The notes below the pieces were generated by a model. That model saw nothing but the letters and a program-made list of their open reading frames with translations. It was not told the DNA's origin and did not search any database. This document shows positions 1 to 64,000 of a DNA stretch of 64,000 nt, in pieces; positions within the stretch are counted from its first letter, which is position 1; every line of letters begins with the position of its first letter. The position numbers and the translations under genes were made by a program. Origin of the DNA: Siderastrea radians (Eukaryota > Cnidaria > Anthozoa > Scleractinia > Rhizangiidae); NCBI GenBank assembly GCA_964017195.1, contig OZ024898.1, forward strand, positions 10,303,130 through 10,367,129, written 5' to 3'.

Positions 1-431
1 CACTCAATTCACACCATGCCAAAATGCCAGATCTGGGTAAAGATTCTAACTGATGAGCTGAGTACGATGAAGTGCCAGAGAGCCATTATATTGAAAAGAC
101 AATTTCAACTAACACATTCTTGTCAGTAAAGAAAGATGTCGCTTTGCCGCATTGCAGCAACAAACATAAAACTGCTCGGCGCCCAGATAATAGCAAACAG
201 TCGCACTTTTTGTTAATTTTTTGCTTTCTTTGTTAAAAATTTGTGAGGAGAGAAAATCTATTTAGTGTTAACCGGAATGACTTTGTTATCTTTAGTTCGA
301 CAAATTCATTTGACTTTTGTTAGCTGATTCCCCTTTCACCTGTCATGAAATACGTTTTAACTGAGTTCATTACTTAGTTCTTGATCTGTTTAAAACCGAT
401 CCGGCATTTTGGCATTGTGCGAATTGAGTGG
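1..431. mobile_element. Foldback/TIR element, left end at window edge
   Basis: The first ~36 bases (CACTCAATTCACACCATGCC...) recur as an inverted copy at about 396-430 (...GGCATTGTGCGAATTGAGTG), with a few mismatches. The interior carries no credible reading frame. This is the architecture of a short non-autonomous DNA transposon. The target duplication cannot be read because the left end is at the window boundary. Confidence 0.6.
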
Positions 432-711
432 GCTTGCAAATTTTCTGTCATGATCAAAGCAAGAAAGAAAAATTCTCAGTGATCGTGTTTTTTTAACCAA
501 ATGTTTTAAAACAACGAACAATACCTTATAAGAAAGTACTCCTCGGTAACTGTTGTTGAGCACCCACCCCCCCCCCCCCGAGACGTAAAAGTAAGTAAAC
601 ACCTTGTACCCCACGGAAGAGTTGCTATAATGAAAGCTAAACATGCTAAAACTTGCATGTCCTCATAAGACACACTAACTTTTGATAACAGTCTCAGCAG
701 CAGCAACAGTA
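432..711. other. No gene seen; low-complexity C run
   Basis: Only AT-rich sequence with a run of C at about 566-580. The short open frames here have no recognisable domain. Confidence 0.5.
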
Positions 712-986
712 GCCTGAGAAAACAGCCCATGTTTCACGAGGTCCCCACTGGAGCCCTCCCAAAAAGACGTCTGAGTAACGAGCGCAGAAATTCCATACTA
801 CCCCGATCTTGGTAGTGCTTCTGATTGGTTGAAAGAAAAATCCCCTCGCGGCACAACCAATCAGAAGCACTACCAAGATCTGGCTAGTGCAAGTCATTAG
901 TATGGAATTTCTCCGCTCGTTACTCAGATGTGGTTTTGCGAGGGCTCAAGTGGCGACCACGTGAAACGTCGGCTGTTTTCTCAGGC
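712..986. mobile_element. Palindromic MITE family 1, copy 1 (TA target)
   Basis: It begins GCCTGAGAAAACAGCC and ends GGCTGTTTTCTCAGGC, an inverted repeat, and is flanked by TA on both sides (710-711 and 987-988). The interior is also palindromic (CTGATTGGTTGAAAG and a later CAACCAATCAGAAG arm). A second diverged copy lies at 6613-6871 with the same ends and TA flanks. A TA duplication is typical of Tc1/mariner-like non-autonomous elements; the superfamily is an inference. It is noncoding. Confidence 0.8.
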
Positions 987-1163
987 TACAACATGAGCAA
1001 TAGCAACAACAATCCATAGTGGACCCTTTCGGCAACGCAACGTATGTAATCCTTATCGTGAAATTGCAAACTTTTTAAAACGACTTGTAATGTGAGTTTA
1101 ACCAAGTCCTCTTGACTTTGAACTGATCCAACATGGTGGATGACAAAAGGTCAAATCGTACTA

Positions 1164-1443
1164 CAACTATGGCCATAAGTCTTGGGACACTTCGCTTAAA
1201 TGGCGTCCCGTTAGCGTCATTTGAAAAATACTCTTGTCTCGCCCCCCTCCCCCCCTGTACAATGTTGAAGTTAGGTTTTGAAGTTGGTGACTGATCTTCA
1301 ACATTGTTTGGAGAGGTGGGGGGGGGGGGGCAGAGATAGTCATAAAACTCACTTGTAAAAGACTTCTAATTACACTGGAGATTACATTTTCTTACTTCTC
1401 TTGAAATATTACCAAGTGTCCCAAGGTCTAATGGCCATAATTG
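1164..1443. mobile_element. MITE family 2, copy 1 (~280 bp)
   Basis: Terminal inverted repeats: CAACTATGGCCATAAG at the left and the inverse of CAATTATGGCCATTAG at the right, each continuing into TTGGGACACTT. The interior has C-rich and G-rich tracts (about 1239-1253 and 1315-1330) that can pair with each other. Two further copies lie head-to-tail at 11227-11506 and 11507-11788. This copy directly abuts the first ~1.3-kb tandem unit. Confidence 0.8.
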
Positions 1444-4400
1444 TCTGAATGAGATCGATGATGAAATTGCCCAGTGTAACTGCAAACCAACCGTGGTAAA
1501 CAGTGGTAAACTGTGGTTGCGGGCGTTTTGCATTGCAAATGTCACCTGGGACACAAGAATACTTGGGGGAGGGGTGGGTAAGTGTCATTCCAGTAAAATG
1601 TTGGTGGAACAGTTCTTGGTACGTAAAATATAAAACACTCGCGTGACTTTTCTCATTGAAAGACGAAGTTATCACACCGAAACGATACCCTAATTACTGT
1701 TAAAAGAGAGATAACGTGCTTACAACAAATGTAAGGCTTATTTTACGAAGTGATAATAGCATTGACTAAGCAAGCTTGAAAACGGATTTTTATTGTCCCA
1801 ACAGCAAATCAATGAGGCTATAGGGTGCCCTTTACACCCAAGTGACACAATTCACTCTGCATTTGAAAATATTTTCTTTCCGTTGAATGCTAATAAATCG
1901 CAGTTCCTCACCAGACACTTCGAACTGGAATTTTAAGTCACGCGTATAATACGTCATGGTCAAATGAGTAACGCCAACAGTACTCGGCAACAGTACTCAG
2001 CAACATTTTCTGCTTTTTCTCGTTCTAGAATAGAAAGATTCCCAGTAAAAGTGGTTCAAATGTATCACTACTATTAGAATAAGAGTTCAATCAGGTTTTC
2101 TATATCAACGATGCTCGTTTTGGTCGACTTAACCGCAGTACTCGGCATATTTGCACTGAAATAAACAAAAGAGGGAATATTTACTTCTTGTTTATAGGTG
2201 AGTACTGTTGATAAAATTCGATAGCTCGGGATCATTCGAGACTTTTCAATCTCACTAAGTTGAAGAAACTATTGCTAACATATTGCCATAGAAAACAAAA
2301 GTAAACCTGAATAACCTGTGTTGTTACACCTGACAATTTGTGTGAGTATTGTTGCTTTTTTAGCTGAGTACTGTTAACGCAGTGATAACATAAACGTGTA
2401 TGTTTCAACGCTCATATAGCGTTCTTCCGTTAAATCAGACTGTTCGTGAAAATAGCAATATTCTCTGTCATTGAACAACGCTTTTTTATATCAGTAAGGA
2501 AACAGAACCCTATAAACGCTTATTTTAGCCCGCGAAGAAAATATGAAAAGATGTCATAAATACCACTTCCTATATCTTCAATTAATAGTCCGCAAAGTAA
2601 TGCCGCATGTGATGATAACATATACTAACTACCCAGGACTATGGCTTGTTCGAGCTATTTCCAAAACGAGACTGTCTATTTCTACTTGTCAAGGCTTATA
2701 TTCTAAGCGACAAACGCTCTCTCTTTCAAACTACTCTATAGACTGTCTGAGTGAGATCGATGATGAAATTGCCCAGTGTAACTGCAAACCAACCAAACTC
2801 TGTGACTTAAGTACAGTTTCAGTGGTAAACTGTGTTTGCAGGCGTTTTGCATTGCAAATGTCACATGTGACACAAGAATACTTGGGGGAGGGGTGGGTAA
2901 GTGTCATTCCAGTAAAATGTTGGTGGAACAGTTCTTGGTACGTAAAATATAAAACACTCGCGTGACTTTTCTCATTGAAAGACGAAGTTATCACACCGAA
3001 ACGATACCCTAATTACTGATAAAAGAGAGATAACGTGCTTACAACAAATGTAAGGCTTATTTTACGAAGTAATAATAGCATTCACTAAGCAAGCTTGAAA
3101 ACGGATTTTTATTGTCCCAACAGCAAATCAATGAGTGAGACTATAGGGTGCCCTTTTCACCCAAGTGACACAATTCACTCTGCATTTGAAAATATTTTCT
3201 TTCCGTTGAATGCTAATAAATCGCAGTTCCTCAACAGACACTTCGAACTGGAATTTTAAGTCACGCGTATAATACGCCATGGTCAAATGAGTAACGCCAA
3301 CAGTACTCGGCAGCAGTACTCAGCAACATTTTCTGCTTTTTCTCGCTCTAGAATAGAAAGATTCCCAGTAAAAGTGGTTCAAATGTATCACTACTATTAG
3401 AATAAGAGTTTAATCAGGTTTTCTATATCAATGATGCTCGTTTTGGTCGACTTTACCACAGTACTCGGCATATTTGCACTGAAATAAGCAAAAGAGGGAA
3501 TATTTACTTCTTGTCATAGATAATAAAAGAATCTGGTTAGGAAGCTCAGCTAAGTCCTTTGTTTTATGTTTTTGTTACCGTTTTTAGCCTTGACGGTGCA
3601 CAAACAGCAATAGGTTTTGAATTTTGCATGAGCAACTAACCGATAAGAATGTCACTGTTAAGTTATTCAGCCATAGTAAGCGAACGTAAAACAAAAGATT
3701 GTGCACTGTCGTAGTACATTCAACATAAATTTCAGTACCTTTGTTAGGGCCTTTGAAACTTGCAAAGTTTCATAACCAGTCCCTCGAGTAACTATGCCTC
3801 TTGTTTATAGGTGAGTACTGTTGATAAAATTCGATAGCTAGGGATCATTCGAGACTTTTCAATCTCACTAAGTTGAAGAAACTATTGCTAACATATTGCC
3901 ATAGAAAACAAAAGTAAACCTGAATAACCTGTGTTGTTACGCCTGACAATTTGTGTGAGTATTGTTGCTTTTTTAGCTGAGTACTGTTAACGCAGTGATA
4001 ACATAAACGTGTATGTTTCAACGCTCATATAGCGTTCTTCCGTTAAATCAGACTGTTCGTGAAAATAGCAAATATTCTCTGTCATTGAACAACGCTTTTT
4101 TATATCAGTAAGGAAACAGAACCCTATAAACGCTTATTTTAGCCCGCGAAGAAAATATGAAAAGATGTCATAAATACCACTTCCTATATCTTCAATTAAT
4201 AGTCCGCAAAGTAATGCCGCATGTGACGATAACATATACTAACTACCCAGGACTATGGCTTGTTCGAGCTATTTCCAAAACGAGACTGTCTATGTCTACT
4301 TGTCAAGGCTTATATTCTAAGCGACAAACGCTCTCTCTTTCAAACTACTCTATAGACAGTCTGAATGAGATCGATGATGAAATTGCCCAGTGTATCTGCA

Positions 4401-4626
4401 AACCAACCAAACTCTGTGACTTAAGTACAGTTTCAGTGGTAAACTGTGTTTGCAGGCGTTTTGCATTGCAAATGTCACATGTGACACAAGAATACTTGGG
4501 GGAGGGGTGGGTAAGTGTCATTCCAGTAAAATGTTGGTGGAACAGTTCTTGGTACGTAAAATATAAAACACTCGCGTGACTTTTCTCATTGAAAGACGAA
4601 GTTATCACACCGAAACGATACCCTAA
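1444..4626. repeat. ~1.3-kb tandem repeat array, units 1, 2 and start of 3
   Basis: Units begin at about 1444, 2745 and 4359 (sequence GTCTGAATGAGATCGATG or close to it). Each ends in CTCTATAGAC just before the next start. Unit 2 is longer only because of a 285-bp insertion (3514-3798). Unit 3 is cut at 4626 by a transposon and resumes at 10172. Each unit carries three CAGTACTC and two inverted GAGTACTG motifs (unit 1: 1978, 1991, 2136, then 2200, 2366). The open frames of 140 codons at 2543-2965 and 4157-4579 are parts of the unit and show no protein family. Confidence 0.85.
3514..3798. mobile_element. 285-bp insertion inside tandem unit 2
   Basis: Units 1 and 3 read straight through TTTACTTCTTGTTTATAGG, whereas unit 2 carries 285 extra bases at that point. 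TCTTG stands on both sides (3509-3513 and 3799-3803), consistent with a 5-bp target duplication. The ends show no convincing inverted repeat beyond CATAG/CTATG. A solo LTR or an old short element are both possible. Confidence 0.6.
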
Positions 4627-5350
4627 CAGGAGCCCATCAGAGGGAGCGTGAATCTGGTATCGACCGGTGTGACAGCGCGTTAGATTTTCCGGCTATTTTT
4701 AGATGATATTTTCCCACGAAAAGTTGCTGTTTCCGTGAAAGTCCGCAGCATCCAATATGGCGGCCGATCTCCTGCCCCCTTCTCACCATCCCACCTGTCC
4801 TCTTTCTCCCTAGACCAGTTTCATGAGCTCCTTCCAGTCCAGATTTTCCTTAACACTCTTAAGCATCCCAGACATCTTTGCAATACGCAGCTGAATTAAA
4901 AAGAAAATTATAAAGACAAAAACAAAATACTGGCGAACTTCGCAGCGACAGAATCTCTGGTATTGCGAGACGGCGAGTGTCGAACCTTGCAATGACAAAC
5001 CGTAGGACGTTAAAATATTGAACTGTAACAGTATGGACAGTATGAGTTCGCCAAAAAAGGTTTTTATCTGGCGACGCCAACTACGAAACAAGGCGAGTTA
5101 AGTAGCGAGCGAAAGATCAAACAAAAGAGTGGATGAGATGCGAACACAACAGTAGTGGATGTTTCCCGTGTTGAAGACGATAAAAGCGTATCTATTCGAG
5201 AAAAACTACAGTGTAAACTTCCAAAAAACAAAGCAAATCTGATCAAGACAACTCTGACCTTGAGGCACTGGATGCATGTCGAAGAAAACTTTTAGCAACG
5301 GTACATGATTGCTGAGTTAAAAGACTCTGCAGAGAATCAAGAAAGAGAAA

Positions 5351-6525
5351 GTGACCAAGCGACTGCTGGATTCCTTAATTAAAGCTCGCCATAACTTATT
5401 TGAGGAAGGGTTTCTCAGTCATCAAAGAGTAAACAACTTGAACAGTCCTGTTATTCACAACATTCAGAAAGAGATGGAATTCTTTGAAGTGTGGTGTCAT
5501 AGGCATCAGCAAACAGGTGATTTAACTTTGTTAAATATGTTCATGTTCATGCACATGCACCAAACCGTGAAACCCTCTCGTTTATCAATAAATAAATGTT
5601 CTCAAACAATATCATGTTATTTCAATAATTGTTATAATATTATGTTTTTTTGTTGCAGAATACAAACAGCACGAAGAGAAGCAAGGCAAAAGAAAATTCT
5701 TGCAATTTTGGCAGGTTGGTTTACAAAAACTAATTAAAGTATAAATATCTTTTGCTGACAATTACAGCTTCTATTTCTGATACAGTTTTAAATGATATTA
5801 ATTTTTAAAGGAAGAATTCGCACATGTAGGGTAGTACAAAAAAAAGTAAATTGATGATTTGGAAAAACCTTATTTGAGTGGTTTCTTGGCTATTCTTATA
5901 TTTTCATCTTGTGAGACAAATATCAACTTCCTTTTTTTAATTCCTTTAACCTTGGAAAAATTCACCATAACAATAACAACAATAACAATAACAATAATAA
6001 CAACAATACTTTTAAGTCATAATGGATGAAACCAAACTTTAGAGAATTGAAATGAAAGCTGTTGGGCAGCACTTTCCTCTGGTACTTTTTGACCTGCTTT
6101 ACAGAGTGCATGGTTCTTACCTTTGAATCAGTGTTGTGGATAAATCCACAGTTAACACACTATCTTAGTACCTTTTAGGTGTTTCGTTCAAACCGCTGAC
6201 AGGCACCCCCATCACTTTTGCATGGGAGTCCCCCCCCCCCAGGATAAGATATCATAACTTGCATTCAGATTTCTTATTTATTTCACAGACATGGGACCTT
6301 CTGAGATTATTGGTACACGGCTTTCTGTCATTTTGCAAATGTTTTTTTTTTCTTGCAAACATTTCACCAAATGGAAGTTACTTCATCCGTCCCCTGAGAG
6401 TAAACTGCAATGCATTGGAATCCATTTTCAGCATGCTAAAGCACACCTCTGGCAGAAATTTATCAGCTGCAGGCTATGGCCCAAGAAGAGTGGACAAGAT
6501 AATAAATACTCAGAGAAAGCCTACA
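5351..6525 (+). pseudogene. Transposase-like coding region, three exons (decayed)
   Basis: Three blocks join in phase across good splice sites. The first runs from about 5351 to 5516 (donor GTGATT, phase 1; its upstream limit is unclear). The second is 5659-5714 (acceptor TTGTTGCAG, donor GTTGGT, phase 1 to 0). The third is 6289-6525 (acceptor ATTTCACAG). The last block reads TWDLLRLLVHGFLSF, then PLRVNCNALESIFSMLKHTS and a GYGPRR segment. A similar pattern, 'PLR-x-N/S-G/C-x-A-x-E-x-x-F-S-x-x-K-H', recurs in my memory of transposase C-terminal regions from cnidarian repeats, but I cannot name the family. The frame is lost near 6510-6530 and continues in another phase. No start codon context or full catalytic triad can be shown. 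Confidence 0.55.
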
Positions 6526-7591
6526 GAGATGTGCCATTAAAAATATTCTTTAGTGGAGAGGAAAATGTAACTCATGAAACTGTCTCTGTCTGTGCCTGGC
6601 AAGAAAGTTATAGGCTGAGAAAACAGCCGACGTTTCGCGAGGTCGCCACTTGAGCCCTCGCAAAACAACGTCTGAGTAACGAGCTCAAAAATCCCATACT
6701 GATGATGTGCTCAACCCAGATCTCGGTGGTGCTTCTGATTGGTTGAAAGAAAATTCCCTCGCTGCACAACCAATTAGTGCACATCATCAGTATGGAATTT
6801 GTGTGCTTGTTACTCAGATGTCAGACGGGCTCAAGTGGCGACCTCGCGAAATGTCGGCTGTTTTCTCAGGCTAAAAAAGTTAATAGTGGATGTATATTGT
6901 TTCCATTTCCACCTTCAATTGCAAAATCTGAATTAGGTGGTCGTCAGGGAAGTAATGCCTGTACAATTATTTCAGTCAAATTTGGTACTTATTATTTCAA
7001 CTACAGATTAGATGTATCTCTTTTGTGGAATGAATTGCCTCAGTTATGGACTGGAGCACTTATCAATGCAGTGTGTGATGGCAATGCCATATATATGATG
7101 ACCTCTTTAGTGACACTGCAGTATTTCTAGATGTGGAAGACGTAGCACAGTCAGCTGGTACAGAATGCCAGGTGCAGTCCTGTGACCACATCTTTGGTTT
7201 CAATAATGCCAATAATATTGCTGACCTTGCAGCACAAATTGACAATGTCAAGCTGAATTCTGTTTTAGACCATTACGGAGTGCTCATTGCATGTGGTAAA
7301 TTAGTTGGCAATTTAGTAAAGGGCAATGGCCTCTGTGCCCTTATGGATAGTCATGTGCACCCACCAATGAATGCAGGCGCAGTTAATTTAACTCCTAATA
7401 GCTCTCAGCATCTAATACAGGAGTATGCTAGTGTGTTGCTGGCAGAGGGCCACACGCTTAACATTGTAACTGAATTGGGTAGAGCATATGCCTTCCAGAA
7501 ATTAAATTTTAATTTCAAAGTATTCATTTTAAAAGAATTAACAAAGTGCCAAAGGAGTGCTTTCCACACCGTATATTACGAGCAAAATTAG
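6526..7591 (+). pseudogene. Putative cysteine-protease-like domain downstream of the transposase (broken)
   Basis: After the transposase-like block the frame continues (6526-6612), is interrupted by a 259-bp MITE, and resumes in the same phase at 6874. It contains GGRQGSNACTII (about 6933-6968), LPQLWTGALINAVCDGN, then a frameshift in an AT run at about 7088-7098. The rest reads to a stop at 7591 and includes LMDSHVHPPMNAGAV (about 7341-7385). A Gln and a Cys close together, followed by a distant His in D-S-H-x-H, is what a papain-fold peptidase would show (oxyanion Gln, nucleophile Cys, general-base His). This is motif-level inference, not a family match. Total lesions: one insertion and at least one frameshift. 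Confidence 0.45.
6613..6871. mobile_element. Palindromic MITE family 1, copy 2, nested
   Basis: The ends are GGCTGAGAAAACAGCC and GGCTGTTTTCTCAGGC, flanked by TA at 6611-6612 and 6872-6873. It is clearly related to the copy at 712-986. It sits inside the coding remains of the 5.5-kb transposon, so it inserted after that element. The part of the open frame at 6777-6873 is translation of this MITE, not of the host gene. Confidence 0.8.
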
Positions 7592-9477
7592 TGATCCTCA
7601 CAGCTATATATCAACTAAGCGGTTGAAAAAGCAATTACTCAGGTGCAACACTCTATAGACTGAGCTACCAAGCCACATGGATAGATAGTCAATTGTGAGT
7701 TTGTATTACATATCCACTGATGGTGAAAGTATCATTATATTGTACAGTTTTCAGTGTAGTTATTTGCAGCAAGTGATATTTCAAACAAAAATATGTCTCA
7801 TTGAGCTGTATGTTTATTACGTAAAAAATATACACTGTACATAACACATGTACATAAAATAGATAAAGTACACCATGCTGGACTTTGTTATGAAAAGGAA
7901 AACTGTCATTGCCATGGACATCAAATAAAATGCATTTGTACAATCAGCCCCGTAAGTTAATCGTAACGGGGGGGGGGGGGGAGGGTTCCCATATAAAGAT
8001 GACTGGGATGCTCACAGATATTACAAAAGAAACCCATACAAGTAACCAAGATTTTGTTTTGTGGGCGTGGCTTCCATTTTTTATCCTTGAGAGGTACCAG
8101 AGTGAAACATTGTTCCAATACCTCGGCCGACACTAACTTGGCTCCGATATGGTAGTCTAACCTCAAACCGTCGATATGCTTAACAATTTATTAGCGAGGT
8201 AAAAACGGAAAGAACTTACACGGGCTCGTATACGATAGCTTCTGGAACTGGTTTAAAATGATAAAAAGTTCATTGTTCTTGTGGAAATCCTAAGCTAATA
8301 ATATTGTCCAATAGTAGAGTATTGTGACAGATAACTATCTTAAAAAACGTAAAGGGCGCGAATTACATATGAGCGGAAAGCATGCAATCGAAAAAATTAA
8401 CACGCGACAGCTAGCGTGACAGTACAAACAATAAAATATTCTCACGCGATAGCGTGACAGAACAAACATAACCTGGTATTTTAATTGTTTGTATATGTGA
8501 TAAGGCCAGTTCTTCTACTGCACACTTTTGTATTTTCCAAGGTTTTAAAAGCAAACTGTTATCTCTTTTCTTATACCCCAAAAGACAACATGAAAGCTGT
8601 GCACAGCTGTGGACTTTTAGAAACTGAACTCTCTAAGAGGTACAGAAACTATTTTTAACCCAGAAAAGATGCGAAGAGCATCTCCCTTACTTTTATATGG
8701 GCTAGTTTTCCCGGGAGTTTAATACTGTTTCTTGAAATATCTTGCTCTATAGGATATAAGAGCAGGTTTCACATGAATAGAAAATAATATTTTTGTTTTG
8801 TATTTACTTAACTATTTTGTTCAATCACCCACAAATTTTTCAAAAAATAAAAGCAATATCGTAGCTTGGTTTTTGCCTGAATTTGGCTTGTTAAGGTTAT
8901 TAGTTCCACTTCACAGGAAGCCATGCAGACTTGTGATTTTTAGCCCAGTGGGGACAACCAAGATTAACATTCGTTCTTGAGTAGCTTTCCTGATCTAAAA
9001 ACTTGACAAGGATTTCATCCACGTTTTGATAGTATAGGGCAGCTTTTGTATATCCTTTTAAACTGTTCTCATAGCAGTCTTTTACCAAAAGGGAAAACTT
9101 TCGACAAAACCCAGTCACAAGCAACTTCAAATTTGGTGATTGGGAAGCATTTATTATATGCGTTGCGAACTGAACGTTTGTCGCTCATCTTTGCTCTTGA
9201 TTCGCTTGTAGTCTAAGAGTGTTTTTCTCAGTTCTTGCTTAACCTTTTCGGTTTGTTCAGAGGAAATATAAGTCCCGAGAGTCTCTCGATTTCTCCGTTA
9301 TTGTCTATCTTTGTCTCCTTCTTATGTACTCTTTCTCTGCTTACCTGCAGCAGGACCACTGAAGGTTTTCTTATGTCGCACCGCCGCCCGATTGGAAGTG
9401 AGAGAGAGGCAAATACTCGCTTTCACGAATCCTGTGAACTGCTCCATTCTTCACCGTTGCTATTATAGTTCTCTTCC
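7592..9477. other. Noncoding interior of the 5.5-kb transposon
   Basis: No supported gene. There is a G run at about 7969-7981 and AT-rich sequence elsewhere. Two similar short segments containing ACGCGA(C/T)AGCTAGCGTGACAG and CACGCGATAGCGTGACAG lie at about 8401-8461. Confidence 0.4.
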
Positions 9478-10010
9478 CTAGTTTCTGAACTTTCTGCTGA
9501 GTCCGATAAGCTCTCATCACTGCCATTTTTGGACTTTCAGCTATCTTGTGCTGATTCCGATGAGTTTAAGCTTTCGTCATTCAGACCATCAGCAACTGAT
9601 CAGGCCCGGCCAGGGGTTTTGGGTATACGGTATCTAGGGCGTATTTCACCAAGGTATTCGGTATTTTGTGCCAAAATTTTCAGGTATAAGGTATTCTGTA
9701 TTACATTAATGTTAGGTATTTGTTATCAGCGTTTTTGCATTTTTAAGGTATATTGGTATCCCAGGGGGGAAGAAATGAGGTATATTGGTATCCCACTACC
9801 CCCCTGGCCGGGCCTGACTGATGTTTCGACTTTCAGATACTTTCTGCTTAGGTATAAGCTTTCTTCGCTTAGATCACCCGCCATGTTTCGACTTTCAGCT
9901 TCTTTCTGCTAAATCCGATAAGCTTTCTTCAGTCAGATCATCGGTCATGTCTCGACTTTCAATTGAGCTAATTTCTGCTGAGGCCGATAAGCTCCGCCAT
10001 GTTTACCTTC
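9478..10010. repeat. Degenerate ~65-bp tandem repeat near transposon right end
   Basis: Repeated segments of the type CGACTTTCAGCT...TTTCTGCT(G/A)A(G/A)TCCGATAAGCTTTC occur at about 9485, 9530, 9830, 9890 and 9950. The array is split by the 216-bp element at 9601-9816. Subterminal repeats of this kind are common binding arrays for transposases; that role here is inferred. Confidence 0.6.
9601..9816. mobile_element. 216-bp TIR element, 6-bp target duplication
   Basis: Starts CAGGCCCGGCCAGGGG and ends with its inverse CCCCTGGCCGGGCCTG, a perfect 16-bp inverted repeat. ACTGAT flanks both sides (9595-9600 and 9817-9822). The interior has several GGTAT(T/A) repeats. It is nested in the right-end tandem repeat of the 5.5-kb transposon. 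Confidence 0.85.
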
Positions 10011-10171
10011 TCGCGCAGCTTATTTTTTTGGTTTCTGATTGGTCAATTGCATTCTTCTCTGATTGGTTAATAGTTTTCGCGCGAAAAATTGAATCTAAAT
10101 TTATCCTGATAATCTAACGCGCTGTGACATATACCCTATATGGGAGATGGACGCTCCATAATGGGCTCCTG

Positions 10172-11226
10172 ACCCTTATTACTGTTAAAAGAGAGATAAC
10201 GTACTTACAACAAATGTAAGGCTTATTTTACGAAGTAATAATAGCATTGACTAAGCAAACTTGAAAACGGATTTTTATTGTCCCAACAGCAAATCAATGA
10301 GGCTATAGGGTGCCCTTTTCACCCAAGTGACACAATTCACTCTGCGTTTGAAAATATTTTCTTTCCGTTGAATGCTAATAAATCGCAGTTCCTCAACAGA
10401 CACTTCGAACTGGAATTTTAAGTCACGCGTATAATACGTCATGGTCAAATGAGTAACGCCAACAGTACTCGGCAACAGTACTCAGCAACATTTTCTGCTT
10501 TTTCTCGTTCTAGAATAGAAAGATTCCCAGTAAAAGTGGTTCAAATGTATCCCTACTATTAGAATAAGAGTTTAATCAGGTTTTCTATATCAATGATGCT
10601 CGTTTTGGTCGACTTTACCACAGTACTCGGCATATTTGCACTGAAATAAACAAAAGAGGGAATATTTACTTCTTGTTTATAGGTGAGTACTGTTGATAAA
10701 ATTCGATAGCTAGGGATCATTCGAGACTTTTCAATCTCACTAAGTTGAAGAAGCTATTGCTAACATATTGCCATAGAAAACAAAAGTAAACCTGAATAAC
10801 CTGTGTTGTTACGCCTGACAATTTGTGTGAGTATTGTTGCTTTTTTAGCTGAGTACTGTTAACGCAGTGATAACATAAACGTGTATGTTTCAACGCTCAT
10901 ATAGCGTTCTTCCGTTAAATCAGACTGTTCGTGAAAATAGCAATATTCTCTGTCATTGAACAACGCTTTTTTATATCAGTAAGGAAACAGAACCCTATAA
11001 ACGCTTATTTTAGCCCGACAAGAAAATATGAAAAGATGTCATAAATACCACTTCCTATATCTTCAATTATAGTCCGCAAAGTAATGCCGCATGTGATGAT
11101 AACATATACTAACTACCCAGGACTATGGCTTGTTCGAGCTATTTCCAAAACGAGACTGTCTATTTCTACTTGTCAAGGCTTATATTCTAAGCGACAAACG
11201 CTCTCTCTTTCAAACTACTCTATAGA
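10172..11226. repeat. Continuation of ~1.3-kb tandem unit 3
   Basis: Matches 1686-2744 and 3005-4358 almost base for base, beginning TATTACTGTTAAAAGAG and ending CTCTATAGAC. Together with 4359-4626 it makes a full unit of about 1.32 kb. It stops exactly where a new unit would begin, and MITE family 2 follows. Confidence 0.85.
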
Positions 11227-11506
11227 CAACTATGGCCATAAGTCTTGGGACACTTCGCTTAAATGGCGTCCCGTTAGCGTCATTTGAAAAATACTCTTGT
11301 CTCGCCCCCCTCCCCCCCTGTAGAATGTTGAAGTTAGGTTTTGAAATTGGTGACTGATCTTCAACATTGTTTGGGGAGGTGGGGAGGGGGGGCAGAGATA
11401 GTCATAAAACTCACTTGTAAAAGATTTCTAATTACACTGGAGATTACATTTTCTTACTTCTCATTGAAATATTACCAAGTGTCCCAAGGTCTAATGGCCA
11501 TAATTG
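11227..11506. mobile_element. MITE family 2, copy 2
   Basis: Same CAACTATGGCC...GGCCATAATTG ends and same interior as 1164-1443. It directly follows the last ~1.3-kb unit and is followed without spacer by copy 3. Confidence 0.8.
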
Positions 11507-11788
11507 CAACTATGGCCATAAGTCTTGGGACACTTCGCTTAAATGGCGTCCCGTTAGCGTCATTTGAAAAATACTCTTGTCTGGCCCCCCTCCCCCCCCT
11601 GTACAATGTTGAAGTTAGGTTTTGAAATTGGTGACTGATCTTCAACATTGTTTGGGGAGGTGGGGGGGGGGGGGCAGAGATAGTCATAAAACTCACTTGT
11701 AAAAGATTTCTAATTACACTGGAGATTACATTTTCTTACTTCTCATTGAAATATTACCAAGTGTCCCAAGGTCTAATGGCCATAATTG
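11507..11788. mobile_element. MITE family 2, copy 3, tandem with copy 2
   Basis: Head-to-tail with copy 2; the junction reads ATAATTG|CAACTATGG. It is nearly identical to copy 2, which suggests duplication by recombination rather than independent insertion. Confidence 0.8.
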
Positions 11789-12159
11789 TAGTTGTTGTCT
11801 TCAGTCACTTTCGTGATACTACGCTCACTCAGGTAGGGATATCGATTGCACGATAAACGTTACATGAACTCTATATTACGACTCTTTACAATGAAAGAAG
11901 TCATTGGTACGAAGAGGTGTATTGCACTGAATAAAAGGACTCAAAAACTAAAGAATTCGAAGAATAAGTTCGTTGAGGTGATAGCTGTTTCGCAAAAGTC
12001 CATTAATTACCAGGTTGCCAGCAGAAATCAAAATAGTTGATTCAGAAGATACAAAATTCAAAACGTTTTGCTAATTCAACTTACAGCCACCGGATGTCAC
12101 GAAACCTCCCGGTTAGTTTTAAGTCTCTGCAAGGATCCTTACAAGTGGTATAGGCTCAG

Positions 12160-12676
12160 GGGTTAATAGCCGGAAATGATCGGTATTTTGTGGAGACTAA
12201 ATTATTGTAAATTTTAAGGTCACGCAATGTAAGGAGTCCAAAAATAATTAACGACGTATATAATGTGGCTCCAACTTTTGAGTCTGTGTTTAGGTGTGAC
12301 GTGCAAATAAAAGCTGCAGTATACTTGTGTGGTACTGCCTCAGTGTACAACGTTTCTGTGGATGAAATCCTAAAATGTGAACTTTCAAATGAAAGCTATT
12401 GCGCGGTACTTTAATGTTGAGCTGTTTATTATGCTGTACAAGGTGGTTCTAAGTTTTGAGTCTGTGAATAAAATCCCTTAGCGTTAATTACCATTCAAAT
12501 GAAAGCTAATGAGCAGTACTTTCCTTACTTTCGAGTACTTTCATGTGGCGCTGTTTTTTTTTTATGCTGTACAATTAAGGAAGTTGTAATTCTTTACTAT
12601 GTGTATGAAATCCTAAAGTGTGGCCGTTCAAATGTTTCCTGTTGTTCAATTTATTATCCCGTACAACGGTAGTTCT
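12160..12676 (+). repeat. Dispersed ~115-bp repeat, several degenerate units
   Basis: Units of the type GAGTCTGTGGATGAAATCC...TGTGACCATTCAAATGAAAGCTA...CAGTACTTTCCTGTGGTGCTG...TTATGCTGTACAAGGTGGTTCTAAC occur three to four times here with many changes. The BEL/Pao element inserted into the last unit. Its right flank (18957-18983, GTTCTTACTTTCGAGTC) continues the unit. Other copies are listed separately. Confidence 0.75.
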
Positions 12677-12961
12677 TGTTTCGGCCTACGAAAGCAATTT
12701 CTGACATTTTCTTAAATACGTATTATGCGACGTAATAAACGATAATTAGAGAGAACGAACTTAATCATCTTCACTAGTCGCGGATCCGTTCCACAGACAC
12801 CAATGGGTAAGCTGTAACTTTTTATTCATTTATTATATGTTTCTTCACTCCCCTAACGAATTGTAATCTATTGACAGCTTTCGAATAACCTACTGTATGA
12901 AACGTGGCAATAAACCTTACAGTGTAACATTTGAATCCTTGATAATGCGGCTAGTGAAACA
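12677..12961 (+). repeat. 5' LTR of BEL/Pao element
   Basis: Begins TGTTTCGGCCTACG and ends GCGGCTAGTGAAACA. An AATAAA lies at 12909-12914 as a possible polyadenylation signal. It is identical to the 3' LTR except for one base. The sequence just after it (12962 onward) shows no obvious TGG primer-binding site. A TGGGGACGGC stretch about 40 bases downstream (near 13004) is the only weak candidate. Confidence 0.95.
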
Positions 12962-13031
12962 TTCGAAAGCCAATCAAAAGTCAAGTTGAAAACCGAGTCA
13001 CATTGGGGACGGCAACACTGACAGCAACAAG

Positions 13032-14042
13032 ATGGCAGAAGCAGCAAAGATAGCGAGACGCTCAGCTAAAGGGAAATTCACAAGAAAAAGAAGCGATTTC
13101 TTAAACTCTGTTCGAGACAGAAACAGTATCGCAACTATAGAGAAAGCCTATGATCAATTGGAAGACGCTATGAAAGACCTTGAAGGTAAACATGAGCAAT
13201 TCACATCGTTTCTAAACGACGAAGAATTCGATGCAGCTGAAAATTGGATGAGTGAGCTGCAAACATTATACAGAGATGCAACAAATCTGAAAAATGAATA
13301 CATGGATAATATACAATTTGATGAATCTAACGCGCGCGCTACACGTGAGCGCGAGGAACTAGAAAATCAACAAAGAGAGCAAAATGAAAAATTGAAAGAA
13401 AACATTCTAATAAAGAGATCCGGCGCGCGCACTCTTTTTGATGCTATATTTAGCAATGCGACGCACATTCTAGAAACTGAGAATGCTGCAACTTCTCTCA
13501 TGAAGAAAGTACTCGCACAACTCGAAGAAGCATTTATTGAATGCAAGTTAAGGAATGAACAATATCTAGAGTTAAAAGGCAAGGAAATGATGGAACAAGA
13601 ACTGCTATGGATTTCAAATGTCCAGGTTCTGTACAGTCAAATATTTGAAATATTTGAAACCCGAATCAGTGAAAAGGAAGAAAGCAAACTCAGCGAAACA
13701 ACCCTATGCAACAGTAATTCACCGGGAACCGCCAATAATGTACATTTAGAGAAGATCAAAAGACCGCACTTTGAAGGCGATATAAGAGAGTACCCTCAGT
13801 TTAAGCGAGATTTTCAAACGCAAGTAATGCCAGGTCTTACTAAGCTCACAGCCCCGTACACGTTACGTACTTGTCTTGACAAAGAAGCTCTAGCACAGGT
13901 TAAATCAGTTGATGGTGATATCGAAGAAATGTGGGCCCGTTTAGATGAAAAGTTCGGAGACCCAGGAAAGGTCACGGATGTGATCATTAATGATATCAAG
14001 CGATTTGAGAGGGAGAAAGCAAGAAATTTGTGGAATTCGTAG
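13032..14042 (+). CDS. BEL/Pao Gag, N-terminal part (DUF1759-type)
   Basis: 336 codons from an ATG 70 bases after the 5' LTR. The first ~200 residues are charged and helical, rich in Glu/Lys/Arg. They lead into a region with KIKRPHFEGDIREYPQFKRD and then LRTCLDKEALAQVKS, the pattern of the DUF1759 gag domain of BEL/Pao elements, which forms the particle core. The frame ends early: after NDIKRFERE the natural continuation lies one phase over (14044 onward). This corresponds to loss of one base (or gain of two) near 14036. As a fragment it could still give a truncated Gag. Confidence 0.85.
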   Translation: MAEAAKIARRSAKGKFTRKRSDFLNSVRDRNSIATIEKAYDQLEDAMKDLEGKHEQFTSFLNDEEFDAAENWMSELQTLYRDATNLKNEYMDNIQFDESNARATREREELENQQREQNEKLKENILIKRSGARTLFDAIFSNATHILETENAATSLMKKVLAQLEEAFIECKLRNEQYLELKGKEMMEQELLWISNVQVLYSQIFEIFETRISEKEESKLSETTLCNSNSPGTANNVHLEKIKRPHFEGDIREYPQFKRDFQTQVMPGLTKLTAPYTLRTCLDKEALAQVKSVDGDIEEMWARLDEKFGDPGKVTDVIINDIKRFEREKARNLWNS

Positions 14043-14257
14043 ATATGATAGAGGATAGTTATCGTGACTTGAAAAGACTCGGTATTGAAAAGGAAATTAC
14101 AACCACAAGCTCAGTTAGCACTATTGAAAGCAAACTTCCTCCTGATCACAGAAAGGAATGGGCTAGGCTTGTTAGCTCACGCAAAAGTACAGTCGACAAA
14201 ACTGACAAATTTCCCCAAGTCTCCTCGATTTTCTATTGGATCAAAAACGTGCCATAG
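14030..14257 (+). CDS. BEL/Pao Gag continuation fragment, shifted frame
   Basis: A short open frame in the next phase that continues the Gag domain (EFVDMIEDSYRDLKRLG, then STIESKLPPDHRKEW, typical of the end of DUF1759). It overlaps the previous frame by 13 bases. It runs out just after a run of four C (about 14212-14216), beyond which the protein-like reading continues in a third phase. The start given is simply the first possible codon; this is a middle fragment, not an independent gene. Confidence 0.75.
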   Translation: MEFVDMIEDSYRDLKRLGIEKEITTTSSVSTIESKLPPDHRKEWARLVSSRKSTVDKTDKFPQVSSIFYWIKNVP

Positions 14258-15498
14258 AATATGACGCATCTGACTTAAGATCAGCAGGCACACCTCAAGT
14301 GCGAGGCGCAACCCATTTATCAGATGGGAGACCATCGCCAACGGCAAAATATTGCCTTGTGCATGGTAACGCGAAGCATTCCACTTATGAGTGTAGAAAT
14401 TATCTAGCTAAACCTGTTCAACAGAGAAAGGATGTTGTAAAGGATAAGCTTGCATGCTTTTCGTGCCTGAAACCAGGCCATCGCTGGGTTCAGTGCAAAA
14501 AGAAGAAAGAATGTGGTATTGATAATTGCAAGGTATTCCATCACCGAACTCTTCACGAGAATAAAAGGAACACCCCAACCGGCGAGGATGATCAAGAAGA
14601 AGAAGTCTCCGGCACCACAAACACGTGTTCGAGAATCAGTAGTAAGACCACATGCCTCTTACAGATACAACGGATAAAAACGCACGCAAACTGGCTCAAT
14701 GTTATGTGGGATAATGCATCTTCGTTTAGTTTTATTACGAACAAGACAGCCAAAGCGCAAAAATTGCATGGTACAACAGTTCAGCTGTCACTTGTAAAGG
14801 TTGGAGCAGAGAAAAAGGATATCACGACGAAGAAGTACACATTACCACTTATTGATTTGCAAGGACATCAGACCCTCATTGAAGTTTATGGAATCGACCA
14901 AATAACATCTAACATCCGCAAAATCAAGATCGATGGAATACCCCATATTTTTGACGTCCCAAAGAAGGACATAGAACGACCAACTGGAACCATCGACGTG
15001 CTGATAGGATATGACTATGCAGGATTGCATCCAGAAATGCAAAATCGCTCGGGACACCTCCTGTTGCTAAAGAATCGCTTTGGTTTCTGTATCGGTGGGA
15101 CACACCCAGCAATTGAAGAAAATGCAGAATGTTTCAAATACAATGTAGCGCATGTAAATCATGTAAGAGGAATCGAGTTAAGCGATTTCTACAAAATAGA
15201 AAATCTGGGCGTGGAGTGTACACCGCGCTGCGGCGGCTGTAAATGTGGGAAATGCCCACCAGGCAGTAAGAATTATACGCTCAAAGAAGAAAAGGAATTG
15301 AATCTTATCGAGAATAATCTTGAATATAATTCACAAGAGAATCTATGGATAACTACCTACCCATGGATTAAAGGACAACAAAAGAGCCGCGTATGGAAGA
15401 TTGATGTCAACAGAACAACGTCTGCGCAAAAATCCAGATCACGCGAAAGTGTACCAACAACAGATACAAGATATGATCGACAGAGATGTAGCTCGTAA
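14236..15498 (+). CDS. BEL/Pao zinc-knuckle and aspartic protease fragment (DUF1758-type)
   Basis: 420 codons. Residues ~40-53 (C-x2-HG...H-x4-C) and 74-87 (CFSCLKPGHRWVQC) are the zinc-binding knuckles of the Gag C-terminus. MWDNASSFSFI at about 157-167 is at the position of the aspartic protease active site. The usual D-S/T-G/A signature appears here as D-N-A, which could impair the enzyme. LIGYDYAGLHP near residue 255 resembles the second protease strand region (DUF1758). A late C-G-G-C-K-C-G-K-C-P cluster sits at about 331-341. The frame overlaps pol for 98 bases in a different phase, corresponding to a one-base gain between 15400 and 15498. The start has TTG and is not a real initiation site. 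Confidence 0.85.
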   Translation: MDQKRAIEYDASDLRSAGTPQVRGATHLSDGRPSPTAKYCLVHGNAKHSTYECRNYLAKPVQQRKDVVKDKLACFSCLKPGHRWVQCKKKKECGIDNCKVFHHRTLHENKRNTPTGEDDQEEEVSGTTNTCSRISSKTTCLLQIQRIKTHANWLNVMWDNASSFSFITNKTAKAQKLHGTTVQLSLVKVGAEKKDITTKKYTLPLIDLQGHQTLIEVYGIDQITSNIRKIKIDGIPHIFDVPKKDIERPTGTIDVLIGYDYAGLHPEMQNRSGHLLLLKNRFGFCIGGTHPAIEENAECFKYNVAHVNHVRGIELSDFYKIENLGVECTPRCGGCKCGKCPPGSKNYTLKEEKELNLIENNLEYNSQENLWITTYPWIKGQQKSRVWKIDVNRTTSAQKSRSRESVPTTDTRYDRQRCSS

Positions 15499-18400
15499 AC
15501 TAAACACTGAAGAAATAACAAAGTATAACGGGCCAGTGCATTACATCTCGCATCACGAGGTCTTGAAAACTGATTCAAAATCCACACCTGTCCGCATCGT
15601 CTTCAATAGCAGTGCTAGCTATATGGGCCATATTCTAAACGAATATTGGGCAAAGGGACCAGACCTCTTGAATAACCTATTAGGAATACTCATAAGATTT
15701 CGCGAAAATCGTGTTGCATTCATTGGAGATGTCAGCAAGATGTATCATACTGTAAAAACTAAGGTCGTTGAACAACATACTCATCGTTTCCTATGGAGAG
15801 ACATGAACACGGCAAGAGAACCTGACACTTATGTGATACAAAGAGTGTCCTTTGGCGACAGACCTTCCGGAACGATAGCAACCGTTGCTATGAGAAAAAC
15901 AGCACAAATGGGTATCGAATCTCATCCCCAAGCAGCTCAGATTATAAAGGAAAACTCCTACATGGATGACATAATTGAGAGCGTCGATGACACTAAGTTA
16001 GCTAAACAACTAACAGAAGCTATTGAAGAACTCTTGATCAAGGGAGGATTTCGCATAAAAGAATGGATAATGTCAAAAGATGACACTGAAGAAAATCTGA
16101 CGTTCACCTTGAGAGGCGATTCAAACGAACCCACGGAAAAGGTTCTTGGAGTTGTATGGAATCCGCGTACGGATCAGTTGTGTTTTCGCGTTAAATTCGA
16201 TTTACAGATGAAGAGTAAAAGGAAAAGACCTCCATCCCAAGGAATTGATATAACGAGCTCACAAGACATCAAACTTACAAAAAGAATTGTCTTATCTCAA
16301 GTCAATCGCATTTATGATCCGATGGGACTCGCCACTCCATTTACAATCAGGGCTAAAGGCTTGATGAGAAGTTTGTGGATAAGCGAAAACAAATCTGACT
16401 GGGATGATCCAATTCCTGATATGCTTAAGAAAGAATGGATGAACTCCTTTGATGATCTTCCAAACATGGAACAAGAAGTCTTTGAGAGATGTATCAAACC
16501 CGCAAATGCAAGAGGGGATCCAATTTTAGTGATATTTAGTGACGGATCAGAAGTAGCTTACGGCGCATGCGCTTACGCCAGGTGGAACACCACAGACAAC
16601 AGCTATGAAAGCAGATTGATCATATCGAAAAATCGACTTTCCCCTGTGAAGAAAATGTCTATTGACCGAGTCGAATTATGTGGAGCAGTTCTGAATAAAA
16701 GACTCAAGACATTTATAGAAAAGGAATCGAGGTACAGATTTACTAAATTCTACCACATCGTTGACTCACAAATAGTGTACGGAATGGTTCAGAAGGAATC
16801 ATATGGCTTTAATACTTTCGCCGCCACACGTATTGGCGAGATCCAACAGGGAACCAACAAAGATGATTGGTATTGGGTAGAGAGTAAGAATAACATAGCG
16901 GATTGGATTACACGAGGAAGGAAACCGGCAGAGATTGGATTGAATAGCATCTGGCAAACCGGTCCAGAATTCCTTAGATTTCCTGAACATGAGTGGCCGA
17001 TATGCAAGCCAAATTATCAGAAAGAGTTACCAGAACAAATAAAAACAGTTATGTTAGCTGAAGCTAAATCTGAAGATAGCTTAGAAGCAAGAATTGACAT
17101 AAACAGATATTCCAACTACACTAAGCTAATCAGAGTGACTGCAAGGGTATTGTCCTTGTACAAACGAAAACCTCGACCTTCCTTAAAGAACGTAACTAGT
17201 CCATTAACGCCAGAAGATATAGACAGAGCAGAAAGATTCTGGATACTTCGATGTCAAAAATTGTTAACAGCGGACATGGAAAAAGGAAGATTCAAAAGAC
17301 TATGTCCACGGACGCGAGAGGATGGCATAATAGTTGTAGGCGGCAGAGTTGAAAAGTGGCTCGAGATAAGCTACAATAAGAACGACTTAATTTTGCTACC
17401 ATACGAGCATCGCTTTGCAAGGTTATATGCTGAATATATACACCAAAGAGGGCATCATGGGGTATCATCTACAGTAAGCAAGATAAGAGCACGATTTTGG
17501 ATTACAAATATCCAACGTATGGTGAGGTCCATCAAATACAACTGCGTAATCTGCAAGAAGATAGATAAACAGCTTTGCCAACAAAAGATGGGAAAACTAC
17601 CAGAGGAGAGATTGAAACCCTCCCCACCTTGGCACTATACAGGTATAGATCTCTTTGGACCTTTCAAAATCAGAGATGAAGTGAAGCGAAGAACCTATGG
17701 GAAATGTTACGGAGTGATATTCAACTGCATGTGCACTCGAGCAGTTCACTTAGATCTAGCACCGGACTACAGCACGGAAACATTTCTATTAGTACTCAGA
17801 AGATTTGTATCATTGAGAGGGTATCCAGCAAAGTTGTATTCTGACAACGGACCACAATTAGTAGCTGCTGATAAAGAGCTCAAAGATATAACGAAGAACT
17901 GGAATTGGGACGAATTACTCGAATTCGGAGTAACAGAGGGCCTACAATGGGAATTCTCACCTGCCGACGCCCCTTGGTACAATGGCACATCCGAAGCATT
18001 AATACGTTCCGTCAAACGAGGTTTAAACATCGCAATCGGAGATAACATCATGACATTCTCTGAATTACAGACAGCCTGCTTTGAAGTTGGTAACTTGATA
18101 AACGAAAGACCAATTGGTAAGCACCCAACTGATACAGATGATGGCGTATATTTAAGTCCGAACGACCTATTACTTGGAAGATCTACTTCGCGAGTTCCAA
18201 GCGGACCCTTTAGGGAAACAACAAACCCTCGTCACAGATTTGAATTTGTCCAGAATTTAGTGAAGAGCTTCTGGAGAAAATGGACGCGCGATTATTTTCC
18301 TAGTCTTCTTATTGAATCGAAGTGGCACACCGCACACCGTGATGTTAAAGTCGGAGACGTCGTCTTGATACAAGACTCGAATCTTGTTCGAGGAAATTGG

Positions 18401-18592
18401 AAACTAGGCAAAGTTATCACAGCCAAACCGAGTAAAGATGGAAGAGTACGCAGAGTGGAGATCGTCTATAAGAACACTAAGCCAGGAGAACATGTAAAGA
18501 CATACCGCGGAGGAGGCTATGTAACGGTTGAACGTCCTGTTCAGAGGATAATAGTCATCGTTCCAGTGGACGAAAACGAAATGAAAGACTAA
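15401..18592 (+). CDS. BEL/Pao Pol: reverse transcriptase, RNase H, integrase
   Basis: 1063 codons, uninterrupted. Reverse transcriptase: FIGDVSKMYH (Asp near residue 110) and catalytic YMDD at 187-190. The Pao-type peptidase/connection region follows (RIYDPMGLATPF). RNase H: VIFSDGSEVAYGACAYARW near 375-393 with the catalytic Asp, later IVDSQ. Integrase: a zinc-binding H-x3-4-H...C-x2-C module (HQRGHHG near 685 to CVICKK near 712), then the catalytic D-D-E core (GIDLFGPF ~748, YSDNGPQ ~812, NGTSEALIRS ~860). The C-terminal ~130 residues are of the DUF5641 type usual for BEL/Pao. All visible catalytic residues are kept. The true protein would be cleaved from Gag-Pol, so the ATG at 15401 is not meaningful. 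Confidence 0.95.
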   Translation: MMSTEQRLRKNPDHAKVYQQQIQDMIDRDVARKLNTEEITKYNGPVHYISHHEVLKTDSKSTPVRIVFNSSASYMGHILNEYWAKGPDLLNNLLGILIRFRENRVAFIGDVSKMYHTVKTKVVEQHTHRFLWRDMNTAREPDTYVIQRVSFGDRPSGTIATVAMRKTAQMGIESHPQAAQIIKENSYMDDIIESVDDTKLAKQLTEAIEELLIKGGFRIKEWIMSKDDTEENLTFTLRGDSNEPTEKVLGVVWNPRTDQLCFRVKFDLQMKSKRKRPPSQGIDITSSQDIKLTKRIVLSQVNRIYDPMGLATPFTIRAKGLMRSLWISENKSDWDDPIPDMLKKEWMNSFDDLPNMEQEVFERCIKPANARGDPILVIFSDGSEVAYGACAYARWNTTDNSYESRLIISKNRLSPVKKMSIDRVELCGAVLNKRLKTFIEKESRYRFTKFYHIVDSQIVYGMVQKESYGFNTFAATRIGEIQQGTNKDDWYWVESKNNIADWITRGRKPAEIGLNSIWQTGPEFLRFPEHEWPICKPNYQKELPEQIKTVMLAEAKSEDSLEARIDINRYSNYTKLIRVTARVLSLYKRKPRPSLKNVTSPLTPEDIDRAERFWILRCQKLLTADMEKGRFKRLCPRTREDGIIVVGGRVEKWLEISYNKNDLILLPYEHRFARLYAEYIHQRGHHGVSSTVSKIRARFWITNIQRMVRSIKYNCVICKKIDKQLCQQKMGKLPEERLKPSPPWHYTGIDLFGPFKIRDEVKRRTYGKCYGVIFNCMCTRAVHLDLAPDYSTETFLLVLRRFVSLRGYPAKLYSDNGPQLVAADKELKDITKNWNWDELLEFGVTEGLQWEFSPADAPWYNGTSEALIRSVKRGLNIAIGDNIMTFSELQTACFEVGNLINERPIGKHPTDTDDGVYLSPNDLLLGRSTSRVPSGPFRETTNPRHRFEFVQNLVKSFWRKWTRDYFPSLLIESKWHTAHRDVKVGDVVLIQDSNLVRGNWKLGKVITAKPSKDGRVRRVEIVYKNTKPGEHVKTYRGGGYVTVERPVQRIIVIVPVDENEMKD

Positions 18593-18657
18593 ATGAACTT
18601 TACTAAACTCGATTTTGTAACTTTACTATTTAAACTTTCTAACTTGCACAACTTTCT

Positions 18658-18671
18658 AGAAGAGAGGGGAG
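18658..18671 (+). other. Polypurine tract of BEL/Pao element
   Basis: AGAAGAGAGGGGAG immediately precedes the TG of the 3' LTR, the expected site of plus-strand priming. Confidence 0.85.
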
Positions 18672-18956
18672 TGTTTCGGCCTACGAAAGCAATTTCTGAC
18701 ATTTTCTTAAATACGTATTATGCGACGTAATAAACGATAATTAGAGAGAACGAACTTAATCATCTTCACTAGTCGCGGATCCGTTCCACAGACACCAATG
18801 GGTAAGCTGTAACTTTTTATTCATTTATTATATGTTTCTTCACTCCCCTAACGAATTGTAATCTATTGACAGCTTTCGAATAACCTACTGTATGAAACGT
18901 GGCAATAAACCTTACAGTGTAACATTTGAATCCTTGGTAATGCGGCTAGTGAAACA
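18672..18956 (+). repeat. 3' LTR of BEL/Pao element
   Basis: 285 bp, matching 12677-12961 except for one base in the last 25 positions. Confidence 0.95.
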
Positions 18957-18961
18957 GTTCT

Positions 18962-20720
18962 TACTTTCGAGTCAAAAATTAATATCGTTAAATCAGAGGG
19001 GAGGGGGTCTGAACTTCCCCACTCCTGTACCCCTCTACCCGTAGACTTCCCGCGGGTTCACTTGGAACTCGGTAAGACCTTGAAAGTGAGCTTCTATCTT
19101 AGTATTTGGTGGGGTCAGTTTGGTGTACAAGATATAGCGACTTTTTTTAAAATCTATTTTAAGTTAATTTTCGTCATTTTCAAATGAATGGAAAGTTACG
19201 TTTGCAAAAAGAAAAGAGTTACGCTAAAGAGAGCTCTTTTTTACAGCAATTGGGAATATTTCTTCTTCTTTATGACCAAAAATCGGTAAAGATTTGTTAG
19301 ACTTGAGGACTTCCGTTAGGCTGTAAAGTTATACTAATATTGTGCAGCATAATAAACAGCAACATAGGAAAATACTACTCAGTAGCTTTCATTTGAATAG
19401 TCATACTTAAGAATTTCATCCACAGAATCAAAAGTTAGAACCACCTTGTAAACATCGTTGTATTTAAGAGTACACACCTGAATGATAAAACGTGGTTGGA
19501 TGCAAAGTATAAACCATAAACGTGCGACACGATGGAATCCTGGGAAGACAGTACTGACAAACTTGATGCTCGTTCCATATACTGATGTTGAAGACATTTC
19601 CATTCCTAAGAAGGTTTTGGAGTAGATTTGGGTATACTGTGTTTTGTTTATTTCCACGGTGCCTGAGAACAGAAGCAACTTTTAACGCTTCCCAGAAAAC
19701 CATTGGGTCGTATTGTTCATAATATACGCTTTTCACATGACAACTTTTTTTCAGTTAGGCGGTATATACAATGGCTAACTATCTGCAATTTGTAATAGCG
19801 TGACCTATTCAAATAACGTGACCTGCCGAGACCACTTATTATAAGGATAGTGTCACGAAATTTTCTTACATACTGTTAGCTACTACTTCCACAATCGGAT
19901 ACAACGCGCGGACACAAATCATGTCAATTTTCATGTTTATCAACTATCTTAGCAATACTGACCATTTTAAGCAAGTAGATCGAACAAAAATATTATGTAA
20001 ATCAGACAGAAATCTGTATCCGATTTACAGAACTATAACGAACTTTATTATATTAAACAGTCAGAAGAAGTGTTCTCAAGTCGATTTACTTAGAAAAAGG
20101 TTTCTGAGTCCTCTCAACGGGAGTCAAACCCATGACCTTCTAGGTGCCGGTTAGATGCACCACACTATATAACCATTATATAACAACTATAACAATGCCA
20201 TTTCAAATTTAATTTCCCACCCTAGAACGGTCTAGAGCATCTTGTATCTTGTTAGACCTGCACTGTATGTCAAGAGAATCAAAAGAAAATGCTTTTCACA
20301 GATTTCATATTAATTGACGTAAAAATGTGGTTGTTATTCATCGTGGTTTGAAGTGATGGCTTTCTTTATCATTTGTCACATGTGCGCAATATAGTCACCT
20401 TGACTCCCATTTTGATGTTGATCGCGACGTTTCGACGCTTTACACTGCAAGACTTGATACTTGATCAGGTGATAGGTCAACTGGTTGTGAATTGTGATTA
20501 AGTGGAATAACTCTATTATTGAATAGACAATAAGAAATGTTATTACTGATAAATTAAAAAAAAAAGTAAAAACCTTTCTGTTTTATATGTGTAATAAATA
20601 TATTTGTAGCACCGTAGTTGTTGTTCATTGGTGCTTTTTCCATTGTCACTGTATTCTTATAGACTGGAAGATTTCGATCCTCGTTGTTTAAACTAGAAAC
20701 TCTTCTCTCAGAGGTCCGCT
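18962..20720. other. No gene seen; one minus-strand ~115-bp repeat
   Basis: A minus-strand copy of the ~115-bp repeat lies at about 19330-19460 (CAGCATAATAAACAGC, then AGTAGCTTTCATTTGAAT, then GAATTTCATCCACAGA). The rest is AT-rich and without a recognisable coding frame. Confidence 0.6.
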
Positions 20721-20900
20721 ACAGAGCGTTATCTTATGACGTTACGTCCGCCATAGTGGTGTACCAAAAACAATGAAACGGCGGCCATATTAGTGTACCA
20801 AGCCAATCCTGTGAGAGTTGAAATGTTTTGTTATGTAAACACTTTCTTTTGTTCCAGTTAAATTACACAGCTACTGGTCACGTGGGTTAAAACGCTCTAT
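20721..20900. mobile_element. MITE family 3, copy 1 (180 bp)
   Basis: Ends AGAGCGTT and AACGCTCTAT are inverted. The interior carries two GGCCAT...GTGTACCA segments and GGTCACGTG. A second copy with the same length and ends lies at 56803-56982. Confidence 0.7.
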
Positions 20901-22836
20901 AGTGTTGATCGGCTGTTACTTTTGTTGTGTGATCTTAGGCATCCTAGTTAGCCCCACTCTGAGGAGATTTTTGACCCTGGGAGTAAAATGCTGATTAATC
21001 CGCTTTGTAAAACCACTCTGAGAAATAAGTGGGGCGGGGAAAATAAATCGAACCCACCCACTGATATCCTATGTAAGTCAGATAATGGATTTCTAGAGAC
21101 AATTTAGGGTTTACTGCACGGATGCAAAAGCCTTTTATCAAAACATTACCCACAAATTTGAAAAGTGCTTAAACGATCAAGTACAGCCACAAGGATTTCT
21201 ATTACAGCAGTACGGGTAAGCCAGCTAAATGGCGTCGCCTCTGTAGCTTGCGATAGGAGACGTGTAACAGGACACCCAGTTCGATATCATCCCGTTACCA
21301 GCCAATGAGATTCAAGAAATATGTTAATGATATGATAACTTCAGTGACAGAGACTCAGTGATATAATATACCGTAACTACTATCTTGACTGTCACAGGAG
21401 TAGTTACTCACAGGCGATTTCAGTCCAAAACCGCGCTATAAGCTGGCAATAATTTTCTGATCTGTGACATTCATCGGTGTTAATGTGCAGAAGTCTTGGT
21501 ATTCGAATTCTCGTAAGTGGAATTAACTCTTCAAAACACGGCCACACTCGAGTTCAATTTTCTTCTCAGAAGACGACGAGTCTATCAAGTACAAACTGTA
21601 GCTGTTCGTGAGACGGGATATCACAACCTGGCTTGCGGTGAGATTTAGACCTGTTTTGAGGTGAGTTTTCAACTTTTTATGATTACGTATCCTTGCAAAT
21701 TCGCAGCGACTTGTTGTACCTGGTCCATATCTTTGCAAATCTGTGACATAGCGCGCGTGGACGTGCGTCAAAATCCGCGGCATAGCCTGGAAACGAGCTG
21801 TCTGGCTCAAAATAGCTTTTTGGAGGAAGTTGAAACCGTCTGCGCGAGGAGAAACCGAATTAGTTAGACGCGATCGGTGGCCATTTTATTTATTCATTGA
21901 GAAGCGCTTGTAACTGCCACGCAGGCTAATTGACGGAGAAAATATTTTTGAGGATTATACGACGAATATTTAAATACATGGGCACGCAGAGTTAAGATAT
22001 CAGTGGAATTTTCCTTGAGTGATATCTTGATAAACTTGAACTTTATGAAGGCGTGCGTGAGTTAAGAGCCGAGACTGATGAAAAATTTCTACTTCAGAGA
22101 AACGTCATTTTTTTTCTCCATTAGTCCAGGTCATCGGTTAGTCGCTAAAGCAATTAGAGCTTTCTTAAACCGAAATTATAACTCGACTTAATAATCAGGT
22201 TTCCGGAGTTTTACAAATTATTGTACGGATTTTTTCCTGACCTCAGAACCCTTGACATCCATAGGGTAAACACAATACCGTTATAAATTATTATTTTGTA
22301 CTGATTCCCTTTTTAGTCATACGTTCTTGTCCTATAAAATATGAAGAGAAAAGCAATTAGCCCTAATGAACGCGTAAACGTTAACTACAACCGTGTATGT
22401 ACGTCATAAATTCTTGCGTGTTCGTTAATTCGTGATCCTGTACATTTTCCGGGGGAGGGGGCGCCATGGGGGAGGGGATGGTGCAGTAATATTTTAAGTT
22501 GTAATTTTGGATTGTAATGTTCCAGTTAAAAACTAATAACACAGTCAAAGAAGATGCTGCTGAATATTTCATTTTCCTGATCATGGGAAAATGTTGCTGG
22601 ATAGCTTTTATTTGAATGGTCCCCCGTAAGGATTTCTTTCACAGACCAAAGTTTAATCTATCTTGCACAATACCACAGAAAAACACCGCTCATTTAGCTT
22701 TCATTTGAGTGGTGGTCACACTTGAGGGTTTCAACCAAATACCACATAGCCTGGTCTCTCTCTGTGAAGGAAAGTGTCATCCTTTCCACTTTTTCTCAGC
22801 TATCTTTTACGCTAGTTGTTTAACATTTTCACTTTA
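20901..22836. other. No gene seen
   Basis: No coding region or clear repeat could be supported. The open frames of 60-95 codons lack any domain. Confidence 0.4.
22595..22745 (-). repeat. Dispersed ~115-bp repeat, minus-strand copy
   Basis: Contains AGCTTTCATTTGAGTGGTGGTCACACTTGAGG and related blocks, the reverse complement of the family seen at 12160-12676. Confidence 0.6.
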
Positions 22837-23139
22837 AGCCGCGGCTACACGAGCGATGTTTTGCTTGCGATGGTGATGCGATTTTTTGGAAATTGTCGCG
22901 TCGCTAGCGCGCGGCGAAAATCACATGTGTAGCCACCCTCTGACGAAGTCCGTGATTTTGTCACAAAAAATTCAACTCATTGAATTTCTCGCGATTTTTT
23001 CCTGCGATTTTTTCATCTGTCGCATCACTTGTGCGAGGGTGGCTGCACATGCGATTTTCTTCGCGCGCTGGTGACGCGACAATTTTCAAAAAAATTGCAT
23101 CACAATCGCAAGCAAAAAATCGCTCGTGTAGCCGCGGCT
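22837..23139. mobile_element. Palindromic MITE, TTA target (Harbinger-like size)
   Basis: Begins AGCCGCGGCTACACGAGCG and ends CGCTCGTGTAGCCGCGGCT. Long inverted arms continue inward (TTGCTTGCGAT..., GCGCGCGGCGAAAATC...). TTA flanks both sides (22834-22836 and 23140-23142). A 3-bp TWA duplication is the rule for PIF/Harbinger elements, so that assignment is plausible. Confidence 0.8.
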
Positions 23140-23149
23140 TTAGAGTGAG

Positions 23150-23300
23150 CTATGGAGTCAATACGATGGTTCTAACTCTTGAGTCTGTGGATGAAATCCA
23201 ATGGTGTGACCATTCATATGAAACTTCGTCAGCAGTACTTTCACATGGTACTATTTATATTAATGTATTTTACAAAATGAAATTTGGCATTCGTCTTGAA
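23150..23300 (+). repeat. Dispersed ~115-bp repeat, plus-strand copy
   Basis: GAGTCTGTGGATGAAATCC at about 23180, followed by TGTGACCATTCATATGAAAC and a GTACTTTCACATGGTACT block. Confidence 0.7.
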
Positions 23301-25359
23301 GTTTGATTTTAACCATTCTTGGGAGCGAAAGGGTTAATGAAGTGGACATCTGACACGGGACCATGGGCTTTGTAAACTTAAAACTGTCTAAAATGAAAAA
23401 GGTAGCAATGAGACCTAAAGGTCGCAGTTCTGGCATGATGCGATATTTTTGACTTGTGGTATTTACTGTACATTCCGGGGGTACATTCCGGGTGACATTA
23501 TTTCTTGCATTGTTACGGGGGGAAGCGCTCCTCAACAATCCGTGTGGGGGTAGCTATTTGGATCTCGGATTCTCTAGGTCGTTTGCACCAAAATATTTTC
23601 ATTTTAACGTATCTCAAACCTAAACCTTAAATAACTTTTATTTCTCACGATGAAAAGTAAAAGTATACCAAAATATTTTCATTTTAACGTATCTCCAATC
23701 TGATAATTAAATACCTTTAATTTTTTTCTCGATGAAACGTAAAAAAAAGTATAACACCCTTGCTGGGGTAACAAACGCCCTAATTTAAAATAAAATGGTA
23801 GAAACCTAAACCTTATCCACCCCCCCCCCCCCCGCATTCTCCGAGGCGTCTTTACATTTCGTGATCTGTCTAAATGAATTTGTTATAATCCGTTTTCATT
23901 AACAACTAATGACGTTGACACCCGAGCTTCAAAAAAAATCCCTTCGCAATAATCAACTTCTCAGTAGAATTATACGTGTAGTTTTGGTGACGACGTAAAT
24001 CACATAGCCACCGTTTAAAGTGTCCTTCTCGGAAATCTGATGGCTTTCTGAAGTACATCACGGAGGAGTGGGATGTAAAGAGACAGCATTGTCGTGAGTT
24101 GCGCACGCGTAAGTGTTTATCTATCCCTTCTAGTGTTATTAGACATTGTTCAGTACGTGAAAGTAACTTCACGACTTTAAATTTTCAAGAACGTTTTCGC
24201 GTTTTAGTCAGTTTATGCCTATAAAAATTCGAACAACGAAGCTTTGAATTGTATGAAGCAGCTCAAGCCGTTAACGTAAACAAGTTGAGTTTGTGCCATT
24301 GTCCCTAACAGCTTTAAACTTTAAAAACTTTGGACATAGTTTTGTTGTAATTTTTAGAGTCTGCATTGGGATAAATTTCTCAGGTCTTGATCATTCAAAT
24401 AAAAGCTAACATGGGAATTACTTTCCTTTTTCTTTTGTAATTTTGCTTTTCCGAATTTTTTCCTGTGGAAACTCTAGAGATTTGTTCTGAAGTTTATCAC
24501 TCTTAGGGGATAAAGGGTCAAAGTTTTCTCATACAAATTACTTCTCTTTAAGCTCGCTTAATCTTGATTTGTTTGTGTGCATACGAAAGCAAGTATCAAA
24601 TGACAGTATTGGTGGATAATTTGCCTTTTATTTGACTATAACTGGATGAGTTTTGCCTCCATTTTACACACGCTCGTAAATTTGTAGATTTAAAACAGCA
24701 GCGTATAACTTTTTTCAACGAAGAATTTCATTCTTGCACTTGATACTATGTCTGATGTGACAGTTTATCGATGTGTCGAATTTATTAAAACGTTAATGCG
24801 GAAATCGCACAAACTATTTTATTTCCGCCAGATAGTTCAAAACTGCCTTAACGGCTCATTTGTTTTCTTTGGAAGCATATAATTGCTCAAGTGCTTTTCG
24901 TTATTTTCAATTTGTCAAACATGAACTTCAATGGGTCGATTAAAATATGACTAACTAAAAGCTAATTTTTCTAGCCCTGTAATTAAACGTAAGCAGAGAA
25001 CTGAAATCTGAGTACTTTTAATCAGGTTTAAGATACAACTTCCCTAAGATCATCTAAGCGAAGGTGAAGAATAGTAAAGTAAAAAAGAAAACAAGGACAC
25101 TTATGTTTATCCACAGAGGATTAAAAAAAACACGAAGATTGTGGTCAAAACACACGCAATAAAGAGAAGTTTCAATTCAGTTCATATTAAAGTCAATTTG
25201 CCTTTACGCAAATTTGTAGGGGAGATTACCCTTGAAGACTTAGTGTTTACTGAAGGACGTTTCTAGAGCGAGTGTTCCATTCGTGTGGTTCTTAAGATAC
25301 AATGTTATTTTACTATGTTTACTTTTTAAATTTGTTGGGATTAACTATTGGCTCCAGAA
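23301..25359. other. No gene seen; duplicated 60-bp block and degenerate repeat
   Basis: ACCAAAATATTTTCATTTTAACGTATCTC appears twice (about 23587 and 23667). A weak ~115-bp repeat copy lies at about 24340-24430. There is a C run at about 23819-23833. Nothing coding can be supported. Confidence 0.4.
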
Positions 25360-25740
25360 TCCATACTCTAGTCGTGTAATGGAGTTCTAGCTTTTGAGTT
25401 CGTGGATGAAATCCTAAAGTGTGACCATTCAACAGAAAGCTATGATAACTGAGCAGCACTTTACTGTGGTGCTGTTTGTTATGTTTTACAATTGAGTGGT
25501 TCATACTTTTTGAGTCAGTGGATGAAATCCTAGAGTGTGACCAAATGAAAGCTACTGAGCAGTACTTTCCTGTGGTGCTGTTTATTACGCTATACAAGAT
25601 AGTTTTAACTTTTGATCTACCTGTAGACCTCTTGCTGTGCCGGATGAAATACTTAATTAAGTACCATTGTGTATTGCAATGAGAGCACCTTAGCAGTACT
25701 TATTTTCCATGTGTACTCGTTTTTATTGTATATGTTAAAA
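25360..25740 (+). repeat. Dispersed ~115-bp repeat, about three tandem units
   Basis: Successive units with GTGGATGAAATCCTA, AAATGAAAGCTACTGAGCAGTACTTT and CTGTGGTGCTGTTTATTA, spaced about 115-130 bases. Confidence 0.75.
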
Positions 25741-27387
25741 AAAGAATGATGTTTAGGATGGTAATCAGGCAATGTTGATTTTGGTCGAATGCCCTTGGAT
25801 TCGAAAGGATTAGAAAGTAAATAAACATGGTGTCACAGGTATATGGAAGGATAAGAAAAATGGCCGCTATTACATTACTGGGTGGTGTATAGCTTTTTGG
25901 TTAGCCTCTGCCATGTTATTCTTTTACTAGCAATAGTCACCGACGAGCCGCAGTGGGGAGGAGACAAGGGGGTTGGGTATGTGTTGGAGGAACCGACTTG
26001 GCAGATAAGGATTACATTAGTGCACCTGAACTATTTGTTTTTTTCAAATTATGCTCCCTGTGTCTGAAAATATTGGCCACCTTTACCACTTTGTTATTTG
26101 TTTTTTTATTTTGTTCGTTTGTTTGTTTATTTTTTCTTTTTTTTTTTTTTTTGCTGCAAACTGGCTGCGGATGGTGAAATGATGAATGAAAATGAAAAAA
26201 AGAACGAAACATTGTGCCAGGTTTTACAAATTCTTCTCAGTTGTCTTGGAGAGATTGTTTTAGGGGTACTAGTTCTAATTTTTTTAACCGCACCCCCCCC
26301 CCCAAAAAAAGAAATATTCTGACATGTATGACGTAGCTCCTTTAAGTATTAGTAGCATAATGTCTGCCCTATTTCCGATGGCTGCCTGAAGTACACCGGG
26401 GAAAAACGGAAGGGAGGGAGTAACCACGAGGCGCTGGCACGAATTTTATTGTGATCTGTTCGGTTCCCAACGCCCTCCCTCCCCTCCCTCCCCTCCCGTC
26501 CCTTTCCTTTCCTGCGGCTAAATAACATTCACCATTGCACCATGTTACATAAACAGTCATGTTTTATTGTTGATACAAGTATTTATCGGAAAACATAAAC
26601 ACATAATCCAAACAAACTTCAATATAAAAGGGAAATTAAGCGTAGTTTTAAAGACCTGTAAGGACTGATTGTTGGCATTTAGCAGAGTAATCAGTTTGGA
26701 AATCTTTGAACCATGAAGTCATCCAATATCTATTTACTTGCTTTTTGTGAGTAAGTGAGAAAAACAAGGATGCAAAGTTAATCGCACGGTCAGAATGACA
26801 ACCTGCGGCACAGGGTCCAGAGGAGTTAAATTTGTACGCAAGAATTATCCTTCGTACATCTTACCATATAAAATACATAACCAAGTCATTTGATCAATAA
26901 ATATGCCCAATGCAACCTTTGTGAATCCAATTTGAACGGCTTTCTTCTCTTTCCATACGCTGTATTTCTCGATCTCGATCTCGCTTAGTATCGTCCGCCA
27001 TATTGAAAATTGCTATTAACCGCAGACCATTCTTCCTCGGTCGCCTAACACGTTGCCCGAAGGGCAACGGCTTTTCTTCGGAAAGCCTAAGAGCCTAAGA
27101 GCCCACAGTAATTTGACCAGCGGTAAAAATATAGGTAACGCGAGTAACGCAAATTCGCAGCATATTATGTCGGTTGTCTTTCGCAAGGAAAACTAAACGT
27201 TCTGCTCGAACTTCGCTCCTCTGGACCCTGTGTCTGCGGCTGTGCGGTGTAAGCTTAGGAGTTTTTGTTAACAAGCGGCACGAAGCGCATGCGTGTGTGT
27301 TTAAGCCGCCATCTTGGATTGGGAAAACCGAGAGTTACGTAGTTTTCAGTGGCGTGTGCAAGTGAAAGCAAAAAAGTTAAAAAAAAA
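25741..27387. other. No gene seen; T-, C- and A-rich runs
   Basis: Low-complexity tracts (T run near 26135-26151, C/A run near 26291-26310, CCCTCCC repeats near 26473-26500). No supported gene. Confidence 0.4.
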
Positions 27388-27582
27388 AACTCTCACCGAA
27401 CCGCACTCGTCCTATTTATAGTTTTGACTAGACCGATTCAAGACCATTGTTTGCTTGCTTTTTAGAAAAGGTCTCTTAATGAAAAGAACTCTTAATGAAG
27501 AGAACTTTTATAAAAACGCAAGCAAAGTTTGAATCGATCTAGTCAAAACTGTAAATAGGATGAGCGCGGTCCGGTGGGAGTT
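27388..27582. mobile_element. Palindromic MITE (195 bp)
   Basis: Left arm AACTCTCACCGAACCGCACT...CCTATTTATAGTTTTGACTAGA. Right arm is its inverse (CTAGTCAAAACTGTAAATAGG...GGTCCGGTGGGAGTT). The interior has ATGAAAAGAACTCTTAATGAAGAGAAC repeats. Confidence 0.75.
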
Positions 27583-30470
27583 GTTAGGGCAGAGCAGGCA
27601 AGCGGGTGATAGTTCTGCAACCTACATCGCGAATTTTTTATAATGTTCTAACCGTGTCATCGGAAGCTCCGTATAGTATTTCCGATCTTTAAGGCCCGCC
27701 AAAAAATTGTTCATTTGCTCAACACCGAGTAAAATTTTCAAGTAAACCTGGGATGCTAGTATTCGTAGACCAAACACGTAAAATTTATCGTCTAGCTGAG
27801 CAAGCCTGAAGCGAAGTAACTGTGACAAAAACCTTCACTAGACAACATGGGATGTTGAAGTGATTGCTGTTCGACCACATAGTTTCATTTTTGTCGCCAT
27901 TTTGCCACGTTAAAAAAGCGAAACAGAACTTAACCATAGTAATACAGTGTATTATCGTTGTCCCCGCGTGGCCACTTGAGATGGCGATCTATACAATTCG
28001 TTGACCAAATCGTGAGACACATGATAAAACCATTTTATTATTATAATTGTTCCAACCACGATAACCAATGATCATCTTTTCCACTACAAAATCCAACCAC
28101 GTAAGGTAACAACAGCAACAAAAATAACTTTATTTACCATTTCCATCTACTGTAGGTGACATTGCCGAAAGGACAAAATAATAAGAAAAAAATGAAATGG
28201 ACAACGAAAAAACAATAATAATGACAGTAACAATACTTATCATTCAACTTGATCAACTTGTTTTTCCCAGGGTTTTTATGGTTGAGAAAACAAAACGTAA
28301 CGTCACCGCAAATAGCTGCCCACGAGTAATGGTCTGCTCATGCGCATTACGATGCAATCTGTTTTGCTGCAATGTTCTTTTCATGCGCAATTTTGTCCTC
28401 GAATGTCAAACGTAGTAAGTTTTCCGGAGAAATCAGCGAGCGATTTTGATAGCTGTCTTGAGCATAAAAACAACGAAAACTTGAGGAAGGAAACTAAGAA
28501 CGGGTAGGTGAAAGATCAATTTTCGATCTAGAGAGCCGGCAAGTAAGTTATCTTTGAAGAATTACGAGATTAATTTGAAAAGCTACTTGCTTGCATTTGT
28601 TTATTATTTACTCAGCTTGAAAAAGACCCAGTTCAGTCGAACGTCTCCTTATGGGCACTAGTATACAGACACCTCAGTAACATAACATTATAGAGTTGAT
28701 GTTCGCCGGTGTTAATGTGTTTTTAGCCCAACTCAGGCTCATTTTCGCCCAAGCCGCAGACGAGGGTTAAATTGAGCTCTGAGAAGGGCAAAAACATATT
28801 TACGCCCAAGAACATCAAGTCTATTACTATTATAATCATTTCAGAGGGTATTGAGAAAAGAAATTATTAGCACCATAGTGAGTGACGAGTTGACTAAACC
28901 GACACGGTTTTGAGGTAAACGCCCTTGTCTAGTAAACGCCCTTTGCGAAGAGCTGGTTGAATCAGACGATCTTATCCGCAGAATTTATCCTGGAATTGAT
29001 ATCACTGTTCTAACATCGACGAAGACAGTGAAATTAAACGTATTAAACGACGATTTGGTGCTTTGGTGCTATGGATATATATTTTTTTCACATTCGTTAT
29101 ATAGCAACCTTTGAATTTAAAAAAAATTGAACCTTTCATTTAACACTTGTTTGGGCAAACATAATAAATGCCTCTCTCTATTTAACGCCGCATATCTAAT
29201 AAACGCCCCCAGAAAATCCCGAAAAGTTAATAAATGCCCTGGGCGTTTATTAGATCATTTACGGTAATAGGGTCGCTGGTTTTTCATTCCTAGGCGCCAG
29301 CCCCGGATTCAATATTTCCATTCAACACCGTTTAGAATTCGGCAAATTTGGCAGGATTACCACTCTTTTAAGTTTCTTAATCGGATTACGGACACAATTT
29401 TAAACAATTGGCAATTAATTTTAGCATTTCGATCGTTGATGCTTATACAGTAATCAAACGTGACTTACGATTAAATTATTCGATTTTCAGAAGTCCTGTG
29501 AGCCTTGTAGCAGGGCGGTGTGTTTATGCTGTTGTCTTGTCTACTTTTAAAATAGTATCCGTTTTATACTCGCACAACATCTTGGCATCGCATTTCCGTT
29601 CTTTTAGATGATTACCTCACCGAGTAGGGGCGTGCTTTGACTGTCTTATAACCTGATAATACTCTAAGCTCTTTTTAGACAGGAAAGACATTGGAAGGGT
29701 TGGGGGACGCCGATCGTCACTGATTTGTAACTTTATTTGCGACCCACTTCAGCCGCATTTAACCTAGCAAAACTAAATGTCTCCACGGCATCCACGCTTT
29801 GACAGAAATGTTGGACAAATTTTCGGTTAATTTGATTACCCTTGAGTCAATCTCGGTTCTGATGACGTATCTGACGACGCAAAAATGCAATGCATGCACC
29901 ATTCCTAATTACCCTTTTATATGATACAATTTTTTGAGTGCACTTTACATTGTTCAAGTTTTGTTTGTATAGTTAGTCTTCAGTACTCCTAAAGTTATTT
30001 GCCAAGGTATTCTCCCCCTCCCCTCCTTATCGTTGAAGACTCAAAAAAGCCCAGTTTAAACAGTGATAAAGAGGACTGTCATCAACTACACCTTATTATC
30101 GCTGACTAGTTTATAGACTGTTGTGTATACCAATATTTTACATACTTGTATGGTTTAAGCTCCTTGGAATGTTAAAGACACACTCGGGATGCCTCTAAAA
30201 TAAATTTCTCTCCTTTGGCCCATGATCAATTCACTATCATAACTTACAATTGTCGCGTTGTTGCATTCTCCACCACCACAATTTGGCAAAATTCACACGC
30301 CACAGAATTTCGTGTATTATTTTAGTCACACATTGCTATTTAATGAGTTGTATACTTTTTTCAGTAGATCATCTGGGGTAACATTGAGTTCACAAATCCA
30401 TTAATCGACGAGGAGATCAAAGCCTGTACCACTCAAGGTCTTGTAATTTGGCTAAGCTTGCGCGTGGAAA
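27583..30470. other. No gene seen upstream of Wnt-A
   Basis: Contains a degenerate AAACGCC-rich element (about 28915-29267: repeated TAAACGCCC, and GGGCGTTTATTAGATCATTTACGG at its right edge). The 2 kb before 30471 would hold the Wnt-A promoter and 5' UTR, but no definite TATA or binding site can be named. Confidence 0.4.
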
Positions 30471-33400
30471 ATGAAGCTATCCAAGTTAATATTGCTGTTT
30501 CTTGTTGGTTTCGTGTCAGAAAAGCTGGGACTCGGCATAACTGAGTAAGTATTTTTTAATTTATTTAATCTTTTTTTTTATTTACAAGTCTGTTACTTTA
30601 ATTTGCGCCTAGTCCCTTTCGATGTTCTTACCACATTTTGACGTCTTCTGTGATCTATTACTTAACATACGCACGAAAACATGGAATCTATTTGTTTTAT
30701 ATAATAAAGAAACAAATAAGTTTTTAATGATGACATAATCTATGCGTCTGTCCTCTAATAGATCATAATTGAGAACCAATCGAAATGCGTGCACAATTGA
30801 GCTTATTAAATAAATAGAAAGTGCATATAGCGCTTGAGTCCGTGGGTAACCCCCCAATGCGTGATGGCAGAACTTCCCTACGATCCTGTACAAAATGGTT
30901 ACAACTTAAGAGGCTGGAGATTAAATCCTGAAGTCTGATCATTCAAGTAAAAGCTACTGAGCACTGCTTTGCTGTGGTACTGTCTATTATGTCGTACAAG
31001 ACGGTTCTAACTTTTGGTTGTCAAAAAAAAATCCTAAAGTGTGTTCATTCAAATGAAAGCTACTCAGCAGTACCTTCCTGTGGTGCTTTTTATTATGCTG
31101 TACACAGTGGTTTTAACTTTTGAGTCTGCGGATGAAATCCCAAAGTGTGGCCATTCAAATGAAAGCTACTGAGAAGTACTTTCCAGTGGTCTGTTTATAT
31201 GCTGTACACCGGGTGGTTTAAAGTTTAGACTCTGTGGATTATGTCCCAAAGAGTGACCGTTCGAAAGAAAGCTTAAATGACCAATATTAATACTTGAAAT
31301 CAGTGTGGTGCTGTTTGTTCTTCAATGTATTACAACTGAGTTATTATTGGTTCTTCTTTCAATCCTGAGCACATTTTGGATTGAAAGGTTTAAATGCAGT
31401 TTGGTTGAAATACAAATCACATAAAGTGCTTGTGTCACTGCCATAATCACCAGTTTGGTCTAGAAAGCTCCGAACAATTAACCGTTTCCTGAGAGGACCT
31501 GAATAACATTAGATGATTCTTTTAATCTATTTTAGACCTTTGAATAGCGTTTTTAGGAAATTCATAGGTGGCCTTTAGTCTCAATTTCCCGCTATCAGAC
31601 AGTGGGAATTTACAGTAATCTCTAGCAAATTTCTTAGATTATCAGCGGATATCTTACGTTAATGCAGCTGAAATCAGACTGTTTGACTGGCGGTTTTTTG
31701 TTAAGGAAAGCACCACATTTTGCTTCACCTTTAATCGTTTCCCTTTAATAAAATGGCGGAGAATCTTTTAACTGATCTTTAATAACTTAGCCGTTTTAAT
31801 TTCACACTTTTGATTCAGTCTTTGAATGAAGGAGTTCAACTTGATGGGTATATAGAATTGATTAGTTTGCGGTCAGTCTTTCAAGTGGTATCACAACCCT
31901 GAGTAACACGACCAGTTGACAAATATCACTCGATATGCTTGCAGCCCTCTTGTGCTAATTTAGGGGATGTTTTTTTTTAACTTCCTTATGTTACTCGGGT
32001 CTCAATCTTGAGGAGTCAGAGTGAAGGCTTCTGTTTCTTTAAAGAGGAGGTTAACAGAAAACCGCACACCTCCTACTCTGACAGCCAGTTTAACCCTTTA
32101 AGCCCTTATATTAACTTGCATATTCTCCTTACTGTTCTCCATACATTTCTTATGCTATCATTTGGGAGAATTTCATTCAACATGGAGACATTTCATCTTC
32201 AGTGGTCATTTGCTTTTTTCTCGTGTCCTGAATTTTATCAAGTATTAAATGATAACGTAAGTGTAGCTCTTTTCAGTTTGTATTTGTGTTTACTTTTTTC
32301 GCACAAATTGTTCATTTTCTTCTTCTCACAGGACGCAAAGTGACTCAAAAAACATTCTTGAGCAAAAGGTGTGTTACACAATTAATGAATATTGAAATTA
32401 CATTTAGGAATTCTTAGTAACTCCAGCACTTCACAGTGAAAGGCTAGTCGCTTGGTGTTGGTTTCTCTGGTTTCTGTACGTCTCCACTCCTCAGATTATC
32501 GTCCGCATTACTCCTGACCAATAATAAATACAGTCGTTTTTTACTACAGCTCAAGACAACAAAAACAAAATCAGTGAAAAATATTTATCTTTTCCTAAAG
32601 GTAACAAACTCAAACACTTATCTTCAGTAACAAGTTTTTCAAAATTCGGAATTCAAACTACACCTAAAAATAGTCAGTGACGCCGTTGAGGCGACACTCA
32701 TCAAAATTACGCTTAATCCTATTTGTGAAATCCGATAGTTGCAGTAACCGTTTCTCTGTTTTAAAATACCATGCGGTTTCTCATGTATCTCTGCATGGTA
32801 CTTAAACAATAAGACGCTATTGTCTAAGTGTGCGTTTCTTGGCCACTTCTGGAAGAAAAATTGACAGAACTCATGTTACTAGAATTTTTGGAATGAAAAA
32901 CAACTGCAAGATATTTTGAAAGATCTTTCAACTAGATAAATTCAGATCAATTTTAATATGTGTTCAGGTATCTTAAGGCGTTACGCAACCAAAACCGCGG
33001 TCAGAAATCGTTTTCGATTTGCCCAACCCGAATGTGTAAGGGTGGCTTAAGGACTTTAAGTAATATAACTATTGTCAAGAAGGCATATAACACAGTCTAG
33101 CTATACCGCACGCAACGTATAAGACTTCGTTTCAACAGTTGGCCCTTATAGTTTTTACACGTTCCTTCTAGGCCTATCCATTGTTGTTAAGTATTGTGAA
33201 GGCTGGAGGACATCGCGGACTACAGGAATGTCAAAAACAGTTCAAAAACGAGATCTGGAACTGTACACTGGATAACAAAATCGTGTATAAAGAGCTTCCC
33301 ATCTTTGTTAAAACAACACTGCCATATGGTAAGTGCAAGTCCGCATGCCCATGGTCGCTCTTGCTTAGGTAGCACAGCCGCTAGTGAAACCACCCGGGGG

Positions 33401-34570
33401 GGGGGGGGTACTTGGAGAAGTTTTGGTGAGGGTGTGCCGCTGCGACTCTGAAACGCTTTAAGGGGTTATGTCACGCTATTTTAGAATCTTTAAAAGCTAA
33501 AAGGTGTCTTCGCATCAATTGAATTCCAAAAATAATGGTCTAGAATTGTTATTTAAGACTATCTTACGCCACTGAAACTGATTCCTGTCGTCTGTTGCTA
33601 CCGATGGCAAGGATGGAAATGGATTGCAACTTGAAAAAATTGGGCCAATTTTTTCAAGTTTTGATGCCATGTCTTCAAAAATCACCAAAAAATTTATTAT
33701 GGTTAGCTCTCCCTAATAAAATTTATTTGATATCTTCCTCATAGCTTTACAGGAGCTTTTTGTGTATGAGTAAAGGCAGGCAATGATTTTAGTACAGAAT
33801 TGATCTGAAATAGCAAAGTCCTCGTGACATAGCCCCTTTAACCTATACCAGACCACTTTCAGGTCCTTTTTGCAACCCTATTCTAGACTAGATGCCAAAA
33901 ATCCCTAGCTACCCGTATCCCAGACTAGCTATTTTCGAGCTATTTATCAGGCTCCAGTAATGTTCAAAAGTTGGATAGCGCTATCCACCGGATAAATCAC
34001 TATCAAGTGAATGAGTGTTAGGGAAACCAGTTGCGTTATCCACTGGATAGAGATTTATCCAGAAATATAACCACACAGTGCTTTAAATGGGAAGCCATCT
34101 CTCATTCAACAAACTTGTCACGATTCCAATTAGATTTCTTTTTATATTTCCGAGTTTTTGAAACCCATCTTGGACTTAATTTTTTGCACCACATATTTAT
34201 TTAATTTCCCGGTAATTGCTACCCTATTCTAGACCAAACTTCCTGATTTCTATACCCTATACCCTTCTATGCCCTTCACAACGGCACATACCTATATAGG
34301 TTATATATGGGAGTACCCCCCCCCCCTTCCCGGGTGAAACCACCCTCTATACTAAACATGCAATCCATTTACTATAGTTTCGCATGAAGGCCTGGGGACG
34401 ACGCTGCTAAACGTTTTAAAATTGCGAGGGCATAATGAGAAGCTCGAGACTTCAATATTCATACGATTAATAAGTAATCGTAATATATAGATTTAGCCAA
34501 GCCTAAAAGCGGAACTCCAATTATTATTTATTTATTATTATTTATTTTATTTATTATTATTTTATTTATT

Positions 34571-34614
<44 letters not shown>

Positions 34615-37600
34615 CATTATAATTATTATTTCAAGTGGTACCTGACAGCAATATTATATTTTAGGTAATTATTAGTAAATACACTCTCATCAAATTAGAA
34701 TGTGCATACCTGCCAACCTTATAAAATCAGAAATAGGGACCACCCCCCATGCTCACCCCAGTCCTGGGGTAGTGCTCTGCCCCCACTGCCCCCCAACACT
34801 GAGCAGGATCTAGGTTGCTTTAAGGTTTTTGCATTATTTTTAAAAAATATTGCCTGTACTGTACTGTCTTAGCATTAGAATTCTCAGGTGTTGTTTAATG
34901 GTCTCAAGCACCACATGTATTGCACAAAACGATAGGATGTAGAAAAGTCATTGAAGACCCGTCTTTAACAATCCAGTTCCAAATTGTCTTTTTTTTCTTG
35001 AAAATCGGAATGTCCCGATTGTTTTAGGTTTTGAAACTCAAAAATCGGGACAATTCCCATTAAATGGGGACGGATGGCAGGTATGAACCTGTTTTACAAA
35101 ATTCTAAATAAGCCCCAGTTTTAGGTTGTAAACTTAAATATTGGGCACAATAATTATTTTTGTTCACCTTACCTCGGCCTTTTCTCTGCCACAAGTCTAC
35201 GGTTTAATTCATTTACATTATTGCAGAGTTGTCAAATTGTATAGACAAGGTACTAATTGAAAAATACCTCCACCTCATTCAATGGTTTGACAGATAAGTT
35301 GTGTGGTATAGAGCGAGGAAAAATGCGAGCAATGAGTACCGGTAAAATGTCCTTGACCATTAACTGTAAAACCACTGAATGATATTTATTATTCCACTAC
35401 AATATTTGCCTATCATTTTAAATGATTTATTCAATGAGTGATTTGAAACCGGGACACTACAGTGCAATACGCTTTCTACAGTGCAATGCACTCTCATACT
35501 CTCGTGTATGTGTTTTCTGCTTATATGATAAACTGATGCTATAGTGGAATAATAATGTACCTTGTTTACTCTTATTGATGCCCAGGGACTATTATATTAA
35601 AATCAATCTCTTTAAGTACCCATCAGTCGTGAATCAACCACTCAACCACTTAGTTGATAAATCGGTCAATCAGTCAATAAAAAAATTTGTGACTAACAGT
35701 GTTGCCAACGCGAATAACAAATGGTCCAGTAACCACTTAAGTGACTTTGATGCACAGATTATGACTCACTATGTTACTACCCCTGACTGTGATGGTAGTA
35801 AATCTTGTGGTTTAATTTGTTTTTGGTTTGATCATTAGCCTTTACACTGCATCTAATGTCACCAATGAGCAATGTTACTGATTGCCATAATCTGGTAGCA
35901 AAGAGAAACAAAAAGAAAGCCTCTTCATAAATCATTTCAGGATAGTCTGAAACCTGTCATGACATAATGAACTGACAAGAGGGGATCAGACTGTGGTGAA
36001 TCCATCATTTGAAATAGTTTTCCCTGTCAAGTGAATTCAGTCAGATAACTCCGAATCATCATTCCTGGGAAGTTAGTTGTGTGTGTGCGTGTGTGTGTGT
36101 GGGGGGGGGGGGGGGGGAGTAGGGTTACTCCCAAATAAATGCTACTCGTGTATGGATGTGTTACTGAGGGAACATAAAGTGTCTGTGGATACAGTCAAAC
36201 TAATCACCAACATCAAAATTTGCAAAAAAAAACCAAAACTATAAAACCTTATTTCAAAACTGCTCTTAAAATTTTTTATTTCAATTGATAATGTCTGCCT
36301 GGGAACATACATGTAGCTAAGAGTACAAATTTATTAACCAAATCCTTACAATAAACTGCCATATTTTTTCTGACATCAGGTTGATGGAATAAAAACCTGT
36401 ATGGAAAACAAAGCAGAGTAAATGTTTAATTATCTCAGTTGCCAAAAGTAAGCCCATGGCTTTAGGGAGGTTCTAAGGATATTTGCGCAATTTTTTCTGC
36501 GCATCAATACTGCGCACACAATTCACAACATTGGCATTATGTCATGCCGTGTCATGCACTGAGCATGCACGCTCGCATGAAAAACTACCCCAAATGTTTT
36601 AAGACACTGTAAACTGCCGCTTATAAGCCCTAGGGTGATACAACTTTGTAAAGGGTTTTGGGTGGGCTTATAAATGGAGGGGCTTATATCCGGGGGGGCT
36701 TATAAGCGGAGTAAGAAAAACGTTACGAAATGAGCCACAGTGGTGTTGATCGGAATACATTTTTAATGTACCAGTTTGTTATTAACCTTTGAAATGTCAT
36801 AATAAGTCAAATTCATTTCGATTTTAAAAACAAAATCAAAACTGCAACAACACGAACATAACCGGAACATAACAAAACAGAAGCTCAGAGTTAATCTTTG
36901 CAGTTTTCTGTGAGAGTGCTTAATATTAAGGAAACAGGGAAAACTAGAGGAGGGCTTATATCCGGGGGGGGGGCTTATTACTGGATGTATTTTTTGTTTA
37001 CAGGTGGATGGGCCTATAGCCGGGGGGGGGGCTTGTAAGTAGGCGGGCTTATAAGTGGCAGTTTACAGTATTTGTTTTGAGTTTTAAGCATGTGCATTTA
37101 AACAAGTGGCATTGAAACAATCCAAGTGGACAAAAGGTAAACTGTATTTTTAGAGATGGTTGGTCTCATGTAAATACTTATGCCAGTCTGAATTTCAGAC
37201 TGCACCAGAAATTGCACCAGTCTGAGTATACAGTGCTTTAATGAAATCAGGGTTTTACTGCCGCTGGGTATCTGAGGATGTTGTTAAACATTCTTGAGAG
37301 CTGCTCAACTTTAGTCTGAGGGGGTGTTTGCATGACACCAGTTCATTGTATGCTTTTCATTCTGATACAAGTTCACCCCAGTTCCCTCTTGCTTCTCTGT
37401 ATTTGTTACATGATTACAGCACAAAATCTCATAACAGTGCGAGCCATACCTGGGTGAGTTCATACCGGTATCATGTAAACATGGTGTAACTATTTGATTC
37501 ATTCTGCATTAAGTTAATTAACCATATAGCCATCCAGATAAATCTCACATCACCATGGAAAAAGGATTTTGTAACTTGATGAAGGGAGATTCTTAACTAC

Positions 37601-40600
37601 AGATCTCGCATTGTTCCTAGGGGATTTTTGTGGATGGTATTCTGTCATACGCTGTTTTCAGCATTTCGTGCTGCTATATGCTGCTGAATTCCACAACTGA
37701 ACATTGCGCGTGCATAGCTACTGCCAGTCCCCAACCGCACATTAAAAAGAAAATCAGTAAAACTAAGAGGAAACTAGTAAAGTTCCGATTTTTTGGCGAA
37801 TCGCCCCACCCTTCTTTAGAATCCGAAGCATGCAATTACTGTTTTTACAAAGAATAGAAGAAGTACAGCACAAAAATGTATAAAGATATGTGCTTGGCCA
37901 TCATAACTTTTATATTCATAATAAAGCAAATTTCTAGAAACTGTTGCTTCAAATTTTGCATCCTCTAAATCTATATATTTGAATGATTTTAAAACTGTTT
38001 AATTATGTTTGACTGGGTTCAGAAATTGAATGGAATCAAACACAGCTGTATATATAGGCATATTTTTGGTTAATAATTATTGTGTTCAATTACCGAACCC
38101 AAATTAACCCAATGACTGCATTCAATCCAGTTCAATTTACTGAACAGTTAGATACATGTACGTAAGCTGGGCTAATTATATAACTGATATCTTCCACGTA
38201 CCTTAACTTCACTGTAAGAAAATGCTGCATCACTGATCACTGCTGGCATATATGCCTAGAACGGAAAAAAAGGATCAGTGAAAAAAAAACACAAAACAAA
38301 ACAAATTCAGGGCTAAAAATTGGCAGTCGCCCAGTCGCCAGTGGCGATTTAAAACTGACCATGGCCACTAAAAGTCAAGGCTTAAATGCCTGATAGAGGA
38401 CTGCAAATAAAAGTTACACTGTAGTTACAATTCAAATAAATTAGACTTTCATTGGAGCATCTCTGTTTTATTTCCCCTCCTCAACTCTAAGTTCATCAAT
38501 TGAAGAAAATTTTCAGTTCTTGGAGTGCAAATTCGTGAGAGCGAGCGCCTGGCAAATTACTTTCATCCTTAAAATAATATTAACTTTATTATTTTTCTTT
38601 TGACAACATCAAATAACTAATATTGTATGTAACATACATTATTAAAGCATTCAGAATGCAATTTTTGACCAATGTGACATTAATGAACAGAAAGAATGAG
38701 TGAACAGAATAGTAATTATACTCAATGTCAATTATTAAGGGAGTCGTCATTCACTTTGCTAGCATAATGTCACTTCCAGCTTTGAAACGTTGTTGCCGAA
38801 GCTATACTTTGCTTTACTTTTGTGATCCACCTGATTCATGAGACGTACAAGTGCCTACTGTTGGAAATTTTTGCATCCACCCCTGAAAGTGTTCTTCTTT
38901 CCAGCTTTTGTGGAATCCTGACAAATGATTAATAAATCATCGCCTGAACCCCTCATTTGCAGCTATCCAAACTCTTTTAACCATTTGTCTAAAAAGTGGT
39001 TATGTCTTCCACCCTTTGCACGGTTCATTGCTATAATACAGGTAAGGTAAAGCACTTGAATATCGATCGATTGAATGAGCAACAAAATGGCAGGACCTCA
39101 TTTAAGTTTACTGGATGTTCAATCATCTCCAGTCTCCTTTGCTTAACTCAGTAAAAAGCCAGTTGCAATTAATCAAACATGTTCTAACTAATCCCAGCAG
39201 ACAATTGTCAGTTAAACAAGCCCGATTGCCTTTAGGAAGCAAAAACACATCAGTACAAATATGTCAATTGCATAAAAAAAATCCTTTGCTTACATCTGGA
39301 TCCCCCCGCCCCCCTTGGGAATACAGTGGTTTTTGAGAAAACCAAACAATGCATGCAGTATTTATTTGAACTTTCTAAAACATGAACATTCCATTATAAG
39401 TGACAAATAGTAAGAAGCACTTTCCACAATGCAGTGCTTTTATTAATAAGATCGAAAAAAATCGAGAAAAAAATGAGATCGAAAAAAATGGCAAATTGCA
39501 GTCGCCTTCTGAACTAATGCATGGTTCAATTTTGCCTGTTACCATCCCCCCACCGGGCAACCCCGGGGACAAGTCCAGCCCTCGAGTCCGGGGGTGGGGA
39601 ATTGTTTGAAGTGGTCTTGTCCTGGGGGTAGAAGAGTGGGGCAAATCGAAAATAACTTCTTGTTGTTCTTGTAAAGTACGTCACTTCTCAGTTGATATGA
39701 CGGCCCCAGACCGCGTGGAGAAGATTGCCTATTTCCAGTGAAAATCTCTAGTATTTGTAGCAGACTGTTTAGAGAAGAATAATATCTCAAAATTAAAATC
39801 TGTGTTTGACGGTATGTTTATCATAAATTGTTGGACGAATGTGCATTTGATGCGTACTCGAATGAATGGTGGTTGTCACAAACAAAGAAATATTTCTTCA
39901 GTGTGTTTATATTTATAATAAGACGACTTAAATAGACTCTATATAAAAACGGATGCACAGCTTTATGTTAACCAGAGATCTCAGTCCAGTGTTCTTATGA
40001 AACAAGCTAAGAAAAACTCCCTTAAATGCTGCCATCAATTTGTTCATGGGCCTCTTGTGCGTATGCGCTATATTTAGAATAAAACGTGGCGAAGAAAATT
40101 TCTTTACTTGCCAGCTGTATGCCAGTGCAGGTAGAGTTTTTTCTTCAGTTTTCTGTTCATGTTTTTATTATATTATGCATGTAGTGTCCTTCGTTCAATA
40201 AACTCTAGAAAAGCGTTTAAGTTCTTGTCAAAACGTCTGGTTTTGCTATTGTACGGAAATCAATATCGTCATTTAGGTTTTGTACACAAAACAAGGTATT
40301 TGTGGTCGATGAGGAGTCCCGGTGTTGGGGAATCGTCTCTTTCTGTGTGCCCGGGGGTGGGGAATAGACTGCCAAGTGAGAAAAAAAAATGCAAATCCCC
40401 GGGGGTAGGCCCGGGAAGGAGGGGATGGTAACAGGTAGAATTGAACCATGCATAATATTGAGTGATAAACAAAATTAATTCACACATAAGCTTAACTTGA
40501 GCTTAAGTGAAGCCAAATAAAATTATTGAAATTCAAGCAAACAATTCATAAGTGATAAACAAAATTAATTCACACATAAGCTTAAGTCTTGAGCTTAAGT

Positions 40601-43600
40601 GAAGCCCAATAAAATTATTGAAATTCAAGCAAACAATTCATAAGTGATAAACACAATTAATTCACACATAAGCTTAAGTCTTGAGCTTAAGTGAAGCCCA
40701 ATAAAATTATTGAAATTCAAGCAAACAATTCATAAGTGATAAACACAATTAATTCACACATAAGCTTATTGGTCTTGAGCTTAAGTGAAGCCAAATAAAA
40801 TTATTGAAATTCAAGCAAACAATTCAGAAATCAGAATAAGGGTCAAAAAATATTTAAGACCTACTTCAGTAGATACATAAGCTTAAATGAGGATGTGCTT
40901 TTTCATCGATTCGTTACTTGCATGGATTTTGGTAGGGGTTTTGCCGAGGATATTGTAAACAATGACTGGATTCAGAGTTAAAAAGAACGAGGCATATATC
41001 AATTATGTCCTGTTTTGTTATTCTTTTGTTTAGTCAATGAGTTAACATCTTGACGATTCGCGTTGGTACTTGTTTTCGCCTTTTACTTCACTGCATGCTT
41101 TCATAAGCTGTTTTCTCCTTTGCCTGGCTACACTTTGCTCCGTGAAAACAAAACACACTGGTATTCTTCAAAGCTGAGAAAAGCGGGTTATCGTCGTAAA
41201 AGTAAATAACTGGAAATATTATATTTATGACCAAAGCCAAGACAAGTTTCTCTTTGTTCGAGATAACGGGGAATTGCAAATAAGCGAGTTGAGCCAAGAC
41301 AAATTTCTCTTTGTTCGAGATAACGGGGAATTGGAAATGAGCCAGTTGAGTTGAGATAAATAAAAGCGAATTTCCCATACCGTAATATTCTGTGAAATGA
41401 TTGAAAAATTCCGAGAAACTCACCCGGGAAACTCAGCAAGCAGGTCTTCACGCTGGTTCAGTTAAAGCATCGGGCCAAAGCAATCCATATTTCTCCTCTC
41501 AATAAAGACATCCATATTCCAGTTAATAGGCATTTAGGACCGGCAGTCGAGTTTCTTTAGCCTATCTTTTCATTTCTAACGTTGAAAAGGTATCGTGTCC
41601 TCGTTCTCAGCCACGCGCGCGGCCAGATTGCGAAATCTTGTAACATGATACCATCACCTTTGCACTACCCGCTCAAATTGCGTTCCCTTTTTTCGTTTTG
41701 TTTTGGTTTGTTTCTTTTCCTCTTTTTTTCACTTTCTATGAGTAGTATTCTGAAATGACATACCGTAAAAGGTGCGGTTTAAGTTTTGACGAAAAGTTCA
41801 CTTTTGTAACAGTGCATTTTTTTTTTGTTAAACAAACTTTGCTAAAGCACGGAGATTGATTTTAACTGAACACCTTGTAACTTCATGCTGTCCTTGGCGT
41901 AAATTTCTTCTCCGTTCTCGATTACGACTTCTTTCCCCTTGATGATCTGTAGAATAAAATACAAAAACGTAGACGTAAATTATTCGGTGGTACAAAATTA
42001 TTTCCAATCACAAATAGATAAAAATCAAGAAAACTGTACCCGACATGTTTACAGTTCTCTGTTGGCGTCTCTCAGTTTTCCTCTGGCGTTGTTCTTCAGT
42101 ACCGTTCCGTCTTATTTCTAGTTGCCTTTATCTCTCTGCTGTACTGTTCCTTCGTCTTTTTCGTTTTCGTTTCCGCTCTGCTTGACCGGGTGCTTGACGC
42201 TGTTCTTCAGTGGCGTTTCTCCTTCTTTTCCGTTGTTGTTCTCTTTCTCCGTCTCTTTTCCTTCGTCTCTGCTCTTCCAGCGAAAATTGCCTCATGTAAG
42301 AATGTCATGAAATGCGACGTACGTACGTATGTATGTATGTATGTACGGCGCACGCGCCCGCGAGCCATTCCGCTTGCCATGACCATAAAAAATTACCAGC
42401 ACGCCTTTAAGTATGACTATGGGGCTCCACTCCCGCGGCCTACGGCCGCGGAGGAGTTCCGCTATGATTGCTAGTCTAAGAACAATTAAGGACTTACGCT
42501 ACTCTAGGTTATTACCAGGGTTATATTCTGTTCGTGGCACTGGCTACGTTACTCGTGATATTTGAAAATTCTTACTGATAGAATTTTCAAATATCACTCA
42601 TAGTGTAACTCACACTCAAACGATTAAATATTCTAATATGTTAACACGATAAGTAAAGGGTCAAGATAAGGTTGACAACTAACGCATAACGTAAATTGAA
42701 CTTGGTACCTTAAAAGGCTTCCAGACATTTATAAATTTCAATGTTATAATAAATTAACACCTTAACTTATAACGACTAAAATGCTGTAAAAAGACGATTC
42801 GGGATTCAACAGCTGTTGACGGTAACTTAATTGTCACTTTCTTGCAGCTACTCGCGAAACAGCGTTTATTCACGCCATCAGTACTGCTGCTATAATTCAC
42901 GAGATCTTAGTCCAGTGCAGACTGAACAGAATTCCCGGGTGTGGTTGTGCTGGGATAAAGAAACAAAGAGAAGGTAATGGCGATTGGCAGTGGGGCGGCT
43001 GCAGTGACAACATCAGGTTTGGTGAGAAGGAGACGAGACGCTTTATCCACAAACTAGAAGGAGGAAATGGTGCCAGAACGGCTTTCAACTTGCATAACAA
43101 TGAAGTAGGAAGAAAGGTGACTTTGGCTACTTTGCCAGCTTAGTATAAAATGACATATTAACATGATGTTAAATATTCTTAGTAACTCGACCTTCTGTTT
43201 TGTAACCTAGCCTTGGCTTAGAGACTTACCCTTTCCTTAAAAACGTGGCATATTGCTTGGTATCCAAGCCTTTGTTGGGAATCATGTCCTGTTTACAGGC
43301 AAGTGTTCTCAAGTGCGTTACAATGTAACGGACTGAACGTGGGTGTGAGGGAATTTCGGGCTGAAACTGCGTAATTGGCCGAAGTTATCTTTGTCCCTAG
43401 TCTCGAGCCATCTGTTTTAAGTTGCCATCGCTCTGCAGCATGTTTAGAAGCCTTATGGTAATTCAAGTTCACTGATTAAGCTCCTGACTTGGAAACTAAC
43501 CTGGAAAATAGCCCTCCTTTTTTTTCCTCACCCATGTGCATCCCAAAACTTTATGCACGCCTATTATAGACACACGTATATTAAAGAGCGAACTTAAGTT

Positions 43601-44242
43601 TAAGTCTACAAGAACAGATGTCACTGCAAATTTAAGCAATACTAGAAAAGGCGATTTCTACTTATGACTTTTACTACCGCCCCCTTTGCTTCGATCTTTA
43701 TACAGAGGCCCTAAAAGATTACGTTTTATTTATTATAGGTTATTCGATTAAGTCTTAAGAGAGAATGCAAGTGTCATGGCGTGACCGGTAGTTGTAATCT
43801 GAAAACTTGTTGGAGACAGCTGCAGCCTCTTGACGTCATCGGCTCAAAGCTCAAGCTGAAATACCGTAACGCGTTGCGAGTGCAATTCGTTAACAACAAG
43901 CTACAAGAGGAAGTAAAGAACAAAGTCAGTTCAACAAGGATGGATAAAAAGCTGGTTTACCTTGAAGCTTCTCCAGACTATTGCAAACGAAACAACATTA
44001 GAGGCTCGCCAGGAATGCTGGGAAGAACATGCAGCAGTGATGACGTCACCACGAATAGATGCAAATCTCTTTGTCACGCATGTAGTCTCAAATCTGTAAC
44101 AGTGGAACACTACAAGCAAATCAAGTGCCGATGTCAATTTGTTTGGTGTTGTAGTGTTAAATGCGATTTATGCACAAGAAAGTTTTCGGAAACAACTTGC
44201 ATCTTGAACGACAAAAAGCACAAACGTACTTCTAGAAAATGA
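30471..44242 (+). CDS. Wnt8-like: Wnt8-like secreted signalling protein (Wnt-A), five exons
   Basis: Secreted glycoprotein ligand of Frizzled/LRP receptors, acting in axial patterning. Exons: 30471-30544, 32332-32368, 33172-33328, 42848-43116 and 43739-44242. All have GT-AG borders and phases 2/0/1/0 that fit, giving 346 codons. Exon 1 encodes a signal peptide (MKLSKLILLFLVGFVS). Exon 3 has RGLQECQKQFKNEIWNC, the Wnt entry motif. Exon 4 has ATRETAFIHAIS, WQWGGCSDNIRFGE and LHNNEVGR. Exon 5 has KCHGVTGSCNLKTCW, LVYLEASPDYC and the Cys-rich end. The spacing and YLEASPDYC point to the Wnt8 subfamily. The canonical CHGxSGSC has Thr where the palmitoleoylated Ser normally lies. The 9.5-kb third intron is filled with mobile elements. 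Exon 2 (37 nt) is the least certain part, supported by splice sites and phase only. Confidence 0.9.
30890..31330 (+). repeat. Dispersed ~115-bp repeat array in Wnt-A intron 1
   Basis: Three to four units with CATTCAAATGAAAGCTACT, TTATTATGCTGTACA and GAGTCTGCGGATGAAATCC. Intron 1 (30545-32331) otherwise holds nothing recognisable. Confidence 0.8.
33393..34334. mobile_element. 942-bp TIR element in Wnt-A intron 3, 8-bp target duplication
   Basis: Starts CCCGGGG(G)nTACT and ends AGTACC...CCTTCCCGGG. TGAAACCA stands on both sides (33385-33392 and 34335-34342). An 8-bp duplication is the hAT hallmark, so a hAT-type non-autonomous element is likely. It lies 64 bases after the exon 3 donor. The interior has no coding frame. 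Confidence 0.8.
34505..34633. repeat. TTA/TTTA microsatellite
   Basis: About 110 bases of TTATTTATTTA and (ATT)n. It follows TAGATTTAGCCAAGCCTAAAAGCG (about 34488-34511), a segment that also starts the repeat at 53975. Confidence 0.9.
34705..35085. mobile_element. TIR element (381 bp) in Wnt-A intron 3
   Basis: CATACCTGCCAACC at left and GGATGGCAGGTATG at right are inverted. Inner arms pair less well (AATAGGGAC against TCGGGACAATTCCC). It is noncoding. Confidence 0.65.
35086..36605. other. Wnt-A intron 3 interior, no gene seen
   Basis: Contains a GT/G run at about 36081-36118. A segment with TTGCGCAATTTTTTCTGCGCATCAATACTGCGC (36482-36520) resembles the left part of the TTAA element at 48302-48932. 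An open frame at 35575-35838 has no known domain. Confidence 0.4.
36606..37069. mobile_element. TIR element rich in GGGCTTATA repeats
   Basis: ACTGTAAACTGCCGCTTATAAGCC at left is inverted as GGCTTATAAGTGGCAGTTTACAGT at right. Inside, GGGCTTATA(A/T)(G/C)CGG blocks recur at least five times with G runs. Confidence 0.75.
37070..39516. other. Wnt-A intron 3 interior, no gene seen
   Basis: AT-rich, with no recognisable coding or inverted-repeat element. Confidence 0.35.
39517..40453. mobile_element. TIR element (~937 bp) in Wnt-A intron 3
   Basis: ATGCATGGTTCAATTTTGCC (39517 onward), continuing TGTTACCATCCCC, is matched by its inverse ending at 40453 (GGGGATGGTAACAGG...TTGAACCATGCAT). The inner flanks carry CCCGGGGGTGGGGAA(T) blocks in both halves. 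Confidence 0.75.
40462..40826. repeat. ~90-bp tandem repeat, four copies
   Basis: Four head-to-tail copies beginning GTGATAAACA(A/C)AATTAATTC at about 40462, 40550, 40643 and 40735. Each continues through AAGCTTAAGT...GAGCTTAAGTGAAGCC and AAATTCAAGCAAACAATTCA. Differences are few, so the array is young. Confidence 0.9.
41236..41349. repeat. 57-bp tandem duplication
   Basis: GCCAAGACAAGTTTCTCTTT...GGGGAATTGCAAAT is repeated once, 57 bases on, with four to five differences. Confidence 0.85.
42319..42478. repeat. GTAC/GTAT run with GC-rich palindrome
   Basis: GTACGTACGTATGTATGT microsatellite, then CCGCGGCCTACGGCCGCGG near 42434 and TTCCGCTATGATTGC. A related arrangement (GGACGGACGG..., GCTCCGCTGACGCGCTAGCG, CTCCGCTATAATTGC) lies at 54695-54840, so both are probably right ends of one repeat family. 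Confidence 0.5.
42546..42608. repeat. Short perfect-stem hairpin before Wnt-A exon 4
   Basis: GATATTTGAAAATTCT and AGAATTTTCAAATATC pair perfectly over 16 bases around a 7-base loop. The outer flanks GTTACTC and TAGTGTAAC extend the pairing. It lies about 240 bases upstream of exon 4. It could be a tiny foldback element or a structured intronic RNA segment. Confidence 0.8.
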
Positions 44243-46118
44243 GAGCTGACCTACAACCATCGCCAGAAATGATAGGAAGGTTACTGGTCTTCTCTGTTAT
44301 TTAGCATCCCCCCCTGAACTCATCTCAATCGGGGGTTGAGTGTCAAACAGTTTTACTCCTACGAATTGGCTGGCAAAGCTGCCGCATTAAAAAAAAAAGG
44401 GGGGGGGGTCATTAAAACGTTCGTGTCCGAAATATGTTTTTTAATATCAGCTTCCGAAATCATCTTTTTTTTTCCAGTCAGCCTTCCTAACTACTTTTAG
44501 CGCCGTTTGAAGGCATGACAGATAAAATCTCTCGTAAATGCTCGTGTATAAGACGTGCATAAAAATGCGGGTGCCGTTTATATATCTAGTGTTTGAAGAG
44601 AGAGGACATTTTCTTGTATTGCAGGGGGGGCGGAGGGTAGCAAAATACACGGCAATAGAGTCAAATAGCATAACAATGTCACTACACTTGATAGTACTCA
44701 GAAGTACTTTTAATATTGCACAAAAGTGACATCCTGAAATTTAGAATATCTGAAATTGAAACTGTGGTCACGGAACGTACTAGATGAGTTCTGAGATCTG
44801 CTTGATCAGTGACAAAGCCTTAAGGTCTGCACACTAATCGTTGTAAGACAACAAATTTATTTTGGGTCTCTGTTAGGGCAACAGACTTTAGTGTTTAGAG
44901 GCTCTAAAATAAAAATTCCTTAGTGGCTTGGTTATACTGATTAAATCTACAGACGCTTGTTTACGTATTCTCTGAGCAAGCTTAAGATGGAAGTTATTTT
45001 TGGATCTCTCTATGAGAGCAACAGACTTGCACAATATGAATGACACATCACTTTAGCCCCCCCTCCCCCCAGGGGGGGGAGTGGCACAAAAAAAAGACCT
45101 CTAAAATACCTACCAAGGACAACACCCTCCATTTTAGGCTCCTGTTTAGAACAAACTCTCTAGTTTTACGTACCCTGATAACCAAGTGCTGCTATAAAAA
45201 CCGGTAACGCTCAATTAAACCTACTGGGTATTATCCCTCGTTGCCAGTTCATCGTCTACGATACGCGTGTATGCGAATCATTAAATACTTTCGACAGGAA
45301 TGAATTTTATCCTTACTTTAATAGGCTACGAGCGGTTCCCTTCAGGAGGACTGGTCGCGTTTTCAAGACAAGGGAAAGAAGCAAGTTCTGTTAGGTACTA
45401 GGTAGCATAGTACAAGTATTAGTTAGCACAGTTCTTTTGTACTGCTTCCGGGCTGCTATAGGGTACTTTTTGTAGCCTTTATGACAAAGGTATTGTTGCA
45501 AGGTACAGCAAATGCTTGCCAAGAAACTCGATTCTGGTCATAAGAGACGGAAATCGAATGACTTTCGAATGATCGCAAAAGTGCCTACTAGTTTTCGAGG
45601 ACGGGTATAGTTTTGTATATTCCTCGGTAATGTATATTATTTTTAGTCTGTCAGGTATTAAAACACCGTTACAGTTCATTTCTTTGATTTGGAGTTCTTT
45701 GGAGTTCTTTTGGGAGATCGCGTTAAAAGCACGAAGAAACGTATTCTAGTTTGGAATACATTCGATAATTTCGACATTTAGAAATGGCTAGCTTTTATTT
45801 ATTATAATAAAAGTACTGAATTTCACCGAAAATGGCCGTGTTTGTAGAGAGTTTGGGGAACGGTACAGATCGATTGGCAGCTCACAACCAATTAGCCTCC
45901 GTCCATGGGAGCGACGTTCGCTAGGAAACCTTGCACGGAACTTCTAGGGAACCTTAACTGACAGAGGTCTTGATGGTCGGTTTTCTAAGAAAATTTTGGT
46001 TGAATTTAAGTGAATTAACGTCAAGGAAAACTACTGTATTTCTGGGATGAGTTTAATTTTCTGCACAATAACTTTTTTGGTGATTTTCCGAACTCACTTT
46101 TTGACATTTCCAAAAAAT
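44243..46118. other. 3' flank of Wnt-A, no further gene
   Basis: Holds the presumed 3' UTR of Wnt-A, an A/G run at 44391-44408 and a C/G run at about 45057-45079. No clear polyadenylation signal can be singled out. Confidence 0.4.
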
Positions 46119-46260
46119 AGATGATGATGATGATGATGACGACGACGACGACGACGACGGCGACGGCGACAGCGACAACGACGACCACGACCACGACGAC
46201 CACGACGATGACCACGACGACGACCACGACGACGACCACGACGACGACGACGACGACGAC

Positions 46261-46342
<82 letters not shown>
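46119..46342. repeat. (GAT)n/(GAC)n trinucleotide repeat, ~224 bp
   Basis: GATGATGATGAC, then ~130 bases of GAC and ACGACC variants, then ~83 bases of pure GAT. The purity of the right half suggests a length-unstable microsatellite. The long Thr/Met frame across it is not a gene. Confidence 0.97.
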
Positions 46343-46917
46343 GATAGTAATTCGGAAAACTTCCCCTAACAGCAGTTAACTACACAAATTAATGACTGGC
46401 ATTTTGGGATTCTTGGAAAAGCTAATGATGGAGTATATTCTAGTAATTTGTCCTAAAAGAGAACGAAAATAGTGTATAACCCGGATGTCCCCTTAATGAC
46501 CACCCCAAAGGAAACAGTGCATGCTTTGGTTTCCTGTGACTTTGCAGCGGTTGCATAAGGGAAGACGGGCGGAACATTGCAATTGTTCGTTCGTTTGAAC
46601 GTTCGTCAAACAGGGTATATGTTCGTCAAATACCACTGCAACTGCAAAGGTACTGCCCTAAAAGGTCATGCATAACAGAAAAACATCGATCATTTTTGGA
46701 TAGAAATTTTCAAAATATTTCTCCCCCTCAATTTTACGGAAACGCTTATGCATACAAAAGTGGTAATTTATATTATGGTTATTTAGTCAACTTCTGCTAC
46801 AAAATCGAATTGCACTCACGTTTTTTCGGGCCGCCGCTCTTCTTGCGTTATGCTGCTGAAGAAAATGTTCAGTTGAAAATATTTATATAACTGAATAAAA
46901 ATTTTGAAAGAAAATTT
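46343..46917. other. No gene seen
   Basis: AT-rich. GTTCGTTCGTTTGAACGTTCGTCAAA near 46584 is a small imperfect palindrome. Confidence 0.35.
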
Positions 46918-46989
46918 GTCCTGAGCGGGATTTGAACCCACGTCCCCCCGCATACTAGTCGGGTGTGATCACCACTACACCAGCAGGAC
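46918..46989 (-). tRNA. tRNA-like gene, anticodon position AGT (Thr-type), possibly a pseudogene
   Basis: On the minus strand 72 bases fold as a tRNA: acceptor GTCCTGC/TCAGGAC with six of seven pairs, T arm GTGGG-TTCAAAT-CCCGC fully paired, and anticodon stem CCCGA/GCGGG with one mismatch around the loop CTAGTAT (T33, anticodon AGT). The A box (TGGTGTAGTGG) and B box (GGTTCAAATCC) are intact. The mismatches and the many tRNA-derived repeats in this genome leave open that it is a pseudogene or the head of a SINE. Confidence 0.6.
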
Positions 46990-47474
46990 AACCACGCTGA
47001 TAACGCAACAATCGAAGAGGTGATTTATGTGGCTTGAGATGCGGGCCTGTATCTTTTGTCGATCCTCCTTTGTAGCTGACTAAGTTGACTTAGGAACGAG
47101 CATATCAATTCTTTTTTTCCTAGGGGCGTCACCACTAACCTCTGAACATGTCTAAGAGTTTTTACTTAATTCGGTAATTCCTTTGGCAATATACATGTCA
47201 CAATAAAAATACAGAATATGCGATACATGAACATGAAGTACAATATGTCACAAGAAACAAACTCGACGTCTATAAAGGTTTGATGATTTTTAATGCACTG
47301 TATATTTTATACATAAATTATTGTATTGACCTCACGTTTTTACAAACATGTTTTGTTAAGACTACATATTACAACCTAACGCACAGACGTTTCCTTCCCG
47401 CTCGCTTGACTTGGCTCGAAATTTCATGACGTCACCGAATGACCGTGATACGGAAGAGAAGCCTAGGGACTAGG
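46990..47474. other. No gene seen
   Basis: No supported feature between the tRNA-like gene and the Wnt 5'-flank duplicate. Confidence 0.35.
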
Positions 47475-48301
47475 CTGTGTGCATTAATGATGGGCCGATA
47501 CCATTTTTTTTAAATCGATCCGATACGAGTAAGATATTTAGCAATTTTTTGATACTCGATATCAACATCTAGAAAAACACCATAAATAACTTCACCTGCT
47601 ACGCCGAAGATATTGAGCGCTGGAGAATTCAGTGTAACAGTGAACTCAGACTGTATGAAGTTGTATGACTCATGAATCTTATACTGAAAGAAACGTGAGA
47701 TTGTGCCTAATAGCAAGCAAAATTCTGCTCGATCAGTCAAGGAGAATTGAATTGGCAGGTGGTACTAATATTCCTCTTTCATGATGGGACTATCTGTCTT
47801 TTTATCCGATAACCCGTATTAGTATACACCAAACCAGTGGATAGTCTTTTTCGCTTGCTCTGATTGGCTACTCAAACTTGGGGTAGCATTTACTATTCAC
47901 CTCCCAGCATTTTTCTGGAGTTTGCACTAGAGTTTTACTTATTTTTTAGAAAAAAAGGAACTATTTGGTGCTGGCTATCGACTGGTTTGATATATGCTAA
48001 AACAATTACTCACTTCAGTGTCGGTGAAGAGTTTTCACTTCCACTTCGGTGAATAAATGTTAAATATCCGGTAATGATACTCTGCCGCGCCACAATCATG
48101 TACAACAACGTCATTGAGTCACATTTCATTCAATCACTCCACTTTTCCAAAAGATTTGTAAGGGTGGCTTTGTATTCTTGTGACTACAGTTGATTCTCTT
48201 TAAAGGGACACCGACACCAATTTTTAGGATAACTTTGGCTAGTTAAACTGAGACGTATTCTAATGAGAGGGAGCCCAAAAATACTGGTTGAGTTTCGTTT
48301 A

Positions 48302-48932
48302 AGGACGTTCGCGCTAATTGTTTCTGTGCATCCTTACTGCGCACGCAATTCACGTCGCCACGTCATGCATTGAGCGCATGCGCTGTTTACGAAATGTAGA
48401 GACATATAAATGTTCGGTGACCCCAGATTTTCTTTTGATAGATCACTTTCTTTATCGATTATCCACGTTTTATGAAAAATTAAAGAAAATCCCCTAAAAA
48501 CGACTGCGTGGGAGGCTAGTATTGTAGAAGTTTGATTTTTTTTTCAAATTTTCTGTCCACGCATCATCGAATTCCGCTATTATTTTAGCTGCACGGTGTT
48601 GGCAAAATCCCATTTCAAAGGTTGAGTTTAACTAAAAGGATGACACCGGTTCAAATTATTTCCTTGACAGACCCATTTAAATCAAATTTAACTGACAAAG
48701 TGGGTCTTCAGCGAATCATTTTTAATATTTTTCAACTAACAACCACTAAGGCCATGTCGAGTTACGAAGGCCGATTTGTCAAAATTGGGGTAGTTTTCCG
48801 CGCACTTTATTTCGAAAACGAGGTCGGTGACCCCCAATTTTATTGCATTTCTGGCATAGGTAACTCATCATCTGACTGTAGCAAAAGTATAAAAAAAATC
48901 TGTGTTGTAGAAGATTTTCGCGCAAACGTCCT
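48302..48932. mobile_element. TTAA-flanked TIR element
   Basis: GGACGTTCGCGC at left and GCGCAAACGTCC at right are imperfect inverted ends, each bordered by TTAA (starting at about 48299 and 48932). A TTAA duplication suggests a piggyBac- or Kolobok-type non-autonomous element. A 115-codon open frame inside (48622-48969) shows no domain. Confidence 0.7.
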
Positions 48933-49729
48933 TAAAACTACTCTGCCAGTTCTCTTAGACCATAATTAAGACCATCATCGGTAGGATGGAAATGGTTGTA
49001 ACTTGAAAACATCAGGCTGATGTTTTCAAGTTTTTCCTTTGTTTATTAGAAAACTCGCCAGAAACTGACTATGGTTTGCTCTTCCTTTGAGAAAATCATT
49101 TTATTTCCTTAATTCTATTGAAGTTCCAAGAGTATTCCGTGTACGAGAAAAGGTATTTAGTTTACATTTCCGCACAATGTTCACCCCAAAACATAGAAAT
49201 CCCAGTGACAGTCAGCTGCAACTATCCTTGTTGAAGGCGAAATCCGATCAATATAAAGTAAAATAAATAAATAAAAAAACGGTTGACTGCCCTGGACCTA
49301 TTCTAAAGAGATTTTGAGTGGACTTATTACCGAAGGGGGGGGGGGGAAGGGAAGAGGGAGCTTATACCCAGTATTGACGACGGATGCCTCAGTGCAATCT
49401 AAAGACCAGTTCCGAGATATAAATCAGTTAGCTAGATGACAGTTAAATGATTTTTTCCGTATGTCCAATTGGTTTGAGTTACACTCGAGATCACAGCAGC
49501 TGTCATACAAATAATGTTGAGGTTGAAACGAAACAATTAGCTCGTCATTCAGTAAATAAATTATGTTTTTACCACTTGTCGATTAGTTGAAACTTCAGTG
49601 CCAGTTACAATTTCTGGCCATCATTTTGACTAAGATCTGTTGTCATCACAGGATCGCGATCATGAGCCCGAGGGCTTCTTACCATCTGAGAATATAATCA
49701 AGTTAGCTGAACTAAAAACAACCTGATGC

Positions 49730-49768
49730 TTTCCATTCAATATTGACTTTGTCAATATTGAATGGAAA
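49730..49768. repeat. Perfect 18-bp hairpin
   Basis: TTTCCATTCAATATTGAC, TTT, GTCAATATTGAATGGAAA: a perfect 18-base stem with a 3-base loop. The equivalent place in the Wnt-C flank (near 61540) lacks it. Confidence 0.9.
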
Positions 49769-50633
49769 TTACAGTGGATCACGTTCACAAGGTTTGGAGT
49801 CCTAATCAAAATTCCGTATGTGCAGCCTTAACAAAGGATGTTTGTGACACGTACTGCCTCAAATTAATTCTAGTCCAGCTTTTATTATTCAAATGTTACA
49901 GGATATAGTTAGCTAAAAGTAATTTTGAATAGAGATATCGAATGGCAAAAATTCGGTACGAAACAGGAGGAAATTACTGAAAAAAAAAAAAACAGAAGAG
50001 AGGTCATTTCCAGGTAACTACCAGTTAAAAGTTTCCTTGAAGTCAAAACCAAAAATATATTTGTTATTTGCGAAAAACCAATTTAGGCATACTTTGTTTA
50101 AAAGAAAAGTTTCCGGGAAAACCTTTCTAAAAGAACATCTGCTTCGTACTGATCGATTCATCACAAAAGAAAACACCATTTGATCAATGTAAGATCAGTG
50201 ACAAGCTAAAGGTAGTCCTAAAAGAATAAATCATCGGATTTTTACTAGTTCCCTGTATTAATCTGTAAACCACAAATAAAACTTTCCGATCCACATATTT
50301 TCCAACACGTCCAACAAGAAATCAACCCAAGAATCCAACGACAAAAGAAATGCAAGTGCGAGTCTTTCATTGCATGCAAATTTGTTGTTTAACAGTTATC
50401 ACTTCAAGCACGAACATATCTACTAATCAATTAATTAAGCCTTTATCAATTTGCTATGCTGAATCAAGTTTCTTACCGCGGACTTGAAATCACAGAATCT
50501 TATCGTTGATTACCTAGTTTGATTACAATAAAACTAACATTGATGAATTAACTTTTAATCTGAACTAAAATCGAAGAAATCATTTACACTGTAATTTCAC
50601 TTTTTGTTAGTTCCCACTGCCACAGTGTACGAG

Positions 50634-53600
50634 TTACAAGTTGTTACAAAATACCTTCTTGGACACATGTTTTTTACATTTGCAACACCTTACAAACTTA
50701 TACTTACACTCGACTTGTTTGTAATGTTCCACTGTTTTAGGCTTCAGTTTACAAGACCTGCAAAGATTAACGAACGATCTGCAGTTGCTGTTGGTCGCAT
50801 CATCGCTTGAGCAAGTCATTCCCAGCATTCCCGGGAAGCCCATGGTGCCGTTTCGTACGCAGTTGTCTAGGAAGGGGTCGAGGTAAACAAGTCTCGTATC
50901 TTCGCTTAAGATGACTTTAAACTGGTTGCCTATTTGTTCATAAAGTTTGTTGTCCACGAACCAAACTCGCACGGCATTGTGGTATTTATGCTTCAGCTCT
51001 GCTCCAATCTTTTCAAATGACGCCGGCAGAATCTTCCAGCACTTTTTCAAGCCACAGGCTGTGTTCAAACCAAAACACTTACACCAGTAAACTAAGCTTG
51101 TTCCAACAACCTAGACAAACCAAATTAGTAAGAAAACACTTGATGCATTTTATATCACGTACTATAACTGAAATAGAATCACTTAAGGACGGTGCCTCCT
51201 TTTGTTACTGAGCATACCATCTGCACATCGCCATTGGTTTGATCCGAAAAACTTGGGCTTCTTGAGGACGGTGCCTACTTATACAAACGTATTTTGTGAC
51301 GGTTTGTGACATTCCGGGGAAAATCAGGTCTTAGCAAGGGCTGTTGGAATGGAAAAAGGAAATTGAGGGTAACTACGCATTTTGCAGAGATCATTGAGCT
51401 CAAGAGAGAAAATGCGATACATTGTTCTGTATTTAAAAGCTTTTTTTTTTAGAATTATGGTTGTTTAATTATCTCTGAAAAATTCATGGTTACCCACAAT
51501 TTTATTTTTGGATTCCAGCCCTTGCTGAGATACGTTTTTTCCCCCATTGTCATGGCGTGTGCTTAGAAATACCTCTGTATGAGGAGGCACCGTCCTTAAA
51601 CTGTTCTGATAAATGTGTAGATTAGTTATCCGAAATGAGCCACTATTCCAGTGGCTTATTCCATTTGTTTATTAGTTTGATGACTGACTTTGTTAGGTGA
51701 TAAACTTCTATCGTTTGAGAGAATATGTCCATCTTTATCCCTTCCTTGTTCGGTTAAATTTGCTGCCATACCAACAAGGTAGTTGACCCGCTGTCAAAAA
51801 ATGTAAAAATGGCGTGTTCCCACAAATTAGCATAAACTAATTAGGTAAGACGTTTCTGAGACTGATGTGACAGACTAGGAATACTAAATAGCATGCCGTT
51901 TTCAGTAAAACTTTATCTGGTCGCTATCGGGGAAAAAAGACTTAATGAGGACCCACGATGTTCAGTAACCATGGTTACCTCTCTTCCCACTTTGTTGTTG
52001 TGCAGATTAACCGCCGTTCGAGCGTCGTTTCCTTTTTCCAAGTTTTCAAAAAAGCGTCTCGTCTCGTACTCTCCAAACTCGATGTTATCACCACAGCCGG
52101 CGGCAGTCCCACCTCTCTTTGACCACTCATATGGTAACTTCCGCCTTTTACACTTGCATCCCTGTATGTTGTGTCGGCATTTAAGCGTCAGCTCGTAAGT
52201 GATGGCGGCAGCACTGATTGCATGGATGAATGCAGTCTCTTTTGTGGCTAAAAGAAAACGGAAAATTTTTAAGGGGACTACACTCGGAGCTATAATAATT
52301 GGCAAGGGAAAACGAATCCAGATGAGTTAAAAGTTACACATAAACAGAATAATGCATGTAATATTCCATTAGTCTTCAGCTGACCATTATAATTAGATGT
52401 CTCAGTGATTTTAGTATCCTCATGCCTTATAAACCCTTACCCTAATCCTTATTAGATGTGGGAATCTTCAGTAGAAGTACCTAAAACACTGATAACAGAT
52501 AGTACTGATGCAAGGTTGTCTAGCAAAGCGTCAAACCAGGAGCCCACTTATGGGCTCCAGACAAAAGGTAACTTTTTCAGACGAGAGTAAATATATAAAT
52601 TAGTCATGCATAACAGCTGGTGCAATAATTCCCAGTATCCAAGAACTGTACATCGAAAAGTAAATAAACAACGTTCAGATTAATGGTCTATAAACCAATT
52701 TTATCACTTTAGGTCTATTCGCTTTTGTAAAGTTTACAGTATTTTACCTCCGTTGCCAGCGTAACAGAAAAAAAGAAGGTTTACCGCAGGGAAGTGTAGG
52801 CTACGAACACGCTCCTTAGAGAAGAACATGGCAAAAAAAAAAAACCTCGGCGAGGAAGGAGCCTGTCTGAGAGGACTTAAAAAAGTGAGGAAGCTTAATG
52901 CTTAATCATTCTCACAAACGTCTTGATTATGGTAAACTTTATTAGTGGATAAAAATAAGCCCAAGATTAACCTCAACACCAGAACATGTACAGAAGTAAA
53001 ACAGCTAATCCAAACATCCTATTCGTTTAGCAATCTTACCAAAGGGAAGTGTTGTGTTAACAAAGATGGCTAACTCTGGATCGACAAATCGGTTTACAAA
53101 TGAACAGTTCCATAGCGAACTATCGTTAAACTGTTTCTGGCATTCCTCTATTCCACGGCGGGCTCCTAATTTCACGATGCTCCGTAGAGGAGGATAACCC
53201 AGCTGTAAAGTAAGAGACGACTAATTAATGTTCTATTCCCGAAAGTAAAGACAATTTAAGTAGTATTCTAAGCCAGGAACCAATATTGTAGACTGATTAA
53301 GGGTTTAAAATAAATTTTTGCTTTAAAAATTTTTTGCCTTTTTTTTTTGGCTTGCTTTAGCTCAGATCCTACGCCCGAGTAGAAACGAATAAACTGTGCA
53401 AGTCAACGGTAAAAAAGAGGAAGTATTGAGATTTATTCTTGGTCAAATTATTGAGGAGAAAAAAGAGTGCTCGCTGTCTAGTAAGAGGATAAATGATTAC
53501 CCTAAATTGTGGTTATTAAATTGCCATTTGTAGTATAAACGCGTGCTGGATCTACTAAGGTTGTTATTAAACTACTTATCATTGGCTAAAATTGACCACT

Positions 53601-55405
53601 TGGACCTGTTTAAAGCTTCGAGTTCATGTCAGGTTTGACTGAAAACATCGCGTTATGTGCTGTAAATATTGCAGTGTCTAGAAAGATGTGATGAATGTGG
53701 TCTTAGTTTTACCCTCTTGTTTGACCTGTGTAATGTGCGTCGAAATGCAGAATTAAACATGTACCGACATCCTTTGGTCTTCTCAAATGGGCCAAAAAGA
53801 ACTTAGCAAGTATAGACTAAACGTATCGTTGCGATTTTGTACACAGCTTACGAATGATAACAAAATTAACGGTAACTGTTCGAACTTATAGCGTCCGCGA
53901 CTAGGCCCAGATACCGTGGCCTGAACGTCATCAACAACGCTGTGGCCGAAATACATGGATTATCAGGAGTAATATATAGATTTAGCCAAGCCTAAAAGCG
54001 TTTTTGTTTTTTGTTTTGTTTTTTTGTTTTGTTTTTGCTGGCAGTTATTAATTTGTGAAAATACTCTCATTCAAGTCGTTAAATAAAAAATAAAAAACAA
54101 AAAAACAAAGAAAAAAAAAGATAAAAAATTCCTGCTCCCGCTGAGTGTCGAACCCGCCTCGTCGGCGTAACATGCCGGTGACTAGTCCACTAGGCCATGG
54201 GCGTTTAACGTTAGTTTGGAAGTTAATTTTAATACTTATTTCTTTCTTCGTGAGAAGCTGCCTATCAGCATGAAAATGCTGGTGTTTTTCCTGGCAAAAT
54301 GTGTTCGAAACGCCGTAAAAACCATGGTTGGTGACAGAAGAAACCAAAAAGCACTAACTCTGCTACATTTGGCGTCGAAACCGTTGCGAAAAGCTTTGAA
54401 CTCAAGCGGTGTGCCGACCGAGTTTGAACAGAACCGACGAGGCAAATTTGAACTTTTTGCCTGAACTTTATCGCCTAATTTCTTTCGCCTAAACTGAACT
54501 TTTCCCCTTCCACCAAAAAGACAACTGAGTGTTCTTTTGAACTTTTTTTTTCCATTAACAAATTTGTTTTTGAATTTTGTTGTCTTTGCTTGTTTTGTTA
54601 CAACGCGGGTCAACGTGCGATTTCGCGCCAAAAACACACGGGATTCAGCACAGGGTTATATCCAGTGTATGAAGTGTATTGGTAGCCCTGTGGTGCGGAC
54701 GGACGGACGAACGGATGTACGGACGGGCGGTCACGTGACTATTACGTCACTACCAAATTTTTTTGGCTTGATAGGTTACCAAATTTCCTTAGCAATGGAG
54801 CTCCGCTGACGCGCTAGCGCGCTGGCTCCGCTATAATTGCAGCTGTACACACCAGAAACGTTATTTTATACCATGAATCACAAACAGCGTGACATACCTG
54901 TTTTGTTTCGTTGGTCCTATGAAGAAAACGATAAAAAGACAATCCGTGAGGCATTTAGTCTGCTGTGGTCGGGTTAATTATATAATAAGCTAAGGCAAAA
55001 AGGGGAGGGGGGGATTGAAAAATATCAGTCATTTCGTAAAAGAAGGCCTTTCATCTGTCCAAGGTTACTAGACTGTACATTCAGAAATTAAGAGCGCGCT
55101 CTAGAAATCTAGAAATAGAAAATGATGCTCGGTTGGTGAGATCAAGTGCAGTTCTTAAAATCCATATCACCTGACTTATCATTTGCTGGCTTTTGTCTCG
55201 TCAAAGAAATTGCCAAGGAGAGTCACGTTTGAATTCAGAAGACTATTTATATGTTCTGAGATGAAATAGCAATAAATTACCTTGTAAGGTCGAATGGGTG
55301 AGACGGCAGAGATGTCCCGCACAATTCCACAAGCTGAGGGGACATCAAGTCAACAAGAATCACTAAAATCGCAACTGATAACTTCATCTTCAGGAACGAT
55401 AACAT
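50634..55405 (-). CDS. Wnt: Divergent Wnt paralogue (Wnt-B), five exons
   Basis: Minus-strand exons: 55405/55387-55281, 54916-54898 (19 nt), 53202-53040, 52247-51979 and 51110-50634. All have GT-AG borders and the same phases as Wnt-A (2/0/1/0). The sum is 344 codons from the ATG at 55387, or 350 from an in-frame ATG at 55405, with no stop or shift. Exon 1 gives a signal peptide (MKLSVAILVILVDLMS). Later exons have RRGIEECQKQFNDSSLWNC, ATKETAFIHAIS, GCGDNIEFGE, LHNNKVGRE and FPGMLGMTC. It has departed from the family at key sites: the WGGCSDN motif reads AAGCGDN, and the lipid-attachment hairpin reads CFGLNTAC. So it is an intact secreted Wnt-like protein probably unable to be acylated normally. 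Exon 4 is equal in length to that of Wnt-A (269 nt). Confidence 0.88.
51187..51595. mobile_element. TTAA-flanked MITE in Wnt-B last intron
   Basis: GGACGGTGCCTCC at left and GGAGGCACCGTCC at right are perfect inverted ends. TTAA stands on both sides (51183-51186 and 51596-51599). An internal GAGGACGGTGCCTAC repeats the left terminus near 51263. Likely piggyBac/Kolobok type by target site. Confidence 0.9.
53969..54840. mobile_element. Composite repeat with tRNA-derived segment in Wnt-B intron 1/2
   Basis: Starts TATATAGATTTAGCCAAGCCTAAAAGCG (also at 34483). It contains a tRNA-like stretch (54130-54203, minus), a Phe/Leu-rich low-complexity frame, GGACGGACGGACG runs at 54698-54722, and ends GCTCCGCTATAATTGC. 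The borders are approximate. Confidence 0.55.
54130..54203 (-). ncRNA. tRNA-derived segment (degenerate)
   Basis: Minus strand reads TGGCCTAGTGGACTAG (A-box-like) and GGGTTCGACAC (B-box-like). A stem CGGC-ATGTTAC-GCCG places GTT in the anticodon position. The acceptor ends do not pair, so it is not a functional tRNA. Confidence 0.5.
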
Positions 55406-55429
55406 GTGCTGGAGAACCTGAGGGACACT

Positions 55430-55620
55430 GATCGGTGCATCAGTGAACTGAGATCAGATTGTCTGTAGTTGAGAGATAAGCATGAATCTCATACTGAAAG
55501 AAACTTGAGATTGTGCTAGATAAGAAGCAAAATTCTGCTCGGTAAATCAAGGAGATTTTGAACTGACAGATGATATTAGCTGATTCCCTAGCAAGATACT
55601 TTTATGATGAGGCCCTGTTA
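55430..55620 (-). promoter_or_regulatory. Conserved upstream block of Wnt-B (candidate promoter/5' UTR)
   Basis: Immediately upstream of the start codon. It is shared with the corresponding places before Wnt-C (60490-60700) and the Wnt-D remnant (47590-47780). Shared strings include GAATCT(C/T)ATACTGAAAGAAAC and GAAGCAAAATTCTGCT. Conservation among copies may simply reflect recent duplication. No TATA box or TCF site can be claimed with certainty. Confidence 0.45.
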
Positions 55621-55835
55621 GGGTAAATTCCGACAAGCGACATTGCCTTGAAACAGCGACATAAGACAGATGAAATGGCGACAAACGACAAAAAGATGGA
55701 TTGAAACTGCGACAGCGACGAAGACAAGCGCAAATACAATAGTAAAATACCGACAGGGACATGGCTTCCTCCTCAATACGTGAAACGTAGGGTTTTGAAA
55801 TTCAGACAAGCGACATTCGTAGCCCCCGTAAAAGG
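55617..55835. repeat. GCGACA-rich imperfect minisatellite
   Basis: Repeated CGACAAGCGACATT, GCGACATAAGACAG and GCGACAGCGACG; the first motif occurs near both edges (55630 and 55802). Open frames across it lack a domain. Confidence 0.55.
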
Positions 55836-56802
55836 GCCTCTATGATGAGGCCATTCGATAACCGGTAATATCCGCTAATAAATTCTGTCGTGCCAGAGGG
55901 TGATACACTTCTGTAAATTTCAAAGGCGCCAGTGAGTTAGTTATAATAATAATAGCTAAATTGTCCACTCCCCTTGGGGGGCTTTGGGTGGACTTTTAAA
56001 CGGTAAGGGGCAGGGTGAGAGGGCTTAGATCTAATATTGATGGCTCAATACAATCCAACGATCTAAAGATCAGTTTTTGAGATGTGAATCAGTTTTGATA
56101 GATGTCTGTTATTTGTTTTTTTTTCCCATAAGCATGCGCGGTTGGTTTGAGTTACGTTTGATTTACATTCGTTGCCTTGATTCATACCAGCTGTCAGTGC
56201 AAATAAAGCTGAGTACGAGACTGATCAATTCGTTTCTCATTGTCTCATTGACTAAATGTCCAGTGGAACTCAATAACGTTTTATACGGGGACGCTCCGCC
56301 CGGAAGTTCAAACTCTTGCCCTTTAAATTATAGTAATTTGTACCAAAATGGTACCCCTTTCGTATACCTAGAGCAAAATTTACCCCTTTCTTATGCCTCA
56401 AGAATAAGCCAAAACCATAAAATTTATGGAGACTACGTCCGAAAGGCATAGTGGGATGGTAAGTGATGGGATGGATCAGGGACGCCAGGACGGTGGAGTA
56501 GGGTTGAAGTGTTCCCTAAACTTTGTCTTCAGTTAAAACAAATCTGCTCTAGGAATTGTGCATCTCTATTTGAGATGAGTTTTATGCCTTGGAATTCAGT
56601 TTATAGACATTTCCAACATGGATTTAGTTGTATTTTCCAGACATCTTAAATGAAATTGAGCTATTTCATACAATCATGTTTACTATAAAACAATTTCACC
56701 GACGTTTCCTTAAAAAATACCAGTTTTTCATAAGCCAAACTTAATGTCTCGGTGTTTATCGAAGATACTTATCTTTGAACGTTGCTGAAAATTGAGTTTC
56801 AT

Positions 56803-56982
56803 ATAGTGCGTTTTCATATGACGCCACGGCGGCCATATTGGTGTACCAAAAACAATGAAACAGCGGCCATATTGGTGTACCAAACCAATCCTGAGAGAGT
56901 TGAAGTCTTTTCTTATGCAAACACTTTCTTTTGTTCCAATAAATTTACATAGCTGCTGGTCACGTGAGTGAAAACGCTCTAT
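56803..56982. mobile_element. MITE family 3, copy 2 (180 bp)
   Basis: ATAGTGCGTTTT at left, AAAACGCTCTAT at right. The interior matches 20721-20900 (GGCGGCCATATTGGTGTACC twice, CACTTTCTTTTGTTCCA, GGTCACGTG). Confidence 0.75.
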
Positions 56983-57544
56983 GAAACCGTTGCCACGGCA
57001 ACGGAAATAACAAACAAGTTGAATCGTAGCATATTACTTTACGATAACCATGAAGATCCTCGAATAACGGGCTCGTAAATAACAGCAGTCCTAAGCGTTA
57101 GCGCATGCGCCAAACCAGTTTGAAACCGGTTTTCCTGGTTGTGAGTTAATTTATTTATCCAGAGTTGGGGACGGCGCTAAACGGTTGCTTGTAGTAGTTC
57201 CTCGTACTTTCGTTCGCCGGAAACCACTGCTCGCAGGGTACCCTTTTCATAGCTAACTACAAATCGCTTATCTCTTCCAGTAAACTTTGAATTGCAATAA
57301 AACCAAGCAAGATTTTTTTTCTAGTCAGAGGGGCATGTTATGGACACTGCTGGAATTAAAGGACGGAAACGTTTGCAAATATATAGAATACTAGGCTACA
57401 CGAGTACATGATGGTGTAAGAAATACGAAGTAATAAATATTCGACATCAAGTGTTTTAAAGAACCGATGTTTAATTGTACAGTTATGTATATATTGTACT
57501 TTAACTTCATATTATCACTTCACGATTTTTAGAAACATGCCAAG
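56983..57544. other. Spacer between Wnt-B and Wnt-C duplicates
   Basis: No coding region or repeat could be recognised. The duplicate unit resumes at about 57545, where AAGCCTTTATCA matches 50438 downstream of Wnt-B. Confidence 0.4.
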
Positions 57545-58310
57545 TCTTTTAAGCCTTTATCAGTTTGCTTCCCTGCACCAAGAATTTACCGATTTTAAAT
57601 CACAGAATCAGACCTGACATTGATGAATTAACTTTTATTCTGAATCAAAATCAATTTAACTTTTAGTTGTTTTTCACTGCCACTGTGTACGAGTTACAGG
57701 TTGTTACGAAATACATTCCACGGCAAGTTTTGTTACATTTAGTTTTGCAAACAAACTTACACTCACACTTCACCTGTTTGTAATGTTTCACTTTTACAGG
57801 CCTCAGTTTACAAGAACTACACAGATTAATAAAATATTTGCAGTTGCTGTTGGTGGTGTCATCGCTAGTGCAACTTATTCCAAGCATTCCCGGGAAGCCC
57901 ATGGTGTCGTTTCGCACGCAGAAGTCTGGAAAGGAGTCGAGATAAACGAGCCTCGTGTCATAGTTTGAGATGACTCTAAACTGGTTGCCGATTCGCTCAT
58001 AAAGATTGTTGTCCACGAACCACACTCGCACAGCACTGTGGTAACTCTGTTTCAGCTCTGCTGCAATTTCTTCAAATGGCGCCAGTATCTTCCAGCACTT
58101 TTTCGCGGCACAGCTGCTCCAGCCATAACACCTACACCAGTGAACTAGACTTGTTCCAACAACCTAGAGAAATCGTCTCGTCTGGTATTGTCCAAACTCC
58201 ACGTTATCACCACAGCCGGCGTCAATCCCACCTCTCTTTGACCACGCATATGGCAACTTGTGTTTTTTACACTTGCATCCTCGTATGTTATGTCGGCACT
58301 TAATCGTCAG

Positions 58311-58608
58311 GGATGGCGCAGTGGTGAGAGCGCTCGCCTCCCACCAATGTGGCCCGGGTTCGACTCCTGGTCCCGGTGTCATATGTGGGTTGAGTTTGTT
58401 GTTGGTTCTCGTCCTTGCTCCGAGAGGTTTTTCTCCGGGTGCTCCGGTTTTCCCCTCTCCTCAAAAACCAACACATCCAAATTCCAATTCGATCTTGGAG
58501 GTGTCCCCAATTAGCATTCTTTGCTAGATACCGTTGACACCTAAATAAAGTGATTTATTTATTTATTTTATTTATTTTTTTTATTTATTTATTTTTATTA
58601 TTATTATG
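58311..58608 (+). mobile_element. tRNA-derived SINE inside Wnt-C exon 4
   Basis: The head has an A box (TGGCGCAGTGGTGAGAGCG) and B box (GGTTCGACTCC) of a Ser/Leu-like tRNA. The body has GAGAGGTTTTTCTCCGGGTG, CTCCGGTTTTCCCCTCTCC and CAAAAACCAAC, a central-domain pattern shared by many marine-invertebrate SINEs. The tail is AAATAAAGTGATTTATTTATT and a long ATTT run. In Wnt-B the same exon continues without interruption (52190-52205), which fixes the insertion point. Confidence 0.85.
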
Positions 58609-58653
58609 AAAGTGATGGCGGCAATACTGATAGCGTGGATGAATGCAGTTTCT

Positions 58654-58700
58654 TAATAATAATAATAATAATAATAATTAAATAAATGAATAAATAAATG
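58654..58700. repeat. AAT/AAATG microsatellite
   Basis: (AAT)n followed by AAATAAATGAATAAATG, at the presumed acceptor of Wnt-C exon 4. Confidence 0.8.
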
Positions 58701-60489
58701 AATAAAAACGAAGGGAAAAAGGATAGGTATTTAGTGTGCCACCAGACAAACAGTAACTTTTTGCAGACGAAAGTAACCATAATTGGACATGCGTGACAGC
58801 CGGTGTAATAATCATCAGTTGCCACGAATTGCAAAGTTCAGTTCAAAGTTCAGATTAACACGCTATAAAGCATTTTATCGACTTAGCTCTCATCACTTTT
58901 GTAAACATTATTTTCTCTTTAGCGCTGTTGCCAGTTACACAGATGTTTAGTGAAGCCTCACGACTCCTTAGACAAGAGTAGAGTGAAAGAAAAAAAAATG
59001 TGAGCAAAGAGCCTATCTGCTAAAAAAGTGAGAACTCCACCAGAACATGTACAGAAGTAAAACAGCTAATCCAAACATCCTATTTTTAGCAATCTTACCA
59101 AAGGGAAGTGTTGCGTTAACAAAGATGGGTAACTCTGAATCGACGAGTTAGTTTCCAAATGCACAGTTCCATAACGAGCTATCGTTAAACTGCTTTCGAC
59201 ATTCCTCTACTCCACGGCGAGCTCCTAATTTCACGATGCTCCGTAGAGGGGGATAACCCAGCTGTAAATTGGAAGTATTAAAGAGACAAGTAAATGCTCT
59301 ATTCCCGAAAGTAACAATAATTTGTGTAGTATTGTGGCGATAAGGAACCAATATGGTGCCCTACAGTTAACGTTTCACCTCTTAGACGGCTACAAATAAA
59401 CGAATACAAATTCTTTTTTGAAAGACTTAATTCTCGCCACATTTCTTTAAACACATTCCCTGTCCATTGATAACAATAGCTTGCAACAACCAAATTGATT
59501 CACCCAACATTGAGGGGAAGGAAAAGCCAAGCATAAAAACAGGTGATTTGCGACATTGCGAGAAGTGTTCCAACGCAATTTGCCCAATGTGAAGAAAAAT
59601 GTAGCTCCGTACAGTATATACGCGCAGTGGATTTGCCGGCGCATCGCGGGTTTCTATTAGGCGCGTTCGGATATTTTTTTCTTTTGGAATCTCCTGACAA
59701 AAAAGGGAAACATACGCGCCAGCGAGGGAATAAAGACGTCTTGAAGTTCCTTAGGCCCTACGCGCGAGTAAAACTGTATAGTGGGGGGGGGGGGTGGGGG
59801 GGGGGACAGGGAGGTTTAAACCTCCCGCTTCCCGTACCCTTTAATCCTGGTTCCCGCCCTGTATTTGTTGCCGCACGCCTCTTTGCTTTTTTTTTTATTT
59901 CAAAATATTGCGCAACTGATCAGCCCCAGCAATACACGAATAGAGGAGTTTGTATGGAAAATATAACGCGCGCTAAAAATGTGTTTAATGTGAAATAAAG
60001 TTGCCTTTTTAACTCGCCTCTGGCTCATTCATGCGTTTATCAGTGTTTTTACAGTGATTTAGTCCTCGAAGGATCAATATAACACCTCTCTGAGCGAGAC
60101 GCTTTTCCACCCTGAGAGGCAAAGAGAGTTGGATTACTGTGTTTGAAAGCCAAAAATAGTGAGCTTGGGCTACCTGTGATATTATCTGTCAAGGGTTACT
60201 GCACATCAGAAATTCTGAGCGCGCTATAGAAATAGAAAATGGTGTTTTGTTCAGTAAGCTCAAGTGAACTTCTGACTTACTTGGGTTTGTCCGGCTTCAA
60301 AAAAACTGCTAAGGAGAGTCACGTTTGACTTGATTATCACTGGCATATGTTCAAGGAATGCAGCTGCACAGTAAACGTACTTGTAAGCTCGAAGGAGTGA
60401 GATGGCCCGCACAAGTCTACCAGCTGCAGGGACATCAAATCAACAAGAATCACTAAAATCACAACTGATAACTTCATCTTCAGGAGCGA

Positions 60490-61560
60490 TTGTTACGCCG
60501 ACGATGCTTAGTGCTGGGGAATTCGAGGGAAACTGATCAATGCAACGGTCAACTGAAACTGTCTGTAGTTGAGAGATAAGCGTGAATCTTATACTAAAAG
60601 AAACGTGACATTGTGGCAGATTAGAAGCAAAATTCTGCTTGGTCAATCAAGGAGAAATTGAATTGACAGATGATATCAATTGATTCCCCGACAAGACACT
60701 GATAACCAGAAAAAAAACAGCTGAATAATACTCAATCCCAACACAGTCTAAATTTGGATCAAGGACCATTATACTTTTTTGGGGGGAGGGGGCCATTTTA
60801 TTTCTACAGGAATTTTTTGGTCACTAAAAGCTCTGTATGGATTTTATTTGAATAGCTTGCAATAAATTTCTTTGTTTTCTGCCGCATGTACGATTTTTAT
60901 CTCATCTACAAAAACTGCTCATATATTTGTATTTAATATCCAGGTAGTACCCTTCTGTCACTTACAATGGCGTCTGTGAGCTACAACTATAATAATAGCT
61001 TAATTCAGCGCAGCCTTTGAGGGGTTTTTCAGGGCAATGAACCAAATAATCTAAATGAACATGATATGGTTTAGAGCTCCAACTGTTAGAAGGCAGACAA
61101 GTTGGTTATTTGCCCTGGACTTATACAAAGGGGTTTTTGATGGACTTATTAACGGGGGAAGAGGGAGAGGAGGAGGTAGGCCAGGGGCGTACATCCAATA
61201 TTGATGTTTCAGTACAATACAAAGATCAGTTTTCGATATTTCAATCAGCCAGTTAGACTAGATGACCGGGTAGATGGGTTTTTCCGTATGCCTAGTTGGT
61301 TTGAGTTTTAATACTTGAGATCACAGCAGCTGTCAGTTCAAATAATGTTGAGGTTAGCTCGTCATTCACTAAATAAATTATGTTCTTATATTACCACTTG
61401 CCAATTGATTGAAACTTCAGTGCCAGTTAAAATTTCCGGCCATCATTTTGACTCACATCAGTTGCCAAATAGGATCAGGATAATGAGCCCGAGAGCCTTT
61501 TACCATCTGAGAATATAATCAAGTTAGCTGAACTATAAAAATAACCTAAACTTTATTAAG
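60490..61560 (-). other. 5' flank of Wnt-C, duplicate of Wnt-B and Wnt-D flanks
   Basis: 60490-60700 matches the Wnt-B upstream block. 60950-61560 matches 55900-56240 and 49283-49730, including ACAGCAGCTGTCA and the TAAATAAATTATGTT tail. It holds no gene. Confidence 0.65.
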
Positions 61561-62368
61561 ACGGAACTTGACTGACAGATGGCGAAACATGGGTGAAGTA
61601 GTTTTCTTCAGCTGTGTCAAACACGGGGAACATTTGTTTGTTTGTTTGTTTGTTTTTTAATTTGTGTTACTCGGCGGGTGTTTAAGGTAACGTTGATAGC
61701 CCTTGATTGATCGAGTACAGACGGAAAAATGGGCTCCGTGTGGAGCAAAATTGTGCTTGATTGGGGGTTATGAAAGTGTAAATAAGTACTAAAGTAACAA
61801 AATACCATCATTGCATCCTTCAACATTCTTCTGACATCTGCCAAGGAGCCAAAAATAAAGCACTTTATAACGTAAACAGCCCAAGAAGATGGCGCTTTGG
61901 TTGGCTTCCTTCAGATAGGCTACCTGTTCATATCCTGCTAGTAGAGCCATTACACGTAAAAGATTGTGAAAAACTTGCCTCTTCAGTTTGTTTTGTGTCA
62001 ACTTAAAAACATTTCTTTTTTATTTTTGTTTGTTTGCTTCTCTGCTTTTTTTAAATTTAAACAATACAGTACTGCAACAATACAACAATAATTTATAATT
62101 CAGGAATTTAATTTATTTAACACTTTCCGGCCGAATGGGGTCGTAAACGATCCCTGAGGTGATACATGGACTTAAACATATCTAAGGCAAACAGTTTTTT
62201 ACCCTCAAGCAATCCTGTATGAAAAAGAAGTAGATCGTGTTCATGATTCGTTTTGTAAATTTTGAATATTTATGCCACATGCACAAAGAAGAAGTTACCA
62301 TTTTGAGTACTGCCCCTGCGCTAAAGATTAAATTCACCCAAAATTACCTCGAATGAGTAAGAACCGAC
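61561..62368. other. No gene seen
   Basis: (TTTG)n at about 61631-61653. No supported gene or repeat. Confidence 0.4.
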
Positions 62369-62623
62369 TGTAGGGATTGCACCCTACGAGACGTTTCGTG
62401 ACTTTGAATTTATGTTTCGTGACTTTGGATTTTGTCACTTAGTGGACCGGAAGTTTCGTGACCGCGAGTCGTCCTAATATTAGTTTCTTGAAACACGAGT
62501 AGTGTAAGATGAGCAGTGTAATCTAAGTCACAAGAGAACGTAGAGCGAGGAAAATAAAGAGGCTCAACTGAAAGGAGTGTTGGTCCTCTGTTGTTCAGAC
62601 TGAGAACCGGAGCGCCGGTAACA
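62369..62623 (+). repeat. 5' LTR of a second LTR retrotransposon
   Basis: About 255 bp, from TGTAGGGATTGC to GCGCCGGTAACA, with AATAAA at 62553-62558. The 3' end is set by the primer-binding site three bases later. The left end is the nearest TG and is less certain. The partner LTR lies outside the window. Confidence 0.7.
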
Positions 62624-62626
62624 ATC

Positions 62627-62644
62627 TGGCGACCCTGCCAGGAC
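62627..62644 (+). other. tRNA primer-binding site
   Basis: TGGCGACCCTGCCAGGAC. Its complement GTCCTGGCAGGGTCGCCA has the form of a tRNA 3' end: part of the T loop, 5-base T stem, 7-base acceptor strand, discriminator G and CCA. The tRNA species is not identified. Confidence 0.85.
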
Positions 62645-62841
62645 TCTTGCAAGCCAGAGAGAAAAGATCAGAGGGGGAAAGCAAGTCAGATGCTTTACCA
62701 GAAAAGGAATACTAACGAACAGATGACTGAGGCCACGAATGGAAAAGGTGGGTTTTGAAACAGCTTGTTGTATTTTCCAGTCGAAATAACCGATCGTCGA
62801 GCGCTTTCAATTAAGTGTAGCCCGCCAGTAATCAGTCTTTA

Positions 62842-63993
62842 TTGAGTATGGAGCAGCTGCAGCTTGACGTTGAATCACTGGTTTATAAACAAGAGCAAGA
62901 AAGGCTCGAAACTGTTATCGAAGACTTAGAAATTTCCGATGACCTCACAGGCAAGAGTAGGGTACAAATAATTAAGCTAGTTATTAGCACAATTGACAAA
63001 AAGCTTGAAGGAGAGAGCAACCCGAAACAGAAGGTGGAATTGTTGACATTGATTCGTGCAAAGCTACTCGACGAACCTCCGCCGCTAGAGATGGACGAAA
63101 CAGAGAAACAGATGTTGGCTCTTGAGGAATAGTATGCAGCACTCAAAGCAAAACGGGATCAAGAGATGAAAGAGATCGAGATGAAACTAGCAGCAATGAA
63201 AAAAACAACGACGGGGAAAGCCGCCAATAAAGCGAATAAACCCCAGGAAAACCAGACACTGACAACAGACGGAACGATACTAGACGTGGGTTCTTCGTTA
63301 CTTCGCCGCGAATTTAAGATCTCCGGTCAAATCGGCGAGCCAGGCCAAACAGAAAAGCTGACGTTCGTGTCTCTGACCCACCAAATTGACTCTGGTCTTA
63401 AGAGGGGTTACAAAGAGAGAGACATCGTAGACGCAATAACACGTTCAATCTCACCGCACAGTAGTTTAAGGAGTTATGTTGAGACCCTCTCCGACCTGTC
63501 CCTGGCAAAACTCAGAAAGGTTCTCCGGGTGCACTACCGAGAGAAAACTGCTTCAGAGCTTTACCAGCAACTCGCCACTGCCTACCGGCATCCAAAGGAA
63601 ACACCTCAGCAGTTTCTCCTTCGGGCGTTGGATATTCGAAATAAAGTCAGTTTTGCAAGTCAAGAAGCAGATTGTGAAATAAATTACGATTTCCCCTTGA
63701 TTCAAAAGACTTTCCTTTAATCTTTTGAGACTGGTCTTAGGGACGACATCTTGGCAACCAATTTAAGGCCAACGCTGCGACTCCAGGGACTATCTAATGA
63801 AGACCTCGTGAAGCAGGTGAATGCGCTTGCATCTCACCAGGCGGAACGACAGTCAAAACTGGGAACAACCGAACCACAACCCCGTAGCCCATGGGAAACA
63901 TGGCAAATGTCGAAGAAGAGAAACGAAAAGGCAAGTTTGGAGAAGGTGCTAGTACACGTCCTGAATCAGGTGAAGGTGACCGGTTGCTCGTAG
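62842..63993 (+). pseudogene. Gypsy-like retrotransposon Gag with in-frame stops
   Basis: One phase runs from 62842 with three stops: TAG at 63130, TAA at 63718 and TAG at 63991. The first part is acidic and helical (KQEQERLETVIEDLEISDD), followed by a Lys-rich coiled coil (EMKEIEMKLAAMKKTTTG). The capsid-like domain has SLRSYVETLSDLSLAKLRKV, YQQLATAYRHPKETPQQFLL and then LRDDILATNLRP, a pattern like the retrotransposon gag family of Gypsy/Metaviridae elements. The region downstream (protease, RT) is beyond the window. Because the frame is kept and only point stops occur, the copy is lightly decayed. Confidence 0.8.
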
Positions 63994-64000
63994 AAATTCG

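What the first reader, a model, noticed from the sequence alone, without database searches (positions are those of the whole stretch)
50634..55405. Intact Wnt paralogue that lost the lipid-attachment motif
Wnt-B keeps five clean exons with matching phases but reads CFGLNTAC at the acyl hairpin and AAGCGDN for GGCSDN. An open frame with these changes suggests a functional but re-purposed ligand or decoy, comparable in concept to unlipidated Drosophila WntD (established knowledge).
Basis: partly seen in the sequence, partly recalled or inferred. Interest (0 to 1): 0.75.

Follow-up and report, generated by a model that had tools for sequence, protein, structure and literature searches.

The report
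Coral Wnt8 clade lacking lipid site
A coral genome carries a small family of Wnt signalling genes whose usual fat-attachment site is gone yet whose sequence still shows constraint; the copy in this window belongs to it but its own end is shifted out of frame, so an intact sister copy on another chromosome is the better candidate for a working, fat-free Wnt.

Summary
Wnt-B is real: five exons with AG/GT borders and matching phases, including a 19-nt exon, encode a 350-aa Wnt8-type protein with Ala at the Porcupine acylation site. Corrections: (1) It is not alone: the genome holds six copies of a divergent clade (B, C, D1, D2, E; K on contig C1). In a chosen 53-row alignment 0 of 19 clade rows and 34 of 34 others have the canonical GSC. 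(2) CGDN is no loss: 9 of those 34 have it. (3) B is not intact: its last 11 residues are out of frame against ten other copies and against a 95%-identical public protein. K is complete, keeps 22 of 22 family Cys and differs at 1 of 305 residues from a spliced public counterpart. dN/dS on B's terminal branch is 0.23-0.27 (2dlnL 18-22 against 1), canonical copies 0.19, E 0.86-0.90. Spliced counterparts of B, K, E and C exist. Best reading: a coral Wnt8 clade that lost lipidation, as Drosophila WntD (also a Wnt8) did; the window copy was probably damaged recently. Secretion and receptor use are untested.

The parts
55281..55405 (-). Wnt-B exon 1, signal-peptide-like; the start shared with relatives is the inner ATG at 55387 (MKLS...)
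   Evidence: public proteins P0002 and P0006 start at MKLS
54898..54916 (-). Wnt-B exon 2, the 19-nt micro-exon
   Evidence: AG/GT borders; also in D1 and E and copy K; its residues TNKTK lie in spliced P0002 and P0006
53040..53202 (-). Wnt-B exon 3
51979..52247 (-). Wnt-B exon 4; best solved-structure match Wnt8
52084..52101 (-). AGCGDN: the CGDN variant, shared with many canonical Wnts; the WxWGG before it is lost
50634..51110 (-). Wnt-B exon 5 as open in this window: acyl hairpin and C-terminal cysteine-rich domain
51036..51083 (-). acyl hairpin CKCFGLNTACGLKKCW: four Cys kept, palmitoleoylation Ser replaced by Ala (51057-51059)
50597..50678 (-). C-terminal tail: the frame departs from that of the relatives inside 50661-50678; the DNA from there to 50597 still resembles the family tail, in another frame
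51183..51599 (.). MITE-like inverted repeat in the last intron of Wnt-B
57663..60489 (-). Wnt-C, sister copy of the same clade; broken by a stop in exon 3 and an insertion in exon 4

Best explanation
Wnt-B is one of six copies of a coral, divergent clade of Wnt8-subfamily ligands that lost the Porcupine acylation serine while keeping a signal peptide, the Wnt fold and the cysteine scaffold of the hairpin. Shown: loss of the site, clade membership, past purifying selection, existence of spliced counterparts in public data. Inferred: the protein is exported without Porcupine or Wntless as a soluble unlipidated Wnt8 and acts as a diffusible ligand or antagonist that cannot use the lipid groove of Frizzled. 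Also inferred: the window copy has recently been damaged at its C-terminus and is losing function in this genome, whereas copy K on contig C1 remains intact.
Against: The window copy's tail is frameshifted and it has changes at conserved positions. Sister copies C, D1 and D2 carry stops, C also an insertion; E evolves near neutrally and has lost 5 of 22 Cys, so decay is common in the clade. Clade omega as a whole is 0.55. The union with the Oculina-type group falls to 85/58 without the hairpin columns, two of its members keep Ser and two have Thr at the site, and the fewest changes of Ser against non-Ser on that tree is 4, so the serine may have been lost more than once. Exon 5 alone matches Wnt5a slightly better than Wnt8a among solved structures (1.2e-13 against 4.5e-11), and the Wnt8 grouping rests on long branches. 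Odd hairpins also occur outside the clade, e.g. SATC in a domain of Owenia P0049. No expression was measured in this species; the species behind P0001-P0003 and P0006 is unknown. No receptor or secretion evidence.
Confidence: 0.6

Rival explanations
1. The clade is a decaying set of Wnt8 duplicates without function; B and K are simply the least decayed, and transcripts are by-products.
For: C, D1 and D2 are disabled, E is near neutral with 5 of 22 Cys lost, B is frameshifted. The hairpin is more divergent than the rest in the clade (p-distance 0.454 against 0.236) but far less so in canonical copies (0.073 against 0.309).
Against: B's terminal omega 0.23-0.27 and K's 0.42-0.49 are below 1 (2dlnL 18.3-21.9 and 5.0-6.6). 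K has 22 of 22 Cys, a complete five-exon frame and 1 difference in 305 from spliced P0003, which covers exons 3 to 5. P0002, the counterpart of E, is open over 356 aa. Stop-free survival is unlikely under neutrality.
Confidence: 0.25
2. The window copy is functional and the C-terminal frameshift is an assembly error or one allele.
For: P0001, 95% identical, has the family tail in frame.
Against: The same copy also has substitutions at conserved positions where P0001 keeps the family residue; no reads could be examined.
Confidence: 0.1
3. The proteins are still acylated, at a Thr or Ser of the altered hairpin.
For: Thr precedes the Cys in K, D1, P0003, P0018 and P0021, Ser in C, P0006, P0015 and P0020.
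Against: B, P0001, E, P0002 and Oculina P0014 and P0016 have Ala there; the CHG-x-[ST]-G context is gone in the window-type copies of this genome, and hairpin length varies.
Confidence: 0.05

Closest known systems
Drosophila WntD
   Different: Fly gene versus a coral clade of six copies in one genome plus relatives; the losses look independent, since other coral Wnt8-like copies keep the serine (inference). Secretion and receptors of the coral proteins unknown.
Canonical Wnt8 (XWnt8, human WNT8A)
   Same: Best matches by sequence for exon 4; XWnt8 ranks first by fold, with Wnt7a and Wnt3 about one Z unit behind; cysteine framework.
   Different: No CHG-V-[ST]-G-S-C acylation motif; hairpin variable in sequence and length; WxWGG before CGDN lost.
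Coral canonical Wnt8-like genes (this genome; Wnt-8b-like of Porites, Oculina, Desmophyllum)
   Same: Homologous exons 3 to 5, 44-63% identical per exon to B within this genome.
   Different: Nearly all keep CHG[VI]TGSC (L022 reads CHGVTRSC); omega of those fitted is 0.19.

Membership tests
Wnt family (PF00110) | Pfam wnt domain above the curated cut-off | tested here: met
   182.1 bits against cut-off 20.3
Wnt family (PF00110) | conserved cysteine framework | tested here: inconclusive
   22 columns examined: K 22, P0001 21, B 20 (one of them by chance in the shifted frame), D1 18, E 17
Wnt family (PF00110) | Wnt fold | tested here: met
Wnt8 subfamily | groups with vertebrate Wnt8 against other subfamilies | tested here: met
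   20 of 30 rows on one side of a branch, 100/98; others sampled were Wnt1, 2b, 4, 5 and 16 only
Canonical lipidated Wnt ligand | Ser in the hairpin motif CHGxSGSC | tested here: not met
   Ala in B and P0001
WntD-like unlipidated Wnt (functional class) | palmitoleoylation site absent | tested here: met
WntD-like unlipidated Wnt (functional class) | no lipid on the mature protein | not testable with these tools
   only the missing site is shown
WntD-like unlipidated Wnt (functional class) | secretion without Wntless | not testable with these tools
   needs cell assays
Neutrally decaying pseudogene | dN/dS near 1 on the terminal branch | tested here: not met
   0.23-0.27 for B; average over the whole branch, cannot exclude recent release
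Neutrally decaying pseudogene | disabled reading frame | tested here: met
   no internal stop, but the last 11 residues are out of frame relative to 10 copies and P0001

The most novel reading that the evidence does not exclude
Reef corals evolved, before their major lineages split, a separate class of lipid-free Wnt8 ligands: Porcupine- and Wntless-independent, freely diffusing, with the former acyl hairpin turned into a variable loop, multiplied by duplication and used as long-range ligands or antagonists; a second, independent invention of what is known from Drosophila WntD.
Probability: 0.3. Interest if true: 0.8.

Novelty: new variant of a known kind. Interest (0 to 1): 0.58.

Why it matters
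A review states that the Wnts analysed to date are mono-palmitoleoylated, with WntD the exception, and that lipid-independent Wnt functions remain to be understood (PMC10112924, passages). A clade of naturally site-less Wnt8 proteins in corals, with a complete copy and spliced counterparts, gives natural material to test what an unlipidated Wnt does, how it is exported and what it binds. It would also mean that Wnt8 lost the site at least twice, in flies and corals (inference). None of the papers listed by the ten literature searches run here reports such coral Wnts in its title or the start of its abstract; several lists were cut, few papers were opened, and the library holds open-licence papers only.

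Tried and rejected
Rejected: CGDN as a sign of loss (common in canonical rows). Rejected: B as a lone paralogue. Rejected as main reading: neutral pseudogene over B's whole branch; but the window copy's end is damaged. Hairpin-only omegas used fixed branch lengths and 15 codons; stem plus internal 1.22 and E/D1/C 1.66 are not significantly above 1 (2dlnL 0.37 and 3.36), so positive selection on the loop is not claimed; the per-exon likelihood ratios come from fixed lengths and are not used.

Led nowhere: ARAGORN found no tRNA in 50-61 kb; the species was not identified; PMC8220140 held none of the five terms looked for. The JGI and Logan contigs behind P0001-P0008 could not be read as DNA (metagenome scans capped at 0), so dN/dS between species was not possible. 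One of 2 structure jobs and 1 of 3 protein searches were not used.

Rows dropped: the codon fits used 10 of 15 assembled copies (D2, G38, N39, N44, N45 left out; C without exon 4; stops as gaps; B cut before its frame change). In one search the K class also held one inner branch. The first tree used 53 rows chosen by hand, the second 51 (P0048 and P0050 left out); fused or partial proteins such as P0004, P0009, P0023 and P0024 were not used. The profile search listed 120 of 438 hits.

Full report
What was checked. The window is part of an 805-Mb genome (G000:C12:10303130-10367129), coral by its protein relatives (species not identified). The gene model was rebuilt from the sequence. Wnt-B has five exons on the minus strand with AG/GT borders and phases 2, 0, 1, 0, a 19-nt second exon, and a 350-aa frame without stops. 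It is a Wnt (Pfam 182 bits). Exon 4 is closest to Wnt8 among solved structures, exon 5 slightly closer to Wnt5a than to Wnt8a, and a 30-row tree puts the coral proteins with vertebrate Wnt8 against Wnt1, 2b, 4, 5 and 16 at 100/98, on long branches. The acyl hairpin reads CKCFGLNTACGLKKCW, with Ala where Ser is expected.

What was wrong or missed. First, CGDN is an ordinary variant: 9 of 34 canonical rows, including all three Wnt5 rows, have it. The more telling change is loss of the tryptophan-rich stretch before it. Second, B is not fully intact. Aligned to ten other copies of exon 5 and to the public protein P0001, B departs from the family frame near window 50,670; 11 residues replace the 23 of P0001, across two family cysteine columns, of which B fills one by chance, and DNA like the family tail follows in another frame. 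Ahead of that point B and P0001 differ at seven residues. Numbered from exon 3, B is the changed one at 45 (Pro in 25 of 33 canonical and 8 of 8 clade rows), 225 (Pro in 33 of 33) and 227 (Tyr or Phe in 33 of 33), and probably 185; P0001 is the changed one at 23; 103 and 203 are undecided. Whether the shift is an allele, fixed, or an assembly error cannot be told here.

A family, not a singleton. Searching the own genome with exons 5, 4 and 1 gives six copies of the divergent type: B; C (window 57.7-60.5 kb, stop in exon 3 and insertion in exon 4); D1 and D2 (stop at the end of exon 4); E (open, but 5 of 22 family Cys lost); and one on contig C1, here called K (labelled C1 in the scripts). K has all five exons with AG/GT borders, including the micro-exon, an intact tail and 22 of 22 Cys; its hairpin is CKCLGFNTCGLRKCF. 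Canonical Wnt8-like genes abound in the same genome: 11 copies by exon 4 and by exon 5 in an 80-kb stretch of contig C9, some with stops.

Relatives elsewhere. Proteins P0001, P0002, P0003 and P0006 come from JGI contigs of 1.3-1.6 kb, yet code across exons whose counterparts here spread over about 2.4-4.4 kb, so they derive from spliced RNA (or, much less likely, four retrocopies). They match B (97.5% over 278 residues), E (90.5% over 315), K (1 difference in 305, exons 3 to 5) and C. Their species is not given. P0005 (64%, Logan) and Oculina patagonica P0014 and P0016 also lack the site: CHGLASNC, CHGVNTAC, CHGFNTAC. On a 53-row tree all 19 rows with altered hairpins form one clade, 100/98. 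Leaving out the hairpin and CSDN columns, the window-type group with P0005 (100/99) and the Oculina-type group (100/98) each hold, but their union drops to 85/58. In the Oculina-type group P0015 and P0020 keep Ser before the cysteine, P0018 and P0021 have Thr; the fewest changes between Ser and other is 4. One old loss or a few parallel ones are both possible. Among all 132 proteins listed, odd hairpins also occur outside this clade, e.g. SATC in Owenia P0049 and SVSC in Pocillopora P0111.

Selection. Omega: canonical 0.19, stem 0.56, B 0.27, K 0.49, E 0.90, D1 0.62, C 0.62; 2dlnL against 1: B 19.7, K 6.6, stem 5.6, D1 3.2, C 2.5, E 0.1. Three other topologies give B 0.23-0.27 (2dlnL 18.3-21.9) and K 0.42 (5.0-5.6). 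NG86 agrees (B against K: dS 0.36, dN 0.10, ratio 0.28). A frame of 290 codons stays stop-free in about 0.7% of neutral runs at B's branch length.

The hairpin. In canonical copies it is more conserved than the rest (amino-acid p-distance 0.073 against 0.309); in the divergent copies it is less conserved (0.454 against 0.236) and varies in length, with the four cysteines kept. This is what release from Porcupine recognition would give (inference); positive selection is not shown.

How it most likely works. From papers, passages only: WntD is not lipid-modified and is secreted without Evi/Wls (PMC10112924); it lacks the palmitoleoylation site, runs as a monomer and is unchanged by Fzd8 CRD (PMC6179999); it is the fly Wnt8 orthologue (PMC3003278); Ser-to-Ala zebrafish Wnt8a is secreted less, fails in a reporter assay and keeps some activity in vivo (PMC3888416). 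Inference: K-type proteins are exported without lipid and act as soluble ligands or antagonists that cannot fill the Frizzled groove. B in this genome probably no longer does so, because its C-terminal finger is altered.

Verdict. A coral genome paper seen in passages reports 20 possible Wnt genes in Fimbriaphyllia ancora, two labelled Wnt8 among the ten with tissue-specific expression (PMC11269664), without mention of lipid sites in those passages.

Noticed in passing
window 57663-60489 (-): Wnt-C, a sister copy with hairpin CRCYGWSSCAAKKCW, is broken by a stop in exon 3 and by an insertion in exon 4 that looks tRNA-SINE-like by eye (no tool confirmed this); public spliced P0006 has this gene open through exon 4.
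   Followed up: partly
G000:C9:36030000-36109200 (L039-L046): Tandem array of 11 canonical Wnt8-like copies by exon 4 and exon 5 matches, some with stops or a broken exon 5.
   Followed up: partly
window 33175-44242 (+): Wnt-A, a canonical Wnt8-like gene with the acylation site, 1 difference in 306 residues from public protein P0039.
   Followed up: partly
G000:C12 near 10411813 and 10412276 (L032): D1 holds exon 4 twice; D1 and D2, 78 kb apart, have nearly identical coding sequence, so a recent segmental duplication or an assembly duplicate.
   Followed up: no
window 51183-51599: MITE-like element with 18-nt perfect inverted ends in the last intron of Wnt-B.
   Followed up: no
P0015, P0018, P0020: Wnt8-like proteins with hairpin CICYG[LIV]NR[ST]C: Ser or Thr stays before the Cys but now sits in an N-x-S/T glycosylation sequon.
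   Followed up: no
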